64,000 nucleotides of DNA from Caulobacter endophyticus (GTDB lineage Bacteria; Pseudomonadota; Alphaproteobacteria; Caulobacterales; Caulobacteraceae): positions 1 through 64,000 of the forward strand of contig NZ_QDKQ01000063.1 in assembly GCF_003116815.1 (NCBI RefSeq), in the 5' to 3' direction. The translations under genes and the position numbers were made by a program. Positions 1 through 64,000 of the stretch are shown in pieces (positions within the stretch are counted from its first letter, which is position 1; every line of letters starts with the position of its first letter). Below the pieces are notes generated by a model, which searched no databases, was not told the DNA's origin, and worked only from the letters and a program-made list of their open reading frames with translations.

Positions 1-56
1 CCCACCGGCATCAGCGCCTCGGCGAAACTGAACTGACCCGTCTGCTTCACCGCCAT
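1..56 (-). CDS. N-terminal fragment of a possible transposase, cut by the window edge
   Basis: The reverse strand has an ATG at 56..54 and stays open to the window edge, giving MAVKQTGQFSFAEALMPVG. A GGGGAGG stretch lies about 6 to 12 bases upstream of the ATG on that strand, a plausible ribosome binding site. The peptide reminds me of the N-terminus of some IS5-type transposases, and 90-125 could hold the element end, but only 18 complete codons are visible and no terminal repeat pair can be tested. Low confidence on identity, moderate that it is coding. Confidence 0.35.
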   Translation of the reverse strand, partial: MAVKQTGQFSFAEALMPV

Positions 57-135
57 GCCTGGCCTCCCCGTACTAAACCCAGGGAATCACAATCGGCTAA
101 TTTCGCAACACGCCCGCAAGGGGAGAGGAGAGGCT

Positions 136-315
136 CTAGGCCTTGGCCCGGCTCCACAGCCGTTCGTGGATGTTGAAGGCCACGGTCTGGACCATCGGTT
201 CGACGATCCCCACCGCCAGGGCCACGCGCCAGTCGCGGGTCAGGGCGTAGGCGACCCCGATGGCGACGGTCAGGTGCATGGTGGCGTAGGTGGCGGTCTT
301 GAGGGCGAGGCGCAT
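136..315 (-). CDS. DUF2061 family small membrane protein
   Basis: A 59-residue protein with the layout of DUF2061 proteins: a short basic start (MRLALKTATYATMH), one hydrophobic stretch of about 20 residues, then a second hydrophobic segment with the conserved look of VGIVEPMVQTVAFNIHERLW near the C-terminus. Length matches the family (about 60-75 residues). The function of the family is unknown; an inner membrane location is expected. The gene is too short for most ORF cut-offs. A Fur-box-like palindrome lies 20 bases upstream of the ATG, so iron control is possible but unproven. Confidence 0.75.
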   Translation of the reverse strand: MRLALKTATYATMHLTVAIGVAYALTRDWRVALAVGIVEPMVQTVAFNIHERLWSRAKA

Positions 316-334
316 GGCGCGGTCTCTTGTTGCG

Positions 335-347
335 ATTGATTATCAAT
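335..347. promoter_or_regulatory. Fur-box-like palindrome
   Basis: ATTGAT-T-ATCAAT is a 13-base palindrome in an AT-rich patch of an otherwise GC-rich region. Its centre TGATTATCA is identical to the centre of classical Fur boxes. It sits 20 bases upstream of the DUF2061 start, where a repressor could block that promoter. Sequence pattern only; binding is inferred. Confidence 0.4.
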
Positions 348-535
348 ATAAGAAATGGGCGCACCTCTGCAAGTGTCGCGAAGCGGATTCGCCCACCGCC
401 GGATGCGCCAAACGCCTTGCAGGCCCTTCCCTGTCGGCTCGATTACGGTAATGTCCGTGGTCCATTGACGACGGGGCCGTCGCGCAGGGGGATTCTCTCG
501 ATCCGCCGCGGCCCGCGTCCAGCCTGGACCGAGAA

Positions 536-1654
536 ATGAAGCTTACCATCGAGCGGGCGGCGCTGCTGAAGGCGCTGGGTCACGTGCAGAGCGTCGTCGA
601 GCGCCGCAACACCATCCCGATCCTGTCGAACATCCTGCTGTCGGCGGACCGCGACACCCTCTCGTTCTCGGCCACCGACCTGGACATGGAAATCATCGAC
701 GAGGGCCTGGCCCAGATCGACGTGCCCGGCCAGATCACCGCCCCGGCCCACACCCTGTACGAGATCGTCCGCAAGCTGCCGGACGGTTCGGACGTGTCGC
801 TGAACTTCAGCGGCGACGATCCGCGCCTGGTGATCCAGACGGGCCGCTCGCGCTTCAACCTGCCGGTGCTGCCGGCCGGCGACTTCCCGGTGATGAGCAA
901 CGAGGGCCTGTCGGGCCGCATCGCCGTCGACGTCAACGAGCTGATGCGCCTGATCGACAAGACGCGCTTCGCGATCTCGACCGAAGAGACCCGCTACTAC
1001 CTGAACGGCCTCTATCTCCATACGGTCAACGAAGGCGGCGAGACCAAGCTTCGCGCCGTGGCCACCGACGGCCACCGCCTGGCCCTGGCCGAGATGCCGG
1101 CGCCGGAAGGCTCGGCCGGCCTGCCGGGCGTGATCGTGCCGCGCAAGACCATCGCCGAGGCCCGCCGCCTGCTGGAAGACGCCGGCGAGTCGATCGACCT
1201 GCAGGTCTCGCCCCAGAAGGTCCGCTTCGAGTTCGGCCGCGCCGCCCTGACCTCCAAGGTCATCGACGGCTCGTTCCCCGACTACATGCGCGTTATCCCC
1301 AAGGACAACGCCAAGATCCTGACGCTGGACAACGACCTGTTCGCCAAGGCCGTCGACCGGGTGGCCACCATCTCGGCCGAGAAGAGCCGCTCTGTGAAGC
1401 TGGCCATCGAGCCGGGCCGCATCACCCTGACCGTCCGCAACATGGAAGCCGGCCAGGCCGTGGAAGAGGTCGAGGTCGACTACGACGGCGAGCCCTTCGA
1501 GATCGGCTTCAACGCCCGCTACCTGCTGGACGTCTGCGGCCAGATCGGCGGCCCGCAGGCCGAGTTCCGCTTCGCCGACCCGGCCTCGCCCACCCTGGTG
1601 GTGGACCCGACCGACCCGGGCGTGAAGTACGTGCTGATGCCGCTGCGGGTTTAA
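536..1654 (+). CDS. dnaN: DNA polymerase III sliding clamp, beta subunit
   Basis: 372 residues, the usual clamp length, with the typical start MKLTIERAALLKALGHVQSV and VVERRNTIPILSNILL and the conserved C-terminal end YVLMPLRV. Three repeated clamp domains of about 120 residues are expected. The dimeric ring encircles DNA and tethers DNA polymerase III and repair factors. The ATG follows directly after a GAGAA stretch. dnaA is not next to it, and recF and gyrB follow only about 3.9 kb downstream, an arrangement I associate with Caulobacter-type genomes. Two GANTC sites (386-390 and 491-495), the target of the CcrM methylase in this group, lie upstream. Confidence 0.97.
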   Translation: MKLTIERAALLKALGHVQSVVERRNTIPILSNILLSADRDTLSFSATDLDMEIIDEGLAQIDVPGQITAPAHTLYEIVRKLPDGSDVSLNFSGDDPRLVIQTGRSRFNLPVLPAGDFPVMSNEGLSGRIAVDVNELMRLIDKTRFAISTEETRYYLNGLYLHTVNEGGETKLRAVATDGHRLALAEMPAPEGSAGLPGVIVPRKTIAEARRLLEDAGESIDLQVSPQKVRFEFGRAALTSKVIDGSFPDYMRVIPKDNAKILTLDNDLFAKAVDRVATISAEKSRSVKLAIEPGRITLTVRNMEAGQAVEEVEVDYDGEPFEIGFNARYLLDVCGQIGGPQAEFRFADPASPTLVVDPTDPGVKYVLMPLRV

Positions 1655-1680
1655 TTGAGAATTCTGGGCTCGGTTTTTCA

Positions 1681-1780
1681 CCGTACAATCCCCGCGAAAG
1701 CGGGGACCCAGGCTTTTTCTGAAACCCACGGCGCTCGACGACAAAACACCTGGGTCCCCGCTTTCGCGGGGATTGTACGG
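1681..1780. repeat. perfect 32-bp inverted repeat pair
   Basis: 1681-1712 is exactly the reverse complement of 1749-1780, with 36 bases between. Each arm itself contains a hairpin, CCCCGC-TTTC-GCGGGG. The sequence resembles the mobile palindromic intergenic repeats of alphaproteobacteria. It lies 26 bases after dnaN and 29 bases before a decayed GIY-YIG gene, and may also work as a transcription stop. Confidence 0.85.
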
Positions 1781-1809
1781 AAGTAGAGGAGCGTTCGAGG
1801 GGGCTGGTC

Positions 1810-2098
1810 GTGGCGTTCTACGTCTAAATCGTCGCCAGTCGCCGCAACGGAACGCTCTACATCGGTCATACTGATGACCTCGCCCGCCGTATCTGGGAGC
1901 ACCAGGAGAAGGTCCGGCCAGGTTTCACCCGGAAAATACGACGTCGGGATCCTGGTCTGGTACGAGGTCCACGACACCCGCGAGTCCGCTCTGATCCGCG
2001 AGCGCCAGATGAAGAAATGGCGCCGGCTCTGGAAGCTGGAACTCATCGAACGCACCAACCCGGGCTGGCGCGATCTGGCCCAGGATCTGAACTGCTAG
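1810..2098 (+). pseudogene. GIY-YIG nuclease family gene, broken by a stop and a frameshift
   Basis: Reading from GTG at 1810 gives VAFYV-stop-IVASRRNGTLYIGHTDDL, where family members read FYVYIVAS: the codon at 1825-1827 is TAA where TAC/TAT (Tyr of the GIY-YIG core) is expected. The frame then continues through ARRIWEHQEKVRPGFTRK and is lost at 1933-1936, where one extra A shifts the frame. The rest continues in the next frame as YDVGILVWYEVHDTRES and ends at the TAG at 2096. Joined, this is an almost complete single-domain GIY-YIG protein of about 95 residues. Two independent lesions make sequencing error unlikely for both. The product would be non-functional. Confidence 0.85.
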
Positions 2099-2117
2099 AT
2101 CGACCGGAGACGCCCTC

Positions 2118-4061
2118 GTGAAATCCCGCCTGTTCGCCCTGAGCCTCGCCCTGGCGTTGTCGACCTCGACGCTCGCTCTGGCCCAAACCCAGCCCGTAGA
2201 ACGTCGCGAGATCGGCAATCAGATCCTCGAGAACGTGCCGGTCGCCGCGCCTTCGATCCGCGAGAGCCTGGCGCGCTACCAGAACGCCCGCAGCGCCAGC
2301 TTCCAGGACTGGGCGGCCGGCGGCGGCATGCTGATCGTCACGCGTTTCGGCAACACCAACCAGATCCACAAGGTCGCCGCCCCGGGCGCCGACCGCAGCC
2401 AGCTGACCTTTCACGACGAGCCGGTCAGCGGCGTCCACACCCTGCCGGGCGGCGACGTGCTGTTCTCCAAGGACACCGGCGGCGACGAGTGGTTCCAGCT
2501 GTTCGTCCGCGACGCCTCGGGCAAGGAGGTCCAGCTGACCGAACCGGGCACGCGCAACCAGTCGCCGGCCTGGTCGGGCGACGGCAAGGTGCTGGTCTGG
2601 AGCCGCGCGACCAAGGGCGCGGCCAACTACGACGTCGTCATGCGCGATCCCGCCGCGCCGGACGGTCGGCGGGTGATCTTCAAGGGCGAGGGCCAGGTCT
2701 CGCCGATCGACGTCTCGCCCGACGGCAAGACCGTGCTGCTGGGCCGCTATTTCTCGATCGGCGAAAGCAAGCGCTGGCTGCTGGACGTGGCCACCGGCAA
2801 GACCACCGAGCTGAACCCGGTCAAGGGCAAGGTCTCGTACGACGGCGGGCTCTTCACGCCCGGCGGCAAGTCGATCCTGATGCTGTCGGACGAGGGCTCG
2901 GACTTCATGCGCCTGGTGGAGTTCGATCTGGCCACCGGCAAGAAGGCCCTGGTCTCGGGCGAGCGTCCCTGGGACGTCGAGGACTTCAAGCTGTCGAAGG
3001 ACGGCCGGGTGCTGGCCTATGTGGTCAACGAGGACGGCTATTCGAAGCTGGTGGTGCAGGACTTCCGCACCCGCCGCGCCCTGCCGCAGCCGCAGCTGCC
3101 GGGCGGCGTGGTCTCCAACCTCGCCTTCTCGGAAGATGGTTCGAAGATCGGCTTTTCCCTGGCCACGCCCACGGCGGCCAGCGACGCCTGGAGCTTTGAC
3201 CTGGCCAGCGGCCAGGTGACGCGCTGGACGGCCTCGGAGCTGGGCGGCCTGGACGCCAGGGCCCTGGTCAGCCCCGAGCTGGTGCGCTTCCCCTCGTTCG
3301 ACAAGCGCTCGATCCCGGCCTTCGTCTACAAGCCAAAGCTCGCGGCCGGCCAGAAGGCGCCGGTGATCATCGACATCCACGGCGGCCCCGAAGGCCAGTC
3401 GCGGCCGGTCTTCAACCCATTCCACCAGCACACAACGGCCGAGCTGGGGGCTGCGGTGATCGTCACCAACGTCCGCGGCTCGTCGGGCTATGGCAAGACC
3501 TTCCTTAACCTCGACAACGCCGAGAAGCGCGAGGATTCGGTCAAGGACATCGGCGCGCTGCTGGACTGGATCAAGACCCAGCCGGACCTCGATGCGAGCC
3601 GCGTCGTCGTCTATGGCCAGTCCTATGGCGGCTACATGTCGCTGGCGGTGATGACCCACTATTCCGACCGCCTGGCCGGCGGGGTCGAGCGCTACGGCAT
3701 CTCCAACTTCGTCTCGTTCCTGCAGAACACCGAGGCCTATCGCCGCGACCTGCGCCGGGCCGAGTACGGCGACGAGCGTGATCCCAAGATGCTGAAGGCC
3801 TTCGAGACGATCTCGCCGCTCAACAACGTGGGCAAGATCACCAAGCCGATGCTGGTCATGCAGGGCTGGAACGATCCGCGGGTCCCGAAGTCGGAGTCCG
3901 ACCAGGTGGTCGAGAAGCTGCGCGAGAAGGGCGTGGAGACCTGGTACGTCCAGTTCAAGGATGAGGGCCACGGCTTCGCCAAGAAGATCAACAACGACCG
4001 CCGCCGCGAGGTCGAGACCCAGTTCCTGCAGAAGGTGCTGGGAACCGGCGCGGCCCAGTGA
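2118..4061 (+). CDS. secreted S9 family (prolyl oligopeptidase-type) peptidase
   Basis: 647 residues starting at GTG with GGAG nine bases upstream. A signal peptide is clear (MKSRLFALSLALALS then a Leu/Ala core and ALAQ cleavage region), so the enzyme acts in the periplasm or outside. Residues about 40-390 look like a WD40-type beta-propeller (repeated DG and GK turns); residues about 400-647 form an alpha/beta hydrolase. The catalytic triad is visible: Ser502 in GQSYGGYMS, Asp586 in GWNDPRVP and His618 in DEGHGF. It should cleave short peptides, releasing dipeptides or acylated residues. The stop overlaps the next gene by GTGA, so the two are probably translated together. Confidence 0.9.
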   Translation: MKSRLFALSLALALSTSTLALAQTQPVERREIGNQILENVPVAAPSIRESLARYQNARSASFQDWAAGGGMLIVTRFGNTNQIHKVAAPGADRSQLTFHDEPVSGVHTLPGGDVLFSKDTGGDEWFQLFVRDASGKEVQLTEPGTRNQSPAWSGDGKVLVWSRATKGAANYDVVMRDPAAPDGRRVIFKGEGQVSPIDVSPDGKTVLLGRYFSIGESKRWLLDVATGKTTELNPVKGKVSYDGGLFTPGGKSILMLSDEGSDFMRLVEFDLATGKKALVSGERPWDVEDFKLSKDGRVLAYVVNEDGYSKLVVQDFRTRRALPQPQLPGGVVSNLAFSEDGSKIGFSLATPTAASDAWSFDLASGQVTRWTASELGGLDARALVSPELVRFPSFDKRSIPAFVYKPKLAAGQKAPVIIDIHGGPEGQSRPVFNPFHQHTTAELGAAVIVTNVRGSSGYGKTFLNLDNAEKREDSVKDIGALLDWIKTQPDLDASRVVVYGQSYGGYMSLAVMTHYSDRLAGGVERYGISNFVSFLQNTEAYRRDLRRAEYGDERDPKMLKAFETISPLNNVGKITKPMLVMQGWNDPRVPKSESDQVVEKLREKGVETWYVQFKDEGHGFAKKINNDRRREVETQFLQKVLGTGAAQ

Positions 4062-4420
4062 GCAATCGAGGCGGTCCCGCCGGCCTGCTGCGCGAGGACC
4101 GCTTCGACGACCTCTTCGAGCGCATGCTGACCCTGTGGGCGGCGATCGATTTCTCGGACTGCACGACATGGTTCGAGCGGTCGGAGACGGTGGCGGCCGC
4201 CTTCGCCTCGCTGGAGTACGCGGTGGATCTGGCGGCGATGAACGTCGCGGTGCATCGCGCCATCGCGGTCGACGCGCCGTTCGAAGCGCCGGTGCGCGAA
4301 CTGGTCGACCGCGCGATCGCCCGCGAGGTGTTCGAGGTCGAGATGCGCCGGGTCCTGCTCGGCGCGACGGGCGTCTGGCGCCTGACCGAGGTCGAGGTCG
4401 CGCGGGGGTATTTCGGGTAG
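4058..4420 (+). CDS. hypothetical protein coupled to the S9 peptidase
   Basis: 120 residues starting at a GTG that overlaps the peptidase stop (GTGA). No signal peptide or membrane segment; the sequence is rich in acidic and basic residues and predicted helical, with two Cys-free halves and one Cys near residue 28 (SDCTTWF). I do not recognise a family. Overlap with the peptidase suggests co-expression, but a cytoplasmic protein with a secreted enzyme need not share function. Confidence 0.7.
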   Translation: MSNRGGPAGLLREDRFDDLFERMLTLWAAIDFSDCTTWFERSETVAAAFASLEYAVDLAAMNVAVHRAIAVDAPFEAPVRELVDRAIAREVFEVEMRRVLLGATGVWRLTEVEVARGYFG

Positions 4421-4519
4421 GGGGCGCTCCAACGTCCGGGCCAAGCCCCAAACCGCCCCTTGCTCCCGCTCCTCCTGCCATGCCAACGTCCGTTTCATAA
4501 GAAAACGGGAGGCGCCGCC

Positions 4520-4897
4520 ATGGCCAGGATCAGCTACATGACTGTCGGTTCGAACAGGCTGGAGGAGGCCAAGGCCTTCTACGACGCCCTGCTGGGCTCG
4601 ATCGGCATGCGCCCCCTGTTCGAGCATCCGTCCGGCGGACGGCTCTATCGCGGCAAGGGCGTGGGCATGTTCGGGGTGCTGGGCCCCTATGACGGCAATC
4701 CCGCCTGCATCGGCAACGGCATGATGGGCGGCTTCGACTTCGAAACCCGCGAGGAGGTCGACGCCTTTCACGCCAAGGCCATCGAACTGGGCGGCGCCTG
4801 CGAGGGCGCGCCGGGCGAGCGCATGCCCAAGGCCTATTTCGCCTATTTCCGCGATCTCGATGGCAACAAGCTGTGCGCCTACCGGCTGGGGGAGTGA
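4520..4897 (+). CDS. VOC (glyoxalase/bleomycin resistance) family protein
   Basis: 125 residues. The ATG at 4520 is chosen because GGGAGG lies nine bases upstream and the product then starts MARISYMTVGSNRLEEAKAF, the usual beginning of a VOC module; an upstream ATG at 4460 would add an unrelated tail. The C-terminal half has the typical GFDFETREEVDAFHAKAIELG and YFAYFRDLDGNKLCAY segments, the latter carrying the family's metal-ligand region. VOC proteins include glyoxalases, dioxygenases and antibiotic-binding proteins; the substrate here cannot be told. Confidence 0.85.
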   Translation: MARISYMTVGSNRLEEAKAFYDALLGSIGMRPLFEHPSGGRLYRGKGVGMFGVLGPYDGNPACIGNGMMGGFDFETREEVDAFHAKAIELGGACEGAPGERMPKAYFAYFRDLDGNKLCAYRLGE

Positions 4898-4972
4898 TCA
4901 CAAGAGGGAGGTTCTTTTTTCCGCCGTGATCCGGGCGTAGCGCGGCGAAGTCGCAGTCTTCCGGAGACCCCC

Positions 4973-5122
4973 ATGCGCCTGGCCTGGGACCGTATCGTCG
5001 TCGTGCTCGTCAGCGCCGGGGCCTGGGCCGTGGTGCTGCTGGCCGGACCGCATCTGATGCACGGCCTGCGGACCGCGCCGCGCCTGCTGGCCCATGCCGG
5101 CGGGCGGCGTTGGCAAGGCTAG
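4973..5122 (+). CDS. small single-span membrane protein (possible gene)
   Basis: A 49-codon reading frame starting MRLAWDRIVVVLVSAGAW. GGAG lies seven bases before the ATG, well placed. Residues about 8-27 are a continuous hydrophobic stretch, followed by a basic tail (RTAPRLLAHAGGRRWQ). This is the architecture of many short bacterial membrane proteins, but conservation cannot be checked. It fills an otherwise empty 311-base gap between two genes. Confidence 0.45.
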   Translation: MRLAWDRIVVVLVSAGAWAVVLLAGPHLMHGLRTAPRLLAHAGGRRWQG

Positions 5123-5208
5123 GGCGCAGGCCTCAAGGCGTAAAAGCGCCTATAGGTTTGATCGTGGCTCCGTGCGAACCTGTGCTTGTGTTTTGCGGCG
5201 GGGGAGCC

Positions 5209-5556
5209 ATGAAGATCATCTACAGTCAGGGGCCGGCGCCCGGGTACAAGTTCTGGTACGGCCTGAAGGGCGGTGAAGACCCGACGTTCGTGGACCTCCG
5301 GATAGGAAATCGCCCGAAGGTGCAGATAACGTCGAAGGGCTACGATTTCCCTTTGTACATCGAGATACCGGAGGACGCGGATGGCGAGTATCTGACGGTA
5401 TGGGCGTCTTCGGGGGGGCAAAACCGTGACAATGTCAGCCTGAGGATCGAGCCGGACCCCTTCATGGAAGATTTCACGCACTTCGATGCGGAAAAGCGCC
5501 GGGCCATGCGTGATTACATGGTGCTGTCAGCGAGGCCTATGGGCCGGGACCGGTAA
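5209..5556 (+). CDS. hypothetical protein, lower-GC island before recF
   Basis: 115 residues from the ATG at 5209, which has GGGGGAG five bases upstream; the frame is open further upstream but without a better start. The protein starts MKIIYSQGPAPGYKFWYGLK, has no signal peptide or membrane segment and looks rich in beta strands in the middle. Codon use (ATA, AAA, TTT) is clearly less GC-biased than in recF next to it, which hints at recent acquisition. No family recognised. It ends 17 bases before recF. Confidence 0.65.
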   Translation: MKIIYSQGPAPGYKFWYGLKGGEDPTFVDLRIGNRPKVQITSKGYDFPLYIEIPEDADGEYLTVWASSGGQNRDNVSLRIEPDPFMEDFTHFDAEKRRAMRDYMVLSARPMGRDR

Positions 5557-5573
5557 TAGGCTAGAAGGCGTGG

Positions 5574-9199
<3,626 letters not shown>

Positions 9200-9220
9200 C
9201 GGCGAACGGCTTCCTTGCGA

Positions 9221-9266
9221 AAATGAAACCCTCCCGAGCCGGCCGGTTCGGGAGGGTTTTTCATTT
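9221..9266 (+). terminator. intrinsic terminator after gyrB
   Basis: AAACCCTCCCGA (9226-9237) pairs perfectly with TCGGGAGGGTTT (9248-9259) around a 10-base loop and is followed by TTTTT. Flanking AAATGA and TCATTT extend the symmetry, so it could also stop transcription coming from the minus strand. Confidence 0.9.
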
Positions 9267-9308
9267 GGGGCGGCGATGAAGCCGCCTGTCCCGCTAGGGA
9301 GGTTCTCA

Positions 9309-9959
9309 TCACGCCGCAGGCGGAATGTCGGCCTTGGTCGGGCGGAACATCTCGAACATGGCGGCGGGATCCACCGCGACATAGTCGCCGCGGCCGCCCC
9401 AGCGCAGGATCGGCTCGCCGGCGGGGGCGTCGTAGACGCGGTCCGGCCGGATCAGGCGGCGGTCGATGTGGACGGCGACGACCTCGCCGAAGGTCATCCA
9501 GGTCTCCACCGCCTCGCCGGCCGCCGTGGTCAGCTGGAACGACTGGGTGACGCGGCACTCGAAGTTCACCGGGCTTTCCAGCACGCGCGGCGCGGCGACG
9601 AGCGTACCGGGAACGGCCGTCAGGCCGGCCAGCTCGAACTCGTCCTGGCCGGGGGCGGCGGGAGCCGAGGTGGTGTTCATCGCCTGCGCCAGCTCGCGCG
9701 TGGCCAGGTTCCAGCAGAACACGCCGGTGGCCTGGACGTTGGCGATGGTGTCCTTCCAGCCCGTCGAGGCGAAGCCGACGATCGGCGGAGCGTAGTTGAA
9801 GGCGTTGAAGAAGCTGTAGGGCGCAAGGTTGCGCTGGCCTTGACCGTCGACGCTGGAGATCCAGCCTATCGGGCGCGGCCCGACGATGGCGTTGAACGGA
9901 TCGTGGGCCAGGCCGTGGCCGTCGCGGGGGTGGTAGACATAGGCGTCGGCGGCGGCCAT
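9309..9959 (-). CDS. flavin reductase family protein (FMN-binding split barrel)
   Basis: 216 residues starting MAAADAYVYHPRDGHGLAHD. The segment FNAIVGPRPIGWISSVDGQG followed by NLAPYSFFNAF is diagnostic for the DIM6/NTAB flavin reductase-like family, which binds FMN and reduces flavin with NAD(P)H, often to feed a monooxygenase. No monooxygenase is adjacent; downstream lie a repeat and the last gene of the efflux operon. Function in flavin reduction is inferred from family; partner unknown. Confidence 0.85.
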   Translation of the reverse strand: MAAADAYVYHPRDGHGLAHDPFNAIVGPRPIGWISSVDGQGQRNLAPYSFFNAFNYAPPIVGFASTGWKDTIANVQATGVFCWNLATRELAQAMNTTSAPAAPGQDEFELAGLTAVPGTLVAAPRVLESPVNFECRVTQSFQLTTAAGEAVETWMTFGEVVAVHIDRRLIRPDRVYDAPAGEPILRWGGRGDYVAVDPAAMFEMFRPTKADIPPAA

Positions 9960-10020
9960 GCGGGGGCTCCAGGTTGGAGCTGTGCAGGTGGGGATGGGAG
10001 AGGGGTTCGGCAACAAGATG

Positions 10021-10147
10021 CTCCCCCTGAAGGGGGAGCTGTCGCTGAGCGACTGAGGGGGGAAGGTCTGCGAAGTCGGCCGCCTCTGCGGTAGCTGATA
10101 ACGTCCCCCCTCCGGCCCTTCGGGCCACCTCCCCCAGAGGGGGGAGG
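10021..10147. repeat. pair of GC-rich palindromic intergenic repeats
   Basis: Two units face each other: 10021-10065 (CTCCCCCTGAAGGGGGAG hairpin plus a GCTGAGC arm) and 10103-10147 (CCGGCCCTTCGGGCC hairpin followed by CCTCCCCCAGAGGGGGGAGG). Related units occur at 11571, 14930, 17316, 20111, 22073 and 42152, always between genes. Confidence 0.85.
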
Positions 10148-10153
10148 ATCTTG

Positions 10154-11551
10154 TCAGCTCCAACCGCCTCCCAGCGCCTTGTAGATGGCCACCACGTCGG
10201 TGTTCACGCCGGTCTCGGCGACGGTCAGGGAGTCCTCCGCCGCCAGCAGGGTGCGTTCGGCGTCGAGCAGCACGAGAAAGTCGATGCCGCCCTCCTTGTA
10301 CTGGATCCTCGCCAGCTCGGCGGCGCGGCGGGAGGCTGCGGCCTGGTCGGCCAGGCTCTTCAGCCGCGCCTGGCGCTGGGCGTAGGAGACCAGCGCCGTC
10401 TCCAGGTCCTCGATCGCCGCCAGCACCGTCTGGTCGTAGGCCGCCAGGGCCGCATCGTTGCGGGCTTCCGCCGCCTTCAGCCGCGCCCGGGCGCCGCCGA
10501 GGTCGAGCGCGGGCCAGCTGACCGCCGGGGCGACCGACCAGGCCTGGCTGGCGCTGTTTCCGAAGCCCGACGACGTGCCCGACAGGAAGCCGACAAAGCC
10601 GGTCACCCGCACGCGCGGGAAGAGGTCGGCCGTAGCCACCCCGACCTTGGCGGTCTGGGCCGCCAGGCGTCGTTCGGCCGCCTGCACGTCGGGGCGGCGG
10701 CGAAGGAAATCGGAGGCCTCGCCGATCGGCAGGGCGGCGACCAGCGGCGCGGGCTCTTCGGCGCGGGGGGCGAGCTGGGCGTCCAGCGCGCCGGGCCGCT
10801 GGCCGGTCAGCACGGCCAGGCGGTAGTTGGCGCGGGTGGCGGCTGTGACCAGGTCGGGGATCGTGCCTTCCGTGGCGTTGAGGCGCGCCTCGGCGCTGGC
10901 CACGTCGATCGCCCCGCCGGCGCCGGCCTCGAACCGCACGCGCGTCAGGCGCAGGGTGTCGCGCTGGGTCTCGAGGTTGCGGCGGGCCACCGCCAGGCGG
11001 GCCTGGGCGCCGCGCAGTTCCAGGTAGTTTCGGGCCACCTCGGCGGCGACGCTGACCTGCACGTCGTGCAGGTCGGCCTGGGCCGCGCCGGCCTCGGCGC
11101 TGGCGGCCTGCACGCCGCGGCGCACGCGGCCGAAGAGATCGATCTCCCAGGCCGCATCGAGGCCGGCGCGATAGCTCTCGACCTCCACCCGCTGGTCGCT
11201 GAAGCCGGGCTGCTGCTGCTTGGTGTCGGTATAGCCGCCCGAGGCGGTGACGCGCGGGATCTGGTCGAGACGCGCGTCCTTGAACAGGGCGCGGGCCTCG
11301 TCGACCCTGGCCACGGCGACCTTGAGGTCGAGATTGGCCGCCAGGGCCTGGGAAACGAGGGCGTCGAGCGTCGGGTCGCCGAACGCCTTCCACCACTGGG
11401 CCTCGGGATTGGCGGTCGTGGAGGCGACGGCGGGCGTCGCGTTCTGGAGGGCGACGGGGGCGGGCGTCGGGGCCTTGTAGGTCGGGCCGACGGCGCAGGC
11501 CGTGGCCAGCAGCGAGGCGCCGGCGACGAGAGCGATTTTGAGGAAGGTCAT
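10154..11551 (-). CDS. RND efflux outer membrane lipoprotein (NodT/OprM family)
   Basis: 465 residues. The start MTFLKIALVAGASLLATAC gives a lipoprotein signal with lipidated Cys19, which decides the start; a longer open frame upstream runs through a repeat and is not coding. The mature part begins VGPTYKAP, typical of OprM/NodT proteins, and has the two internally repeated helical-barrel halves (for example ASAEAGAAQADLHDV and AARRLAAQTAKVG-like segments; FPRVRVTGFVGF). It forms the trimeric outer membrane exit duct of the tripartite pump. It is the last gene of the adaptor-pump-duct operon. Confidence 0.93.
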   Translation of the reverse strand: MTFLKIALVAGASLLATACAVGPTYKAPTPAPVALQNATPAVASTTANPEAQWWKAFGDPTLDALVSQALAANLDLKVAVARVDEARALFKDARLDQIPRVTASGGYTDTKQQQPGFSDQRVEVESYRAGLDAAWEIDLFGRVRRGVQAASAEAGAAQADLHDVQVSVAAEVARNYLELRGAQARLAVARRNLETQRDTLRLTRVRFEAGAGGAIDVASAEARLNATEGTIPDLVTAATRANYRLAVLTGQRPGALDAQLAPRAEEPAPLVAALPIGEASDFLRRRPDVQAAERRLAAQTAKVGVATADLFPRVRVTGFVGFLSGTSSGFGNSASQAWSVAPAVSWPALDLGGARARLKAAEARNDAALAAYDQTVLAAIEDLETALVSYAQRQARLKSLADQAAASRRAAELARIQYKEGGIDFLVLLDAERTLLAAEDSLTVAETGVNTDVVAIYKALGGGWS

Positions 11552-11570
11552 GGAGAACCTCGGAAGGTCT

Positions 11571-11697
11571 CCCTTCCCCCTTTGATGGGGGAAGGGTCGG
11601 GGATGGGGGTGACAGCGTTTCAGGATGGGGAGGCGGCCGATGCCGCATTCACCCCCACCCCTGCCCCTCCCCCATCGAGGGGGAGGGGAGGAGACGG
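11571..11697. repeat. palindromic intergenic repeats inside the efflux operon
   Basis: Two CCCCCATCGAGGGGG-type units in inverted arrangement (around 11571-11590 and 11668-11697), joined by a spacer containing GGATGGGGGTGACAGCG and, inverted, CACCCCCACCCC. The pair at 14930-15050 has the same design. Such hairpins in an operon could tune relative expression of the pump and the duct. Confidence 0.8.
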
Positions 11698-11703
11698 GCG
11701 GCG

Positions 11704-14700
11704 TCAATGCGCCTGCGCCTCCACCGCCGGCGGGGCCGTCTTGACGGTCGCCAGCGACTTGCGGCCCGAGAGCCGGCGGATGACGTAGTAGAACACCGGC
11801 GTCAGGATCAGGCCGAAGACGGTCACGCCCAGCATGCCGGCGAACACCGCCACGCCCATGGCCCGGCGCATCTCGGCCCCGGCCCCGTGCGACACGACCA
11901 GCGGCCAGACGCCCATGATGAAGGCGATCGAGGTCATCAGGATGGGACGCAGGCGCAGGCGGCAGGCTTCCAGCACCGCCTGCAGCGGCGTGTCGCCCTC
12001 GATCTCGCGTTCGCGGGCGAACTCGACGATCAGGATGGCGTTCTTGCACGCCAGCCCCACCAGCACGATCAGGCCGATCTGGGTGAAGATGTTGTTGTCG
12101 CCGCCGGTGACCAGCACGCCGACCAGGGCCGACAGCAGGGTCATGGGCACGATCAGGATCACCACCAGCGGCAGGCTCCAGCTTTCGTACTGGGCCACCA
12201 GCACCAGGAAGGCCAGCAGCACGCACAGCGGGAAGATGTAGATCGCCGTGTTGCCGGCCAGGATCTGCTGGTAGGTCAGCTCGGTCCATTCGAAGCCGAT
12301 GCCGCCCGGCAGTTCCTCTGCCGCGATCTTCTCCAGCGCCGCCTGGGCCTGGCCGGTCGAGAAGCCGGGCGCCGGGCCGCCGTTGATCTCGGCGGTCAGC
12401 ATGCCGTTGTAGTGCATCTCGCGGTCGGGACCGGTGGCCTCCTTGAAGCTGACGAAGGCGCCCAGCGGGATCATCTGGCCGTCGCCGTTGCGGGTCTGCA
12501 GGCGCAGCATCTGCTCGGGCTGCAGACGGAAGTCCTGGTCGGCCTGCACGTTGACCTCGTAGGTCCGTCCGAAGCGGTTGAAGTCGTTGACGTACAGCGA
12601 GCCCAGATAGACCTGCAGGGTCTCGAAGAGGTCGGTCAGCGACACGCCCTGGGCGCGGGCCTTCTCGCGGTCGATATCGGCCTGGATCTTGGGCACGCTG
12701 ACCTGGTAGCTGGAGAACACGCCGGCCAGGGCCGGATCCTTCTGGGCCTTGGCGATGATCGCCTGGGTCTGCTTGTAGAGCTCGTCCGAGCCCAGGCCGG
12801 CCTTGTCGACGATCTGCATGCGGAAGCCGCCGATGGTGCCCAGCCCCTGCACGGACGGCGGCGGGAAGACCGCGATCTGGGCGTCGGGGATGGCGGCGAA
12901 CTTCTGGTTCAGCTGGCCTACGATGGCGCCGGCCGACAGGTCCTTGGAGCGGCGGTCCTTGAAGTCGCTGAGCGGGAAGAACACCGCGCCGGCGTTGGGG
13001 CTGTTGATGAAGCCGTTGGCCGACAGGCCAGGGAAGGCCACCGAGTGTTCGATGCCCGGGGTCTTCATGGCGATGTCGCCCATCTGCTTGATCACGGCCT
13101 CGGTGCGGTCCAGCGAGGCGGCGTCGGGCAGTTGCACGACGGCGACCACATAGGCCTTGTCCTGCTGCGGCACGAAGCCGGACGGGGTGCGGGCGAAGGC
13201 CAGCGCCGTCAGGACCAGCAGGCCGCCATAGACGAACAGCGAGGCGGTCGAACGGCCCAGGGTCATCTTCACGCCGCGGACATAGCCGTTCGAGGCGCGG
13301 TGGAAGACCTTGTTGAACGGAACGAACAGCCAGCCCAGCAGGCGGTCGATCAGCTTCTGGAAGCGGTCCTTGGGCGCGTGGTGCGACTTCAGGAGCACGG
13401 CGGCCAGGGCCGGCGACAGGGTCAGCGAGTTGACGGCCGAGATGATCGTCGAGATGGCGATCGTCAGGGCGAACTGACGGTAGAACTGGCCCGACAGGCC
13501 GGTGATGAAGGCCGTGGGGATGAACACCGCGCACAGCACCAGGGCCACGGCGATGATCGGGCCGGTGACCTCGCTCATCGCCTTGCGGGTGGCCTCGGGC
13601 GGCGACAGGCCGTTCTCGATATGCCGCTCGACGTTCTCGACCACGACGATGGCGTCATCGACGACGATGCCGATGGCCAGCACTAGGCCAAACAGGGTCA
13701 GAGCGTTGAGGCCGAAGCCCAGCAGCAGCATGATCGCGAAGGTGCCGATCAGCGACACCGGCACGGCCAGCAGCGGGATCACCGAGGCCCGCCAGCCCTG
13801 CAGGAAGATCACCACCACGATGACCACCAGGATGATGGCCTCGATCAGGGTGTGGACGACCGAGTCGATGCTTTCCTGCACGAAGGCGGTGGTGTCGTAG
13901 ATGATCTCGTAGTCGACGCCCTCGGGGAAATCCTTCTTCAGCTCCTGCATGGTCTTCTTGACCTCGGCCGCCATTTCCAGGGCGTTGGAGCCGGGGCGCT
14001 GGAAGATCGGCACGGCGACGGCCGACTTGTTGTCCAGCAGGGAGCGCAGGGCGTAGTTGTTGGCGCCCAGTTCGACGCGGGCCACGTCGCCCAGGCGGGT
14101 GATCTGGCCGTCGGCGCCCGAGCGGATGATGACGTTGCGGAACTGGTCCTCGTCGGTCAGGCGCCCGGGGGCGTTGATCGACAGCTGGAATTCGGCGCCC
14201 GAGCCGGCGTTGGGCGGCGCGCCCAACTGGCCGGCGGCCACCTGGACGTTCTGCTCGCGCAGGGCCCGCACGACGTCGCCGGCGGTCATGCCGAGGGCCG
14301 CCACCTTCTCCGGATCCAGCCACACCCGCATGGAGTAGGCGCCGGCGCCGAAGATCTGCACGTCGCCCACGCCGTCGATGCGCTTCAGCCGGTCGCGCAC
14401 GTTCAGCTGCGCGTAGTTGCTGAGGTACAGCATGTCGTAGCGGTTGTTGGGCGAGATCATGTGCACGACCAGGGTCAGGTCGGGCGAGGCCTTGTTGGTG
14501 GTCACGCCGATGCGCTGCACCTCCTGGGGCAGTTTCGGCAGGGCCTGGGCCACGCGGTTCTGCACCTGCACCTGGGCCTTATCCAGGTCGGTGCCGAGCG
14601 CGAAGGTCACGGTCAGGATCATGGCCCCGTCCGAGGCCGACTGGGACGACTGGTAGATCATCCCCTCGACGCCGTTGATGGCCTGTTCCAGCGGCGAGGC

Positions 14701-14889
14701 GACGGTCTCGCCGATCACCGACGGGTTGGCGCCCGGATAGGCCGCGCGCACCACGACGGTCGGCGGCACCACTTCGGGGTACTCGCTGATCGGCAGGTTG
14801 GGCAGGGCCACCAGCCCCGCGATGAAGATGACGATGGACAGCACGGCGGCGAACCGCGGTCGTCCGACGAAGAATTTTGCGAAATTCAT
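11704..14889 (-). CDS. RND multidrug efflux pump, HAE1 (AcrB/MexF) family permease
   Basis: 1061 residues, the expected size. Starts MNFAKFFVGRPRFAAVLSIV with the first membrane helix; 12 helices and two large periplasmic loops are expected. The proton-relay aspartates are visible in IGIVVDDAIVVVENVERH, and the family segments GVPVSLIGTFAIM-like and LTLSPALAAVLLKSH are present. It exports drugs or metabolites from the periplasm or inner membrane with proton import. Between the adaptor gene (upstream) and the lipoprotein duct (downstream), all on the minus strand. In Caulobacter crescentus an AcrAB2-NodT pump under the TetR regulator TipR has this composition; orthology here is my inference. 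Confidence 0.95.
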   Translation of the reverse strand: MNFAKFFVGRPRFAAVLSIVIFIAGLVALPNLPISEYPEVVPPTVVVRAAYPGANPSVIGETVASPLEQAINGVEGMIYQSSQSASDGAMILTVTFALGTDLDKAQVQVQNRVAQALPKLPQEVQRIGVTTNKASPDLTLVVHMISPNNRYDMLYLSNYAQLNVRDRLKRIDGVGDVQIFGAGAYSMRVWLDPEKVAALGMTAGDVVRALREQNVQVAAGQLGAPPNAGSGAEFQLSINAPGRLTDEDQFRNVIIRSGADGQITRLGDVARVELGANNYALRSLLDNKSAVAVPIFQRPGSNALEMAAEVKKTMQELKKDFPEGVDYEIIYDTTAFVQESIDSVVHTLIEAIILVVIVVVIFLQGWRASVIPLLAVPVSLIGTFAIMLLLGFGLNALTLFGLVLAIGIVVDDAIVVVENVERHIENGLSPPEATRKAMSEVTGPIIAVALVLCAVFIPTAFITGLSGQFYRQFALTIAISTIISAVNSLTLSPALAAVLLKSHHAPKDRFQKLIDRLLGWLFVPFNKVFHRASNGYVRGVKMTLGRSTASLFVYGGLLVLTALAFARTPSGFVPQQDKAYVVAVVQLPDAASLDRTEAVIKQMGDIAMKTPGIEHSVAFPGLSANGFINSPNAGAVFFPLSDFKDRRSKDLSAGAIVGQLNQKFAAIPDAQIAVFPPPSVQGLGTIGGFRMQIVDKAGLGSDELYKQTQAIIAKAQKDPALAGVFSSYQVSVPKIQADIDREKARAQGVSLTDLFETLQVYLGSLYVNDFNRFGRTYEVNVQADQDFRLQPEQMLRLQTRNGDGQMIPLGAFVSFKEATGPDREMHYNGMLTAEINGGPAPGFSTGQAQAALEKIAAEELPGGIGFEWTELTYQQILAGNTAIYIFPLCVLLAFLVLVAQYESWSLPLVVILIVPMTLLSALVGVLVTGGDNNIFTQIGLIVLVGLACKNAILIVEFAREREIEGDTPLQAVLEACRLRLRPILMTSIAFIMGVWPLVVSHGAGAEMRRAMGVAVFAGMLGVTVFGLILTPVFYYVIRRLSGRKSLATVKTAPPAVEAQAH

Positions 14890-14929
14890 GGGGAGCGTCC
14901 GGCAAGGGGAGGGACGTAAGGGGGCGTTC

Positions 14930-15050
14930 CCTCCCCCTGGATGGGGGAGGGCTAGGGTGGGGGTGTCTGCGGCGGTGGGGCTGGCGCCTTATCCTGACGC
15001 GCTGTCACCCCCATCCCCGGCCCTTCCCCCATCGAGGGGGAAGGGAGAGG
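14930..15050. repeat. palindromic intergenic repeats between adaptor and pump genes
   Basis: Two inverted units, CCTCCCCCTGGATGGGGGAGG at the left and CCTTCCCCCATCGAGGGGG at the right, joined by spacer arms GTGGGGGTGTC and CTGTCACCCCCATC. Same design as 11571-11697. Confidence 0.8.
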
Positions 15051-15053
15051 GCA

Positions 15054-16229
15054 CTAGTTCTGGCTCGTGCTCGTGGCCACCGAGGCCACCTTCTGCGGGC
15101 CGACTTCCAGCTGGCCCAGATCCGCGGCCTGGGTCTTCACCGCCACCGGAGCGACGGTGTCGCCGGGCTTGACCTTCTGCAGGCCGCCGACGATCACCCG
15201 GTCGCCGGGCTTGAGGCCCTGGCGGACGACGCGCAGGTTGCCGGCCAGCGGACCTACCTCGACCGGGCGGTACTGGGCCTTGTTGTCGGCGCCGACGACG
15301 ATGACGTAGCGCTTGCCCAGGTCGGTCGCGATGGCGCGGTCGGGCGCCAGGGCGACGGTCTGGCTGGCGGCGCTGACCAGGCGGATGCGGGCGAACAGGC
15401 CCGGCGTGAACTTGCCGTCGGCATTGGCGAAGATCGCCCGGCCGCTGATCGTGCCGCTCTTGGCGTCGAGCGCGTTGTCGATGAACGACAGCTTGCCCTC
15501 GTGCGGATAGCCGTCTTCGGTCATCAGGCCCATATAGACGGGGCTTTGCTTGCCGCGCTCGGCGGCGGCGTACTTCAGGAAGGTCTGCTCGTCGGCGCTG
15601 AAGGCCGCATAGATGGGCGCGTCGGAGACCACGGTGGTCAGCATGTCGGCCTGGGTGACCAGGTTGCCGCGGGTGATGCGGGCCTTGGAGACGCGGCCGT
15701 CGATCGGCGAGACCACGCGGGTCCATTCCAGGTTCAGGCGGGCGGTCTGCAGGGCGGCCTGGGCGGCGGCGAGATTGGCCTGGGCGGCCTTTTCCTCGGA
15801 GGCCAGGCGGTCGAATTCGCTGCGGGCCAGGGCGTTCTGGTCGATCAGCCGCTGGCCGCGCTCGCGGTTGACGACGGCCAGGTCGAGGCCGGCCTTGGCC
15901 CGGGCCACCTCGGCGCCGGCGCGGGCGGCTTCGGCCTGGAACGGGCGCGGGTCGATCTCGAACAACACCTGGCCCTTGCGGACATAGGCGCCTTCGGAAA
16001 AGCGCACGGCGTTCACGTAGCCGCCGACCCGGGGGCGGATGTCGACGGTGTCGACCGCCTCGAGGCGGCCGGTGAAGTCGTCCCACTGGCGCAGCGACTT
16101 GAAGGCCACGTCGGCGACGGTGACCTGCACGGCGGGGGCGGGGCCCTGTTCGGGCTTGGCCTGGGCGCTGCAGGCGGCGAGAACTGCCAGCGCGGCGAGG
16201 CCGGCGAAGGTGTTGATGGCTTGGCGCAT
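15054..16229 (-). CDS. RND efflux periplasmic adaptor (MexE/AcrA type)
   Basis: 391 residues. The start ATG at 16229 gives a lipoprotein signal MRQAINTFAGLAALAVLAAC with lipidated Cys20; the longer frame upstream has no such signal. Lipoyl-like segment RVGGYVNAVRFSEGAYVRKGQ and FEIDPRPFQAE, then a coiled-coil hairpin of about 60 residues, then WTRVVSPIDGRVSKARITRGN mark a membrane fusion protein. It links the inner membrane pump and the outer membrane duct. First gene of the efflux operon, so it carries the promoter controlled by the divergent TetR protein. Confidence 0.94.
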   Translation of the reverse strand: MRQAINTFAGLAALAVLAACSAQAKPEQGPAPAVQVTVADVAFKSLRQWDDFTGRLEAVDTVDIRPRVGGYVNAVRFSEGAYVRKGQVLFEIDPRPFQAEAARAGAEVARAKAGLDLAVVNRERGQRLIDQNALARSEFDRLASEEKAAQANLAAAQAALQTARLNLEWTRVVSPIDGRVSKARITRGNLVTQADMLTTVVSDAPIYAAFSADEQTFLKYAAAERGKQSPVYMGLMTEDGYPHEGKLSFIDNALDAKSGTISGRAIFANADGKFTPGLFARIRLVSAASQTVALAPDRAIATDLGKRYVIVVGADNKAQYRPVEVGPLAGNLRVVRQGLKPGDRVIVGGLQKVKPGDTVAPVAVKTQAADLGQLEVGPQKVASVATSTSQN

Positions 16230-16300
16230 CGGAAGACCTGTCGAGAAAGACACCCGGGGGAGCGGGCGGACGGGGAGGAGAAGCAGGTACGCTTGGGGAA

Positions 16301-16480
16301 CTATTCCCAGGTCGGCGGACGGTAGGGCCGCGACGACCGGGGGCGGGGCTTGGGCGCGGCGGCCTTGCCGATCCACCGCTGGATCGACCGGCCGTGACGC
16401 GCGGCGCTGGCCAGCCACCCTGTGGAGAGGCAGGCCTGGGTCGCTTCGGGGGCGGCGTTGATGTCGCTCGCGTTCGGCAT
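16301..16480 (-). CDS. small basic hypothetical protein ahead of the efflux operon
   Basis: 59 residues from ATG 16480, which has GGAG eight bases upstream; a TTG at 16498 is an alternative. The product starts MPNASDINAAPEATQACLS and ends in a Pro/Arg-rich tail (APKPRPRSSRPYRPPTWE). No membrane segment. It would be the first gene transcribed from the efflux promoter. No family recognised; it might be a leader or a real small protein. Confidence 0.45.
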   Translation of the reverse strand: MPNASDINAAPEATQACLSTGWLASAARHGRSIQRWIGKAAAPKPRPRSSRPYRPPTWE

Positions 16481-16573
16481 GGCTTGCGCTCCGTTCAAGG
16501 GGTAATAGGGGGAGAAATGTCGCAGGGTCTGTTGCTTGACTTGGCTCGGCGGAATTACGATTTAGGATGTGAC

Positions 16574-16589
16574 GATACCGTTCGGTATC
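16574..16589. promoter_or_regulatory. palindromic operator between efflux operon and tetR
   Basis: GATACCG-TT-CGGTATC has perfect 7-base arms. It lies 75 bases before the tetR ATG and 94 bases before the small gene at 16480 on the other strand, the expected place for a TetR-family operator controlling both directions. Confidence 0.65.
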
Positions 16590-16648
16590 ACTCCATGGCG
16601 GAGAGATACTGACCGGTAACTCTCACGTCAAGGCGAGGTGCTGCGAAA

Positions 16649-17290
16649 ATGGCTGCGAGAAAATCTGGGGAGGTCGGCTCGGGGGAGCTGGGAGCCGGGA
16701 CGGCGTGCGCGCCGGACGGTCCGCCGGCGTCCAAGAGGCCCGCCCGCGACCGGATCTTCGAGACGGCCCGCGAGCTCTTCTACCAGCACGGCATCCGGGC
16801 GGTCGGCGTCGAGGCCATCGCGGCCGAGGCCGAGGCCACCAAGATGACCCTGTACCGGAACTTCCCGTCCAAGGACGAGCTGGTCGCCGAGGTGCTGCGC
16901 GAACAGGAGCGCGAATACTGGGCCTGGTGGGACGGCGTCACGGCCATGTGCTGCAGCGATCCGCGCGGCCAGCTCGAGGCGATTTTCGACGCCTTCGAGA
17001 CCAAGGCCTGCGACATGAACATCCACGGCTGCCCGCTGGCCAACGCCGCCATCGAGCTGCACGAGGAGAACCATCCCGCCCAGCAGGTGTCGGTGAACTA
17101 CAAGCGCTCGCTGCACGGCCGGCTGATCGACCTGTGCCGCCGCGCCGGCGCCGCCGATGACGAACTGGCCGACGCCCTGATGCTCTTGATGGAGGGCTCC
17201 TACACCGCCCGCGTCACCCTCGGCGCCGACGGTCCCGCCCGCTCGGTGGCCCGCGCCGCGCGCAGCCTGATCCGGGTGCACCTGGGATAG
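16649..17290 (+). CDS. TetR/AcrR family transcriptional regulator, divergent from RND pump
   Basis: 213 residues. The helix-turn-helix domain spans about residues 33-80 (RDRIFETARELFYQHGIRAV, then TKMTLYRNFPSKDELVAEVL). The N-terminal 30 residues are a Gly/Pro-rich extension. The C-terminal ligand-binding domain contains several Cys (MCCSDP, KACDMN, HGCPLAN, LCRRAG), which could allow thiol sensing. Divergent from the efflux operon with a palindrome between, so it is most likely its local repressor, released by a pump substrate. It resembles the second TetR protein of this window (58198-58812) closely over the HTH and the C-terminal half. Confidence 0.9.
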   Translation: MAARKSGEVGSGELGAGTACAPDGPPASKRPARDRIFETARELFYQHGIRAVGVEAIAAEAEATKMTLYRNFPSKDELVAEVLREQEREYWAWWDGVTAMCCSDPRGQLEAIFDAFETKACDMNIHGCPLANAAIELHEENHPAQQVSVNYKRSLHGRLIDLCRRAGAADDELADALMLLMEGSYTARVTLGADGPARSVARAARSLIRVHLG

Positions 17291-17315
17291 GGGTCCCGTT
17301 CGGCTTCGCCCGAAG

Positions 17316-17371
17316 ATCCTCCCCCCTCCGGGGCCCTCTGGGGGAGGTGGCCCGGAGGGCCGGAGGGGGGC
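17316..17371. repeat. palindromic intergenic repeat
   Basis: One composite unit with CCCCCCTCCGGGGCCC, CTGGGGGAGGTGGCCC and GGGCCGGAGGGGGG arms, of the same family as the repeats at 10103, 20111 and 22073. It lies between convergent genes (tetR and the phosphatase) and could terminate both. Confidence 0.8.
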
Positions 17372-17424
17372 GTTTCGAAGTTGGTCGTTTCTTCGGCGAC
17401 GCCTCTCCATTCAAGGAGAGCGTC

Positions 17425-17886
17425 CTATCGCCCGATCTTCGCCGCCAGCCCGCGCGCCCCGGCCACGGCGTCGGCCCAGGTGACCTCGAACCCGGCGTCG
17501 TCGCCGTAGTATGGATCGGCCACGGCCTCTCCGGCCCGCCCCTCGACGTGATCCAGCAGCAGGCTCAGCCGCGCGCGGCTCCCCGCCGGCGCCAGGCGCT
17601 TCAGGTTGCGCAGGTTGTCGAGATCCAGCGCCACCACATGGTCGAAGCGCTCGAAGTCGCCGGCCGTCACCTGCCGGGCCGCATAGCCGCCGATCTCCAC
17701 CCCATGCCTTCGCGCCGTCGCCTGCGCCCGCCGATCCGGCGGATCGCCCGCGTGCCAGCCGCCGGTGCCGGCGGAATCCACGACCACGTCCAACCCCAGC
17801 CGTTTGACCTCCAGCCTGAACGCGGCCTCGGCCAACGGCGAGCGACAGATATTGCCCAGGCAGACGAAGAGTACGGAAACGCTCAT
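17425..17886 (-). CDS. low molecular weight protein-tyrosine-phosphatase
   Basis: 153 residues. The N-terminal P-loop is VCLGNICRSPLAE with nucleophile Cys9 and Arg15 (C-X5-R), and the general acid is Asp124 in the DPYYG motif; SAGT at 38-41 is also conserved. It removes phosphate from tyrosine, or in some bacteria from arginine or polysaccharide-export tyrosine kinases. No kinase or capsule gene is next to it, so the substrate is open. Monocistronic between a repeat and tRNA-Arg. Confidence 0.94.
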   Translation of the reverse strand: MSVSVLFVCLGNICRSPLAEAAFRLEVKRLGLDVVVDSAGTGGWHAGDPPDRRAQATARRHGVEIGGYAARQVTAGDFERFDHVVALDLDNLRNLKRLAPAGSRARLSLLLDHVEGRAGEAVADPYYGDDAGFEVTWADAVAGARGLAAKIGR

Positions 17887-17960
17887 GCCGCAGCGCTAAG
17901 GCCAAACCCGCCGCGCCGGCAACTCTGAATTTTCAGGAGGTTCTTCAAGGAGAAGAAGAA

Positions 17961-18037
17961 TGGCGCGCCCGGAACGATTCGAACGTCCGACCCTCAGATT
18001 CGTAGTCTGATGCTCTATCCAGCTGAGCTACGGGCGC
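17961..18037 (-). tRNA. tRNA-Arg (anticodon ACG)
   Basis: Reverse strand 77 nt with encoded CCA. Acceptor GCGCCCG pairs with CGGGCGC; D-arm GCTCAGCTGGATAGAGC; anticodon stem TCAGA/TCTGA around CTACGAA; T-arm CGGAC-GTTCGAATC-GTTCC. Identical to the gene at 25784-25860. ACG is read as inosine-CG after TadA editing. Confidence 0.97.
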
Positions 18038-18325
18038 GCACTGCCTTGCGGCGAGGCGGGGGAGATACCCCGGACCCTGGGGGTGTGCAAGCGTCTTGTC
18101 GCAAGAAAGTCGCCGAAGCCGGTGGATAACCGCGCGATCCCTTGAAACATAAGGGTTTCCGGTGGTGAAAAAGATGTCGCAGGGGCGTGCGCGGGCGATT
18201 TTTCGCGAGCGTGGTGGCGGCGTCGGGGGCATGGTTCGTCGAATCTCCGCCGTCCGAGTCGGATTTCCGACGCCCTGGCCGGCCCGTTTCGCGCCCCAAC
18301 GCCCGGTCTTCCGAAGGATCCGCCC

Positions 18326-20095
18326 ATGCGCCTGCCCGTTCTCGCCGCCCTCGCCGTCCTGACCGCTTGCGGGGGGATCGCCGGCTGCGCGACCACGGCG
18401 GCGGCGCCGGATGCGGTCAAGCCGGCCGTCTCGGCGCCGAAGACCGCTCCCAGGACGTCTGGCGCGGCCGCCGCCTACAGCCCGCGCGGCATGGTGGCCT
18501 CGGCCAATCCGCTGGCCACCGAAGCGGGCCTGCGGGTGTTGCGCGAAGGCGGTTCGGCGGTCGACGCCGCCGTGGCCGTGCAGGCGGTGCTGGGCCTGGT
18601 GGAGCCGCAGAGCTCGGGCCTGGGCGGCGGCTCGTTCATGGTCTTCTACGACGCCAGGACCGGCAAGGTGACGGCCTATGACGGCCGCGAGACCGCCCCG
18701 GCGGCCGCGACGCCGGCCCTGTTCCTGGGCGACGACGGCAAGCCGGTGTCGTTCATCGCCGCGGTGCTGTCGGGCCGCTCGACCGGCGTGCCGGGCGCAG
18801 TGGCCATGCTAGCCCAGGCCCAGAAGGAGTACGGCGCCATCGGCTGGGACCGCCTGTTCCTCGACGCCGAAAAGCTGGCCGACCAGGGCTTCGTGGTCAG
18901 TCCCCGCCTGGCCTCGATGATCAACGGCCGCTCGCCCCAGGGCCAGACGCCCGACGCAACCGCCTATTTCACCAAGCCGGGCGGCCAGCGCTACCAGGCC
19001 GGAGAGACGCTGAAGAACCCCGCCTACGCCGCCACCGTGCGCCGCCTGGCCGCCGAAGGTCCCTCGGCCCTCTATGAAGGCCCGCTGGCGCAGGCCATCG
19101 TCGCCAAGCTGCACGAGGGCGAGCGCCCTTCGGCCATGACCCTGGCGGACCTGAAGGCCTACAAGCCGCGCTCGGACGACGCCCTGTGCCGGCCGTGGAA
19201 GGTCTACACCGTCTGCGTGCCCAACCCGTCGTCGAGCGGGGTGTCGCTGCTGCAGGCGCTGCTGATGCTCGAGCACACCGACATCTCAAGGCGCAACCGG
19301 AACGACCCGATCGCCTGGACCCAGATCGCCGAGGCCGAGCGCGTCATGTACGCCGACCGCGACCGCTATGTCGGCGACCCGGGCAAGGTGAGCGTGCCGG
19401 TCGAAGGGCTGCTGGAGCCGGCCTATGTGAAGGCGCGCGCCAGGCTGATTGGCGAGACGGCCGGTCCCGCCCCGAGCTTTGGCCTGCCCAAGGGCGCGCC
19501 CAGGGTCGGTCCGGACTCGACGATCGAGCCGGGCGGCACCACCCACTTCGTGATCGTCGACGCGGCCGGCAACGTGGTGTCGATGACCACCACGGTCGAG
19601 AGCATCTTCGGCTCGGGCCGGATGGTCGGCGGCTTCTTCCTCAACAACCAGCTGACCGACTTCAACTTTGCGCCGACCGACAAGGACGGCCTGCCCGGCG
19701 CCAACGCCGTGGCCGGGGGCAAGCGCCCGCGCTCGTCGATGTCGCCGGTTGTGGTGCTGGACGGCAAGGGCAAGTTCCTGGCCGCCGTCGGCTCGCCGGG
19801 CGGCTCGGCCATCCTGTCCTATAATCTGAAGGCCATGGTCGGGGTGTTCGACTGGGGCCTGTCGATGCAGGAGGCCGTCGCCCTGCCCAACCTGGTGGCG
19901 CGCGGCGACACTTTCTCGGGCGAGGTGGGCCGCTTCGGCCCCGAACTGACCGCGGCCCTGCAGGCGCGCGGCGTTATGGTCAAGGAAGGCCAGAACGAGA
20001 ATTCGGGACTGCACGGGGTGATCGTGCGTGAGGGCGGCGTGCTGGAAGGCGGCGCGGATCCGCGTCGCGAAGGCGTGGCCAAGGGTCTGGAGTAG
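18326..20095 (+). CDS. ggt: gamma-glutamyltransferase, exported
   Basis: 589 residues. The N-terminus MRLPVLAALAVLTACGG is a signal with a possible lipobox (Cys15, alternatively Cys21). The proenzyme is cleaved before the catalytic threonine of the small subunit: Thr405 in GGTTHFVIVD. Other family marks are GLGGGSFMVFYD, DGRETAP, and SSMSPVVVLDGKG plus GSPGGSAIL near the gamma-glutamyl binding site. It hydrolyses or transfers gamma-glutamyl groups of glutathione and related peptides in the periplasm. The Ala/Pro/Thr-rich residues 22-55 are a linker. No partner gene adjacent. Confidence 0.95.
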   Translation: MRLPVLAALAVLTACGGIAGCATTAAAPDAVKPAVSAPKTAPRTSGAAAAYSPRGMVASANPLATEAGLRVLREGGSAVDAAVAVQAVLGLVEPQSSGLGGGSFMVFYDARTGKVTAYDGRETAPAAATPALFLGDDGKPVSFIAAVLSGRSTGVPGAVAMLAQAQKEYGAIGWDRLFLDAEKLADQGFVVSPRLASMINGRSPQGQTPDATAYFTKPGGQRYQAGETLKNPAYAATVRRLAAEGPSALYEGPLAQAIVAKLHEGERPSAMTLADLKAYKPRSDDALCRPWKVYTVCVPNPSSSGVSLLQALLMLEHTDISRRNRNDPIAWTQIAEAERVMYADRDRYVGDPGKVSVPVEGLLEPAYVKARARLIGETAGPAPSFGLPKGAPRVGPDSTIEPGGTTHFVIVDAAGNVVSMTTTVESIFGSGRMVGGFFLNNQLTDFNFAPTDKDGLPGANAVAGGKRPRSSMSPVVVLDGKGKFLAAVGSPGGSAILSYNLKAMVGVFDWGLSMQEAVALPNLVARGDTFSGEVGRFGPELTAALQARGVMVKEGQNENSGLHGVIVREGGVLEGGADPRREGVAKGLE

Positions 20096-20110
20096 GCGCT
20101 GGGAATAGAT

Positions 20111-20225
20111 CCTCCCCCTGAAGGGGGAGGTGGCCCGAAGGGCCGGAGGGGGAAGCGGCTGCTGAAGCGCCGCTATCACTTCCCCCTCAGTCGGCTTCGC
20201 CGACAGCTCCCCCTTCAGGGGGAGC
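20111..20225. repeat. pair of palindromic intergenic repeats
   Basis: Unit 20111-20153 (CCTCCCCCTGAAGGGGGAGG then GGCCCGAAGGGCC and GGAGGGGG) faces unit 20180-20225 (TTCCCCCTCAG, GGCTTCGCC, CTCCCCCTTCAGGGGGAG). They lie between convergent ggt and the thioesterase gene and probably act as a two-way transcription stop. Confidence 0.85.
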
Positions 20226-20231
20226 ATCTTT

Positions 20232-20663
20232 CTACGGCAGCGGACGCGGCTTGCGGTCTTCGCCGATGGCGACGAACGTGAACACGCCCTGCGTCACCTT
20301 GTGGGCCTTCTCGCCATCGCGGCGGCGGCGCCAGGCTTCGACCTCGACCTTCAGCGAGGTGCGGCCCGTATGGACGATGCGCGCGAACAGGCTGACCTCG
20401 TCGCCGACGAACACCGGGCTGATGAACACCATGCCGTCGACGGCGATGGTGGCGCAGCGGCCGGCCGCCCGGTGGAAGGCGATCGAGGCCGCGGCCAGGT
20501 CCATCTGAGACAGCAGCCAGCCGCCGAAGATGTCGCCTTCGGGGTTGGTGTCCGAGGGCATGGCGATGGCGCGCAGGACCGGCGGGTCGTGCGGCCACTC
20601 GGCGGCTTCCCACGCCTTGGCGAGGGTCTCGGCGCGCGGGCCGGAGAGCGAGGAATCGTCCAC
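20232..20663 (-). CDS. acyl-CoA thioesterase (hotdog fold, YciA type)
   Basis: 143 residues. The segment MPSDTNPEGDIFGGWLLSQM carries the Asn-x-x-Gly-x-x-Phe-Gly-Gly pattern of YciA/ACOT hotdog thioesterases, with the catalytic Asp in the same stretch, and AARCATIAVDGMVFISPVFVGD-like sequence follows. It hydrolyses acyl-CoA to free acid and CoA in the cytoplasm. Three bases separate its ATG from the stop of the upstream zinc-finger gene, so they form one transcript. Confidence 0.9.
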   Translation of the reverse strand: MDDSSLSGPRAETLAKAWEAAEWPHDPPVLRAIAMPSDTNPEGDIFGGWLLSQMDLAAASIAFHRAAGRCATIAVDGMVFISPVFVGDEVSLFARIVHTGRTSLKVEVEAWRRRRDGEKAHKVTQGVFTFVAIGEDRKPRPLP

Positions 20664-20666
20664 GGG

Positions 20667-20957
20667 TTAGTGGCCGCCCGGGCCTTCGTAGACGCCGGGG
20701 GCGAGACGCTCGTCCTCGTCGTGGCCGGCGTGGGTCGAGGCGATGAAGCGGCGATCGCAATAGGGGCAGTCGACCGAACCGGCTTCGCCCATCTCCAGCC
20801 AAACGCGCGGATGGCCCAGCGCGCCGCCGACGCCGTCGCAGGCGATGCGGTGCGAGTGGACGTGGATGATCTCGGGGGCGGGACCGGCGCCGATCTCGGC
20901 CACGGCGACATCCATGGCGGTGGGGGCGGTCGGAGCTTCGGACTTGGCCTTGGCCAT
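20667..20957 (-). CDS. CHCC zinc-finger domain protein
   Basis: 96 residues. The core has the Cys-His-Cys-Cys zinc arrangement of the small COG4391/NDUFS6-like family: RIACDG, then GHPRVWLEM, then VDCPYCDRRF. In mitochondria the related NDUFS6 is a complex I accessory subunit; some alphaproteobacterial homologues are linked to complex I, but that role is inferred. The C-terminal His-rich tail (AGHDEDERLAPGVYEGPGGH) is common in this group. Co-transcribed with the downstream thioesterase. Confidence 0.8.
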   Translation of the reverse strand: MAKAKSEAPTAPTAMDVAVAEIGAGPAPEIIHVHSHRIACDGVGGALGHPRVWLEMGEAGSVDCPYCDRRFIASTHAGHDEDERLAPGVYEGPGGH

Positions 20958-21100
20958 GGGGAACTACCTTCGAATTCTGAGCGCGGCCTTGGCTAGGCGG
21001 CGAACGAGGCATACCTATGCGACGCGTCGGCGCCCCGTCAATTCGACGAAGCCGCGCATGCTTCTGTTTTCAAGGCCTTCCGCCCCCGATTGGACGCTTC

Positions 21101-22063
21101 ATGGACCTGCCTGCCTACGCGATCGAAGCCGAGGGCCTGTTCAAGACCTATCCCGCCACCAAGACCGCGCCCGAGAAGCGCGCGCTGAACGGCATCGACC
21201 TGAAGGTGCCGCGCGGTTCGATCTTCGGCCTGCTGGGTCCCAACGGGGCGGGCAAGTCCACCTTCATCAACATCCTGGCCGGCCTGACCCGCAAGTCCAG
21301 CGGCACTGTGCGGATCTGGGGCCGCGACATCGACGAGCGCCCGCGCGACGCCCGCGCCGCCATCGGCGTGGTGCCGCAGGAACTGGCCGCCGACGTCTTC
21401 TTCACCCCGCGCGAGTCGCTGGAGGTGCAGGCCGGCTATTACGGCGTGCCCAAGAACGAGCGCCGCACCGACGAGCTGCTGAACGCCCTGGGCCTGGGCG
21501 ACAAGGCCAATGCTTATGTCCGCCAGCTGTCGGGCGGCATGAAGCGGCGCCTGATGGTGGCCAAGGCCATGGTCCACCAGCCGCCGGTGCTGATCCTCGA
21601 CGAGCCGACCGCCGGGGTCGACGTCGAGCTGCGCCGCCAGCTTTGGGAATATGTGAAGGGCCTGCACGAGCTGGGCGTGACCATCGTGCTGACCACCCAC
21701 TACCTGGAAGAGGCCCAGGAACTGTGCGACCAGATCGCCATCGTCAACCGCGGCGAGGTGGTGGTCTGCGAGCCGACCCCGACTTTGCTGCGCCGCATGG
21801 ATATCCGCAACGTGGTGGTGACGCCGGAGAGCCCCCTGGACGCGGCCCCCGTGCTGGAAGGCTTCGAGACCAGGGGCCGCGCCGGCGGCGCCTTCTCGGT
21901 CAGCTATCGCACGGGCCAGTCGAGCGTCGAGCACGTGCTGGCCGCCGTGCGCGCGGCGGGCGTGTCGATCAAGGATATCGCCACCGAAGATCCGGACCTG
22001 GAGGACGTGTTCGTGTCGCTGACCTACGGCGATCCGAACGCCAAGGATCCGCTGAAGACTTGA
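21101..22063 (+). CDS. ABC transporter ATP-binding protein (ABC-2 type)
   Basis: 320 residues from the ATG at 21101; the open frame continues upstream but without family similarity. Walker A GPNGAGKS at residues 46-53, signature QLSGGMKRRLMVAKAM near 143, Walker B ILDEPTAGVD, H-loop TTHYLEEAQELCD. The C-terminal 80 residues are the regulatory extension seen in DrrA/CcmA-like ABC-2 exporters. No permease gene follows: a repeat and a minus-strand gene lie downstream. It may work with a permease encoded elsewhere. Confidence 0.92.
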   Translation: MDLPAYAIEAEGLFKTYPATKTAPEKRALNGIDLKVPRGSIFGLLGPNGAGKSTFINILAGLTRKSSGTVRIWGRDIDERPRDARAAIGVVPQELAADVFFTPRESLEVQAGYYGVPKNERRTDELLNALGLGDKANAYVRQLSGGMKRRLMVAKAMVHQPPVLILDEPTAGVDVELRRQLWEYVKGLHELGVTIVLTTHYLEEAQELCDQIAIVNRGEVVVCEPTPTLLRRMDIRNVVVTPESPLDAAPVLEGFETRGRAGGAFSVSYRTGQSSVEHVLAAVRAAGVSIKDIATEDPDLEDVFVSLTYGDPNAKDPLKT

Positions 22064-22072
22064 AACAGGAAC

Positions 22073-22202
22073 CTCCCCCGATGGGGGAGGCGGCCGAAGG
22101 CCGGTGGGGGGACGTTTTCAGCTGCCGAGCAGGGCGGCCGATTTCGTCGTCATTTCCCCCCACCGTCGGCTTCGCCGACACCTCCCCCACAGGGGGAGGT
22201 TC
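22073..22202. repeat. pair of palindromic intergenic repeats
   Basis: Unit 22073-22111 (ACCTCCCCCGATGGGGGAGG, GGCCGAAGGCC, GTGGGGGG) faces unit 22154-22202 (TTCCCCCCACC, GGCTTCGCC, ACCTCCCCCACAGGGGGAGG). Located between convergent genes, as at 20111. Confidence 0.85.
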
Positions 22203-22216
22203 CTTGTTGATTGGCT

Positions 22217-23119
22217 TCAAGACAACGCCTTCACGAACGCCCGCACCACCGTCGCCGAATTGTCCGCCGCCAGCCGCAGGAACACCGGGAACTGGTTGGT
22301 GGCCGGATCGCCGCCGGCCAGGTCCGACAGGCTGCGGAAGGCGATGAACGGGGTCTTGTTCACGTAGGCCACCTGGGCCACGGCGGCGCTCTCCATGTCG
22401 AGCACGCGGGCGCCGAAGGTCTTGTGGGCGTAGTCGCGGAAGGCGGCGTTGTCGACGAACACCGGGCCCGAGCCGCCGGCCCCGCCGACCACCACCTTGG
22501 GCGGCTTGGCCAGACACTGGTCGGCCGCGCAGCGCTTCAAGGCCAGGCCCTCCACCGACTTGCGGGCAAGAGCGATCAGCGCCGGATCGGCGGCGAACGA
22601 CAGCCGGTCCTCGGGCTTGCTCGGATCCTGCGTCACCGTCACCGCGCGCGGATGCATCATGCCGAAATTGGGCAGATCGCTGACCAGGCCGGGCGTCGGC
22701 GAAAAGCCGCCCGGAACCTCTCGGGCATAGGCCATTTCCGAGGTCTGGGCCCAGGTCTCGGGCGCCACCACGTCGCCGACTTCAAGTCCGGGGTCCGCGC
22801 CGCCAGCCACGCCGGAGAAGACGATGCGGCTGACGTGGAAGCGGTCCAGCGCGGCCTGGGTGGTCATGGCCGCATTGACCATGCTGATCCCCGACAGGAA
22901 CAGCACCACCGGCTTGCCCTCCAGCGTGCCGGTGACGAAGCGCGTGCCGGCGGCCGTGAATTCCTTCTTGTTCGAGGTCGCCGCCTCCAGCGCCGCCATT
23001 TCCGGCGGGAAGGCGCTGACCACGGCCGTGCGCGGCGCGGTGTCAAAGCGCTCGGCGGCGGCCGCGCCGATCGGCGCCGACAGCAGGGCGAGAGCAAGGG
23101 CGGTCGAGGCGATACGCAT
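22217..23119 (-). CDS. secreted nucleoside phosphorylase/nucleosidase family protein
   Basis: 300 residues with a signal peptide (MRIASTALALALLSAPIGAAAA). The mature part reads as a PNP_UDP_1 family protein: VVSAFPPEMAAL near the start, LFLSGISMVNAAMTTQ, the phosphate/nucleoside-site stretch VFSGVAGGADPGLEVGDVV, and RVLDMESAAVAQVAYV, whose Met-Glu binds the ribose, followed by FRSLSDLAGGD with the catalytic-type Asp. Family enzymes split nucleosides or MTA/SAH; a periplasmic version would release bases from outside nucleosides. Divergent from the NUP and NCS2 genes, with a 136-base shared upstream region. Confidence 0.85.
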   Translation of the reverse strand: MRIASTALALALLSAPIGAAAAERFDTAPRTAVVSAFPPEMAALEAATSNKKEFTAAGTRFVTGTLEGKPVVLFLSGISMVNAAMTTQAALDRFHVSRIVFSGVAGGADPGLEVGDVVAPETWAQTSEMAYAREVPGGFSPTPGLVSDLPNFGMMHPRAVTVTQDPSKPEDRLSFAADPALIALARKSVEGLALKRCAADQCLAKPPKVVVGGAGGSGPVFVDNAAFRDYAHKTFGARVLDMESAAVAQVAYVNKTPFIAFRSLSDLAGGDPATNQFPVFLRLAADNSATVVRAFVKALS

Positions 23120-23255
23120 GGCGAGGCTTCCGGTGGTCGATTCGGCGGCAACCTAGCCTCGCGAACGCCGCCCCCGGAAGGCCGCACGGCGCCGCTGTTG
23201 CATCGACTCCCCTAAGCGACGATTTTCGCGCCGTTTTTCAGCGAGCGGGGCAGGC

Positions 23256-24308
23256 ATGCGGGCTTGGATTCTCAGAACATTGGTCGCTCTCGCGGCCATC
23301 CTTGGCGCGACCGCGCCGGCCATGGCGGCTTCCAAGCCGATCCCGATCAAGGTGGTGGTCGTCACCACCTTCGAGATCGGGGCCGACACCGGCGACGTCG
23401 CCGGCGAGTTCCAGCCCTGGGTCGAGGGCTGGCCGCTGAAGCGCGAAATCAAGGTGCCGGGCATCCGCCACGTCGCCCGCTATTCCGACGACGGCGTGCT
23501 GGCCATCGTCAGCGACATGCGCGGCCGCACCCGTGAAAGCGTCGCGGCCCTGATCCTGTCCAACCAGTTCGACCTGACCAAGGCCTACTGGATCGTCAGC
23601 GGCATCGCCGGCGTCGATCCTGCGTCCGCCTCGGTCGGCAGCGCCGCCTGGGCCCGATACGTCGTCGACGCCGACCCGATCTACGAGGTCGACGACCGCG
23701 AGATCCCGGCCGACTGGCCCTACGGCCTCTATTCCAACGACGCCGATCGTCCCAACGTGAAGGGCAAGGCCGAGGGGGCCAGCGCCATGGTTTGGACCCT
23801 GGATCGCGGCCTGGTCGACTGGGCCTATGAGCTGACCAAGGACGTGGCGCTGCCCGACAATCCCGATCTGGTCAAACTGCGCGCCGGCTATGTGAAGGAG
23901 CCGCTGGCGGCCCGCCCGCCTTTCGTGCTGCAGGGCGACGCCCTGGGCGCGGTGCGCTTCTGGCACGGGACGCACCGCACCCAGTGGGCCCGCGACTGGG
24001 TCAGGCTCTGGACCGACGGCGCGGGGACCTTCACCATGAGCGACTGCGAAGACCAGGGGATCCTCGACGTGCTCGACGCCCATGCCGACAGCGGCCGCAT
24101 CGATCGGCGCCGGGTGCTGGTGCTGCGCACCGCCAGCAACTACACGCGCCCGCCCCTGGGCGAGCCGACCTTCCCGCGCGTGCTGCACGACGACGGCGCC
24201 AAGGCCGCCTTCGAAGCCGAATTCCTGGTCGGAGGCGTTGTCGCCCGCGACCTCGTCAAGAACTGGGACCGTCGCGCGGCGGCCCTGCCTCAGGCTGGAG
24301 CCCGATAG
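23256..24308 (+). CDS. purine nucleoside permease (NUP) family secreted protein
   Basis: 350 residues with a signal peptide (MRAWILRTLVALAAILGATAPAMAA). The mature sequence has NUP family marks: KVVVVTTFEIGADTGD, EFQPWVEGW, YWIVSGIAGVDPASASVGSAAWA and SDCEDQGILDVL. The family was named for fungal nucleoside uptake but the fold resembles nucleoside phosphorylases, so a periplasmic binding or nucleoside-splitting role is possible. Three bases separate it from the NCS2 permease gene, so both are co-expressed. Confidence 0.88.
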   Translation: MRAWILRTLVALAAILGATAPAMAASKPIPIKVVVVTTFEIGADTGDVAGEFQPWVEGWPLKREIKVPGIRHVARYSDDGVLAIVSDMRGRTRESVAALILSNQFDLTKAYWIVSGIAGVDPASASVGSAAWARYVVDADPIYEVDDREIPADWPYGLYSNDADRPNVKGKAEGASAMVWTLDRGLVDWAYELTKDVALPDNPDLVKLRAGYVKEPLAARPPFVLQGDALGAVRFWHGTHRTQWARDWVRLWTDGAGTFTMSDCEDQGILDVLDAHADSGRIDRRRVLVLRTASNYTRPPLGEPTFPRVLHDDGAKAAFEAEFLVGGVVARDLVKNWDRRAAALPQAGAR

Positions 24309-24311
24309 GCC

Positions 24312-25628
24312 ATGCTCGAACGTCTCTTCAAGCTGCAGGCCCAGGGGACCAACGTCCGCACCGAGGTGCTGGCCGGCTTCACCACCTTCATGACCATGGC
24401 CTATATCGTCGTGGTCAATCCGGCGATCCTGGCCGAGACCGGCATGCCGGTGGCCGCCGTCGCCGCCGCCACCTGCCTGGCCGCCGGCCTGGGCTCGATC
24501 CTGATGGGCCTGATCGCCAACTACCCGCTGGCCCTGGCGCCGGGCATGGGCCTCAACGCCTACTTCACCTACACCGTGGTCAAGGGCATGGGCGTGCCGT
24601 GGGAAACTGCGCTGGGCTGCGTGTTCATCTCAGGCGTGGCCTTCCTGATCCTGACCGTGGCGGGCATCCGCCAGATGATCGTGGGGGCGATCCCCCGGCC
24701 GCTGTTCTCGGCGGTCGCGGCGGGCGTTGGCCTGTTCATCGCCTTCATCGGCCTGAAAAGCGCCGGCGTCATCGTCGCCGACCCGGCCACGGCCGTGGCC
24801 CTGGGCGACCTGACCACCCCGACGGCGGCCCTGGCCCTGATCGGCCTCGTCGTCATCGCGGCCCTGCAGGCCTGGCGGGTGAAGGGCGCGATCCTGATCG
24901 GCATCCTGCTGGCCGCCGTGGCCGGCTGGCTGCTGGGCCTGTCGAAGTTCACGCCGGGCGCCTACAGCCTCTCGGACCTGTCGGCGACCATGTTCAAGAT
25001 GGACATCGGCGCGGCCCTGCACCTGCAGGGCGGCATGGGCATCGCCCTGCTCGAGATCATCTTCGTCTTCCTGTTCGTCGACCTGTTCGACAATGTCGGC
25101 ACCCTGGTGGCCGTCACCAAGAAGGCCGGTCTCGTCGAGCCCGACGGCACGATCCCGCGGCTCAACCGCATCCTCACCGCCGACTCCGCCGCCACCATGA
25201 TCGGCGCGGCGGCCGGCACCAGCACCGTCTGCAGCTACATCGAGAGCGCCTCGGGCGTCACCGCCGGCGGCCGCACGGGCCTGACCGCCGTGGTGGTCGG
25301 GATCCTCTTCCTGATCACCCTGTTCTTCGCCCCGCTGGTGCAGGCCATCCCGGCCGCCGCCACCGCTCCGGCCCTGGTGCTGGTGGGGGCGCTGATGATC
25401 GGCTCGCTGGCCGAGGTCGACTGGACCGACCCGACGGTGGCCATCCCGGCCTTCCTGACGGTGATCACCATCCCGCTGACCTTCTCGATCGCCAACGGCC
25501 TGGCGTTCGGCATCACCAGCTACGCGATCCTCAAGGCCGCGACCGGCAAGCTGCGCAAGGGCGACTGGCTGCTGGTGATCCTCGCGGCGCTGTTCGTCAT
25601 CCGCTTCGTCTATCTGGCGAAAGGCTGA
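24312..25628 (+). CDS. NCS2 family purine base permease (AzgA type)
   Basis: 438 residues, starts MLERLFKLQAQGTNVRTEVL, the characteristic short amphipathic N-terminus of AzgA-type permeases, followed by GFTTFMTMAYIVVVNPAIL. The substrate-site segments LAPGMGLNAYFTYTVV and GTSTVCSYIESASGVTAGGRTGLT are present, and about 12-14 membrane helices are visible. It should import adenine, guanine or hypoxanthine with protons. The gene context (two secreted nucleoside-processing proteins) suggests uptake of bases freed in the periplasm. Confidence 0.94.
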   Translation: MLERLFKLQAQGTNVRTEVLAGFTTFMTMAYIVVVNPAILAETGMPVAAVAAATCLAAGLGSILMGLIANYPLALAPGMGLNAYFTYTVVKGMGVPWETALGCVFISGVAFLILTVAGIRQMIVGAIPRPLFSAVAAGVGLFIAFIGLKSAGVIVADPATAVALGDLTTPTAALALIGLVVIAALQAWRVKGAILIGILLAAVAGWLLGLSKFTPGAYSLSDLSATMFKMDIGAALHLQGGMGIALLEIIFVFLFVDLFDNVGTLVAVTKKAGLVEPDGTIPRLNRILTADSAATMIGAAAGTSTVCSYIESASGVTAGGRTGLTAVVVGILFLITLFFAPLVQAIPAAATAPALVLVGALMIGSLAEVDWTDPTVAIPAFLTVITIPLTFSIANGLAFGITSYAILKAATGKLRKGDWLLVILAALFVIRFVYLAKG

Positions 25629-25686
25629 CCAAAACCCTTTGCGCGAGCGCGGCTTTCGGCTAAGACCGCGCTTCCGCAAGGCGGAT

Positions 25687-25763
25687 GCACCCGTAGCTCA
25701 GCTGGATAGAGCGTTGCCCTCCGAAGGCAAAGGTCACACGTTCGAATCGTGTCGGGTGCGCCA
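25687..25763 (+). tRNA. tRNA-Arg (anticodon CCG)
   Basis: 77 nt with encoded CCA. Acceptor GCACCCG/CGGGTGC; D-arm GCTCAGCTGGATAGAGC; anticodon stem TTGCC/GGCAA around CTCCGAA; T-arm with GTTCGAATC. Twenty bases before the second tRNA-Arg. Confidence 0.97.
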
Positions 25764-25783
25764 GTCGTCTTGCCAAGAAATGC

Positions 25784-25860
25784 GCGCCCGTAGCTCAGCT
25801 GGATAGAGCATCAGACTACGAATCTGAGGGTCGGACGTTCGAATCGTTCCGGGCGCGCCA
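25784..25860 (+). tRNA. tRNA-Arg (anticodon ACG), second identical copy
   Basis: Identical over all 77 nt to the gene on the minus strand at 17961-18037. The downstream side carries a recombinase-like remnant reading towards the tRNA, the usual picture of an old integration site. Confidence 0.97.
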
Positions 25861-26050
25861 CTTCGGTTTGAAACTGCGAACTTCGATAATCGCTGTGGTT
25901 TCGCCCGTTGAGGCGACCAAGGTTCGCAGCAAATCGGTCCAATTTCCCATAATTTGGATTTCTTTCGTCGAGAGCACTTCAACGCGCTGAGCCACGGCGC
26001 GGACGTGTTCGCGGCGATATGAGCCGTCTTCGGCCCCGCAGCCTACTGAG
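25861..26050 (-). pseudogene. C-terminal remnant of a site-specific recombinase at tRNA-Arg
   Basis: The minus strand is open from about 26060 into the tRNA and reads ...GSYRREHVRAVAQRVEVL, STKEIQIMGNWTDLLRTLVA, STGETTAIIEVRSFKPKWRAR. To my knowledge the pattern RVEV-x(5-7)-I-x-I-M-G-(S/N)-x-x-x-LLRTLVA followed by a ...SF-x-P-KWRAR end is the C-terminus of a group of alphaproteobacterial recombinase family proteins often found beside tRNA genes. There is no start codon, no catalytic domain, and the upstream part is replaced by unrelated genes. Lower GC than the surroundings. Identity is from memory of the family and should be checked by search. Confidence 0.5.
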
Positions 26051-26069
26051 CCATAGAGGCTTGAACTAG

Positions 26070-26336
26070 ATGAACAGCTCTCCAGGCCTTATCGACATCA
26101 GCATCCCCAGGGACGTCGCTCTCGTCCTGTTCGAATGGCTGGCGGACATGCGCGAGACCGCCAGCGCCGCGGGCAGGATCGCCGGACAGGAGGAGCAACT
26201 TCTTTTAGCCGAACACGTGGCGCTCGACACCCTGGAGGCGGCCCTCGAGGTCAAGTTGGAGGAGGTCTTTCTGCCCGAGTACAAGTCGATCGTTCAGGCG
26301 GCCAGGGACAGGCTGTCTTCGACCGCGAACGAATAG
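26070..26336 (+). CDS. hypothetical 88-residue helical protein
   Basis: Starts MNSSPGLIDISIPRDVALVL. No signal peptide or membrane segment; residues about 15-80 look like two or three amphipathic helices (FEWLADMRETASAAG; QEEQLLLAEHVALDTLEAAL). Glu/Leu/Ala-rich. No ribosome binding site of note before the ATG. It lies directly after the recombinase remnant, in a region of mixed GC content, and is probably part of the same acquired segment. Function unknown. Confidence 0.6.
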   Translation: MNSSPGLIDISIPRDVALVLFEWLADMRETASAAGRIAGQEEQLLLAEHVALDTLEAALEVKLEEVFLPEYKSIVQAARDRLSSTANE

Positions 26337-26432
26337 CACGGACCCGTTCGGTCCTGTGTTTTGGCACAGTGACGCACCAGGAGCGCTCGCCAAAAGCTTC
26401 ACAGCGGCCCGCAGGCTGCGGGGTGGGGCGAG

Positions 26433-26570
26433 ATGCGAAATTTCATGCCGATGGCCCGACAGGCTTCCGCGTTCAAGCGCGTGCTCGGCTTTGGGCTGGC
26501 GGCCTTGCCCGCCGCCTTCGCCTTTCCCCAACCGTTCCCGGCGGAGATGGTCGTCACAGGATGGCAATAG
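26433..26570 (+). CDS. possible small exported or membrane peptide
   Basis: A 45-codon frame: MRNFMPMARQASAFKRVLGF, then a hydrophobic stretch GLAALPAAFAFPQ and a short tail ending in TGWQ. Positive N-terminus plus hydrophobic core resembles a signal peptide or small membrane anchor. GGGGCGAG lies just before the ATG. It overlaps the start of the next gene (ATG 26561 inside its last codons), a layout that allows coupled translation. Confidence 0.4.
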   Translation: MRNFMPMARQASAFKRVLGFGLAALPAAFAFPQPFPAEMVVTGWQ

Positions 26571-27769
26571 CCCCTTGGGGATCGCCCCGAGGCGCCGAGG
26601 GGGCGGGGCGAGGTTTCAGGAGAATTGCGGAGTTGCTGCTTGGCTCGGCGAAATCGGCCGCCGCCGCTGCGGGAAGCGATCTGCCAGGACTGGTCGAGGA
26701 GCCATTCTGCCGTGGCCGGCTAGACGTGCCCGGTGTCCTGCTGATTGTCTTTTCCGGCCTTGGAACACATGCGGCGCGGCCATACGATTTTTCCGGCCTC
26801 GCGCACCGGCCCGACTGCTCGGTGCTGCTGGTCCGCGATCCTTCCGACAGTTGGTTCCACGGCGTTCCGGGCGTTGAGGGCGGCGCGGAAGGGTTCGCCC
26901 GACGCCTGGCCGCATATGCGCGCGGCTACTCGCGCGTCGTCTGCGTAGGCTACAGCATGGGCGGCTACGCGGCCCTGCTTTTCGGCAGATTGCTGCAGGC
27001 CGACGTCACTCTGTCCTTCGCGCCGCAGACCGTGCTGACCGCATGCGGCATGGCGCGGCTGGCCGATCCACGCTGGCGAGACCACCTGGACAAGGTGCGA
27101 GCGCTCGAAGCGCCCCGCGGACTTATGGACCTGAAAGCCCTATTCGCGGAAACCGCCGCTTCCGCCGCTCGCCGCCGAACCTCGATCTACTTCCCGGCGG
27201 CCGGCGACGCGCTGGACCGATTGCATGCGCGCCGCCTCTCCGACCACGCAGATCTGGTCGAGTTGGGCGACGACGTCGCCCACTCAGGTTTTGCGATCTG
27301 GCTGAGGCGGTCGGGCGCCCTGCGGCTTTTGATCGACGAGGCGGTTGGCGGCATCCGTGGAAACCTTGCTGGCGCGACCGATCGCTACGCGCGCTGGCTG
27401 GACGGACTGGCCTACGAATTGTGGATCGACCCGCCTTCCCAATGGGGCCGAGCGGCAGGCGAGGTTCGGGTGACCGGCGTCGTCCACAAGATCGGGAACG
27501 GTGTGCTGGCCGTCGACGGCTCTTCGGAACGCCCCGTCCGGGTGGGCGCCCGGCGTCTGTCCATCGACGGTCGGGCTCCGTGGCCAGTGGAATGGCGACA
27601 CGACTTCGACGCATCTGCGCTGGTCCCGGGCGGCAAGTATCCATTCGGTCTGTGCTTCCAGTCGTCGCAGTTGCCCGCCGGGCCCAACCCGATCTCGATC
27701 TCACTGGTCAAGGAGCACGAGTTCTGGTTTCGAGACCTTGGACTTCCGGAGACCGTCCTCGTCCTCTGA
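26561..27769 (+). CDS. alpha/beta hydrolase-like protein with C-terminal beta domain
   Basis: 402 residues from ATG 26561; the frame is open much further upstream but overlaps two other genes there. LLIVFSGLGTHAARPYDFSG is a typical early strand and oxyanion turn, and VVCVGYSMGGYAALLFGRLL is a nucleophile elbow with Ser132. A possible acid and His follow in YFPAAGDALDRL and DDVAHSGFAIWL. The last 120 residues are beta-rich (VTGVVHKIGNGVLAVDGS, RVGARRLSIDG) and may be a carbohydrate- or membrane-binding domain. Similar Ser-hydrolases occur in surface-polysaccharide clusters, but no such genes are adjacent; the function is unknown. Confidence 0.75.
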   Translation: MAIAPWGSPRGAEGAGRGFRRIAELLLGSAKSAAAAAGSDLPGLVEEPFCRGRLDVPGVLLIVFSGLGTHAARPYDFSGLAHRPDCSVLLVRDPSDSWFHGVPGVEGGAEGFARRLAAYARGYSRVVCVGYSMGGYAALLFGRLLQADVTLSFAPQTVLTACGMARLADPRWRDHLDKVRALEAPRGLMDLKALFAETAASAARRRTSIYFPAAGDALDRLHARRLSDHADLVELGDDVAHSGFAIWLRRSGALRLLIDEAVGGIRGNLAGATDRYARWLDGLAYELWIDPPSQWGRAAGEVRVTGVVHKIGNGVLAVDGSSERPVRVGARRLSIDGRAPWPVEWRHDFDASALVPGGKYPFGLCFQSSQLPAGPNPISISLVKEHEFWFRDLGLPETVLVL

Positions 27770-27798
27770 GGTCGCCACGCGAGCCTGGCGTCGCCGGC

Positions 27799-28191
27799 CT
27801 AAGCCTGTTGTGGCTTGCCGCGCGGGGCCAGGGCCGTTTCCAGGCAGCCGATGATGCTGTCGCCGCTGAAGGGTTTCTTCAGGAAGCAGGTGGCGCCGAG
27901 ATCCAGGCCTCGGGTGCGGGCGCGGTCGTCGTCGAAGGCGGTGATCAGGATCACCGGCGTGGGCACGCCGCGTTCGCCCAGGGCCTGCTGGATGTCGAAC
28001 CCGGACAGGCCGGGCATCTGCACGTCGCTGATCAGGCAGTCGGCGCCGGCCGAGACCTCCGAGGCCAGGAAGGCGGCGGCGGAGTCGAAGGTGGCGACGC
28101 GGTGGCCCAGCGAGCGGATCAGGGCCTCCAGCGAGGCCCGGATGGCTTCGTCGTCGTCCACGACGGCGATCAACGGGGCTTGCGACACCAA
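27799..28191 (-). CDS. single-domain response regulator (receiver)
   Basis: 130 residues, one receiver domain only. IAVVDDDEAIRASLEAL gives the acidic pocket, Asp56 in CLISDVQMPGLSG is the phosphorylation site and Lys in CFLKKPF is the conserved lysine. No output domain, so it likely passes phosphate on or regulates a kinase, as FixT/DivK-type receivers do. It lies 104 bases downstream of the FixJ-like gene on the same strand, and both are divergent from the histidine kinase gene; the three probably form one signalling unit. Confidence 0.9.
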   Translation of the reverse strand: MVSQAPLIAVVDDDEAIRASLEALIRSLGHRVATFDSAAAFLASEVSAGADCLISDVQMPGLSGFDIQQALGERGVPTPVILITAFDDDRARTRGLDLGATCFLKKPFSGDSIIGCLETALAPRGKPQQA

Positions 28192-28295
28192 CTGGTCCTT
28201 CCGGGTCCCGCCGGCCTGTTCAGGCTGCCGACGGCGACGAGCCCTCTATCTGCCGCAAGCGGGCGGCGGGCGGAACTATACTCGGGTGTGTGGCG

Positions 28296-28919
28296 TCAGG
28301 TCGCGGAGGCGCCCTTGGCGCCCAGCTGCTCGGCCATGCGCACGAACTCGACCACCGAGCGGGCCTCCATCTTCCGCATGGCCGCGCCGCGATGGATCTT
28401 CACCGTGATCTCCGACAGGCCGATCTCGAAGGCGATCTGCTTGTTCATCAGGCCATCGGCGACCAGGGCCATGACCTGGCGCTCGCGCATGGTCAGGGTC
28501 TCGTAGCGGCGGCGCACCTCGTCCAGGCCCGAACGCTCGGCGCGCTGGGCCTGGTCGCGGTCTATGGCGGCCATCACCGCGTCTAGCATGTCCTGGTCGC
28601 GGAAGGGCTTGGCCAGGAAGTCGACGGCGCCGGCCTTCATGCCGCGCACGGTCATGGGGATGTCCCCATGGCCGGTCATCAGCACCACCGGCATGCGGAT
28701 ATCGGCGGCGTTGAGCTGGGCCTGGAAGTCGAGACCGCTCACCCCCGGGAGTCGAACGTCCAAGACAAGGCACCCGGCGTCATGCGCATGTCCCGAACGG
28801 AAGAAGTCCTGGGCGTTGCCGAACAGGCGCGTATCCAGCCCGACCGACCGGAACAGGCTGTCGAGGGCCTCTCTCAAGGGGCCGTCGTCATCGACAATGT
28901 GCACCGTCGGGCTGGGCAT
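28296..28919 (-). CDS. FixJ-type response regulator (receiver plus LuxR HTH)
   Basis: 207 residues from ATG 28919. Receiver domain at 1-120 with VHIVDDDGPLREAL and phosphorylation site Asp54 in CLVLDVRLPGVSGLDF; output domain at about 140-200 with LTMRERQVMALVADGLMNKQ and IAFEIGLSEITVKIHRG, the LuxR/FixJ helix-turn-helix. DNA-binding activator switched on by phosphorylation. Divergent from the PAS kinase at 28990, its likely partner; 70 bases separate the two starts. Confidence 0.93.
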   Translation of the reverse strand: MPSPTVHIVDDDGPLREALDSLFRSVGLDTRLFGNAQDFFRSGHAHDAGCLVLDVRLPGVSGLDFQAQLNAADIRMPVVLMTGHGDIPMTVRGMKAGAVDFLAKPFRDQDMLDAVMAAIDRDQAQRAERSGLDEVRRRYETLTMRERQVMALVADGLMNKQIAFEIGLSEITVKIHRGAAMRKMEARSVVEFVRMAEQLGAKGASAT

Positions 28920-28989
28920 GGGACGAATAGCTGGACCCGCCGCTGGCGCGGCGTCAACAATGGGGGAGCGCATCCCTTCGGTGAGCTCG

Positions 28990-30591
28990 ATGCACGACCG
29001 TCCGGCCGACGTCTTGAACATATCGGACAATAGTTTGGCCGGACTCCTGGACGCGGCCCACGAGCCGATCCTGGTGCGCGACCTGGAGGGGCGGATCCTG
29101 TTCTGGAACCAGGGCTGCGAGGCCCTGTACGGCCATGGGCGGGAGGCCGCGCGGGGAGCGTATGCGCCGCGGCTGCTGGCCACGGTCTTTCCCGCGCCGC
29201 TGGAGGAGATCACCGCCCGCCTGTTGGCCGAAGGGCGCTGGGAGGGCGAGGTCAGGCGGCGCCTGGCCGACGGCCGCGAGGCGGTGATCGCCCTGCGCTG
29301 GTCGCTGGGCCGCGACGCCTCGGACGCGGCCTGGGTGCTGGAGACCGGCCGCGACGTCACGGAGGCCCGCTCGGCCGAGGAGGCCCTGCGCCGCAGCGAG
29401 TACCGCTTCCGCAACGTCTTCCACGCCATGAGCGTGTCGTTCTGGGAGCTGGACTTCTCGGCCCTGGCCGGAATGTTCGGGGCCTTGCGCGCGCGCGGCG
29501 TGACCAGCCTGCGCGCCCACATCGCCGAGAATCCCGGCTTCGTGCGCGAAATGATGCGGGCCAGCCAGGTCGTCGACGTCAACGACAAGTCGCTGCAGCT
29601 GTTCGAGGCCACGCGCGAGCAGCTGCTGGGTCCGGTCGACCGCTTCTGGCCGCCGTGCAGCGAGCACGTCTTCGCCGCCAGCGTCATCGCCGCGCTGGAA
29701 AAGAGGCCGCACTACGAAAGCGAGGCGCGCTTCCGCACCTATGGCGGCCGCGAGTTCGACGGCCTGTTCACCTGCTGCTATCCGCGCGAATACCTGCCGC
29801 AGGGCGCGACCCTGGTGGGCGTCATCGACATCACCGACCGCCTGAGGGCCCAGGAGGACCTGCAGCGCGTGCAGGCCGAACTGGCCCATGCGGCGCGGAT
29901 CTCGACCCTGGGCGAACTGACCGCCTCGATCGCCCACGAGGTCAACCAGCCGCTGTCGGCGATCGTCACCAACGGCGAGGCGGGACTGCGCTGGCTGAGG
30001 CGCCAGACGCCCGACCTCGACGAGGTGGTTCGGGCCTTCGACCGGATGATCGGCGAGGCCAACCGCGCCTCCGGAGTCATCGGCCGCATCCGCACCATGG
30101 CGGTGAAGGGCGAACCCGAGACGGCGCGCCTGGCGCTGGGGCCGCTGGTGGAGGACTCCGTTCTGCTGGTGCGGCGCGAACTGACCGTCCACGACGTGGC
30201 CTTGCGCGTGCAGGTTCCGGCCGACCTGCCGGAGGTGCTGGGAGACCGGGTCCAGCTGCAGCAGGTGCTGGTCAACCTGATGGTCAACGCCGCCCAGGCC
30301 ATGGCCGGCGCGGAGGAGCGGGTGCTGGCCGTCCGCGCCGAGGCGCAGGGCGAGGGCGTGGCCCTGTCGGTGACCGACACCGGGCCCGGCGTGCCGCCCG
30401 AGCGGCTGGCCCGGCTGTTCGACGCCTTCTACACGACCAAGGCCGGCGGCATGGGCATGGGCCTGTCGATCTGCCGGACCATCGTCCAGGCCCATGGCGG
30501 CGAGATCGTCGCGATCTCGGAGCCGGGGCAGGGGGCGAGCTTCGTGCTGAAACTGCCGCGCGCAGAACCTGCGCAAGAGGCAGATTGCTGA
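28990..30591 (+). CDS. PAS-domain sensor histidine kinase (FixL/NtrB-like)
   Basis: 533 residues from ATG 28990. First PAS at about 15-130 (LLDAAHEPILVRDLEGRILF and WNQGCEALYGHGREAARGAY), second PAS-like at 135-285 (SEYRFRNVFHAMSVSFWELD ... LVGVIDITDR), then the dimerisation domain with phospho-His316 in SIAHEVNQPLSAIVTNGEAG and the ATPase domain with NLMVNAAQAM, DTGPGVPPE and GMGMGLSICRTIV. No membrane segment, so it senses a cytoplasmic signal; no haem-ligand pattern is obvious. Divergent from the FixJ-like regulator and a receiver protein. Confidence 0.92.
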   Translation: MHDRPADVLNISDNSLAGLLDAAHEPILVRDLEGRILFWNQGCEALYGHGREAARGAYAPRLLATVFPAPLEEITARLLAEGRWEGEVRRRLADGREAVIALRWSLGRDASDAAWVLETGRDVTEARSAEEALRRSEYRFRNVFHAMSVSFWELDFSALAGMFGALRARGVTSLRAHIAENPGFVREMMRASQVVDVNDKSLQLFEATREQLLGPVDRFWPPCSEHVFAASVIAALEKRPHYESEARFRTYGGREFDGLFTCCYPREYLPQGATLVGVIDITDRLRAQEDLQRVQAELAHAARISTLGELTASIAHEVNQPLSAIVTNGEAGLRWLRRQTPDLDEVVRAFDRMIGEANRASGVIGRIRTMAVKGEPETARLALGPLVEDSVLLVRRELTVHDVALRVQVPADLPEVLGDRVQLQQVLVNLMVNAAQAMAGAEERVLAVRAEAQGEGVALSVTDTGPGVPPERLARLFDAFYTTKAGGMGMGLSICRTIVQAHGGEIVAISEPGQGASFVLKLPRAEPAQEADC

Positions 30592-30718
30592 AAAATGCTC
30601 ATCAACCCGTGCAAATCTGAGCGGCTAATTTTACGGTCGCGCGCGCGGTAGTTTGGCTTTGCGAGGCTCCTTCCCGAGTCTCCGCCTCCCCAGAAAAGCC
30701 AATCGGAATATCCTGCAC

Positions 30719-31774
30719 ATGGCCATCAAAGCCTATGGCGCCTTCGCCGCCGACAAGCCGCTGGAAGCGATGGACATCACGCGCCGCGCGGTCGGCCCAA
30801 ACGACGTCCAGATCGAGATCGCCTATTGCGGCGTCTGCCACTCCGACCTGCACACCGTGCGCTCGGAATGGGCCGGCACCCTCTTCCCTTGCGTGCCCGG
30901 CCACGAGATCGTCGGCCGCGTCTCGGCCGTCGGCGGCCAGGTCAGCCGCTTCAAGGAAGGCGACGTCGTCGGCGTCGGCTGCATGGTCGACAGCTGCAAG
31001 CACTGCCACTCGTGCGACGAGGGCCTGGAGCAGTTCTGCGAGAACGGCTTCGTGGGCACCTATAACGGCCCCACCGCCGACGCCCCCGGCCACACCCTGG
31101 GCGGCTATTCGCAGCAGATCGTCGTCAAGGACGACTTCGTGCTGAAGATCAGCCACCCCGAGGAGCAGCTGGCCGCCGTGGCCCCGCTGCTGTGCGCGGG
31201 CATCACCACCTGGTCGCCGCTGCGCCACTGGAACGTCGGCCCGGGCAAGAAGGTCGGCGTTGTCGGCATCGGCGGCCTTGGCCACATGGGCGTCAAGCTG
31301 GCCCACGCCCTGGGCGCGCACGTGGTGGCCTTCACGACCTCGGAAGCCAAGCGCCAGGACGCCCTGGACCTGGGCGCCGACGAGGTGGTGGTGTCGCGCA
31401 ACGAAGGCGAGATGGCCGCCCACGCGGGCTCGTTCGACTTCATCCTCAACACCGTCTCGGCCAGCCACAGCCTCGACGCCTTCACCGCCCTCCTGAAGCG
31501 CGACGGGACCCTGTGCCTGGTCGGCGTGCCGGAGCATGCTCACCCCAGCCCCGACGTGTCTGCCCTGATCTTCAAGCGTCGCGCCATCGCCGGCTCGCTG
31601 ATCGGCGGCATCGCCGAGACGCAGGAGATGCTCGACTTCTGCGCCGAGCACGGCATCGTCTCGGAGATCGAGAAGATCGACATCCAGCAGATCGAGACCG
31701 CTTACGAGCGCATGCAGAAGAGCGACGTGAAGTACCGCTTCGTGATCGACAGCGCCTCGCTGGCCAAGGCGTAG
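30719..31774 (+). CDS. zinc-dependent NAD(P) alcohol dehydrogenase (YahK/cinnamyl-type)
   Basis: 351 residues from ATG 30719. Catalytic zinc region YCGVCHSDLH (Cys40) and GHEIVG (His62); structural zinc cysteines Cys93, Cys96, Cys99 and Cys107 in DSCKHCHSCDEGLEQFC. Rossmann motif GIGGLGHMGVKLAHALGAHV. It interconverts aldehydes and alcohols, usually with NADPH and broad aldehyde range. An AraC-type gene follows downstream after a palindrome, but no substrate can be named. Confidence 0.94.
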   Translation: MAIKAYGAFAADKPLEAMDITRRAVGPNDVQIEIAYCGVCHSDLHTVRSEWAGTLFPCVPGHEIVGRVSAVGGQVSRFKEGDVVGVGCMVDSCKHCHSCDEGLEQFCENGFVGTYNGPTADAPGHTLGGYSQQIVVKDDFVLKISHPEEQLAAVAPLLCAGITTWSPLRHWNVGPGKKVGVVGIGGLGHMGVKLAHALGAHVVAFTTSEAKRQDALDLGADEVVVSRNEGEMAAHAGSFDFILNTVSASHSLDAFTALLKRDGTLCLVGVPEHAHPSPDVSALIFKRRAIAGSLIGGIAETQEMLDFCAEHGIVSEIEKIDIQQIETAYERMQKSDVKYRFVIDSASLAKA

Positions 31775-31830
31775 GTTCGGGTTCCGCGCGGTCTTCGGGC
31801 CGCGCGGACACTTCTCCGGTTACCGCTCTC

Positions 31831-31844
31831 ATACCTGGGTATGA
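31831..31844. promoter_or_regulatory. palindrome upstream of the AraC-type gene
   Basis: CATACC-TG-GGTATG has perfect 6-base arms. It lies 127 bases before the AraC-type gene and 57 bases after the alcohol dehydrogenase stop. Possible operator; no known regulator assigned. Confidence 0.35.
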
Positions 31845-31970
31845 CCCCGCCAAACCCAGGGAGCGCGACGATAAGCCCAGGTGCGATGGCGGCGCGGTCC
31901 CGCATCCAAGAACAATGATCCTTGAGAACGAGAGGGCCCGTGGGGGGCGCTCCAGCCAGGGATCGAAACC

Positions 31971-32525
31971 ATGTCTTTCCTCGCCGTCGACACCGCCAGC
32001 GCCACCCCGGTCGAGGGCCTGCTGGCCGCACCGGATCTCGTGGGCGAGGCCCGCAGCTTCGCCGACCTGCGCGAGGTGCTGGCCGCCCTGGAGCGCTCGC
32101 TGGAGCCGGACGCGCGCGCCGCGCGCGCCCTGGTCGCCCGGGCCTCGGCCATCGTCATCGGCGCGACCCCGCCCGCCCCGATCCAGGGCGGCCTTGCTCC
32201 CTGGCAGGCGCGCAAGCTGCGCAAGCACATCGACGAGAACCTCGACGGCAACCTGACCACGGCCGCGCTGGGCGACCTGGTGGCGTTGAGCGCCAGCTAT
32301 TTCGGCCGCGCCTTCAAGGCGACCTTCGGCGAGACGCCGCACGCCTACATCACCCGCCGCCGGCTGGAGCTGGCCAGGGACCTGATGCTGGCCACCCGCG
32401 ATCCGCTGAGCCAGATCGCCTACCAATGCGGCTTCGCCGACCAGTCGCACCTGTGCCGGCTGTTCCGCCGCTCGGCCGGGGTCGCGCCGCAGGCCTGGCG
32501 ACGGGCCAACCGCCTGGCCGCATAG
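31971..32525 (+). CDS. AraC family transcriptional regulator, short form
   Basis: 184 residues. The C-terminal half carries both AraC helix-turn-helix motifs: LTTAALGDLVALSASYFGRA with FKATFGETPHAYITRRRLEL, and DPLSQIAYQCGFADQSHLCR with LFRRSAGVAPQAWRR. The N-terminal 75 residues (MSFLAVDTASATPVEG...) are short and Ala-rich and do not look like a sugar-binding cupin, so the sensing mode is unclear. Target genes unknown; the upstream alcohol dehydrogenase is a candidate. Confidence 0.9.
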   Translation: MSFLAVDTASATPVEGLLAAPDLVGEARSFADLREVLAALERSLEPDARAARALVARASAIVIGATPPAPIQGGLAPWQARKLRKHIDENLDGNLTTAALGDLVALSASYFGRAFKATFGETPHAYITRRRLELARDLMLATRDPLSQIAYQCGFADQSHLCRLFRRSAGVAPQAWRRANRLAA

Positions 32526-32595
32526 GCTGAAACGGGCTCGCCTTCTCCACCGAAAGCTGCAAGGCTCGCCCGGTCAAGATCGGGGGGATGCGGCG

Positions 32596-33279
32596 ATGAA
32601 GTGGATGACGATGCTGGCCTGCGCGGCCGCGCTGGCGACGGCTCCGGCGCTGGCCTGGGCGGAAAGCACGCCCGAGCAGCGGGCCGCCGCCAAGGCCGAG
32701 GGCGACGCCATGCTGGCCAAGGCCGGCGCCGCGGCGTTCTTCGACAACATCAGCGACCGCGAGGGCGAGAGCGGAGTGACCTTGCAGCACAAGGACTCCG
32801 GCCTGCTCTGCGTGTTCACGCCGGGGCGCGAGGGCAACGAAGTGATCCTGTTCAAGCCGGACGGAACCGACGTCGGCTGCCGGATCGTGACCTTCGCCGA
32901 CAGCCGCACGGTCTATGCCACAAAGTCCGACCTGACGCTCGATCAGGCCATGGGCATGGCGGTGACGGCTCTGAAGGTCAGGCACCCCAAGGCCAAGCCC
33001 TATCGCGGCAAGGCCTCGCAGATCGTGGCCATGATGCAGGCCTCGGGGAAGCTGCCGCCCAGCCGCACCGAGCGCTTCATCGACGGCGCCAGTTACGAGA
33101 GCGTCTCGGTGGCGGCGATCGCCGGCTGGGAAATCAAGATGCGCATGAGCGGCGAGGCCGCCAACGCCCAGTTCCTGGCCAACGCCGGCGATGGGATGGG
33201 CTGGCTGGTCTATGTGGTGAAGGCGGCTCAGCGGCATGGCCTGGGCCCCTTGGCGGCGGCCCCGGCTCCGGGCTCCTGA
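32596..33279 (+). CDS. secreted hypothetical protein
   Basis: 227 residues with a signal peptide [20 protein letters not shown] and AWAE cleavage region. The mature part starts [20 protein letters not shown] and contains [17 protein letters not shown] and two Cys (LLC, VGCR) that may form a disulfide. Periplasmic location expected. No family recognised; similar proteins occur, as far as I recall, as uncharacterised exports in Caulobacter relatives. It ends 98 bases before the HisD-type gene. Confidence 0.75.
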
Positions 33280-33377
33280 GCGCCGCCTCTCCACCCAGCG
33301 ACCGTTCCGGCCTAACCGCGCGCCGGCCGGGACGATCCGGGCCAAACACCCTCCGGGAGACCCAGGAGGACAAGGCC

Positions 33378-34703
33378 ATGGCCAGGTGGTTGAAGACCGG
33401 CGCCGACGTGACGGCGGTGGCGAACGCGGACCGGGCGGTGCGCGAGACGGTGGAAGGCATTCTGGCCGACGTGGCCGCGCGCGGCGACGCGGCGGTGCGC
33501 GAGCTGTCTGTGAAGTTCGATGGTTGGGACCGCGAGAGCTATCGCCTGTCGCCGGCCGAGATCCAGGCCTGCATCGACCAGCTGTCGGACCGCGACCTAG
33601 CCGACATCGAATTCGCCCAGGCCCAGGTCAAGAACTTCGCCCAGAAGCAGCGTGAGACGCTGCTGGACCTCGAGGTCGAGACCCTGCCCGGCGTGGTGCT
33701 GGGCCACAAGCACATCCCGGTGAGCGCGGCCGGCTGCTACGTGCCCGGCGGCAAGTATCCGCTACTGGCCTCGGCCCACATGTCGGTGCTGACGGCCAAG
33801 GTGGCCGGCGTGCCGCGCGTGGTCACCTGCGCTCCGCCGTTCGGCGGCAAGCCCGCGCCGGCCATCGTCGCGGCCCAGGCCCTGGCCGGCGCCGACGAGA
33901 TCTACTGCCTGGGCGGGGTGCAGGCGGTGGCGGCCATGGCGCTGGGCACGGAGACCATCGCGCCGGTCGACATGCTGGTCGGCCCCGGCAACGCCTATGT
34001 GGCCGAGGCCAAGCGCCAGCTGTTCGGCCGCGTGGGCATCGACCTCTTCGCCGGCCCGACCGAGACCCTGGTCATCGCCGACGACACGGTGGACGGCGAG
34101 CTGTGCGCCACCGACCTGCTGGGCCAGGCCGAGCACGGCCCCGACAGCCCGGCCATTCTGCTGACCACCTCGCGCAAGCTGGCCGAAGACACCATCGCCT
34201 GGGTCGAGAAGCTGCTTGAGATCCTGCCGACCGCCGCCGTGGCCCGCCGGGCCTGGGAGGGCTTCGGCCAGGTGATCCTCGTCGACAGCGACGCCGAGAT
34301 GGTCGAGATCGCCGACAAGATCGCCTCCGAGCACGTGCAGGTGATGACCGCAGACCCCGACTACTTCCTGCGCCACATGACCAACTACGGCGCGCTGTTC
34401 CTGGGCGAGCGGACCAACGTCTCGTTCGGCGACAAGGTGATCGGCACCAACCACACCCTGCCGACCAAGCTGGCGGCCCGGTACACCGGCGGCCTTTGGG
34501 TGGGCAAGTTCCTCAAGACCTGCACCTACCAGAAGGTGCTGACGAACGAGGCCTCGGCCCTGGTCGGCGAATACTGCTCGCGCCTGTGCGCCCTGGAAGG
34601 CTTCGCCGGCCACGGCGAGCAGGCCAATATCCGCGTGCGCCGCTACGGCGGACGCGAGGTGCCCTATGCGGGCGCGGCCTCGCCGGTTCTGGCGGCGGAG
34701 TAG
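33378..34703 (+). CDS. histidinol dehydrogenase family protein (HpsN-like subgroup)
   Basis: 441 residues; AGGAGG lies 9 bases before ATG 33378. The sequence belongs to the HisD family ([51 protein letters not shown] with zinc-ligand type residues, GTNHTLPT). It differs from biosynthetic His[21 protein letters not shown] and the extended C-terminus are, from memory, closer to HpsN, the sulfopropanediol 3-dehydrogenase, an NAD-dependent alcohol-to-acid enzyme. No other his gene is nearby, and an SDR follows within 4 bases, which fits catabolism better than histidine synthesis. Substrate uncertain. Confidence 0.85.
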
Positions 34704-34707
34704 GGCC

Positions 34708-35472
34708 TTGGATCTGCCGCGCGCGCCCTCGTTCCGCCTCGACGGCCGCCGGGCCCTGGTGACGGGGGCGGGCAGGGGCATTGGCCTGGCCGCCGCCACG
34801 GCCCTGGCGCAGGCCGGCGCGGCGGTGACCCTGGCGGCCCGCTCGGCCGGCGAGATCGAGGCGGCGGCGCAAGCCATCCGCGGCCAGGGCGGGCAGGCGC
34901 AGGCGCTGGTGCTCGATGTCGGCGACCTTTCGGCGGTGAAGGCCGCCATCGCCGCGCGGCCGGCTTTCGACGTGCTGGTCAACAACGCGGGCACCAACCG
35001 CCCCAAGCCCTTCGTCGAGGTGACGGAAGACGACTACGACGCCGTGCTCGACCTCAACCTGAAGGCCGCCTTCTTCGTCGCCCAGGCCGTAGCGGCGCGG
35101 ATGGTCGAGGCCCGGGTGAAGGGCTCGATCGTCAACCTGACCTCGCAGATGGGCCATGTGGGCGGCGCGCGGCGCAGCCTCTACTGCGCCAGCAAATGGG
35201 GGCTTGAGGGGCTGTCCAAGGCCATGGCGCTGGACCTCGCTCCGCACGGAATCCGCGTCAACACCATCGCCCCGACCTTCATCGAGACCCCGCTGACCAA
35301 GCCGTTCTTCGAGGACCAGGCCTTCCTCGACAGCGTGCTGGCCAGGATCAAGCTGGGGCGCCTGGGCCAGGTGGAAGACCTGATGGGCGCGGTGGTGTTC
35401 CTGGCCAGCGACGCCAGCGCCCTGATGACCGGCAGCGCCCTGGTGGTCGACGGCGGCTGGACCGCCGACTGA
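34708..35472 (+). CDS. short-chain dehydrogenase/reductase coupled to the HisD-like gene
   Basis: 254 residues from TTG 34708, chosen because GGAG lies seven bases upstream and the product then starts DLPRAPSFRLDGRRALVTGA; upstream codons of the same frame lie inside the previous gene. Cofactor motif TGAGRGIGLA, NNAG motif VLVNNAGTNRP, catalytic Ser in VNLTSQMG and YCASK. It ends VVDGGWTAD as usual. Four bases separate it from the HisD-like gene, so they are one operon and probably act on the same diol or alcohol. Confidence 0.92.
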   Translation: MDLPRAPSFRLDGRRALVTGAGRGIGLAAATALAQAGAAVTLAARSAGEIEAAAQAIRGQGGQAQALVLDVGDLSAVKAAIAARPAFDVLVNNAGTNRPKPFVEVTEDDYDAVLDLNLKAAFFVAQAVAARMVEARVKGSIVNLTSQMGHVGGARRSLYCASKWGLEGLSKAMALDLAPHGIRVNTIAPTFIETPLTKPFFEDQAFLDSVLARIKLGRLGQVEDLMGAVVFLASDASALMTGSALVVDGGWTAD

Positions 35473-35517
35473 GGGCTCGACGCCTTCCGCGAGCTAGGCT
35501 AGGCCTCGCTCACCAGT

Positions 35518-35604
35518 GCGGGCATGGCGAAACTGGTAGACGCAGCAGACTTAAAATCTGCCAGCCGCAAGGCTATGCCGGTTCGATCCCGGCTGCCCGC
35601 ACCA
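35518..35604 (+). tRNA. tRNA-Leu (anticodon TAA)
   Basis: 87 nt with a long variable arm and encoded CCA. Acceptor GCGGGCA/TGCCCGC; D-arm region TGGCGAAACTGGTAGACGC; anticodon stem CAGA/TCTG around CTTAAAA; T-arm CCGG-TTCGATC-CCGG. Confidence 0.97.
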
Positions 35605-35618
35605 AGTCGTTTCCCGGA

Positions 35619-35840
35619 CTAGACGATCGTCAGCGTGGAATCGAGCGTTCCATCCACGGTGAAGGCGGCGGGCGTTCCGGGGATGACCGTATTGGAGAAG
35701 ACCAACATGCCGGGGCTGCCGTTGGCCCCTCCGGTGAAAAGCCCGCGACACGATCAGGTCGCCGCTTAACGTCGCCGGGTCCTGCGGATTGGAAACGAAG
35801 TTCGCGGCGGGCGCCGCGGCGACGGGATCATGGTCGCCAG
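35619..35840 (-). pseudogene. frameshifted C-terminal gene remnant next to tRNA-Leu
   Basis: The minus strand reads DPVAAAPAANFVSNPQDPAT, LSGDLIVSR in one frame up to about 35738 and then FTGGANGSPGMLVFSNTVIP, GTPAAFTVDGTLDSTLTIV-stop in the next frame (TAG at 35621). One missing G in the run around GCGGGCTTTT would join them. No start codon or signal peptide is left. The style (short strands rich in Thr/Ser/Gly) suggests a secreted or surface protein, perhaps related in kind to the PraB-like gene just upstream. A hairpin CGCAAAG-TCAGG-CTTTGCG lies at 35849-35867. Confidence 0.6.
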
Positions 35841-35885
35841 GGCGGCGACGCAAAGTCAGGCTTTGCGAGCGCGCGATGCGCGTCT

Positions 35886-36374
35886 CTACTGCATGGTGAC
35901 GCCGGAAACGGAGAGAGATCCGGTGAGGGTGCACCAAGAAGAGGCCCCGCCTATGGTCACTTCGATCAGTTCCATCGTGCTGCTGTTGGGAGAGTAGTTG
36001 TCGCTCGACCAACGGATATAGGGCGTCCCGCTGCATGAGCCCAAGACGGTCGTGATTTCCATGCCGTAGACGATGACGTGCTGTGCGCCGAACGGATGGA
36101 TCTGCCATGAGAACCCGACCGGCCCGATCAGCCAGCCGCACTGCCAATCTCCCGGGGCGAACGAGCCGCCCGTCACCCAGATGTAGGATCCGCCGCCCAT
36201 AACCTGTCCGGTAAGGGTGACATCGCACGAGACAGTGGTCGTCTCCTGGATCAGCAAGCTGCCAGTGATCGTCACAGGGCCGGAAGCGGGCGTGAAGGTC
36301 TGGGCCGACGCCTGGAGCGGCGTGGCCAGGCCGGCGACAGCCAGGGCAGAGGCAACAGCAGCGTATTTCAGCAC
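35886..36374 (-). CDS. secreted PraB-like protein
   Basis: 162 residues with a clean signal peptide (MLKYAAVASALAVAGLATPLQASAQ). The mature protein is rich in Thr, Ser, Gly and Val and has six Cys (SCDVTLTG, DWQCGWL, GSCSGTP, SSWCTLTG), in the pattern I associate with proteins annotated as alkane oxidation protein activator PraB: FTPASGPVTITGSLLIQETT, VMGGGSYIWVTGGSFAPGDW, TTVLGSCSG and a final SLSVSG. The real function of that family is poorly known. Exported monomer or fibre-like assembly is possible. Confidence 0.6.
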   Translation of the reverse strand: MLKYAAVASALAVAGLATPLQASAQTFTPASGPVTITGSLLIQETTTVSCDVTLTGQVMGGGSYIWVTGGSFAPGDWQCGWLIGPVGFSWQIHPFGAQHVIVYGMEITTVLGSCSGTPYIRWSSDNYSPNSSTMELIEVTIGGASSWCTLTGSLSVSGVTMQ

Positions 36375-36477
36375 GGCGCATCTCCCCGTTCGCGAGCTTC
36401 TGGCCGCGATCTTCTGGTTTGATGTGCTACTTACACCATTTTAAGTTGATGGTAAACGTCAGGGTTGCGCCGGTCGC

Positions 36478-36921
36478 TCAGGTTCTCGTGGCCCTTTTGC
36501 CTGCGTGCGCCCTGCGCCGTCGCCACGCCAACACCCCCAGCCCCGCCGCGAACGCCACCAGCTCGGCGTAGCTCCACAGGTAGTAGGCCGAGAAGAAGCC
36601 CCATTGCCTCAGCGAGCGGTCCAGCGCGAAGGCGACGTGGGTCAGCACGATCAGCAGCTGGAAGGCCGTCATGAACAGCAGCCAGACCCGGCGGTCGAAC
36701 AGGGTCAGGCCGACCAGCACGCTGAGATAGATCAGGTCGACGGCGAAGATGCCCCACTGGGTGAGGCTCTTGTCCTCGATCTCGGCCAGGGCCGAGGCGA
36801 CCCAGGCCAGGATGGTGGCTGCGGCCAGGATCCGCTCCAGCCGGCCGCCCATCCATAGCGCCACGCCGCAGACGACGAACATCGCGCCGGCGCCGAGCTG
36901 GGTCGGCAGGATGCTGAACAT
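36478..36921 (-). CDS. hypothetical four-helix membrane protein
   Basis: 147 residues. Four hydrophobic segments: about 10-25 (AGAMFVVCGVALWMG), 30-45 (ILAAATILAWVASAL), 57-100 in two parts (IFAVDLIYLSVLVGL, LLFMTAFQLLIVLTHVAF) and 113-133 (YLWSYAELVAFAAGLGVL). The C-terminus is strongly basic (RRRRAHAGKRATRT), so it should face the cytoplasm. No family recognised. The ribosome binding region is inside a hairpin at 36924-36948. Confidence 0.65.
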   Translation of the reverse strand: MFSILPTQLGAGAMFVVCGVALWMGGRLERILAAATILAWVASALAEIEDKSLTQWGIFAVDLIYLSVLVGLTLFDRRVWLLFMTAFQLLIVLTHVAFALDRSLRQWGFFSAYYLWSYAELVAFAAGLGVLAWRRRRAHAGKRATRT

Positions 36922-36923
36922 GA

Positions 36924-36948
36924 GGCCCCCGAACAGTGTCCGGGGGCC
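36924..36948 (-). promoter_or_regulatory. hairpin covering the ribosome binding region
   Basis: GGCCCCCG (36924-36931) pairs with CGGGGGCC (36941-36948) around a 9-base loop. On the transcript of the gene at 36478-36921 it lies 3 to 27 bases before the ATG and hides the only purine-rich stretch (GGGGG). It could lower translation or serve as a terminator for the gene at 37010-37357. Confidence 0.5.
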
Positions 36949-37009
36949 ATTGTCGCGACGAATCGTGACGGCCGGAAGAGGGCTGTCGGCTAGCCGACCA
37001 AGACGGAGG

Positions 37010-37357
37010 TCAGGCCGACTTCACCACTTCCAGGAAGCCGGTACGGGTGGGGTCGACCTCGTCGGCCTTGTCGCCGCCGCCGACCAGGGTGACTCGGCGC
37101 AGGCCGATCTGGTCCTTGGCGTCGGCCAGGGCGCCATGGGCGGCGATCAGCGAGCGGCGGACCTCGGCAAGGCCCGAGGCGGCCTCCATCACGTGGTCGA
37201 CGGCCTGCTGGCCGACCCCGGCGGCGACCCGGGCCTGAAGGCGGGCGCGGGGCATGGCGGCGATCAACTCGCCCATGGCGGCCAGGGTGTTGTCCACGGC
37301 CTCCTCGGCGGTGAACAGGCGGGTGGCCAGGTGCTCGGCGACGATACGGCGGTTCAT
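37010..37357 (-). CDS. hypothetical helical protein
   Basis: 115 residues, MNRRIVAEHLATRLFTAEEA at the start. Almost entirely predicted helical with Ala-rich heptad-like stretches (LAAMGELIAAMPRARLQARVAAG; VMEAASGLAEVRRSLIAAHGAL), no signal peptide, no membrane segment; a short variable tail ends in LEVVKSA. No family recognised. Stand-alone gene between two hairpins. Confidence 0.65.
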   Translation of the reverse strand: MNRRIVAEHLATRLFTAEEAVDNTLAAMGELIAAMPRARLQARVAAGVGQQAVDHVMEAASGLAEVRRSLIAAHGALADAKDQIGLRRVTLVGGGDKADEVDPTRTGFLEVVKSA

Positions 37358-37414
37358 GAAGCGGTTGTCCCCTCGGAAGTCCGGCGCTCCGGCAGGCGCG
37401 GTCCGGACGATGAT

Positions 37415-37440
37415 CGAAGGCGCCGGCGGCGGCGCCTTCG
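37415..37440 (-). terminator. strong hairpin downstream of the small membrane gene
   Basis: CGAAGGCGCC (37415-37424) pairs perfectly with GGCGCCTTCG (37431-37440) around GGCGGC. No T-run follows, so termination would be weak or Rho-assisted; it closes the minus-strand genes at 37454-37836. Confidence 0.5.
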
Positions 37441-37453
37441 TGGGGAAGGCGCA

Positions 37454-37576
37454 TCAGCCGTGGCGCAGGTTCTGGAAGAGCTCGACCACCTGGCGGGCGC
37501 TGAGCAGCCCGCCGATCAGCATGGCGAAGCCGAGCGCGATGGCCAGGACGGCCAGGAGGCGGAAGGCGGGCGTCAG
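37454..37576 (-). CDS. possible small membrane protein, CTG start
   Basis: A 40-residue frame, LTPAFRLLAVLAIALGFAML followed by IGGLLSARQVVELFQNLRHG. One clear membrane helix. No ATG/GTG/TTG fits the full length; a CTG overlaps the stop of the preceding gene as CTGA, a coupling arrangement. An internal ATG would give a truncated helix. Real but unusual, or an artefact of an upstream frameshift. Confidence 0.35.
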   Translation of the reverse strand: MTPAFRLLAVLAIALGFAMLIGGLLSARQVVELFQNLRHG

Positions 37577-37836
37577 AGCATGGTCGAGTCCTCCGCGTAC
37601 TTCTCGCGGAATCCCTCGTCCAGCACCGTGGCGGTGATGGTCAGGACCTCCCTCAGCACCATCTCGGCCGGCTTGGCCGCGGCCTCCTTGCGGATCGCCG
37701 AGACCAGGTCGGCCACCAGCGGCGAAAGGTCCGGCGGAGCCAGGTCCGTCAGCTGGCGCTGCAGCTGGGACCAGCCGAAGGGCGGGAGCGCCGGCTCCGG
37801 CGGCAGGGGCGGCCAGGCCTGCTCGAAGGCGTTCAC
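37573..37836 (-). CDS. hypothetical protein, possibly the displaced end of the LuxR-type gene
   Basis: 87 residues from GTG 37836 (VNAFEQAWPPLPPEPALPPF), but without a ribosome binding site. The frame is open upstream to a TGA near 37928 and reads PPPTPAAPTSLQEHRLSLLV, WKARQIRQAVNAF, which looks like a linker plus helix. The HTH gene upstream (37875-38294) ends in an unnatural Arg-rich tail exactly where this frame begins, so the two may be one gene split by a frameshift. The C-terminal part (DLSPLVADLVSAIRKEAAAK) is helical. Function unknown. Confidence 0.5.
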   Translation of the reverse strand: MNAFEQAWPPLPPEPALPPFGWSQLQRQLTDLAPPDLSPLVADLVSAIRKEAAAKPAEMVLREVLTITATVLDEGFREKYAEDSTML

Positions 37837-37874
37837 CGCCTGGCGGATCTGACGGGCCTTCCAGACCAGCAGGC

Positions 37875-38294
37875 TCAGGCGATGCTCCTGCAGGCTGGTC
37901 GGCGCGGCCGGCGTCGGCGGCGGATTGTTTCACTGCGGTCGAAGGCCTCGGTTGATGGCGAGGCCGACGGTGGCGAGGAGGACGGGACGACCGCCAGTCC
38001 GATTGGGTCGGGGTGGGATCGAATCCCATAGTCGTCGGCGGCGAATCCCACAGGGCTTGCCCCGCCCGCGGCGATCCGTTCGTGCTCGCTCAGCACCCGT
38101 GCGGCGGCCCGCCGGCCGTTGACGCCCAGCTTGCGGCAGGCGCTTTCGACCAGGGCGTCGGCGCGCGACTTGGAGACCCCCATCAGAGGCCCGATTTCCT
38201 TGGAAAGCCTGTGCTCGCTGACCAGCCGAAGGGCTTCGCGTTCGCGCTTGGTCAACAGTTCGAGGCCGGCGGCGATGTGGGGCGTGTCAGGCAT
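37875..38294 (-). CDS. LuxR-type HTH regulator, probably frameshifted at its 3' end
   Basis: 139 residues. The helix-turn-helix is at the N-terminus: LELLTKREREALRLVSEHRL, SKEIGPLMGVSKSRADALV, ESACRKLGVNGRRAAARVL, a layout (HTH first) seen in an alphaproteobacterial family of putative regulators with a C-terminal extension. After FDRSE the frame turns into TIRRRRRPRRPACRSIA, the out-of-frame reading of a Pro/Ala linker present in the next frame. Likely a 1-base indel near 37920-37930. Without the extension the regulator may still bind DNA. Confidence 0.7.
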   Translation of the reverse strand: MPDTPHIAAGLELLTKREREALRLVSEHRLSKEIGPLMGVSKSRADALVESACRKLGVNGRRAAARVLSEHERIAAGGASPVGFAADDYGIRSHPDPIGLAVVPSSSPPSASPSTEAFDRSETIRRRRRPRRPACRSIA

Positions 38295-38399
38295 GAGGGC
38301 GAGCGAAACTAAACTACTCGATCTAAGAGGGAGGTGCGTTGCGGCCGGTGACGGCTACGTCGATAGATAGCCGAGTTCTGTGAGCTTCGGATAATTTCG

Positions 38400-38777
38400 A
38401 TGACGACAACCGGCCCGGATCCCATCGACGTCGCGGTCGGCACCCGCATCCGTATTCGTCGTCGTTATCTGAAGGTCAGTCAGGACGACCTGGCCGCGGC
38501 GCTGGGCCTGACCTTCCAGCAGATCCAGAAATACGAGCGAGGCGAGAACCGCGTCTCGGCCTCGATGCTGGTGCGCATCGCCGGCCGGCTGGAGACCACG
38601 GTGGCCGCCCTGGTCGGAGAGGACGCGCCGAGCGGCGAGGATTCGGCGATGCTGGCGGCCCTGACCCTGCCGGGCGCGCTGGATCTGCTGCATGCCTACG
38701 CCGCCGCCGGCCCCAAGACCCAGCGGGCGCTGCTGGGCCTGGCCCAGTCGCTGCTGGCGGCCGACGAGGACTTATAG
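38400..38777 (+). CDS. XRE family HTH transcriptional regulator
   Basis: 125 residues. A Cro/C1-type helix-turn-helix at about residues 15-70: [52 protein letters not shown]. This QQIQKYERG signature is common in Caulobacter and rhizobial regulators. The C-terminal half ([20 protein letters not shown]) is a helical tail of unknown role. No phage or toxin gene is adjacent. Divergent from the LuxR-type gene with 105 bases between. Confidence 0.9.
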
Positions 38778-38782
38778 CGGCC

Positions 38783-39541
38783 TTACGCCTCCAGTCGCGC
38801 GACGTTGGAGACGCCCAGGTCCGCCAGGGACTTTTCCAGCTCGACGGCGGCGGCCTCGACCTCGGCGGGGTCGCGGCCGCGGATCACCAGGCTGGCGCCG
38901 TAGACGTCCGGCGGGGCGAAGAACGGATAGCTGCCGATCGACAGGTCCGGATGGGCCTTGGCCACCGCTTCCAGCGGCGCGGCGATCGTGCCTTCACCGG
39001 AGCCGGTGACGCGGACGGTGGTCGCCACCACGACCGCGCCGGTGCGCAGGCGCGGGCCGACGTCGTCGAGCATGCCGCGCATGATCGCCGGCACGCCGGC
39101 CAGCACGAACACGTTCTCCTTCTGGAAGCCGGGCGGGCCTTGCACGGGGTTCTTCACCAGGCTGCCGCCCTCGGGCACGTGGGCCATGCGTCGGCGGGCG
39201 GCGTTGGGCTCGCCCCAGCGCTCGCGCAGCATGGCCATGATCTCGGGATGCTCGGGCGCGGTGACGCCGAAGGCCTTGGCCACCGAATCGGCGGTGATGT
39301 CGTCGTGGGTGGGGCCGATGCCGCCGGTGGTGATGACATAGTCGTACTTGATGCGCAGGGCGTTGACCGCGTCGATGATCTCCTGCTCGACGTCGGGCAC
39401 GACGCGCGCTTCGCAGAGGTCCACACCATAGGTCGCCAGGTATTTGGCGATGGCGTTCAGGTTCACGTCCTGGGTGCGGCCCGAGAGGATCTCGTCGCCG
39501 ATGATCAGAACCGCCGCCGTCACGCGTTCGCTGGCCGTCAT
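38783..39541 (-). CDS. CinA-type molybdopterin-binding domain protein
   Basis: 252 residues: one MoCF/MoaB-like domain ([48 protein letters not shown]) plus the short C-terminal extension typical of the proteins named competence/damage-inducible protein A, without the C-terminal amidase part of full CinA. Some relatives hydrolyse ADP-ribose or NMN, others FAD; which applies here is open. ATG 39541 is divergent from sfsA. Confidence 0.88.
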
Positions 39542-39596
39542 GGTTCCGATCCCTTACATCGCTGGAGCTTCTTCCACCGACCGACTTAAGGCCCGC

Positions 39597-40310
39597 ATGC
39601 TCCTCCCGCAACCGCTGACCCGCGGCCGCATCGTCCAGCGCTACAAGCGGTTCTTCTGCGACCTGGTGCTGGACGACGGCCGCGAGATCACCGCCCACTG
39701 CCCCAACTCCGGCGCCATGCTGGGCGTGAACCTGCCTGGGCAGGGGGCGTGGGTCTCCTGGTCCGACGATCCCAAGCGCAAGCTGGCCTGGACGCTGCAG
39801 CTGGTCGAGGCCGCGGGGCCGGACGGGACGGGCCTCGTCGGCATCAACACCCTGCTGCCCAACAAGCTGGTCGCCGAGGCCCTGGCCGGCGGGGTCATCC
39901 CCGAATTGACGGGCTACGCCTCGATCCGGCCCGAGGTGAAGTACGCGGCCGCCAGCCGGGTCGACTTCCTGCTCACCGATCCCGACCGCCCGCCGTGCTG
40001 GCTGGAGGTCAAGAACGTCCACCTGTCGCGCTCGCCGGGGCTGGCCGAGTTCCCCGACTGCAAGGCCGCTCGCTCGACCCGCCACCTTGAGGACCTCGCG
40101 GCCCAGGTGCGCGAGGGCCATCGCGCTGTGGCTCTGTTCGTGGTGCAGCGCGAGGACTGCGAGGCGTTCCAGCCCTGCCGCGAACTGGATCCGGCCTTCG
40201 CCGCGGGCCTCGACCGCGCGGCCGAGGCAGGGGTGGAGATCATGGTCTGGGCGTGTGCGATGAGCACGCAGGAGATCAAGGTCGCACGGCCGTTGGTGTG
40301 GAGGCATTGA
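39597..40310 (+). CDS. sfsA: SfsA family DNA-binding/nuclease protein
   Basis: 237 residues from ATG 39597 ([20 protein letters not shown]). SfsA marks are clear: [15 protein letters not shown] near the start, [29 protein letters not shown] and [16 protein letters not shown], with Asp/Glu-x-Lys of the nuclease core. Originally described as a maltose-regulation protein in E. coli, now seen as a PD-(D/E)xK-type nuclease. Divergent from the CinA-type gene with 55 bases between. Confidence 0.93.
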
Positions 40311-40457
40311 CGGGTTCCTTCCGCCTTGATGGGGGAGGGAGCATTCCGCGATGCGACGCCGGTTGAAATTTCATGCTATGGTCGCGACATAAGCCCGACC
40401 GGCATCTGTATTTGCGGCGCGCCTTCGGGGCCGCGCCCCCGTTTGAGATTGAACGCC

Positions 40458-41288
40458 ATGACCCTCGACGACGCCTTCGAGATCGAGACCGAGACCCGCA
40501 CGGGCCAGATCAAGATCCACAAGCCCGAAGACTTCGAGGGCATGCGCCGCGCCGGCCGCTTGGCCGCCGAGTGCCTGGACATGCTGATCCCGCACGTCGT
40601 GCCGGGCGTGTCGACCGACCACCTGGACAAGCTGGCCCGCGAGTTCATCCTCGACCACGGCGCCCTGCCGGCCTGCCTTTTCTATCGCGGCTATCCCAAG
40701 ACCGTCTGCATCTCGCGCAACCACGTGGTCTGCCACGGCATCCCGGGCGACTGGACCCTGCGCGAGGGCGATATCGCCAATATCGACGTCACGGTCATCG
40801 TCGACGGCTGGCACGGCGACACCTCGCGGATGTATGGCGTCGGCGAGGTCGGTCCGCGCGCCCGTCGCCTGGTCGACATCACCTATGAAAGCCTGGCCCG
40901 GGGCCTGGCGGCCGTGAAGCCGGGCGCGACCCTGGGCGATATCGGCCACGCCATCCAGTCGTATGTCGAGGCTCAGCGCTGCAGCGTCGTGCGCGACTTC
41001 TGCGGCCATGGCCTGGGCAAGGTGTTCCACGACGCGCCCAACATCCTGCACTTCGGCCGTCCCGGTCAGGGCGCGGTGCTGAAGGCGGGCATGTTCTTCA
41101 CCGTCGAGCCGATGGTGAACCTGGGCAAGCCGGCGGTGAAGGTGCTGGGCGACGGCTGGACGGCCGTGACCCGCGACAAGTCGCTGTCGGCCCAGTGCGA
41201 GCATTCGATCGGTGTGACGGAAGATGGCTGCGAGATCTTCACGGCCTCGCCCACCGGCCTGTTCCAGCCGCCGATGCACGGCGCCTGA
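40458..41288 (+). CDS. map: methionine aminopeptidase, type I
   Basis: 276 residues from ATG 40458. Removes the initiator methionine from new proteins at the ribosome. The five metal ligands are visible in NIDVTVIVDGWHGDTSRM (two Asp), GHGLGKVFHDAPNI (His), TVEPMVN (Glu) and SAQCEHSIGV (Glu). VVCHGIPGD is the substrate-side His region. The N-terminal extension of about 18 residues (TLDDAFEIETETRTGQIKIH) is common in alphaproteobacterial MetAP. In frame upstream there is no stop, but no better start either. Confidence 0.95.
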   Translation: MTLDDAFEIETETRTGQIKIHKPEDFEGMRRAGRLAAECLDMLIPHVVPGVSTDHLDKLAREFILDHGALPACLFYRGYPKTVCISRNHVVCHGIPGDWTLREGDIANIDVTVIVDGWHGDTSRMYGVGEVGPRARRLVDITYESLARGLAAVKPGATLGDIGHAIQSYVEAQRCSVVRDFCGHGLGKVFHDAPNILHFGRPGQGAVLKAGMFFTVEPMVNLGKPAVKVLGDGWTAVTRDKSLSAQCEHSIGVTEDGCEIFTASPTGLFQPPMHGA

Positions 41289-41375
41289 GCGCATCCCTTA
41301 CGGGCGCGAAGCCACTAGGCGAAACTGACATTTCAGCCTACCTATCAGTCCGGAGACAACCTTCGGAGCGGTTCC

Positions 41376-42143
41376 GTGCGCCAGCCTTCGCCCCTGCGGG
41401 CCCCTGACGACGCCCCCTACAACGTCGCTGGAGGCGGCGCGCGGTCGCGCATGCTGGTGCTGGACGTCTGCTCCTCGTCGGGGCTGGAGGACTGGTCGCC
41501 GGACCTGCAGAAGGCCAAGGTCTACGAGAAGATCCTGCTCGACCTGATCCTGGGCGAACTGCCGCCCGGCGCGCGCCTGGACGAGCAGTCGTTGGCCGCC
41601 CGTTACGACGCGGGCCTGGCGGGCGTGCGCGACGCCCTGGGGCGCCTGGCGCTGGAAGGCCTCGTCATCCGCCGCGCCCGTTCGGGCACGACGGTGGCGC
41701 CGCTGGACCTCGTCGACCTGCGCCAGGGCTACGAGGCCCGGGCGTTGATCGAGCCGCACTGCGCGGGCCTGGCCGCCCGCCACGCCTCAAAGGCCGATAT
41801 CGCCGCCATCAAGGCCGTGTTCGACGACGCCGAGGCCGCCGCCAAGGCCCGCGACCTGCCGGCGCTGGTGGCCATGGACCAGCGCTTCCACGCCGCCGTG
41901 GCGCGCGCTTCGGGCAACCTCGCCCTGGCGCGCATCCTGATACCCCTGCAGCACAAGGCCGCCCGTTTCTGGGTGTTCTCGTTCGGCGGCGCCACCGAGG
42001 CCGAACTGATGGCCGACATCGAGCAGCACCGCGAGGTCGCCGACGTTATCGCCAGCGGCGACGTCGAGGCCTCCAGGGCGGCCATGATGCGGGTGCTGAG
42101 CGTGACGCCCGAGGCCGTGCAGCGGCCGCCGGTGGAAGCCTAG
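41376..42143 (+). CDS. GntR family transcriptional regulator (FCD subfamily)
   Basis: 255 residues from GTG 41376, preceded by GGAG at eight bases; an ATG at 41450 is possible but its GGAGG is too far. Winged helix at about 45-110 (KVYEKILLDLILGELPPGAR, LDEQSLAARYDAGLAGVRDA, LGRLALEGLVIRR), then an FCD ligand domain with metal-type residues (RALIEPHCAGLAARHA, MDQRFHAAVARASGN, DIEQHREVADVI). FCD regulators sense organic acids and control catabolic genes. The nearest catabolic operon is the TonB/RutAB-like one at 43613, with a toxin-antitoxin pair in between. Confidence 0.9.
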   Translation: MRQPSPLRAPDDAPYNVAGGGARSRMLVLDVCSSSGLEDWSPDLQKAKVYEKILLDLILGELPPGARLDEQSLAARYDAGLAGVRDALGRLALEGLVIRRARSGTTVAPLDLVDLRQGYEARALIEPHCAGLAARHASKADIAAIKAVFDDAEAAAKARDLPALVAMDQRFHAAVARASGNLALARILIPLQHKAARFWVFSFGGATEAELMADIEQHREVADVIASGDVEASRAAMMRVLSVTPEAVQRPPVEA

Positions 42144-42151
42144 GCGCCAAG

Positions 42152-42176
42152 TCCTCCCCATCGAGGGGGAGGGGAC
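42152..42176. repeat. single palindromic intergenic repeat unit
   Basis: TCCTCCCCATCGAGGGGGAGGG-type hairpin, one short unit of the family at 11571 and 14930, placed after the gntR stop. Confidence 0.7.
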
Positions 42177-42194
42177 GCGCACAACCTTCCATCC

Positions 42195-42217
42195 AGTCCA
42201 GATTTGGACTATATATA
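42195..42217 (+). promoter_or_regulatory. autoregulatory operator and -10 region of the Xre-RES pair
   Basis: AGTCCA-GATT-TGGACT (42195-42210) is followed immediately by ATATATAAAT, a very AT-rich -10-like element in GC-rich DNA. Binding of the Xre antitoxin here would block RNA polymerase, the usual autoregulation. GGAGG and ATG 42237 follow. Confidence 0.6.
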
Positions 42218-42236
42218 AATCCGGATGGAGGCATGC

Positions 42237-42761
42237 ATGTCGCTCGCAAGGCGCAAACCCGTCGAAGTCGCCGCCGGTCCGGGCGTGCTGGACCTGTCGC
42301 GGTTCTCCGCCGCCAACCGTCGGCGGCTCAGCGCCCCGGGGCTTCGCACCTTCCTGTCGATCGCCGACCTGTGGGGCCTGACAGAGGACGAGCGACTGCT
42401 GGTGCTGGGCCTGCCGTCGCGCTCGACCTACTACAACTGGATCAAGGCGGTGCGGGAGCATCGCGACATCACGCTCGACCTCGACATGCTGACCCGCATC
42501 TCGGCGGTGTTGGGCGTGCACCAGGCGCTGGGCGTGCTGCACGCCAGCGAGCGCGAGGGCGTGGCCTGGCTGCGCAATCCGCACGCCGCGCCGCTGTTCG
42601 GCGGCCGCGCGCCGATCGCGCTCCTGGCCTGCGGAACCCAGGACGGCCTGATCAGCGTGCGCCGCTTTCTCGACGCCGCGCGCGGCGGGCTCTACATGCC
42701 GCCGGGCGATATCGATCGTGATTTCCGACCCTACGAAGACGCCGAGATCGTCTTCTCGTGA
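42237..42761 (+). CDS. Xre/MbcA/ParS-type antitoxin
   Basis: 174 residues. ATG 42237 is chosen because GGAGG lies five bases before it; an ATG 12 bases upstream precedes that site. The N-terminal half has an HTH (LRTFLSIADLWGLTEDERLL with SRSTYYNWIKAV), and the C-terminal half is the toxin-binding domain (LTRISAVLGVHQALGVLHAS, EREGVAWLRNPHAAPLFGGR, API). It binds and blocks the RES toxin and its own promoter. It overlaps the toxin gene by 4 bases, as expected for a pair that must be made in step. Confidence 0.92.
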   Translation: MSLARRKPVEVAAGPGVLDLSRFSAANRRRLSAPGLRTFLSIADLWGLTEDERLLVLGLPSRSTYYNWIKAVREHRDITLDLDMLTRISAVLGVHQALGVLHASEREGVAWLRNPHAAPLFGGRAPIALLACGTQDGLISVRRFLDAARGGLYMPPGDIDRDFRPYEDAEIVFS

Positions 42762-43432
42762 GCGGCGAGGCCCTCGTCCCGGCGCCGCGTCCGGCCTTCC
42801 GCCTGATCCCGTCGCGATTTCCGCCGATCGGCCTGTTCGACACCGTGGCGACGGCGGCCGACCTCGACGCGGTGATGGACCTGGCCGGCTGGACCAACGA
42901 CCGGCTGGTGGCCGAGCGCATCGCGCGCCTGCCGGTGGCGGAGCGGGTCTACGGCCGGCTCAACGCCAGCATCGTCATGGCCTCGTTCCTGCACGTGGCG
43001 CCGGGCGGCATGCGCTTCAACGGTCCCGATCTGGGCGCCTGGTACGCCGCCGCGCGCCTGGCCACGGCGGTGGCCGAGGTGGCCCACCACCTGCGCCGTG
43101 AAGCGGCCGCCATGGGCGCGGCTTCGCTGAGCCGCCAATACCGCGTCTACACCGCGCGGCTGGAGGGGCGGTATCTCGATCTTCAGGGGCAGCGGGCCGC
43201 GCGGCCCGACGTCTACGCCAGCGACGACTACGCGGCCGGCCAGGTGCTGGGCGAGGCGGTGCGCGCCTCGGGCGGGGCGGGGATCGTGTTCGACAGCCTG
43301 CGCCACGCCGGCGGGATCAATGTCGTCGCACACCGCCCCCGCAACGTTCAAGACGTGACGCAGGGCGACCATTACGAACTGCGGGTGCAGGCCGCCTCGC
43401 GCCGCATCGAGGCTCGGAAGCTGGCCGCCTGA
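42758..43432 (+). CDS. RES-domain toxin (NAD+ phosphorylase type)
   Basis: 224 residues from GTG 42758. The RES fold residues are visible: Arg86 in PGGMRFNGPD, Tyr96 and Glu107 in AWYAAARLATAVAEVAHHL and Ser180 in GIVFDSLRH followed by GGINVV. RES toxins such as MbcT degrade NAD+ and ParT modifies phosphoribosyl pyrophosphate synthetase. All key residues look intact, so the toxin should be active. Length is above the 150-190 typical, with about 40 extra residues at the N-terminal side. Confidence 0.92.
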   Translation: MSGEALVPAPRPAFRLIPSRFPPIGLFDTVATAADLDAVMDLAGWTNDRLVAERIARLPVAERVYGRLNASIVMASFLHVAPGGMRFNGPDLGAWYAAARLATAVAEVAHHLRREAAAMGAASLSRQYRVYTARLEGRYLDLQGQRAARPDVYASDDYAAGQVLGEAVRASGGAGIVFDSLRHAGGINVVAHRPRNVQDVTQGDHYELRVQAASRRIEARKLAA

Positions 43433-43538
43433 CGGCCCTCCGTGGCTTGTCGGCGACAGGACGCGGAACATCCCGCCAACTGTGAGGCTTTCCCGACACA
43501 GGGTCTTGGCAATTCGTTCTAAAATGTCAGAAGAGATT

Positions 43539-43552
43539 TTGACGAACGTCAA
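43539..43552. promoter_or_regulatory. palindromic operator upstream of the TonB operon
   Basis: TTGACG-AA-CGTCAA with perfect 6-base arms, 60 bases before the TonB receptor start, next to an AT-rich stretch (TTCTAAAATGTCAGAAG). Candidate binding site for the regulator of this operon. Confidence 0.5.
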
Positions 43553-43612
43553 GTGATCCCCATTTGGTGCGGCGAGGCGGGGCCATGGTCCCGCTCTCAG
43601 GAGCCCGCCCGC

Positions 43613-45985
43613 ATGTCCCGCCGCCTCGCCCTGCTCGCCGCTACTGCCTTCGCCGGCCTCGCCGCCGTCTCGGCCGCGCGCGCCGACGATCAGTTGGCCG
43701 AGGTCGACGCGGTTGTGGTGGTCGCCCGCGACCGCAATGCGGGCCTCTTGGAAAAGCAGCCCAACGACACCGTCTTCGGCCTCGACAAGCCGCTGATCGA
43801 GACGCCGCGCTCGGCCAGCTTCGTCTCCGACCTGACGCTGCAGCGCTACGGCATCGAGACCATCGACGGCCTGACGGCGGTGTCGCCGGGGACCTACACC
43901 GCCAGCTTCTACGGCGTGCCCGGCGCCCTCAACATCCGCGGCACCCTGGCCGAGAACTACTTCCGCGGCTTCAAGCGCATCGAGAACCGCGGCACCTACG
44001 CCACCCCGATCGGCGCCGCCGACCAGATCCAGATCGTGCGCGGCCCGCCCACCCCGATCTACGGCTCGGGCAAGGTCGGGGGCATGCTCAACTTCATTCC
44101 CAAGTCCGGCAAGGGCGAGGGCGGCTACCTGACCGCGCCCGAAGGCGAACTGACCGCTGCCTTCGGCAGCTACAACCGCAAGAACGCCACCGCTCAGGTC
44201 GGCCTGCCGGCCAATTTCGGAAACGTGGTCGGCGGCGTGCATGTCTATGGCGAGGTCGAGGACAGCCATAGCTACTATCGCGGCATCTATCCGCGCCGTC
44301 AGACCCTGCAGGTGTCGTCCGACTTCGACCTGGGCGGCGGCTGGAGCACGGCGCTGGGGGGCATGGTCTATCGCTCGAAGGGCGACGTTCAGACCGCCGG
44401 CTGGAACCGCCTGACGCAGGACCTGATCGATAACGGAACCTACGCCACGGGCCGCGATATGAGCCTAGTGGACGCCGACGGCAACGGCCGCCTGACGCCC
44501 AACGAGACCGGAGGGGCGCTGTACCTGCCCTATTACGGCTTCCCTACCAGCGACGCGGCCCACACGCTGGATACGGGCGTGGGCACGACAAAGCTGTCGC
44601 CGCGCACGGTCTATGTTTCGGGCGCCGACTTCTCGAAGACGGCGACCAACACCCTCTATTTCGACATCGCCAGGAAGCTGTCGCCTGACAGCGCGGTGAA
44701 GCTGCAGCTGTTCTACGACGCCCTGGAGAACAAGCGTTTCGTCTCCTACGGCTATCCCGCGCGGTTCGACAGCAATGTCTGGGAGGCGCGTCTGACCTAC
44801 GAGTTCGCCAATCGCTTCCTCGACGAGGCGGTGGTCGCACGCTCGTTCGTCGGCGCCTCTTATCGCGGCTTCAAGGGTCGCCGGAGGGAGAGCTACAACA
44901 GCGGCCTGATCGCCCTGGACCGCCGCGACCTGTCGGTGGGCCAGACCGCCACCGACCTGATCGGCAGCCCGTTCACCGACCCGTCGATGACCTGGGAGAA
45001 CGACAACCACAGCAAGTGGACGCAGGCCGGGATCTTCTTCACCACCGACATCAAGGTGGGCGAGAAGCTGAACCTGGTGCTGGGCGGTCGCTACGACGAC
45101 TACGACGTCACGTCGGAAGACACCGGATCGCTGAGCTTCACCACGCCTGGCGAGCAGCGCGCCGCCAAGGGCAAGGGGACCTACACCGCCAGCGCCACCT
45201 ACAAGGCCCCGTTCGGCCTGATGCCCTACATCACCTACGCCAAGGCCAGCGCGCTCGAGATGAGCCAGGCCGGCGACATCAACCCGGGCCTGGTGGCCGA
45301 CGCCGGCGACGCCTGGCTGTCGGACAGCGACCTGGCCGAGGCCGGGGTGAAGTTTCAATGGCTGAGGGGCGCGCTGATCGGCTCGCTGGCAGGCTATCGC
45401 CAGAACCGCACCCAGCTGATGGGCATCAACGGCGACCCGGCCGGCACGCGCTCGAAGGGCGTCGAGCTGGAGGTGCGCTGGCTGGCCAGCCAGCATTTCA
45501 GCTTAACCTTCTCGGGCAACACCCAGCGCACGACGGTGAAGGGTCCCGACACCTCGTTCCAGTACGTGCCGACCTATACGGCGGGCGTGCCGGGGACGCA
45601 GGGCTATGGCGGCTCCTACGTGGTGTGGAGCTTCGCCAGCATCCGGCCGGGCGACTACGACTACACCCTGATCCCGAAATCGGTGGTCAGCCTGTATGGC
45701 GCCTATGCGTCGGACCAGTACGACTGGGGCAAGCTCTACGGGACGCTGGGCGTGACCCACGTGACCAAGACCTCGGGCACGGTTCCTGGCGCAGTGGTCT
45801 ATCCGGCCTATGCGGTCGTGAACGGTTCGCTGGCCTACGAGCACGGCCCCTACACGGCCACGCTCAACGTCGATAATCTGCTGGACGAGCTCTATTTCAC
45901 GCCCGTCGCCGACACCTACGCCAATCTCGCCGCCCTTCCCGGCAAGGGGCGCGAGTGGCGGATCACCCTCGCAAGGCGCTTCTGA
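43613..45985 (+). CDS. TonB-dependent outer membrane receptor
   Basis: 790 residues from ATG 43613 with signal peptide MSRRLALLAATAFAGLAAVS and AARA cleavage region. A TonB-box-like VDAVVVVA follows, then the plug (TPRSASFVSDLTLQRYGIET, VPGALNIRGTLAENYFRGFK, IQIVRGPPTPIYGSGKVGGM) and a 22-strand barrel ending in the Phe of LARRF. The style is that of siderophore-type receptors, but no siderophore gene is near. It shares a 3-base overlap region with the following MFS gene and should bring the substrate of this operon across the outer membrane. Confidence 0.94.
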   Translation: MSRRLALLAATAFAGLAAVSAARADDQLAEVDAVVVVARDRNAGLLEKQPNDTVFGLDKPLIETPRSASFVSDLTLQRYGIETIDGLTAVSPGTYTASFYGVPGALNIRGTLAENYFRGFKRIENRGTYATPIGAADQIQIVRGPPTPIYGSGKVGGMLNFIPKSGKGEGGYLTAPEGELTAAFGSYNRKNATAQVGLPANFGNVVGGVHVYGEVEDSHSYYRGIYPRRQTLQVSSDFDLGGGWSTALGGMVYRSKGDVQTAGWNRLTQDLIDNGTYATGRDMSLVDADGNGRLTPNETGGALYLPYYGFPTSDAAHTLDTGVGTTKLSPRTVYVSGADFSKTATNTLYFDIARKLSPDSAVKLQLFYDALENKRFVSYGYPARFDSNVWEARLTYEFANRFLDEAVVARSFVGASYRGFKGRRRESYNSGLIALDRRDLSVGQTATDLIGSPFTDPSMTWENDNHSKWTQAGIFFTTDIKVGEKLNLVLGGRYDDYDVTSEDTGSLSFTTPGEQRAAKGKGTYTASATYKAPFGLMPYITYAKASALEMSQAGDINPGLVADAGDAWLSDSDLAEAGVKFQWLRGALIGSLAGYRQNRTQLMGINGDPAGTRSKGVELEVRWLASQHFSLTFSGNTQRTTVKGPDTSFQYVPTYTAGVPGTQGYGGSYVVWSFASIRPGDYDYTLIPKSVVSLYGAYASDQYDWGKLYGTLGVTHVTKTSGTVPGAVVYPAYAVVNGSLAYEHGPYTATLNVDNLLDELYFTPVADTYANLAALPGKGREWRITLARRF

Positions 45986-47250
45986 TGACGAACCACCAGA
46001 TCCAGCACCGGCCGTGGCTGCTGCTGGGCGCCTTCAGCCTGCTGCTGTTCCTGATCACCGCGGCGACCTACTCGTCGCTGGGCGTGGTGATCCCGGCCAT
46101 GGTTCCGGAACTGGGCTGGAGCTGGCAGAACGCGTTCCTGGGCTTCACCGTCATGGGGGTGGCCACCGGCGCCTCGTCCTGGCTGCCGACCCTGCTGATC
46201 CGCCGTTGGGGCGTGCGGGCGACGCTGGTCGCGGGCGCGGCGGTGATGGCCGCCGGCCTGGCCCTGCTGGCCAGGGTGCAAGGCCTGCCGGCCTATTTCC
46301 TGGCCACGGCCCTGCTGGGGATCGGCTTCCAGGCCGCGGCCCTGATCCCGGGCACGCACGTGCTGTCGGCGATCTTCCGCCAGCGGGCCCTGCCGTTCGG
46401 GATCTACTTCACCAGCGGCGCCCTGGGCGGCGTGGCCGGCCCGCTGCTGGTGCTGGCCAGCCAGGACGCCTTCGACGGCCAGTGGCGGACCTACTGGGCG
46501 CTGCAGGCGGTGGTCATCGGCCTTCTGGGCCTGCTGTGCGCCGCCGTGGTCGGCGGGCCGAAGTGGCTGGAGGAGGCCGGCCGGGCCATGGATCGCCTGA
46601 CCGCCGCCGAGGCCAAGTCCGCTCCGGCCCATCCGCGCGTCTTCCGCACCGACCACGACTGGAGCGTCCGCGACGCGGTGCGCACGCCGCAGTTCGCCAT
46701 ACTGGTGGCGGCCTATTTCAGCCACCTGCTGGCCGGCGTCACCGCCGCCAGCCTTACCCAGGCCCACCTGACCGAGCTGGGCGTGGCCGGCGTCGTCGCG
46801 GCCGGGGCGCTGAGCGCCGAGGGCCTGATGCAGGTCGCCGCCCGCATGGCCGGCGGCGCGGTGGGCGACCGCATCGATCCGCGCTGGCTGCTGGTGCTGG
46901 CCCAGGGCCTGCTGGTCGCGGGCCTGCTGGCCCTGTCGCACGCCACCACCCTGCCGCTGCAGGCGCTGTACGCCGTGGGTGTTGGCCTGGGCTTTGGCCT
47001 GACGGTGCTGGCGGTGAGCCTGCTGCTGCTCAACTATTTTGGCCGGCGCAACAACGTCGAGCTGTTCTCGCTGGTCTGCCTGGTGGGCGCGGTGTCGGCG
47101 GCGGGACCGTTCATCGGCGGCTTCATGCGCGACCGGCTGGGCAGCTTCACCCCGACCTTCCAGCTGTTCGCGGCCCTGACGGCGGCGGTGTTCGTCGCCG
47201 TGCTGCTGATGCGTCCGCCCAAGCCGCGCACGGCCCCGGGGCGAGGCTGA
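45985..47250 (+). CDS. MFS transporter of the TonB/RutAB-like operon
   Basis: 421 residues from ATG 45985, overlapping the receptor stop (TGATG). Twelve membrane helices, with MFS loop motifs (LLIRRWGVRATLVAGAAVMA between helices 2 and 3; GGAVGDRIDPRWLLVLAQGL in the second half). Similar in layout to MFS carboxylate carriers. It should take the substrate from the periplasm into the cytoplasm for the next two enzymes. 103 bases separate it from the monooxygenase gene. Confidence 0.92.
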   Translation: MTNHQIQHRPWLLLGAFSLLLFLITAATYSSLGVVIPAMVPELGWSWQNAFLGFTVMGVATGASSWLPTLLIRRWGVRATLVAGAAVMAAGLALLARVQGLPAYFLATALLGIGFQAAALIPGTHVLSAIFRQRALPFGIYFTSGALGGVAGPLLVLASQDAFDGQWRTYWALQAVVIGLLGLLCAAVVGGPKWLEEAGRAMDRLTAAEAKSAPAHPRVFRTDHDWSVRDAVRTPQFAILVAAYFSHLLAGVTAASLTQAHLTELGVAGVVAAGALSAEGLMQVAARMAGGAVGDRIDPRWLLVLAQGLLVAGLLALSHATTLPLQALYAVGVGLGFGLTVLAVSLLLLNYFGRRNNVELFSLVCLVGAVSAAGPFIGGFMRDRLGSFTPTFQLFAALTAAVFVAVLLMRPPKPRTAPGRG

Positions 47251-47353
47251 AGTGGAGGCCGCCGCCAACCTCTGACCCGGTCTCGCGCCGTCACGCTTTT
47301 GGTCTATGGTCGCGCCTGACTCGTAAGGTGAACGGGCAGGCGTGGAGGCGACG

Positions 47354-48415
47354 ATGGGGCGTGACGGCGGGCGCAAGGAATTCGGCGTCTTCCTGCCCGT
47401 GGCCAACGGCGGCTGGATCGTTTCCAGCACCACGCCCACGCTCGACGGCCTCTATCCGCAGAACCGCGCCGCCGCTGTGCTCGCCGACCAGATCGGCCTC
47501 GATTTCGTGATGTCTATGGCCAAGTTCCGGGGGTTTGGCGGCGACACCGACCACTGGGGCGCGGCCCTGGAGTCGGTGACCCTGATGGCCGCCCTGGCCG
47601 AGGCCACCAGCCGAGTGAAGATCTGGGCCACCCTGCACCCGCTGCTGCAGAACCCGGCCGTGGCCGCCAAGATGATTTCCACCCTGGACCACATCAGCGG
47701 CGGCCGCGCGGGCCTCAACATCGTCGCCGGCGCCTATCGCGACGAGTTCGCCCAGATGGGGGCCTGGGACGACGGCCTTGACCACGACGCCCGCTATGCC
47801 CTGGCCGAGGAGTGGACGCAGCTGGTCAAGCGGCTGTGGACCGAGGACAGCGTCAGCCATGAGGGCCGCTTCTTCACCCTGACCGACTGCCAGTCCAGGC
47901 CCAAGCCGCTTTCGCAGCCGCGCCCCGAGCTGATCTGCGCAGGCGTCTCCGAGCGGGGCTTTTCCTTCGCGGTGACCGAGGCCGACGCTTGCTTCATCGG
48001 CGGCGAGGACGAGACGGCCCTGCGCGACGCCAGCCGCCGGGCCAAGGCGCGGGCGGCCGAGTTGGGCAAGGCGATCCGCACCTACGCCATGTGCACCATC
48101 GTGCACGCGGCGACCGACGCCGAGGCGCAGGGCTTGGCCGATCGCTATCGCGACGGGGTGGACATGGGCGCGGTCACCACCATGTTGTCCAACTGGGGCG
48201 TGCCGCCCGAGCGCCTGGCCGAAACCGCCGCGCGCCAGGGGGCGTTCATGACCCGCACCGTGATCGGCGCGCCGGTGACCTGCGGCGCGCAGATCCGGGA
48301 CCTGGTCGAAACCTGCGAGCTGGACGGGCTGATGCTGATCTTTCCCGACTACGAGACCGGCCTCTCCATGTTCGGCGCCGAGATCCTGCCGGGCCTGCGC
48401 GAGGCCTATCCATGA
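47354..48415 (+). CDS. LLM-class flavin monooxygenase, RutA-like
   Basis: 353 residues from ATG 47354, with GGAGG five bases upstream. The sequence follows pyrimidine oxygenase RutA closely in pattern: EFGVFLPVANGGWIVSSTTP, FVMSMAKFRGFGGDTDHWG, ESVTLMAALAEATSRVKIWA, HISGGRAGLNIVAGAYRDEF, AQMGAWDDGL, ELICAGVSERGFSFAVTEAD. RutA opens the uracil ring with FMN and O2. The other Rut genes (C, D, E, F, G) are missing, so the substrate may be another N-heterocycle or amide. It overlaps the next gene by ATGA. Confidence 0.9.
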   Translation: MGRDGGRKEFGVFLPVANGGWIVSSTTPTLDGLYPQNRAAAVLADQIGLDFVMSMAKFRGFGGDTDHWGAALESVTLMAALAEATSRVKIWATLHPLLQNPAVAAKMISTLDHISGGRAGLNIVAGAYRDEFAQMGAWDDGLDHDARYALAEEWTQLVKRLWTEDSVSHEGRFFTLTDCQSRPKPLSQPRPELICAGVSERGFSFAVTEADACFIGGEDETALRDASRRAKARAAELGKAIRTYAMCTIVHAATDAEAQGLADRYRDGVDMGAVTTMLSNWGVPPERLAETAARQGAFMTRTVIGAPVTCGAQIRDLVETCELDGLMLIFPDYETGLSMFGAEILPGLREAYP

Positions 48416-49071
48416 ACGCCAGGCCGATCACCGCGCAGGACGGCCTGGCGGACTGGATCGCCCCGTCGCGGACGGCGCTGGTGATCGTCGACATGCAGGT
48501 GGACTTCGCCGCTCCCGATGGCGTCATCGGCCGGTTCGGCGTCGACCTGTCTTCGGTCGCGGCGGCCCTGGAGAAGGCGCAGCGCCTGGCGCAGGCCGCG
48601 CGGGCCGCTGGGGCGCCCGTGGTGTTCGTCGGACTGGAGACCACGCCGCAGAGCGATCCTCCGACCCTGCTGGAGCGCATGCGCAGGCGCGGCGGCGATC
48701 CAGAGATCGAGCGGGTGATCTGTCGCAAGGGAACACGCGGCGCCGACTTCCACGGCCCCTTGCCCGCGCCGGGCGAGCTGGTGATCCAAAAGCCGCGCTA
48801 CAGCGCCTTCGTCGGAACCGACCTTGACGCGCGGCTGCGCTCGCGCGGCGTCGACACTCTGATCGTCTGTGGCCTGACCACCGAATGCTGCGTCGACAGC
48901 ACGGTGCGTGACGCCTTCCACCTCGACTACCACGTGTTCGTCGCCGCCGACGCCTGCGCGGCCTACGAGTCCGACCTGCACGAGGGCGCGCTGAAGAGCC
49001 TGGGGCTGTCCTTCGCCCTGACGCCGGACGCGTCCGAGATCGAGGACGCCTGGGCGGCCGCAGCCCGCTAG
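48412..49071 (+). CDS. isochorismatase-family cysteine hydrolase, RutB-like
   Basis: 219 residues. Catalytic triad of the family: Asp in LVIVDMQVDFAAPDG, Lys in VIQKPRYSAFVGTDLDARLR and Cys in VCGLTTECCVDSTVRDAFHL. In the Rut pathway RutB hydrolyses the ureidoacrylate made by RutA; the layout here (ATGA overlap with the RutA-like gene) strongly suggests it acts on the product of its neighbour. N-terminal extension of about 18 residues. Last gene of the operon, followed by a terminator. Confidence 0.92.
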   Translation: MNARPITAQDGLADWIAPSRTALVIVDMQVDFAAPDGVIGRFGVDLSSVAAALEKAQRLAQAARAAGAPVVFVGLETTPQSDPPTLLERMRRRGGDPEIERVICRKGTRGADFHGPLPAPGELVIQKPRYSAFVGTDLDARLRSRGVDTLIVCGLTTECCVDSTVRDAFHLDYHVFVAADACAAYESDLHEGALKSLGLSFALTPDASEIEDAWAAAAR

Positions 49072-49084
49072 GGACCGGCGCACG

Positions 49085-49118
49085 AAAAAGCCGCCCGGGC
49101 GGAACCCGGGCGGCTCGT
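49085..49118. terminator. bidirectional intrinsic terminator
   Basis: GCCGCCCGGG (49090-49099) pairs with CCCGGGCGGC (49105-49114) around CGGAA. AAAAA lies to the left (a T-run for the minus-strand porin gene) and TCGTTT to the right, so it stops both the degradation operon and the porin gene. Confidence 0.88.
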
Positions 49119-49142
49119 TTCCGATCCTTCGGCCCGCGGGGC

Positions 49143-49835
49143 TTAGAAGGTCGCCTTCAGGGTGGCGGCCACGCGCGACTTGTAGATGTCGCCCCAGCCG
49201 TGCTCGGCGGTGTCCCAGTAACGCAGGTCCAGGCCGAGGTTGCCGGTGATGGCGTAGGTGGCGCCGACGTTCCAGGTGGCGTAGCCGTCGGTGTCTTCGT
49301 AGTCCTGCTTGCCCAGGGCGCCGCTCAGGCTGAGCTTGTCGTTCAACGGGTAGGAGGCGTTGACTTCGTAATAAAGCGAGCTGCCGACGTCGCCGGTGTA
49401 CTTGGGCGAGTAGTAAAGGGCGCCGCCGACGGTGGCCTTGCCGATCGGCTGCACCACGGCGGCCTTCAGCTCGGTATAGCTGTACTTGCCGGGGGTCAGG
49501 CCCTTGTCCTTCGAGTAGCCGTAGTAGAGCACGGCGAAGTCGAACGAGGTCGTGCCGACGGTCGGCTTCACGCCGGCGTAGAAGTCGATTTCCACGGACG
49601 GGTCGTCGGCGCCGAAGTCGACGTTCGAAGCCCACACGCCGGCATAACCGATGCCGTAGCCGAGATCGACGCCGCCGAACACTTGCGGGTCTTCGTTGGT
49701 CTGGCTGACGCCGCGGAACACATAGTCGCTGGCGATGCCGACGTTGTACGAGAGGCTGACTTCCTGAGCCATGGCGGCGCCGCCGAGGGCGACCGAGGCG
49801 GTGGCGGCGGCCAGCGCGAGCTTGAAGAACTTCAT
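49143..49835 (-). CDS. TorF family putative porin
   Basis: 230 residues with signal peptide MKFFKLALAAATASVALGGA and AMAQ cleavage. Start EVSLSYNVGIASDYVFRGVS, QTNEDPQVFGGVDLGYGIG, YAGVWASNVDF is the signature of the TorF/Gcw_chp family of outer membrane proteins, with alternating strands (YYGYSKDKGLTPGKYSYTEL) and a terminal Phe. AGGGG lies well placed before the ATG, and the leader has a poly-A stretch, both signs of good expression. It has its own terminator. Confidence 0.93.
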   Translation of the reverse strand: MKFFKLALAAATASVALGGAAMAQEVSLSYNVGIASDYVFRGVSQTNEDPQVFGGVDLGYGIGYAGVWASNVDFGADDPSVEIDFYAGVKPTVGTTSFDFAVLYYGYSKDKGLTPGKYSYTELKAAVVQPIGKATVGGALYYSPKYTGDVGSSLYYEVNASYPLNDKLSLSGALGKQDYEDTDGYATWNVGATYAITGNLGLDLRYWDTAEHGWGDIYKSRVAATLKATF

Positions 49836-50082
49836 CCGTGTTATCCCCTTTTTTGTTAGCCCGCTGGGATTGTGGTCCCAACTTGTGCGGCGCCTGCAAG
49901 CGCGTTCCTTCACAAGCCGGGATTAACCGCGGGCCATGCTTCAGTTGCAATCAGCGGGGGCACAGCGCCAGCATTAAGAACACGGATCGCCCAAAACTTG
50001 GGCAACTGTGGCGCATTTGCTGCAGCATCGGCGCATCGGCCACAGTTATCGTCAAGTTGTCGATCCGCGTTTGCCTGCGGCT

Positions 50083-50880
50083 TCAGCGCATCGACAGGGG
50101 CGCGGCGCCTAGGTGCAGGCCGGCATCGACCAGCAGGGTCTCGCCGGTGACATGGCGGGCGGCGGGCGAGGCCAGGAACACGGCGGCGCCGGCCACGTCC
50201 TCGGCGGTGGAGGCGACCTGCAGCGGCGTGGCCGCCGCCGCCCCGGCCCGCAGGCGCGCCACCCGGTCCTCGTCCATGGCCTTGCCGAACCAGGGGGTGT
50301 CGATGAAGCCGGGGCAGATGGCGTTGACGCGGATCTTCGGCGCAAGCGCCCGGGCCAGCGACAGGGTCATGGTGGTCATCGCCCCCTTGGAGGCGGCGTA
50401 GGGAACCGACGAGCCGTTGCCCATGACGCCGGCGATCGAGCTGGTGTTGACCACGGCGCCCGGACGCGGCGCGGCCTCCAGCAGGCTGCGGGCGGCGCGG
50501 ACCATTTGGAAGGCGCCGACCACATTGACCGAATAGAGCTTGAGAAAGTCTTCGGCGTTCACCGCGTCGAGGTCGCCGTGCTGCGGGGCGAACTTGGTCA
50601 TGCCGGCGTTGTTGAACAGGGCGTCGATACGGCCCGAGGGGGCGGCGGCCTCGACGATCCGGCGGCAGTCGGCGTCGTCGGCGACATCGCCCTTGGCCAG
50701 CAAGGCCTTGGCGCCGAGGGCCTCGACCTGGCGGGCGGTCTCCTCGGCCTCCTCGCCGCTGCGGGCGAAGTTGACCACCACGAGCCCCGCGCCCCGGCGG
50801 GCGGTCTCGACCGCAATCGCCCGGCCAAGGCCCGTCGAAGCCCCCGTGACCACCACCGTGAAGCCGTCGAAGTCCGTCAT
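50083..50880 (-). CDS. short-chain dehydrogenase/reductase
   Basis: 265 residues. Cofactor motif VVVTGASTGLGRAIAVETA, NNAG in ALFNNAGMTKFA, catalytic Ser in VVNTSSIAGVMGN and YAASKGAMTTM, and the classical end VTGETLLVDAGLHL. NAD(P)-dependent oxidoreductase with unknown substrate. Divergent from queF (86 bases between) and separated from the porin gene by a 247-base gap that holds nothing I can name. Confidence 0.92.
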   Translation of the reverse strand: MTDFDGFTVVVTGASTGLGRAIAVETARRGAGLVVVNFARSGEEAEETARQVEALGAKALLAKGDVADDADCRRIVEAAAPSGRIDALFNNAGMTKFAPQHGDLDAVNAEDFLKLYSVNVVGAFQMVRAARSLLEAAPRPGAVVNTSSIAGVMGNGSSVPYAASKGAMTTMTLSLARALAPKIRVNAICPGFIDTPWFGKAMDEDRVARLRAGAAAATPLQVASTAEDVAGAAVFLASPAARHVTGETLLVDAGLHLGAAPLSMR

Positions 50881-50966
50881 GGCGTCTCTCCCAAACGCGT
50901 GTTTGCGACACCGTAGCGAGGGCGCCGGCGCTTGTCTCGCGAAGGGCGGAGGCCTAAATCGCCGCC

Positions 50967-51422
50967 ATGACCGAACTTTCCGTGACCCAGCTGGGCCAGA
51001 CCGTCGCCGCTCCCGAAAGCCCGGAAGCCGCCGTCCTCGAGGCCGTGCCGAACCCGCAGAACGACGTGCTGTACCTGGCGCGCTTCGTGGCGCCCGAATT
51101 CACCTCGCTGTGCCCGGTGACGGGCCAGCCCGACTTCGCTCACCTCGTGATCGACTACGCGCCGGGCGACTGGCTGATCGAGAGCAAGTCGCTGAAGCTC
51201 TACCTGACCAGCTTCCGCAACCATGGCTCGTTCCACGAGGACTGCACCGTCAAGGTGGCCCGCAAGATCGTCGAGGTCGCCAAGCCCCGCTGGCTGCGCA
51301 TCGGCGGCTACTGGTACCCGCGCGGCGGCATCCCGATCGACGTCTTCTGGCAGACCGGTCCGGCGCCGGAAGGCCTGTGGGTGCCGGATCAAGGCGTGGC
51401 GCCATATCGCGGCCGGGGCTAA
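50967..51422 (+). CDS. queF: preQ1 synthase (NADPH-dependent 7-cyano-7-deazaguanine reductase)
   Basis: 151 residues, the short single-domain QueF. Catalytic Cys49 in [14 protein letters not shown] and Asp56 in the same motif; the QueF signature [20 protein letters not shown] follows with the NADPH/substrate Glu. It reduces preQ0 to preQ1 for queuosine in tRNA. ATG 50967; its stop overlaps the stop of the minus-strand gene at 51419 by four bases, so the two genes are convergent. Confidence 0.96.
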
Positions 51423-52108
51423 GAGGCCTTTACCCCGATCGGGGTGAAAGCGACGTTACGTATAGCGTCCCCCGCCAGCACGATGTTCTCCAGAGGTGTT
51501 TGGCGGGGGTTGCGCACGCGATGGACCATTCCGCCCTTGGCGACGAGGGTGAAAAGTTCACAATCTATAAGTACCAACGAGACGATGCGTTTGGAGGAAT
51601 CCAAGGTCATGTATTCTAGGACCCCCTCATAGCCGATCGCCGCGCCGTTAAGTTCCAGACTGGTGACGACATAGGCGATGGCGCCTTCAGCAGCAGTAGC
51701 CTCGGCCAGCCAACCGTAGAGGGCGTTGCGAACGAGACCGTGTGAGCGCAATTGCCACCCGATAAATAGGCGCGTCGCAAAGAAGGTGGCTATCGTGATG
51801 GCGCTGAGGTTGCTCAGCACCCACAGCAGGTCAGCGCCGCGCTCGGCTTCTGACGCCTGTGGTAGATGAAGCGCGACGGCGTATGGGTTGGGATAATTGC
51901 CTCCGAAGCCGAGGCCGTACATTGCTGACAACACGAAATGCGCTGCCAGAGCACCGCTAGTGACGAGGGCTAGGGTGATGACGGAGTTCGGTGGTGGTGG
52001 CGACGCTTCCAGCCGTGTTCGAAAGCCGCCTGAGTAGACGCCAGCGACAAAGGCGAAACCGGGCGCCAGCAGGAAAAGCGCTAGAACGAGGGTGAAGCTG
52101 AAGATCAC
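51419..52108 (-). CDS. hypothetical membrane protein, lower-GC cassette
   Basis: 229 residues from GTG 52108, which overlaps the stop of the upstream small gene as GTGA. N-terminal membrane helix ([20 protein letters not shown]), a second ([20 protein letters not shown]) and a third ([20 protein letters not shown]), then a cytoplasmic domain of about 100 residues ([40 protein letters not shown]). GC content and codon use are lower than in neighbours. I do not recognise the family; the two-gene cassette may be a mobile accessory module. Confidence 0.65.
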
Positions 52109-52281
52109 CCGATCCGACGCGGCCGCGACGATTGGATTGGCGCCGCAGTCTCAGTTGCAGGCGGTACACGCAACACTCCATCCTTGTCGGGCGTTGCGTT
52201 AGCTAGCACCTCGCTCCACGATCCATAGCGGTCGCGAGCTTGGCGGAGAGCTTTCAAAGTCTCGGATGACGTGACTTTCAT
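52105..52281 (-). CDS. small hypothetical gene coupled to the membrane protein
   Basis: 58 residues: [58 protein letters not shown]. Helical start, Pro-rich and basic tail, no membrane segment. Its stop overlaps the start of the next gene (GTGA), which makes it a real translated frame in my view. Lower GC than the surroundings. Function unknown. Confidence 0.55.
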   Translation of the reverse strand: MKVTSSETLKALRQARDRYGSWSEVLANATPDKDGVLRVPPATETAAPIQSSRPRRIG

Positions 52282-52338
52282 GCTCCGAGTATGGCGTCGC
52301 CAACAGTAACCGCCAAGTCGAAATATGAGTGCTTCCTT

Positions 52339-52956
52339 CTAGTCGTGCCGCCACTCACTCGTGATCGCCGCCACATCCGGCCGCACGCGCTCCAGAGGCT
52401 GTTCCGCCGACGTGCCGATGTAGAGGAAGCCAGCGACCTTCTCGGTTTCGCCGACGCCCAGGATATCCAGCGCCCGCTGGTCGAAGCTGTACCAGTCGGT
52501 GATCCAGTTGGCGCCGTAGCCCATGGCCGATGCCGCCAGCAGCAGCTGGGTGCAGACCGCGCCGGCGCTCATCACCTGCTCCCACTCGGGCACCTCGTGC
52601 GGCACGGGCCGCGAGATCACCGCGATGGCCAGGGGCGGGGTCGTCAGCTTGCGCATGGCCGCCGTGGCCTTGGTGGGGTTGGCCTGGTCGGCGGCCAGCG
52701 GCGCGATCTTCGCTGCGAACGCGGCCTTGGCCTCGCCGCGCAGGATCACGAACCGCCAGGGAAAGAGCTTGCCGTGGTCGGGCACGCGGGCGGCCAGGCG
52801 CAGCAGGTCCGCCAGCTCCTCCTCGCTGGGGCCGGGCGCGACGATGGACATCGCCGAGGCCGAGCGGCGTCGCGCCAGGAAGGCGAGGACCTCGGGCGCG
52901 GGCTCGATCGCGATCGCTTCGCCGAATTCGGGGGCGGGGGGAATGGAACCGGCCAA
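52339..52956 (-). CDS. nitroreductase family protein
   Basis: 205 residues from TTG 52956, chosen because CAGGAG lies six bases upstream; a GTG 30 bases earlier (52986) is the alternative. FMN-binding family marks: LARRRSASAMSIVAPGPSEE with the Arg-Arg-Ser pattern, ARVPDHGKLFPWRFVIL, and AMGYGANWITDWYSFD with the glycine-rich phosphate turn. It reduces nitro or quinone groups with NAD(P)H. Similar to the putative NAD(P)H nitroreductase YdjA. Divergent from the NUDIX gene. Confidence 0.9.
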   Translation of the reverse strand: MAGSIPPAPEFGEAIAIEPAPEVLAFLARRRSASAMSIVAPGPSEEELADLLRLAARVPDHGKLFPWRFVILRGEAKAAFAAKIAPLAADQANPTKATAAMRKLTTPPLAIAVISRPVPHEVPEWEQVMSAGAVCTQLLLAASAMGYGANWITDWYSFDQRALDILGVGETEKVAGFLYIGTSAEQPLERVRPDVAAITSEWRHD

Positions 52957-53033
52957 GACGATCTCCTGAAAGCGCGCTACAGGCACGTCACCTATGGCCG
53001 AGCCCCGGCCGGCACAAGTCGCGAGTCGTTCGC

Positions 53034-53645
53034 ATGTCCGATAAAAACGGCTGGCTGAAACCGCACGGCGAGCCGTGGGGCGTCACCAGCGCCAGGGTCG
53101 TCTACGACAATCCCTGGATCAATGTGACGGAGTACCAGGCGATCGCCCCCACGGGCAGCCCGGCGCTGTACGGCAAGGTCAGCTTCAAGAACCAGGCGAT
53201 CGGGGTCGTGCCGCTGCACGCCGACGGCACGGTGACCCTGGTGGGCCAGGCCCGCTTTCCGCGCGGCAACTACAGCTGGGAAATCCCCGAGGGCGGCGCG
53301 CCGATGGACGAGGATCCGCTGGACGGGGCCAGGCGCGAACTGGCCGAGGAGGTCGGACTGGTCGCCGCCGACTGGCGTCCGATCCTGACGATGGAGCTTT
53401 CCAACTCGATCAGCGACGAGTTCGCCCACGGCTTCCTGGCCATGGACCTGTCGCCGACCAGGGCCGAGCCGGACGACACCGAGGACCTGGCCGTGGCCCG
53501 CGTGCCGTTCGCTCAAGCGCTGGAAGCGGCGGTCACTGGGCGGATGCCCGACTCGTTGACGGTGGCGTTATTGCTCCGGGTGCACCATATGGCGGTCGTG
53601 GGCGAGCTGCCGGCCGATCTGGCCGCGCTCGTCCTGGCTCGCTGA
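53034..53645 (+). CDS. NUDIX hydrolase, ADP-ribose type
   Basis: 203 residues from ATG 53034. The Nudix box GGAPMDEDPLDGARRELAEE followed by VGL matches G-x5-E-x7-R-E-L-x-E-E-x-G-L exactly. The upstream stretch VTLVGQARFPRGNYSWEIPE is typical of ADP-ribose pyrophosphatases (NudF/NudE-like), which split ADP-ribose or related NDP-sugars. 74 bases precede cysE; co-transcription is possible. Confidence 0.93.
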   Translation: MSDKNGWLKPHGEPWGVTSARVVYDNPWINVTEYQAIAPTGSPALYGKVSFKNQAIGVVPLHADGTVTLVGQARFPRGNYSWEIPEGGAPMDEDPLDGARRELAEEVGLVAADWRPILTMELSNSISDEFAHGFLAMDLSPTRAEPDDTEDLAVARVPFAQALEAAVTGRMPDSLTVALLLRVHHMAVVGELPADLAALVLAR

Positions 53646-53719
53646 TCGGGGCGGCCGTCTGTCCGGCTGGAGCGTTTTGAATAAGTATGCTCTAGTCTCC
53701 GCTGGGAAGGGAGAGCCCC

Positions 53720-54550
53720 GTGGCCAAGCACCTTGAAGTCGTGACCGAGCGCGCCGCGCCGCCCGTGTGGGCCGCCCTGCGCAACCAGGCCGAACATGCC
53801 GCCAAGGCCGAACCGGCCCTGGCTTCGCTGCTCAACGCCGTGATCCTAAGCCACGACAACCTGGCCGACGCCCTGACCTTCCAGCTGGCCCGCAAGCTGG
53901 GCGACCAGGAGATGCGGGCCATGACCGCCCGCGAGTTCGCCGCCGAGGCCTTCGAAAGCGATCCGGCCCTGGTGGCCGCCGCCGAGGCCGACCTGCGCGC
54001 TGTGTTCGAGCGCGACCCGGCCACCAAGGGCTATGTCCAGCCGTTCCTGTTCTTCAAGGGCTTCCTCGCCCTGCAGACCCACCGCGTGTCGCACTGGCTG
54101 TGGGAGAACAACCGCGAGACCCTGGCCTTCTACCTGCAGAGCCGCGCCAGCGAGGTCTTCCAGGTGGACATCCACCCGGCCTCTCGCGTGGGCGCCGGCG
54201 TGTTCATCGACCACGGCACTGGCATCGTCATCGGCGAGACGGCGGTGGTCGGCGACGACGTCTCGATGCTGCACGGCGTGACCCTCGGCGGCACCGGCGC
54301 CGAGCGCGGCGATCGTCACCCCAAGATCGGCAAGGGCGTGCTGCTGGGCGCGGGCGCCAAGGTGCTGGGCAACATCCAGATCGGCGACTACGCCAAGGTC
54401 GCCTCGGGTTCGGTGGTTCTAAAGCCCATCCCCCCGCACTGCACGGCCGCAGGCGTGCCGGCCCGCATCGTCAACTGCCCCACCTGCGAAGAGCCGGCCC
54501 GCACCATGGACCACACCCTGGCCGACGTAGTGTACGACTACGTGATCTGA
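53720..54550 (+). CDS. cysE: serine O-acetyltransferase
   Basis: 276 residues from GTG. N-terminal helical domain (AALRNQAEHAAKAEPALASL, LNAVILSHDNLADAL), then the left-handed beta-helix with hexapeptide repeats: IHPASRVGAGVFIDHGTGIV, IGETAVVGDDVSMLHGVTLG, GTGAERGDRHPKIGKGVLLG. Catalytic His and Asp are in FIDHGTG and the following HGVTLGG. It makes O-acetylserine for cysteine synthesis and ends in the usual tail that binds CysK (...VVYDYVI). Confidence 0.95.
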   Translation: MAKHLEVVTERAAPPVWAALRNQAEHAAKAEPALASLLNAVILSHDNLADALTFQLARKLGDQEMRAMTAREFAAEAFESDPALVAAAEADLRAVFERDPATKGYVQPFLFFKGFLALQTHRVSHWLWENNRETLAFYLQSRASEVFQVDIHPASRVGAGVFIDHGTGIVIGETAVVGDDVSMLHGVTLGGTGAERGDRHPKIGKGVLLGAGAKVLGNIQIGDYAKVASGSVVLKPIPPHCTAAGVPARIVNCPTCEEPARTMDHTLADVVYDYVI

Positions 54551-54555
54551 GCGGC

Positions 54556-54661
54556 GCGACCTCCTTCGAGGCTCGCCTGCGGCTAGCCCCTCAGGTTGAG
54601 GATGCCGTTGCAATGACTTCCTCATCCTGAGGCGCCCGCGCAGCGGGCCTCGAAGGACGCA
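54556..54661. repeat. imperfect inverted intergenic repeat
   Basis: CGCGACCTCCTTCGAGGC...CCTCAGGTTGAGGATG (left) and CCTCATCCTGAGGCGCCCGC...GGCCTCGAAGGACGC (right) are imperfect reverse complements. The CTCATCCTGAGG / CCTCGAAGGA elements are a common intergenic repeat in alphaproteobacteria. It lies just after cysE and reaches into the 3' end of the small ORF at 54622. Confidence 0.75.
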
Positions 54662-54780
54662 CGGCCGGTCAATCGCGTCTCTTGCGGCTCGGGCCTCACC
54701 GTCATCCCGTAGACCGCCAGCGCCCACAGCGCCGCGACCGCCGCCCACTGGGCCGGCGTGATTTTCCGCTGTCTGTCCAT
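54622..54780 (-). CDS. possible small membrane protein ending in a repeat
   Basis: 52 codons: MDRQRKITPAQWAAVAALWA, LAVYGMTVRPEPQETRLTGR and a tail encoded by the repeat (ASFEARCAGASG). One hydrophobic helix after a basic start. No convincing ribosome binding site before the ATG. The repeat seems to have replaced or extended the original 3' end. Confidence 0.35.
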   Translation of the reverse strand: MDRQRKITPAQWAAVAALWALAVYGMTVRPEPQETRLTGRASFEARCAGASG

Positions 54781-54851
54781 GCATCGCTTATCGGGCGGTT
54801 GCCCGGTCGCGGCTAACGACTTATCGGTCGGGGTCTGTGAGGTTTCATCAC

Positions 54852-55763
54852 ATGGTCCGACGTCCGCTGCCGCCGCTGAACGCCCTGCGCGCCTTCGAGG
54901 CCTTTGGCCGGCGCGGCCGCATGACCCTGGCCGCCGACGAGCTTTGCGTCACCCACGGGGCGGTCAGCCGTCAGGTTCGCCAGCTTGAGGATCATCTCGG
55001 CGTCGCCCTGACCGGGGGGCCGCGCAATCGTCTGACCATGACCGAGGCGGGGCTGAAGCTGGCCCAGGGGCTGACGCGGGCCTTCGACATCCTGGAAGAG
55101 GCCGTGCCGCGTCCGCCGGAGAACGAGCCAGGGCCGACCGTCGTCTCGTGCCTGCCGACCTTCGCCATGAAATGGCTGATCCCGCGCCTGCCCGACTTTC
55201 TCGAGCGCTTCCCTGACACGCCGATCCGGGTGGCCGAGTCCAACGGGCCGTTCGACTTCCGCGCCGACGGGATCGACCTGGCGATCCGCATGCGCGACCC
55301 GGCCGGTCCGCCCTCGCCCGATGGCGAGGCGACGGCCTTCCTCGACACCCACGTGGGTCCGGTCGTGGCCCCGTATCTGGCGGCGCGGGCGTCGAGCATC
55401 TACGGGCTGCTGGCCTTGCCGCGCCTACACACCAAAACCTTCCTGCACGGCTGGGACCAGTGGGCCGGCCGAGCGGGGGTAACCCTGCCGCCGGCCGGGG
55501 TGGTGCGCGAGTTCGACCACTATTTCTATATGATCGAGGCCGCCGCGGCTGGCCTGGGCGTGGCCATGGTTCCTCACGCCTTCGTCGAGCGCGACCTGGC
55601 TGCCGGCCGGCTGGTCGCGCCGCTGGGCATGGTTCATGAACCCACCCTGCTGTGCGCCCTAACTCCTAAGGCAGGCGCCTCGCGCGGGGCGCGGCGGTTC
55701 CGCGACTGGCTGGTGGAGCAGGGGCGGGCCTGCCCGCCCCCGTCGTTTTCTCAACAGTCCTGA
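54852..55763 (+). CDS. LysR family transcriptional regulator (GcvA-like)
   Basis: 303 residues from ATG 54852 (GAGG nine bases upstream; a GTG 15 bases earlier is an alternative). N-terminal winged HTH: PLPPLNALRAFEAFGRRGRM, TLAADELCVTHGAVSRQVRQ, LEDHLGVAL. The effector domain has the GcvA-type stretch TVVSCLPTFAMKWLIPRLPD and GIDLAIRMRDP. GcvA-like regulators control varied metabolic genes; no divergent target is visible, since the upstream neighbour is only a small ORF. Confidence 0.93.
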   Translation: MVRRPLPPLNALRAFEAFGRRGRMTLAADELCVTHGAVSRQVRQLEDHLGVALTGGPRNRLTMTEAGLKLAQGLTRAFDILEEAVPRPPENEPGPTVVSCLPTFAMKWLIPRLPDFLERFPDTPIRVAESNGPFDFRADGIDLAIRMRDPAGPPSPDGEATAFLDTHVGPVVAPYLAARASSIYGLLALPRLHTKTFLHGWDQWAGRAGVTLPPAGVVREFDHYFYMIEAAAAGLGVAMVPHAFVERDLAAGRLVAPLGMVHEPTLLCALTPKAGASRGARRFRDWLVEQGRACPPPSFSQQS

Positions 55764-55869
55764 GCGGGCGCCCGCGCAAAAGGCCTTACACTTTGCGCTG
55801 CGGACCTCTAGTTTCCCGCCATTCCGCCCCACGGGGGCGAAAGACCAACAACAAGATCAGGAGCCCCCC

Positions 55870-56076
55870 GTGGACGCCGCCGCCATCGCCAAGCTCGAAG
55901 CCCACCTGAAGCGCACCTTCGGCAACCCGCACATCGCCGTGAAGGCCCGTCCGAAGCAGAAGGACTCGGCCGAGGTCGAGGTGAAGGGCGAATTCATCGG
56001 CGTCGTCTTCCAGGACGAAGACGAGGACGGCTCCTACATGTTCGAGATGGCCATCCTGGCCGAAGATCTCGACTAA
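55870..56076 (+). CDS. DUF3126 family protein
   Basis: 68 residues from GTG with CAGGAG nine bases upstream. MDAAAIAKLEAHLKRTFGNP, then KQKDSAEVEVKGEFIGVVFQ and DEDEDGSYMFEMAILAEDLD. This short, highly conserved acidic protein is typical of alphaproteobacteria, and its function is unknown. Monocistronic: its own terminator follows at 56105. Confidence 0.93.
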   Translation: MDAAAIAKLEAHLKRTFGNPHIAVKARPKQKDSAEVEVKGEFIGVVFQDEDEDGSYMFEMAILAEDLD

Positions 56077-56104
56077 GCCTTTCGCTCCCAGCGATTGGAA
56101 AAAG

Positions 56105-56140
56105 CGACCACCCTGGCTATCCTGCCTGGGTGGTCGTTTT
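56105..56140 (+). terminator. intrinsic terminator after DUF3126 gene
   Basis: CGACCACCC (56105-56113) pairs with GGGTGGTCG (56128-56136) around 14 bases and is followed by TTTT. It ends only 16 bases before the Phd antitoxin start, so that gene depends on read-through or on a start site inside the hairpin region. Confidence 0.75.
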
Positions 56141-56156
56141 CTATGGCGAGGGCGGC

Positions 56157-56426
56157 ATGCCTGACGGGACCTGGAGCCTGGCCGAAGCCGAGGCCAAGTT
56201 CGGCGAAGTGGTCGAGCGCGCCCGCACGCAGGGGCCGCAGCACCTGACGCGAGACGGTCAGGACGCCGCCGTCGTCCTGTCGGCCGAGGAGTACGAGCGG
56301 CTGCGGGGCGCGGCGCCGCAGAAGCCGCCGTCCTGGCTCGATCCCAAATATCGTGTCCTCAGCGACGAGGAACACGCCGAGCTTTTCGCTCGTGACCAGG
56401 ATCCTGGTCGGGTCGTCGAGTTCTGA
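56157..56426 (+). CDS. Phd/YefM family antitoxin
   Basis: 89 residues from ATG 56157 (GAGGG upstream). MPDGTWSLAEAEAKFGEVVE, RARTQGPQHLTRDGQDAAVV, LSAEEYERL is the Phd/YefM DNA-binding fold; the C-terminal 25 residues (SWLDPKYRVLSDEEHAELFA) would wrap the toxin. It overlaps the PIN gene (TGATG). The antitoxin gene is intact although the toxin is broken. Confidence 0.9.
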   Translation: MPDGTWSLAEAEAKFGEVVERARTQGPQHLTRDGQDAAVVLSAEEYERLRGAAPQKPPSWLDPKYRVLSDEEHAELFARDQDPGRVVEF

Positions 56427-56841
56427 TGTTCCTGCTCGACACCAACGTCTTCTCCGACACCACGAAGCTGAAGCCTCATCCGGGCCTCCCTGATGGCTGG
56501 CGGATCAGCCCGTGTCGGCGCTGTTCATCAGCGCCATGAGCGTGGCCGAGGCCGGTTATGGCGTCGAGCGGCTGGCGCCGGGCCAGAAAGCCGACAGGCT
56601 GCGGGCGTGGCTCGAAGAGGTGATCGCCGACTTTGGCCAGCGCGTGCTGCCCGTCGATGCCGAGGTCGCCAAGGCCCAGGCCCGCATTCGTCGCGCGGCC
56701 GAGAACGCCAGGCGCACCATGCCGTCCATCGACGCCTTGCTCGCGGCGACGGCCGAGGTGCATCGTTTGACCCTGGTCACCCGCAACGTCCGGGATTTCG
56801 AGGCCTGGGGCGGACCCGTCCTTGACCCCTGGAACGCTTAG
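56426..56841 (+). pseudogene. PIN-domain toxin (FitB/VapC type), frameshifted
   Basis: From ATG 56426 the frame reads MFLLDTNVFSDTTKLKPHPG, the PIN start with the first catalytic Asp, then goes wrong after PGLP (about 56489-56495), reading DGWRISPCRRC to an early TGA. The correct sequence continues in another frame: WLADQPVSALFISAMSVAEA, then GYGVERLAPGQKADRLRAWL, MPSIDALLAATAEVHRLTLV and TRNVRDFEAWGGPVLDPWNA, with the later acidic residues. A single missing base between CCTGA and TGGCTGG explains it. The ribonuclease is therefore probably inactive. It ends 4 bases inside the convergent MFS gene stop. Confidence 0.9.
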
Positions 56842-58103
56842 GCCGCGACCGCCTTCGCCCCACGCCGGATCAGCAGCGAGGCGCCCGCCGCGATCAGGCC
56901 GGCGACGCCCGCCAGCACGAAGGCCTGGACGTACTGGCCCTGGGCGGCGCGGATCAGGCCCGCGCCCACCGCGGCGGTGGCTGCGCCCAACTGGTGGCCG
57001 GCGGCGATCCAGCCGAACACGATCGGGCCGTCGCGGTCGCCGAACGCCTCCGTGGCCAGTCGCGCGGTCGGGGGCACGGTGGCGATCCAGTCCAGGCCGT
57101 AGAACACCGCGAACACCGACAGGCTGACGATCGAGAAGTCCGAATAGGGCAGGTAGATCAGCGATAGCCCGCGCAGGGCGTAGTAGACGAAGAGCAGCTT
57201 GCGCGGGTCGTAGCGGTCGGTCAGCCAGCCCGAGGCCGTCGTGCCGAAGAGGTCGAACAGACCCATCAGGGCCAGCAGGCCGGCGGCGCGGACTTCGGGC
57301 ATGCCCCGATCGCCGCAGAAGGCGATCATGTGCACGCCGATCAGGCCGTTGGTGGTCAGGCCGCAGATGAAGAAGCCCAGGAACAGCAGCCAGAAGGTGC
57401 GGGTCCTGCTCGCCCGCGCCAGGGCTCCGAAGGCGCCGGCCAGCGCGTTGGAGGCGGACGCCCGCTGCGGCTCCTGCCAGTCGTCGCCCGCGCCGAATGG
57501 CTTGTGGCCTATGTCGGCGGGGCGCTCGGGGATCAGCAGCCAGGCGATCGGGGCCATGATCGCGGCGACGGCGGCCACGGTCAGCACCACGGGGCGCCAG
57601 CCGCCGTGTTCGGCGATGAAGGCCATGGCCGGCAGGAAGATCAGCGACCCCGTCGCGGTGGCGGCGGTCAGCAGGCCCAGCATCAGGCCGCGCCGCTCGA
57701 CGAACCAGCGATTGACGATGGTCGCGCCCAGCACCATGGCCACCGCCCCGCTGCCGAAGCCGGCCAGCACGCCCCAGGTGGCGATGTAGTGCCAGCTTTC
57801 CGTCATGAACGCCGACAGGCCGGTGGAGACGGCCATCAGCACCAGGGCCAGGCTCACCGTCCTGCGCACGCCGAACGACTGCATCAGCGCCGCCGCGAAC
57901 GGGCCGGTGAGGCCGTAGAGGAAGATGCCGATGGCCGCGGCCAGCGAGATCGATCCGCGGTCCCAGCCGAAGCTCTTTTCCAGCGGCAGGATCAGCACGC
58001 CCGGCGCGGCGCGCAGGCCGGCGGCGGCCAGCAGGGCCAGGAAGGTCACGCCGGCCACCACGAAGGCGTAGTTGCGGCCGAAGGGGCGTCGGATGCTCGC
58101 CAT
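56838..58103 (-). CDS. MFS transporter divergent from tetR
   Basis: 421 residues, 12 membrane helices. MFS marks: FAAALMQSFGVRRTVSLALV between helices 2 and 3, NRWFVERRGLMLGLLTAATA, and SGWLTDRYDPRKLLFVYYAL in the second half. The loop after helix 6 is about 45 residues (IPERPADIGHKPFGAGDDW). Layout resembles the oxalate/formate antiporter or monocarboxylate group. Its ATG is 94 bases from the divergent TetR gene, with two palindromic sites between; most likely the transporter is repressed by that TetR protein. Confidence 0.92.
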   Translation of the reverse strand: MASIRRPFGRNYAFVVAGVTFLALLAAAGLRAAPGVLILPLEKSFGWDRGSISLAAAIGIFLYGLTGPFAAALMQSFGVRRTVSLALVLMAVSTGLSAFMTESWHYIATWGVLAGFGSGAVAMVLGATIVNRWFVERRGLMLGLLTAATATGSLIFLPAMAFIAEHGGWRPVVLTVAAVAAIMAPIAWLLIPERPADIGHKPFGAGDDWQEPQRASASNALAGAFGALARASRTRTFWLLFLGFFICGLTTNGLIGVHMIAFCGDRGMPEVRAAGLLALMGLFDLFGTTASGWLTDRYDPRKLLFVYYALRGLSLIYLPYSDFSIVSLSVFAVFYGLDWIATVPPTARLATEAFGDRDGPIVFGWIAAGHQLGAATAAVGAGLIRAAQGQYVQAFVLAGVAGLIAAGASLLIRRGAKAVAA

Positions 58104-58125
58104 GCTGGCTTCCTCGCAGAGAATG

Positions 58126-58169
58126 TAACCGATCGGTACGTACCTTGATGGCGTTGTACGTACCGGTTA
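58126..58169. promoter_or_regulatory. double palindromic operator between MFS gene and tetR
   Basis: Site 1, TAACCGATCGGTACGTACC (58126-58144), contains CCGATCGG and GGTACGTACC, both perfect palindromes. Site 2, GTACGTACCGGTTA (58156-58169), has the same elements in opposite order. Two half-related copies 11 bases apart suggest cooperative binding of two TetR dimers over the promoters of both genes. Confidence 0.65.
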
Positions 58170-58197
58170 GTAACATCGTCAAGAGGCCTTATTTCCG

Positions 58198-58812
58198 ATG
58201 ACGAAGAACGACGCCGACGCCCCCCTTCACCTGCAGCCCTACGGCCCGGGTCCGCGCGCGGCCGAGAAGATCTTCGAGACGGCCCGCGACCTGTTCTATC
58301 GCGAGGGCATCCGCGCCGTGGGCGTCGACGAGATCGTCAGCAAGGCGGGCGTGACCAAGCCCAGCCTCTATCGCAGCTTCAAGTCCAAGGACGACCTGGT
58401 CGCCGCCGTGCTTCGCGAGGTCGAGGAGGGCTTCTGGGATCGCTTCAAGTCGGCCGAGGACGCCTTTCCGGATGATCCCAAGGCCCAGATGGTCGCCTAT
58501 TTCGAGGGCTTGGCCGCGCGCTCGGGCGGGGCCGACTATCGCGGCTGCGCGCTCAGCAACGCCGTCGTCGAGTATCCGGATCGCAGCCACGCCGGCCGGG
58601 CGGTATCGCAAACCCACAAGCAGGATCTGCGCGAACGCCTGCGGGCCAAGGCGCAGGCGATGGGCGCTTCCGATCCCAAGGCCCTGGGCGATGCGATGAT
58701 GCTGCTGATCGAGGGCGTGTTCACCTCCAGCCAGATGTTCGACGACGACGACAAGCCGGCCCTGGCGGTGGTGGGCGCGGTCAAGGCCCTGATCACGGCC
58801 TACTGCCCGTGA
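58198..58812 (+). CDS. TetR/AcrR family regulator, divergent from MFS transporter
   Basis: 204 residues. HTH at about 20-68: AAEKIFETARDLFYREGIRA, VGVDEIVSKAGVTKPSLYRS, FKSKDDLVAAVLREVEEGFW. The C-terminal domain contains YRGCALSNAVVEYPD and HKQDLRERLRAKAQAMGAS, similar in plan to the TetR at 16649 (HGCPLANAAIEL, NYKRSLHGRLIDLCRR). They are paralogues. GTGA overlap with the GNAT gene downstream makes them one transcript. Confidence 0.93.
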   Translation: MTKNDADAPLHLQPYGPGPRAAEKIFETARDLFYREGIRAVGVDEIVSKAGVTKPSLYRSFKSKDDLVAAVLREVEEGFWDRFKSAEDAFPDDPKAQMVAYFEGLAARSGGADYRGCALSNAVVEYPDRSHAGRAVSQTHKQDLRERLRAKAQAMGASDPKALGDAMMLLIEGVFTSSQMFDDDDKPALAVVGAVKALITAYCP

Positions 58813-59489
58813 GCCATCCCCTCGACCGCCCCGTCTGGTCCTGCCTGACCGGCCGGCAGGCGCATCTGGCGATCGTGCGGGGCGGCGCCCTGCGCATGGA
58901 TCCGGACTTTGGCCTGTTCGCCGCCGTCGCCGACGAGACGCCGGAGAGCCTGGCGTCGCTGGGCGAACTGGTGCGCGAGCATGGCGGCAGCGGCCTGGTG
59001 GAGCTTGGGCAACCGCCTCTGGTTCCGGGGACGGTCATGCTGTCCAGCGCCCTGTGCTGGCAGATGGCGGCGCGGGCGGTCACGCCCCTGAAGCCGCTCG
59101 ATTTCGAGATCGTCGCGCTGGGCGACGCCGACGCGGCCGAGATGCTGGCTCTGGCCACCCTGACCAAGCCGGGGCCGTTCTTCGCCCGCACCCACGAACT
59201 GGGCGAGTTCGTCGGGGTGCAGGTCGGCGGCGAGCTGGCGGCCATGGCCGGCGAGCGGATGCGTCCCGACGGCTTCACCGAGGTCAGCGGCGTCTGCACC
59301 CATCCCGGTCATCGGGGGAAGGGCTATGCCGCGGGCCTGATGGCGCATGTGGCGGGGAGAATCCTGGCGCGCGGCGAGACGCCGTTCCTGCACAGCTACG
59401 CCGACAACGCCGGGGCCAACGCGCTCTACCAGGCCCTGGGTTTCGCGCGCCGGGCCGACCTCTGGTTCACGGTGCTGGCCCCCGAATAG
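58809..59489 (+). CDS. GNAT family N-acetyltransferase (FR47-like)
   Basis: 226 residues from GTG 58809, overlapping the tetR stop. The acetyl-CoA site is in SGVCTHPGHRGKGYAAGLMA (R-G-K-G-Y-A pyrophosphate loop), followed by FLHSYADNAGANALYQALGF, the usual motif B end. The N-terminal 100 residues form a second, degenerate GNAT-like half. Target unknown; co-expression with tetR suggests a detoxifying role next to the transporter. Confidence 0.88.
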   Translation: MSHPLDRPVWSCLTGRQAHLAIVRGGALRMDPDFGLFAAVADETPESLASLGELVREHGGSGLVELGQPPLVPGTVMLSSALCWQMAARAVTPLKPLDFEIVALGDADAAEMLALATLTKPGPFFARTHELGEFVGVQVGGELAAMAGERMRPDGFTEVSGVCTHPGHRGKGYAAGLMAHVAGRILARGETPFLHSYADNAGANALYQALGFARRADLWFTVLAPE

Positions 59490-59491
59490 GA

Positions 59492-59523
59492 AAAGGCCCG
59501 GAAGCGAAAGCTTCCGGGCCTTT
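59492..59523. terminator. intrinsic terminator with GAAA tetraloop
   Basis: AAAGGCCCGGAAGC (59492-59505) pairs perfectly over 14 bases with GCTTCCGGGCCTTT (59510-59523) around GAAA. A/T runs on both sides make it work for the GNAT gene and for the minus-strand OPT gene. Confidence 0.92.
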
Positions 59524-59546
59524 CGGTTTCGAGAGGGAAGGGCCGA

Positions 59547-61538
59547 TCAGGCGTCTTCGATCTTGCGAGCCTGGACGCGGCACCAGCCGTACAGCGCCGC
59601 CACGAGGATCGCCGCGACGACCAGGGCGATGATCATGCCCAGGTGCTCGGGGGGCGGGTGGGCGATGGCCAGCGGGGCGCCCTTGTTGGTCGAGACGATC
59701 AGCAGGGCCAGGGCCACGTTGAACAGGCTCTCACCGACGATGAAGCCCGAGGCGATCAGCACGCCCAGGCGCTTGGCGACCTCGGCCTTGCGGTCCTTGG
59801 AGACCACGCGCTCGAAGATCCAGCCGGCGACGGCGCCGACGACCACCGGGGCGGTCACGGCGCTGGGCAGGTAGATGGCCAGGCCCACGCCCAGCGGCGG
59901 CAGGCTGAAGCGGTCCTTGCTGGCGCGTCGCAGGACGATGTCGACCACGACGAGACCAAGGCCGATCAGGGCGCCGACGCCCAGCAGGTCCCACTGCAGG
60001 TTATGGCCGATGACGCCCTTGGCCAGGGTCGAGATCAGCGTCGCCTGGGGCGCGGCCAGCGGCTCGGCGCCGGGCACGACGTGCAGGTTCGGCGCGCCGA
60101 CGAAGCCGTTCGACTTGGCCAGCAGGTCCAGCACGAACGGGATGACGGTCGCGCCCGACAGCACGCCGATCACCAGGGCCGACTGCTGCTTCCACGGGGT
60201 GGCGTCGACCAGCTGGCCGGTCTTCAGGTCCTGCAGGTTGTCGTTGGCCACGACGGCCACGGCCAGGACGGTGGCGGTGACGTAGAGGGCGAAGGCGACC
60301 AGGGCCTTGGCGGCGTCGGGGCCGATCAGGCCGCGGCCGATGGCGCCGACCAGCAGCGAGGCGCCCAGCACGGTCAGGATGGCGATGCCCGAGACCGGGC
60401 TGTTGGACGAGCCGATCAGGCCGGCCATGTAGCCGCAGACGGCCGCGGCCAGCAGGCCGGCGAACACCAGGTAGGCGACGGCGGCGATGGTCAGCGGCAG
60501 GGCGAGGGCGCCGGCCGGACCGCCCAGGGCGAAGGCCGCCAGCAGCCAGCCGGCCGGGGCCAGCAGGGCCACCGACACCAGGCCGACGACGAAGATCGGG
60601 ATGTCCTGCTCGACGCGGGGAATGTCGCCCGAGCCGGCGCGGCGGGCCTTGCCGGCCTCGAAGGCCGACACCAGGCCGCGCCAGATGGGAACCACCAGCT
60701 TGCCGAGAGTCCAGATGGCGGCCGCGCCGATGACGCCCGCGCCCAGGAAGCGCACCTTGGTGGCCCAGACGCTCAGGGCGTGGTCGGCGACGCTCATGCC
60801 GGCCTCGGCGGGGAACACGCCGGTGAGGATGGGCACCAGCACCGCCCAGGCGATGAACAGGCCGGTGAACATGGCGATGCCGACGGTGATGCCCATCAGG
60901 TGGCCCGCGCCCATCAGGGCCAGCGAGCTGGAGGCGCCGATGCCGGTCGCGCCCTTGCCGACCTTGACGAAGGCGGCGACTTCGGCGGCGAAGATCTTGG
61001 CCGCGCCCAGGGCCGCGAAGGCGGCCGAGGCGAGCGTGCCGGCGATCACGGCCCACAGGCCCGCCTTGCCCTCGGCCGCGCCTTCACGCGAACCCGAGCC
61101 GACCTTCAGCACCTCGGCGGCGGCGACGCCTTCCGGATAGGGCAGGGGCGAATTGGTCACCAGCGCCCGGCGCAGGGGGATCGTGTACATCACGCCCAGG
61201 ATGCCGCCGACGGCGCAGATGCCGAAGGTGGCCAGGAACGGGATGTTCGACCACCAGCCGATCATCAGCAGGCCCGGCAGCACGAAGATCACCGACGACA
61301 GCGTGCCCGCGGCCGAGGCGATCGTCTGGACGATGTTGTTCTCCTGGATCGTCGAGGTCCGGAAGAAGCGCAGCAGGGCCATCGAGATCACGGCGGCCGG
61401 GATCGAGGTGGCGAAGGTCAGGCCGACCTTCAGCCCCAGATAGACCTGGGCGGCCGTGAAGACGACGGTGATGAGAATGCCCAGTATCACGCCGCGGAGC
61501 GTGAACTCCGAGCGCGGGGCGGCGGTGATATCGGACAT
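59547..61538 (-). CDS. OPT family oligopeptide transporter
   Basis: 663 residues with about 15 membrane helices. Start SEFTLRGVILGILITVVFTA, AQVYLGLKVGLTFATSIPAA, and the conserved STIQENNIVQTIASAAGTLS, NSPLPYPEGVAAAEVLK and GSSNSPVSGIAILTVLGAS are hallmarks of the OPT family (bacterial COG1297 type). It imports oligopeptides or metal chelates with protons. Monocistronic between two hairpins. Confidence 0.94.
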   Translation of the reverse strand: MSDITAAPRSEFTLRGVILGILITVVFTAAQVYLGLKVGLTFATSIPAAVISMALLRFFRTSTIQENNIVQTIASAAGTLSSVIFVLPGLLMIGWWSNIPFLATFGICAVGGILGVMYTIPLRRALVTNSPLPYPEGVAAAEVLKVGSGSREGAAEGKAGLWAVIAGTLASAAFAALGAAKIFAAEVAAFVKVGKGATGIGASSSLALMGAGHLMGITVGIAMFTGLFIAWAVLVPILTGVFPAEAGMSVADHALSVWATKVRFLGAGVIGAAAIWTLGKLVVPIWRGLVSAFEAGKARRAGSGDIPRVEQDIPIFVVGLVSVALLAPAGWLLAAFALGGPAGALALPLTIAAVAYLVFAGLLAAAVCGYMAGLIGSSNSPVSGIAILTVLGASLLVGAIGRGLIGPDAAKALVAFALYVTATVLAVAVVANDNLQDLKTGQLVDATPWKQQSALVIGVLSGATVIPFVLDLLAKSNGFVGAPNLHVVPGAEPLAAPQATLISTLAKGVIGHNLQWDLLGVGALIGLGLVVVDIVLRRASKDRFSLPPLGVGLAIYLPSAVTAPVVVGAVAGWIFERVVSKDRKAEVAKRLGVLIASGFIVGESLFNVALALLIVSTNKGAPLAIAHPPPEHLGMIIALVVAAILVAALYGWCRVQARKIEDA

Positions 61539-61559
61539 AGGGGTCCCGGAAACAGTTAA

Positions 61560-61587
61560 GGCGGCCGGACCTTGCCGTCCGGCCGCC
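61560..61587 (-). terminator. hairpin after phoH-like gene
   Basis: GGCGGCCGGAC (61560-61570) pairs with GTCCGGCCGCC (61577-61587) around CTTGCC; outer arms AACAGTT (61551-61557) and AACTGTT (61613-61619) also pair. Followed on the minus strand by TTAACTGTTT. Likely ends the phoH-like transcript before the OPT gene. Confidence 0.65.
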
Positions 61588-61639
61588 TCATACTCAAGCC
61601 TTTCGAGGTTTGAACTGTTACAAAATCACAGATTGAGGG

Positions 61640-62407
61640 TCACAAAACGCCCAGCATCTCGGCCACCAGGGGATGGCGGACGATGTCGCGGTCTTCCAGG
61701 CGCATGACGGCGATGTTGGACATCGCTTCGAAGCGGTCGGCCACGTCGCCCAGGCCCGAGATGCCCGGCAGCAGGTCCGACTGGTTCGGGTCGCCCGTGA
61801 CCACCATGGTCGAGTGCCAGCCCAGGCGCGTCAGCAGCATCTTCAGCTGCATGTAGGTGCAGTTCTGGGCCTCGTCGATCACCACGAAGGCGTTGTTCAG
61901 CGTGCGGCCGCGCATGAAGCCGACCGGAGCGATCTCGATCGCGCCCTCGGCCATCAGGGCCCGCATGCGCTTGACCGAGAGGCGGTCGGTCAGGGCGTCG
62001 TAGAGCGGCCGCAGATAGGGGGCCAGCTTGTCTTCCATGTCGCCCGGCAGGTAGCCGATCGACTCCCCGGCCTCGACGGCGGGGCGGGAGAGAACGATGC
62101 GGTTGACCCGGCCCGCCTCCAGGGCCTCGACGGCCTTGGCGATGGCCAGATAGGTCTTGCCGGTGCCGGCCGGGCCAAGGGCCAGGACCAGGTTCTTGCT
62201 GTCCATGGCCTCCATCAGCTGGGCCTGGCCGGGCGATTTCGGTTTTATCGTCTTGATGTAGCTCTGATCCCTGGGCGCGTTGTCGGCGTCGCCGAGGGGC
62301 GACCAGCCGCCGCGATGCTCCACCGGCAGGCGACGCACCTTGGCGTCGTCGTCGTAGCGGCCGTCGGCGCCTTCGCGCACCATCCGCTTCAGGGCTCGCT
62401 TGGTCAT
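61640..62407 (-). CDS. PhoH family ATPase
   Basis: 255 residues from ATG 62407, chosen because GGAGG lies five bases upstream; an ATG 12 bases earlier overlaps that site. Walker A GPAGTGKT at 78-85 and Walker B FVVIDEAQNCT; SRPAVEAGESIGYLPGDMED and VTGDPNQSDLL are conserved in the family. PhoH proteins are cytoplasmic ATPases linked to RNA metabolism and phosphate stress; the exact job is unclear. A terminator-like hairpin sits just upstream in its leader. Confidence 0.93.
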   Translation of the reverse strand: MTKRALKRMVREGADGRYDDDAKVRRLPVEHRGGWSPLGDADNAPRDQSYIKTIKPKSPGQAQLMEAMDSKNLVLALGPAGTGKTYLAIAKAVEALEAGRVNRIVLSRPAVEAGESIGYLPGDMEDKLAPYLRPLYDALTDRLSVKRMRALMAEGAIEIAPVGFMRGRTLNNAFVVIDEAQNCTYMQLKMLLTRLGWHSTMVVTGDPNQSDLLPGISGLGDVADRFEAMSNIAVMRLEDRDIVRHPLVAEMLGVL

Positions 62408-62730
62408 CAAAGCCTCCATTCAGGCATGAAAAAAGGACGAGGCCGTAAGGCGTCGTCCTTGGATCGATGGGCGGAGCAGAAGACGGAGCCGCAGGCGCGG
62501 CCGGGCGGCTCGGTGGAGCCCCAGGAAGGCGGTGCTGTACGCCGGAACGCCGAACGCAAGACCCTGTTCTCCGTCGTCAGGAGGCCGCGGTCGGTATGGT
62601 CCGCGGCGGATACGGAAGGAAGTCTCCCGATGAGAGGATGTTCCATGCCGAATCACCGGATTTACAATGGGGTGATTATGGTTTCTGAGCGATTAAGTTT
62701 TTACGTGCCAAAAGAACACGGGGTGTACGG
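62408..62730. other. 323-base gap with leader hairpin of phoH
   Basis: No convincing gene. On the minus strand AAGGACGA (62433-62440) and TCGTCCTT (62453-62460) form a hairpin which, read towards phoH, is followed by TTTTTT and then the GGAGG and ATG of phoH: the form of an intrinsic terminator inside the leader. The rest up to 62640 has open frames on both strands but none with good start signals. 62650-62720 is AT-richer and may hold the promoter of the carbonic anhydrase gene. Confidence 0.6.
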
Positions 62731-63258
62731 ATGACTGTCTATTCGTTGGGCGATACCGCCCCCCAGCTTCCTCCGGAGGGCGAATACTGGATAGCCCCGA
62801 CCGCCAGCGTGATGGGGAACGTCGTGCTCAAGCAGAACGCCAGCATCTGGTGGGGCGCGGTGCTGCGCGGCGACAACGACCCGATCACGATCGGCGAGAA
62901 CAGCAACATCCAGGACGGTTCGGTGCTGCATACCGACGCTGGCGTCCCGCTGACCATCGGCGCCAACGTCACTGTCGGCCACATGGTGATGCTGCACGGC
63001 TGCACGATCGGCGACGGCTCGCTGATCGGCATCGGCTCGATCATCCTCAATGGCGCCAGGATCGGGAAGAACTGCCTGATCGGCGCCGGCGCCCTGATCA
63101 CCGAGGGCAAGGAGATTCCCGACAATTCGATGGTGGTCGGCGCGCCGGGCAAGATCATCCGCGAGGTCAGCGAGCACCAGGCGATGATCCTGCAGGCCTC
63201 GGCCCTGCACTATGTCGAGAACTGGAAGCGCTATCGCGCCGGCCTGAAGGCGCTTTAA
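62731..63258 (+). CDS. gamma carbonic anhydrase family protein
   Basis: 175 residues. Left-handed beta-helix built of hexapeptide repeats: [80 protein letters not shown]. The three zinc-type histidines are His67, His84 and His89. Trimeric enzyme or acyltransferase-like relative (YrdA/CaiE group); carbonic anhydrase activity varies in the family. Divergent from phoH. A strong hairpin follows. Confidence 0.92.
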
Positions 63259-63282
63259 AGCAGGCCGCCTGAGAGAAAGCGC

Positions 63283-63320
63283 AGGAGCGCCGCCCGGAGG
63301 GGGGGATGGGCGGCGCTCCT
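63283..63320 (+). terminator. strong hairpin after the carbonic anhydrase gene
   Basis: AGGAGCGCCGCCC (63283-63295) pairs perfectly with GGGCGGCGCTCCT (63308-63320) around 12 bases. No T-run, so Rho help or RNA stabilisation is as likely as intrinsic termination. Confidence 0.6.
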
Positions 63321-63966
63321 GTCAGACCCGCGCAAAGGGGCTTGATGCGCGGGGCCTTCTCACGGCGGCGGCGGGACTGTCGCGGCCGTGGAAGTCGGAT
63401 GGGCCGGTTGGGCGCTCTCCACGAAGCCGCCGGCCGATCTGATGACCGTCATGATGTCGGCCGGCCCTTCCGATCGGATTAAGGTTGAGTTCGCGCAAAA
63501 TGCGTAACGGCGTTCGGCATTTCATCGGCGCAGGCGGGAAGGCAGGCCTGTCCCGCCGGGACGTCGGACAGCCTCATGCAACCAGGACTGCAAGGCGGGA
63601 TGGGACAGGGCGGCTCCGCCGTTCCCGCGCCGTAGACTGGTCGGGATCATGGCCGCCGCTTCCCGCCGTCGACGACCGCCTGGCGTGACCAGGGCGCGGG
63701 AGCACGCGCTCCGCGTACTTTCCGCATCGGAGAGGCGCTGGCCTGGCTCGCCCCGACGTCATGGCGGCGAGTTCGGGGCCTGATCGGCAAAGGTGCGGCA
63801 ATATGACCAGCGTCGCACGCGCGGCTCAATGAGCGCGCTGCGGCCCGAAATCGGGGCGTAGGCCGCCTTCGGGAACCGCGCTCACGCGATCCCTGGATCC
63901 GCCGTCAAAGTGCCTAGCCGGCGCTCGCAGCCATGATGCACGGGCTGCGAGCGGCCAGGGGCGGCG
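63321..63966. other. 646-base stretch without a supported gene
   Basis: Open frames here are short and lack start signals. The minus strand around 63360-63500 reads ANSTLIRSEGPADIMTVIRS, AGGFVESAQPAHPTSTAATV, ending at a TGA, which looks protein-like but has no start codon before the internal ATG at 63452; it may be an old gene end. No tRNA, repeat pair or CRISPR seen. The region could hold a non-coding RNA, but there is no clear evidence. Confidence 0.5.
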
Positions 63967-64000
63967 TCAGCTGCCGGGCGTGACGGTCACTTCGGTGCGG
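63967..64000 (-). CDS. C-terminal end of a gene cut by the window edge
   Basis: The minus strand enters from the edge and reads RTEVTVTPGS-stop (TGA at 63969..63967). Only 10 residues are visible, so neither reality nor function can be judged; position and natural composition make a real gene end plausible. Confidence 0.35.
   Translation of the reverse strand, partial: RTEVTVTPGS

Follow-up and report, generated by a model that had tools for sequence, protein, structure and literature searches.

A GntR-associated gene set of Caulobacter endophyticus encoding a RutA relative, a RutB-like amidase and predicted transporters

The described systems that lie closest to the gene set considered here are the uracil-degrading Rut pathway of the E. 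coli type, with its enzymes RutA, which cleaves uracil at N3-C4, and RutB, and the Nocardioides simplex route that degrades lumichrome, a vitamin B2 remnant. In RutA, residues T105, N134 and V136 are required for activity (PMC7662398), and W139 sits at the si side, where the substrate binds (PMC10005588, PMC7662398). In the lumichrome route, the ring is opened hydrolytically by LumH, the ureide is removed by the 24-kDa LumI, and an amine is hydrolysed by the 52-kDa LumM, with Rieske and extradiol dioxygenases acting later; a P450, a TPP decarboxylase and a xanthine oxidase also belong to the route (PMC12746152). Here, we present a locus from Caulobacter endophyticus (assembly GCF_003116815.1, genome of 5.42 Mb) that resembles parts of the first system and whose longer versions may parallel the second, and for which our literature search returned no publication that we recognised as describing the gene set. 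The locus lies in a window of 64,000 nucleotides, positions 1-64,000 of contig NZ_QDKQ01000063.1. We give about an even chance to the overall reading, drawn from sequence comparisons, that it constitutes a GntR-controlled scavenging operon for some ring amide distinct from uracil.

Gene order and candidate control elements

Four genes on the forward strand make up the operon, and their products all match Pfam families above the gathering scores: a TonB-dependent outer membrane receptor (43613-45985; barrel 67.9 bits, plug 33.0), an MFS inner membrane transporter (45985-47250; MFS_1, 90), a RutA-related FMN-dependent monooxygenase, hereafter the LLM (47354-48415; Bac_luciferase, 184.9), and a RutB-related isochorismatase-family cysteine hydrolase, hereafter the amidase (48412-49071; Isochorismatase, 160.7). 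The close packing of these genes, as reported in the earlier note, is real: receptor and MFS genes overlap in a TGATG, 103 bases separate the MFS gene from the LLM start, and the LLM and amidase genes overlap in an ATGA. The ATG at 47354 is preceded by an in-frame GTG at 47342, from which the reading frame is also open. The receptor is 83-84% identical to that of a second copy of the system on contig C33 of the same genome, and its predicted structure is poor (mean pLDDT 54.7). Upstream, positions 41376-42143 of the forward strand encode a GntR/FCD transcription regulator (FCD 97.0 bits, GntR 54.9), the probable regulator of the operon; members of the GntR family stand near the LLM gene in 22 of 39 loci in one survey and in 28 of 78 in another. 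The further proposal that the four genes form the whole system finds no support in relatives, 27 of whose 57 loci carry a seven-gene set, and it overlooked both the GntR gene and the longer copy on C33.

Two candidate operators share the motif TRAAATGTCA, one in front of the GntR gene (TGAAATGTCA, 41326-41335, reverse strand) and one in front of the receptor gene (TAAAATGTCA, 43520-43529, forward strand). These are 2 occurrences in the window against 0.01 expected, and the whole genome holds only 3 sites, 2 of them at this locus, compared with 1 for a control pattern. Among nine GntR-receptor-MFS loci of relatives, paired candidate sites occur in six, a single site in two and none in one. The adjoining palindrome TTGACG-AA-CGTCAA (43539-43552), previously put forward as the operator, is present as an exact match; when the window is shuffled 100 times, however, 14 of the shuffled sequences contain at least one match with up to one mismatch, and of 21 upstream regions only 7 carry the exact form, namely those of the window and loci L039-L044. 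Locus L049 has a similar but imperfect version, and in L161, a near relative, the palindrome is disrupted; a match on contig C35 with two mismatches was dropped, as its flanking genes look unrelated. On this sequence evidence TRAAATGTCA appears to be the stronger operator candidate. A terminator behind the operon had likewise been proposed, and a terminator-like hairpin (49090-49114) does separate the operon from the convergent gene at 49143-49913, where the fold of 49080-49125 has an energy of -27.2 kcal/mol (z -3.8); its T tail is weak on the forward strand, however, and a mechanical terminator scan did not call it. A mechanical scan of 43400-49200 found no sigma-70-like promoter.

The LLM and the amidase in relation to RutA and RutB

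Judged by family scores and conserved residues, the LLM is a relative of RutA, not RutA itself. Against the RutA family TIGR03612 it scores 242.5 bits and falls short of the cut-off of 498.3, whereas the true RutA encoded elsewhere in the same genome scores 684.7 bits. None of the 57 matches in the LLM group (204.8-282.1 bits) reaches this cut-off, which is exceeded by a true RutA in 47 of 101 genomes (582.7-698.6 bits). The group is about 34-37% identical to RutA, and when the LLM is compared with PDB entries, RutA comes out closest both by sequence and by fold (5wan; E 2.7e-33, TM 0.85, 32% identity). All 100 LLM-group sequences keep the oxygen-pocket residues T105, N134 and V136. At the position of W139, tryptophan in 30 of 30 RutA sequences, the group has alanine in 97 cases and serine in 3, and at that of L65, leucine in all 30 RutA sequences, it has methionine in 100 of 100. 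A tree computed without an outgroup separates the LLM group from RutA by a branch with full support; this split and the family scores bear out the expectation that the LLM would not group tightly with RutA. When the tree is rooted with an outgroup, RutA falls within the LLM group, close to the Promicromonospora and Komagataeibacter sequences, and the group is one clade in 0% of bootstraps, in a tree whose outgroup branches are very long (8 and 10 changes per column) and for which the tool warns of long branches meeting. The Promicromonospora copy has another LLM alongside it; a link to riboflavin lyase through this additional protein was rejected because it is closest to DszA (224 bits, versus 156 for riboflavin lyase).

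The amidase is similarly distant from named families, reaching neither the cut-off of RutB (TIGR03614; 108.2 bits against 377.95) nor that of biuret hydrolase (106.1 bits against 370). The Asp, Lys and Cys residues characteristic of cysteine hydrolases (D27, K127 and C160) are present in all 101 partners recovered from 103 loci examined and are the probable catalytic triad. A RutB-like amidase gene accompanies the LLM gene in each of the 78 loci with enough flank, in 76 of them on the same strand and less than 200 bases downstream. The reported absence of RutC-G applies to this locus but not to the genome, since the true RutA (locus L007) adjoins genes identified on visual inspection as RutB, RutC and RutD.

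Longer gene sets, proposed function and alternatives

Members of the LLM group are present in 41 of 101 relatives searched and also on plasmids of Betaproteobacteria and Acinetobacter; relatives lie on Paraburkholderia, Acinetobacter and Kozakia plasmids. The idea that the four genes are conserved together holds in part: some relatives have them together, and others split them into a GntR-receptor-MFS and an LLM-amidase locus. The C33 copy additionally encodes an M20-type enzyme, a flavin reductase and a TauD-type dioxygenase, genes that the window operon lacks, and plasmids of Paraburkholderia and Acinetobacter repeat the order MFS-LLM-amidase-M20-flavin reductase. Across the 78 loci, partners include M20 (46), TauD-type (40), flavin reductase (40), Rieske (31) and DODA-type extradiol dioxygenase (25) genes; neither receptor nor MFS gene is nearby in 19. 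The M20 protein matches 5-nitroanthranilate aminohydrolase (NaaA, PDB 5k8p) over residues 35-445 (294 bits, E 1.3e-86). The Paraburkholderia M20 protein matched no Pfam family at 0.001, and no M20 relative was found at 1e-30 in 394 Actinomycetes-class genomes around Promicromonospora, a set that does not include N. simplex.

The earlier proposal of uptake followed by oxidative and hydrolytic opening of a ring other than uracil is supported. Its reasoning from a TonB receptor to a scarce or bulky substrate carries little weight, because caulobacters and sphingomonads commonly have such receptors for small nutrients, and because on a Paraburkholderia plasmid the same genes follow a Tsx-family (nucleoside-type) channel (42.8 against a cut-off of 27.2). 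The receptor and MFS protein very probably serve uptake, and from their families we infer passage of the substrate across the outer and inner membranes, respectively. The LLM probably performs RutA-type C-N cleavage: receiving FMNH2 from a flavin reductase whose gene lies elsewhere, such as that of the C33 copy, it would form a flavin-N5 peroxide in the conserved oxygen pocket and cleave a C(=O)-N bond of a ring bound on its si side. The substrate would need more room on that side. The amidase likely acts second, and its conserved triad and constant pairing with the LLM suggest that it would hydrolyse the leftover ureide or amide and free nitrogen. In the longer copies, the balance tips slightly toward the M20 enzyme as third, where it may put oxygen in place of an amino group that lies ortho to the newly formed carboxylate, with the oxygenases predicted to act thereafter.

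Since no or few families match better than RutA and RutB and the oxygen pocket is kept, the pair might be a duplicated RutA/RutB with its own transporters, acting on plain uracil or thymine. This is improbable: the true RutA of the genome far outscores the LLM, substrate-side W139 and L65 are replaced in all 100 sequences, RutC, RutD, RutE and RutG are missing from the locus, and the M20 and TauD partners have no Rut role. It is less improbable, though still unlikely, that an N-methylated or betaine-type cyclic amide is degraded, with the Rieske and TauD/TfdA-type enzymes as demethylases or hydroxylases and the LLM and amidase opening the ring, a scheme that overlaps our preferred one but favours another substrate. 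The Rieske protein linked to the set is indeed closest to glycine betaine and carnitine monooxygenases and not to a known ring-dihydroxylating enzyme, TfdA-type proteins weakly match gamma-butyrobetaine and trimethyllysine dioxygenases, and a Cupriavidus plasmid carries a remoter RutA relative together with a formaldehyde dehydrogenase and a ring-hydroxylating oxygenase subunit; yet all such matches lie far under the family cut-offs, and the Rieske gene, confined to 31 of 78 loci, is absent beside the window operon.

Two further readings take other members of the LLM superfamily as their guide. An SfnG/SsuD-like LLM working with a TauD-type dioxygenase that releases sulfite would scavenge organosulfur, which would suit the match of the LLM to SfnG (172 bits, and by fold) and of the C33 TauD-type protein to taurine dioxygenase (265.7 bits against a cut-off of 313). 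This is very improbable, however: sequence and fold both favour RutA, the LLM has as its constant companion an amidase carrying the RutB triad, no TauD gene occurs in the window operon, and the TauD-type protein scores about equally against FT_T, which is an aryloxyalkanoate-type dioxygenase (216 bits), and against TauD (214 bits). That an NTA/EDTA-monooxygenase-like LLM degrades a metal chelate or siderophore imported by the receptor is a far-fetched alternative: those enzymes are LLM proteins and, among NCBIfam families, the receptor scores best against the TonB siderophore receptor (TIGR01783; 83.2 bits against a cut-off of 223.5), but the LLM lies far nearer RutA (203 bits) than NTA (64-71) or EDTA (36) monooxygenase among PDB sequences, the receptor matches no PDB chain (phmmer, 0.001), and the locus carries a GntR operator candidate.

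For the preferred ring-amide reading, our tentative leading guess as substrate is a pyrimidinedione fused to an aromatic ring, of the flavin, lumichrome or pteridine kind, because the amidase and M20 enzyme would suit the ureide and amine steps of lumichrome breakdown after an oxidative first step; flavin or lumichrome itself seems a minor possibility. It is doubtful, if conceivable, that the gene set represents an undescribed Gram-negative route for the uptake and oxidative breakdown of flavins, lumichrome or a similar fused pyrimidinedione that begins with a RutA-derived flavin-N5-peroxide enzyme, with the window as a nitrogen-scavenging short form leaning on the C33 copy. If the fused-pyrimidinedione reading is true, it would add a second, oxidative way to break down vitamin B2 remnants or pterins, with RutA chemistry re-aimed through an opened substrate side. 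The comparisons define a widespread RutA-like group with its own transporters, regulator and operator candidate, and substrate tests are therefore direct.

Comparison with known systems

The dimethylsulfone monooxygenase SfnG and other group C flavin monooxygenases share the superfamily and fold of the LLM, with sequence and fold scores below those of RutA. NaaA is the closest PDB relative of the M20 protein in the longer sets; its substrate, however, is a nitroaromatic, and the window operon has no M20 gene. The lum pathway, likened here by reaction logic and protein sizes, would be similar, if our reading holds, in the opening of a fused uracil ring, removal of the ureide, exchange of the amino group, and Rieske and extradiol steps. 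It differs in that its first opening is hydrolytic (LumH) and that here predicted to be oxidative, in the TonB receptor and MFS protein found here, and in its P450, TPP enzyme and xanthine oxidase, none of which was noticed, without a targeted search, among the families recurrent here. The Rut pathway shares the LLM fold, the oxygen pocket, the cysteine-hydrolase triad and the likely order of ring opening followed by ureide or amide hydrolysis. In contrast to that pathway, both enzymes here lie far below the family cut-offs, the substrate-side residues of the LLM are replaced, the TonB receptor and MFS protein stand in place of RutG at a locus without RutC, RutD and RutE, and the longer sets continue with M20 and TauD-type enzymes.

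The operon and its monooxygenase

The gene set is real and conserved, an uncharacterised system probably for uptake and ring opening, which is not Rut and is not confined to four genes. Sequence and Pfam matches identify four genes on the plus strand of the window. The TonB receptor gene spans 43613-45985 and that of the MFS carrier 45985-47250; the gene for an LLM-class flavin monooxygenase starts at ATG 47354 or GTG 47342 and ends at 48415, and the one at 48412-49071 encodes an isochorismatase-family hydrolase, hereafter the amidase. The gene overlaps and the 103-base gap are those described in the earlier note, and a hairpin at 49090-49114 forms the operon end. A GntR/FCD regulator gene lies at 41376-42143, separated from the operon by an Xre-RES toxin-antitoxin pair (42225-43432; Xre/MbcA/ParS-type antitoxin, RES-domain toxin) with counterparts in other window-type loci.

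Both the closest PDB sequence (203 bits) and the closest fold of the LLM enzyme are RutA, the latter by a structure model (mean pLDDT 86.4) whose underlying alignment contained one RutA row. Against a RutA family cut-off of 498.3 bits the enzyme reaches 242.5, and 101 relative genomes gave 47 matches above the cut-off (582.7-698.6 bits), 57 below it (204.8-282.1 bits) and none in the gap between 282.1 and 582.7 bits. The window genome carries both a true RutA and the below-cut-off LLM. This true RutA (684.7 bits; L007, contig C34:118000-136000) follows genes resembling by eye RutB, RutC and RutD, and no uracil permease was noticed near it.

Residues were compared in 100 members of the LLM group, the relatives separate from true RutA, and 30 true RutA proteins, with duplicates and rows of fewer than 300 aligned residues left out. 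The RutA oxygen-pocket residues T105, N134 and V136, required for activity (PMC7662398), are identical in all 130 rows, and K69 and E143 are likewise invariant. At the position of W139, which flanks the si-side cavity (PMC10005588), the LLM group has alanine (97) or serine (3) and all 30 RutA proteins have tryptophan; at that of L65, methionine occupies 100/100 group members and leucine 30/30 RutA. The si face is the pyrimidine binding side of RutA (PMC7662398). Since the oxygen pocket is unchanged and W139 and L65 are replaced, the LLM group has likely kept RutA chemistry and gained a larger substrate site. In a tree without an outgroup, the LLM group and RutA are separated by a fully supported branch (100), and in one with two very distant outgroup rows RutA comes to lie within the group; RutA may be either sister to the group or nested in it, depending on the rooting.

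Partner amidase, longer gene sets and distribution

The closest families of the amidase are RutB and biuret hydrolase, with scores far under both cut-offs, and its likely triad (D27/K127/C160) is conserved in all 101 partners recovered from 103 loci. Pairing was assessed in the 78 of 104 loci (4 from plasmids and 100 that differ in their LLM protein) having at least 7 kb on each side of the LLM gene, a non-independent sample in which many are close relatives; the amidase is present in every one, and in 76 it lies on the same strand less than 200 bases after the LLM gene.

The system extends beyond the four genes of the earlier note. A second copy in the same genome, on contig C33, runs receptor, MFS, LLM (71% identical to that of the window), amidase, M20-type hydrolase, flavin reductase and TauD-type dioxygenase, and all seven genes occur in 27 of 57 loci of relatives. 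The four-gene form accounts for eight of the 57 (the window, L039-L044, and L046 on a short contig), LLM and amidase lacking receptor or MFS for 18, and rearranged or cut sets for 4. Across the 78 loci, the transport and regulatory genes are MFS (59), receptor (53) and GntR (28), and the enzymes are M20 (46), flavin reductase (40), TauD-type (40), a second TauD-type (28), VOC (33), SDR (32), Rieske (31), DODA-type extradiol dioxygenase (25) and formamidase-like (16). The closest relative of the M20 protein is 5-nitroanthranilate aminohydrolase (294 bits), an enzyme that hydrolyses off the amino group positioned ortho to a carboxylate (PMC10306065). The DODA-type (332 vs 233) and SDR (335 vs 298) proteins exceed their family cut-offs; the Rieske and formamidase-like proteins fall below theirs, the Rieske protein of the longer sets being similar to betaine and carnitine monooxygenases.

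At 1e-70, an LLM group member is present in 5 of the 385 genomes searched in the class, own genome counted; among the best 80 of 254 named records are Caulobacter, Phenylobacterium, Rhizobium-labelled MAGs, Komagataeibacter and Promicromonospora. An LLM query of plasmids at 1e-60 returned 64 records, with RutA annotation on most of the 30 listed; the four best matches (46-59% identity) are in Paraburkholderia graminis, Acinetobacter baumannii, Novosphingobium and Kozakia, and an M20 query gave three matches (Paraburkholderia, Acinetobacter, Kozakia). The Paraburkholderia plasmid reads Tsx-family channel, MFS, LLM, amidase, M20, flavin reductase; the Acinetobacter plasmid MFS, LLM, amidase, M20, flavin reductase; and the Kozakia plasmid flavin reductase, DODA, two TauD-type, VOC, LLM, M20, then Rieske-type (annotated SRPBCC), MFS, amidase, formamidase-like, reductase, TonB receptor. 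On Cupriavidus necator plasmid pENH92 (L239, 8872-20048), a more remote relative of RutA (41%) is grouped with RidA, a hydrolase, a ring-hydroxylating oxygenase, formaldehyde dehydrogenase and genes for riboflavin synthesis; this may be a set for an N-methyl pyrimidine.

Split loci and operator candidates

All 18 genomes whose LLM-amidase pair has no nearby receptor or MFS encode a close receptor elsewhere. Nine receptor loci were inspected (seven of those genomes, plus G002 and G012); each is GntR-receptor-MFS, and none contains LLM or amidase. G012 has the transport part, and its profile search gave no LLM-group match. In most of the nine, the genes downstream of MFS resemble by eye those after the window operon (49143-51422); because these look alike, the window locus seems to be the same site, at which LLM and amidase were either gained or retained. 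The downstream genes of relatives' GntR-receptor-MFS loci include counterparts of 49143-49913 (outer-membrane-like) and 50967-51422 (by eye queF-like). Transporter-less LLM-amidase pairs (L045, L048, L050, L055, L057, L061, L062, L066, L069, L071, L076, L078) adjoin a conserved block that by eye concerns sphingolipid synthesis.

The palindrome noted earlier upstream of the operon is present but poorly conserved among the upstream regions compared. The conserved candidate element is TRAAATGTCA, one copy before the receptor gene and one on the opposite strand before the GntR/FCD gene, with 3 matches in the 5.42-Mb genome, 2 of them at the window locus. A looser palindrome, GACATTT-N6-AAATGTC with 3 mismatches, precedes both the window and C33 receptors, and at that tolerance has 34 strand-wise matches genome-wide vs 9 for the control. 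Of the nine GntR-receptor-MFS loci, six have both candidate sites, two have one and one has none; the pair is absent from all 17 LLM-amidase loci examined. Elsewhere in the genome (L008, C77:332000-344000), a GntR protein sharing 51% identity with that of the window adjoins, together with another LLM and a flavin reductase, genes resembling by eye those of riboflavin biosynthesis.

Proposed chemistry and the lumichrome route

Gene order, pairing, residue conservation and operator candidates were observed directly; the route that they suggest is as follows. The transport proteins would take up the substrate, FMNH2 would be supplied to the LLM, which would cleave a ring C(=O)-N bond through an N5-peroxide, and the amidase would hydrolyse the ureide or amide left; in the longer sets, the M20 enzyme may then exchange an amine for oxygen. 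Were the substrate a pyrimidinedione with a fused aromatic ring (flavin-, lumichrome- or pteridine-like), the product of LLM and amidase would be an ortho-amino aromatic acid, the substrate type taken by the M20 enzyme's relative.

Such a substrate is our leading guess because the product order parallels that of the lumichrome route of Nocardioides, a parallel and not a proof. As described in PMC12746152, LumH opens the ring hydrolytically, LumI (24 kDa) removes the ureide, LumM (52 kDa) hydrolyses the amine, and Rieske and extradiol steps follow later; variants of the route may exist (PMC12746152). The comparison covers reaction order and protein sizes. The P450, TPP and xanthine oxidase components of that route were not noticed at the loci here, and the Rieske protein here is betaine/carnitine monooxygenase-like. 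The ring opening is probably of the already known RutA/RutB type, with the substrate, which is testable, possibly the more novel element.
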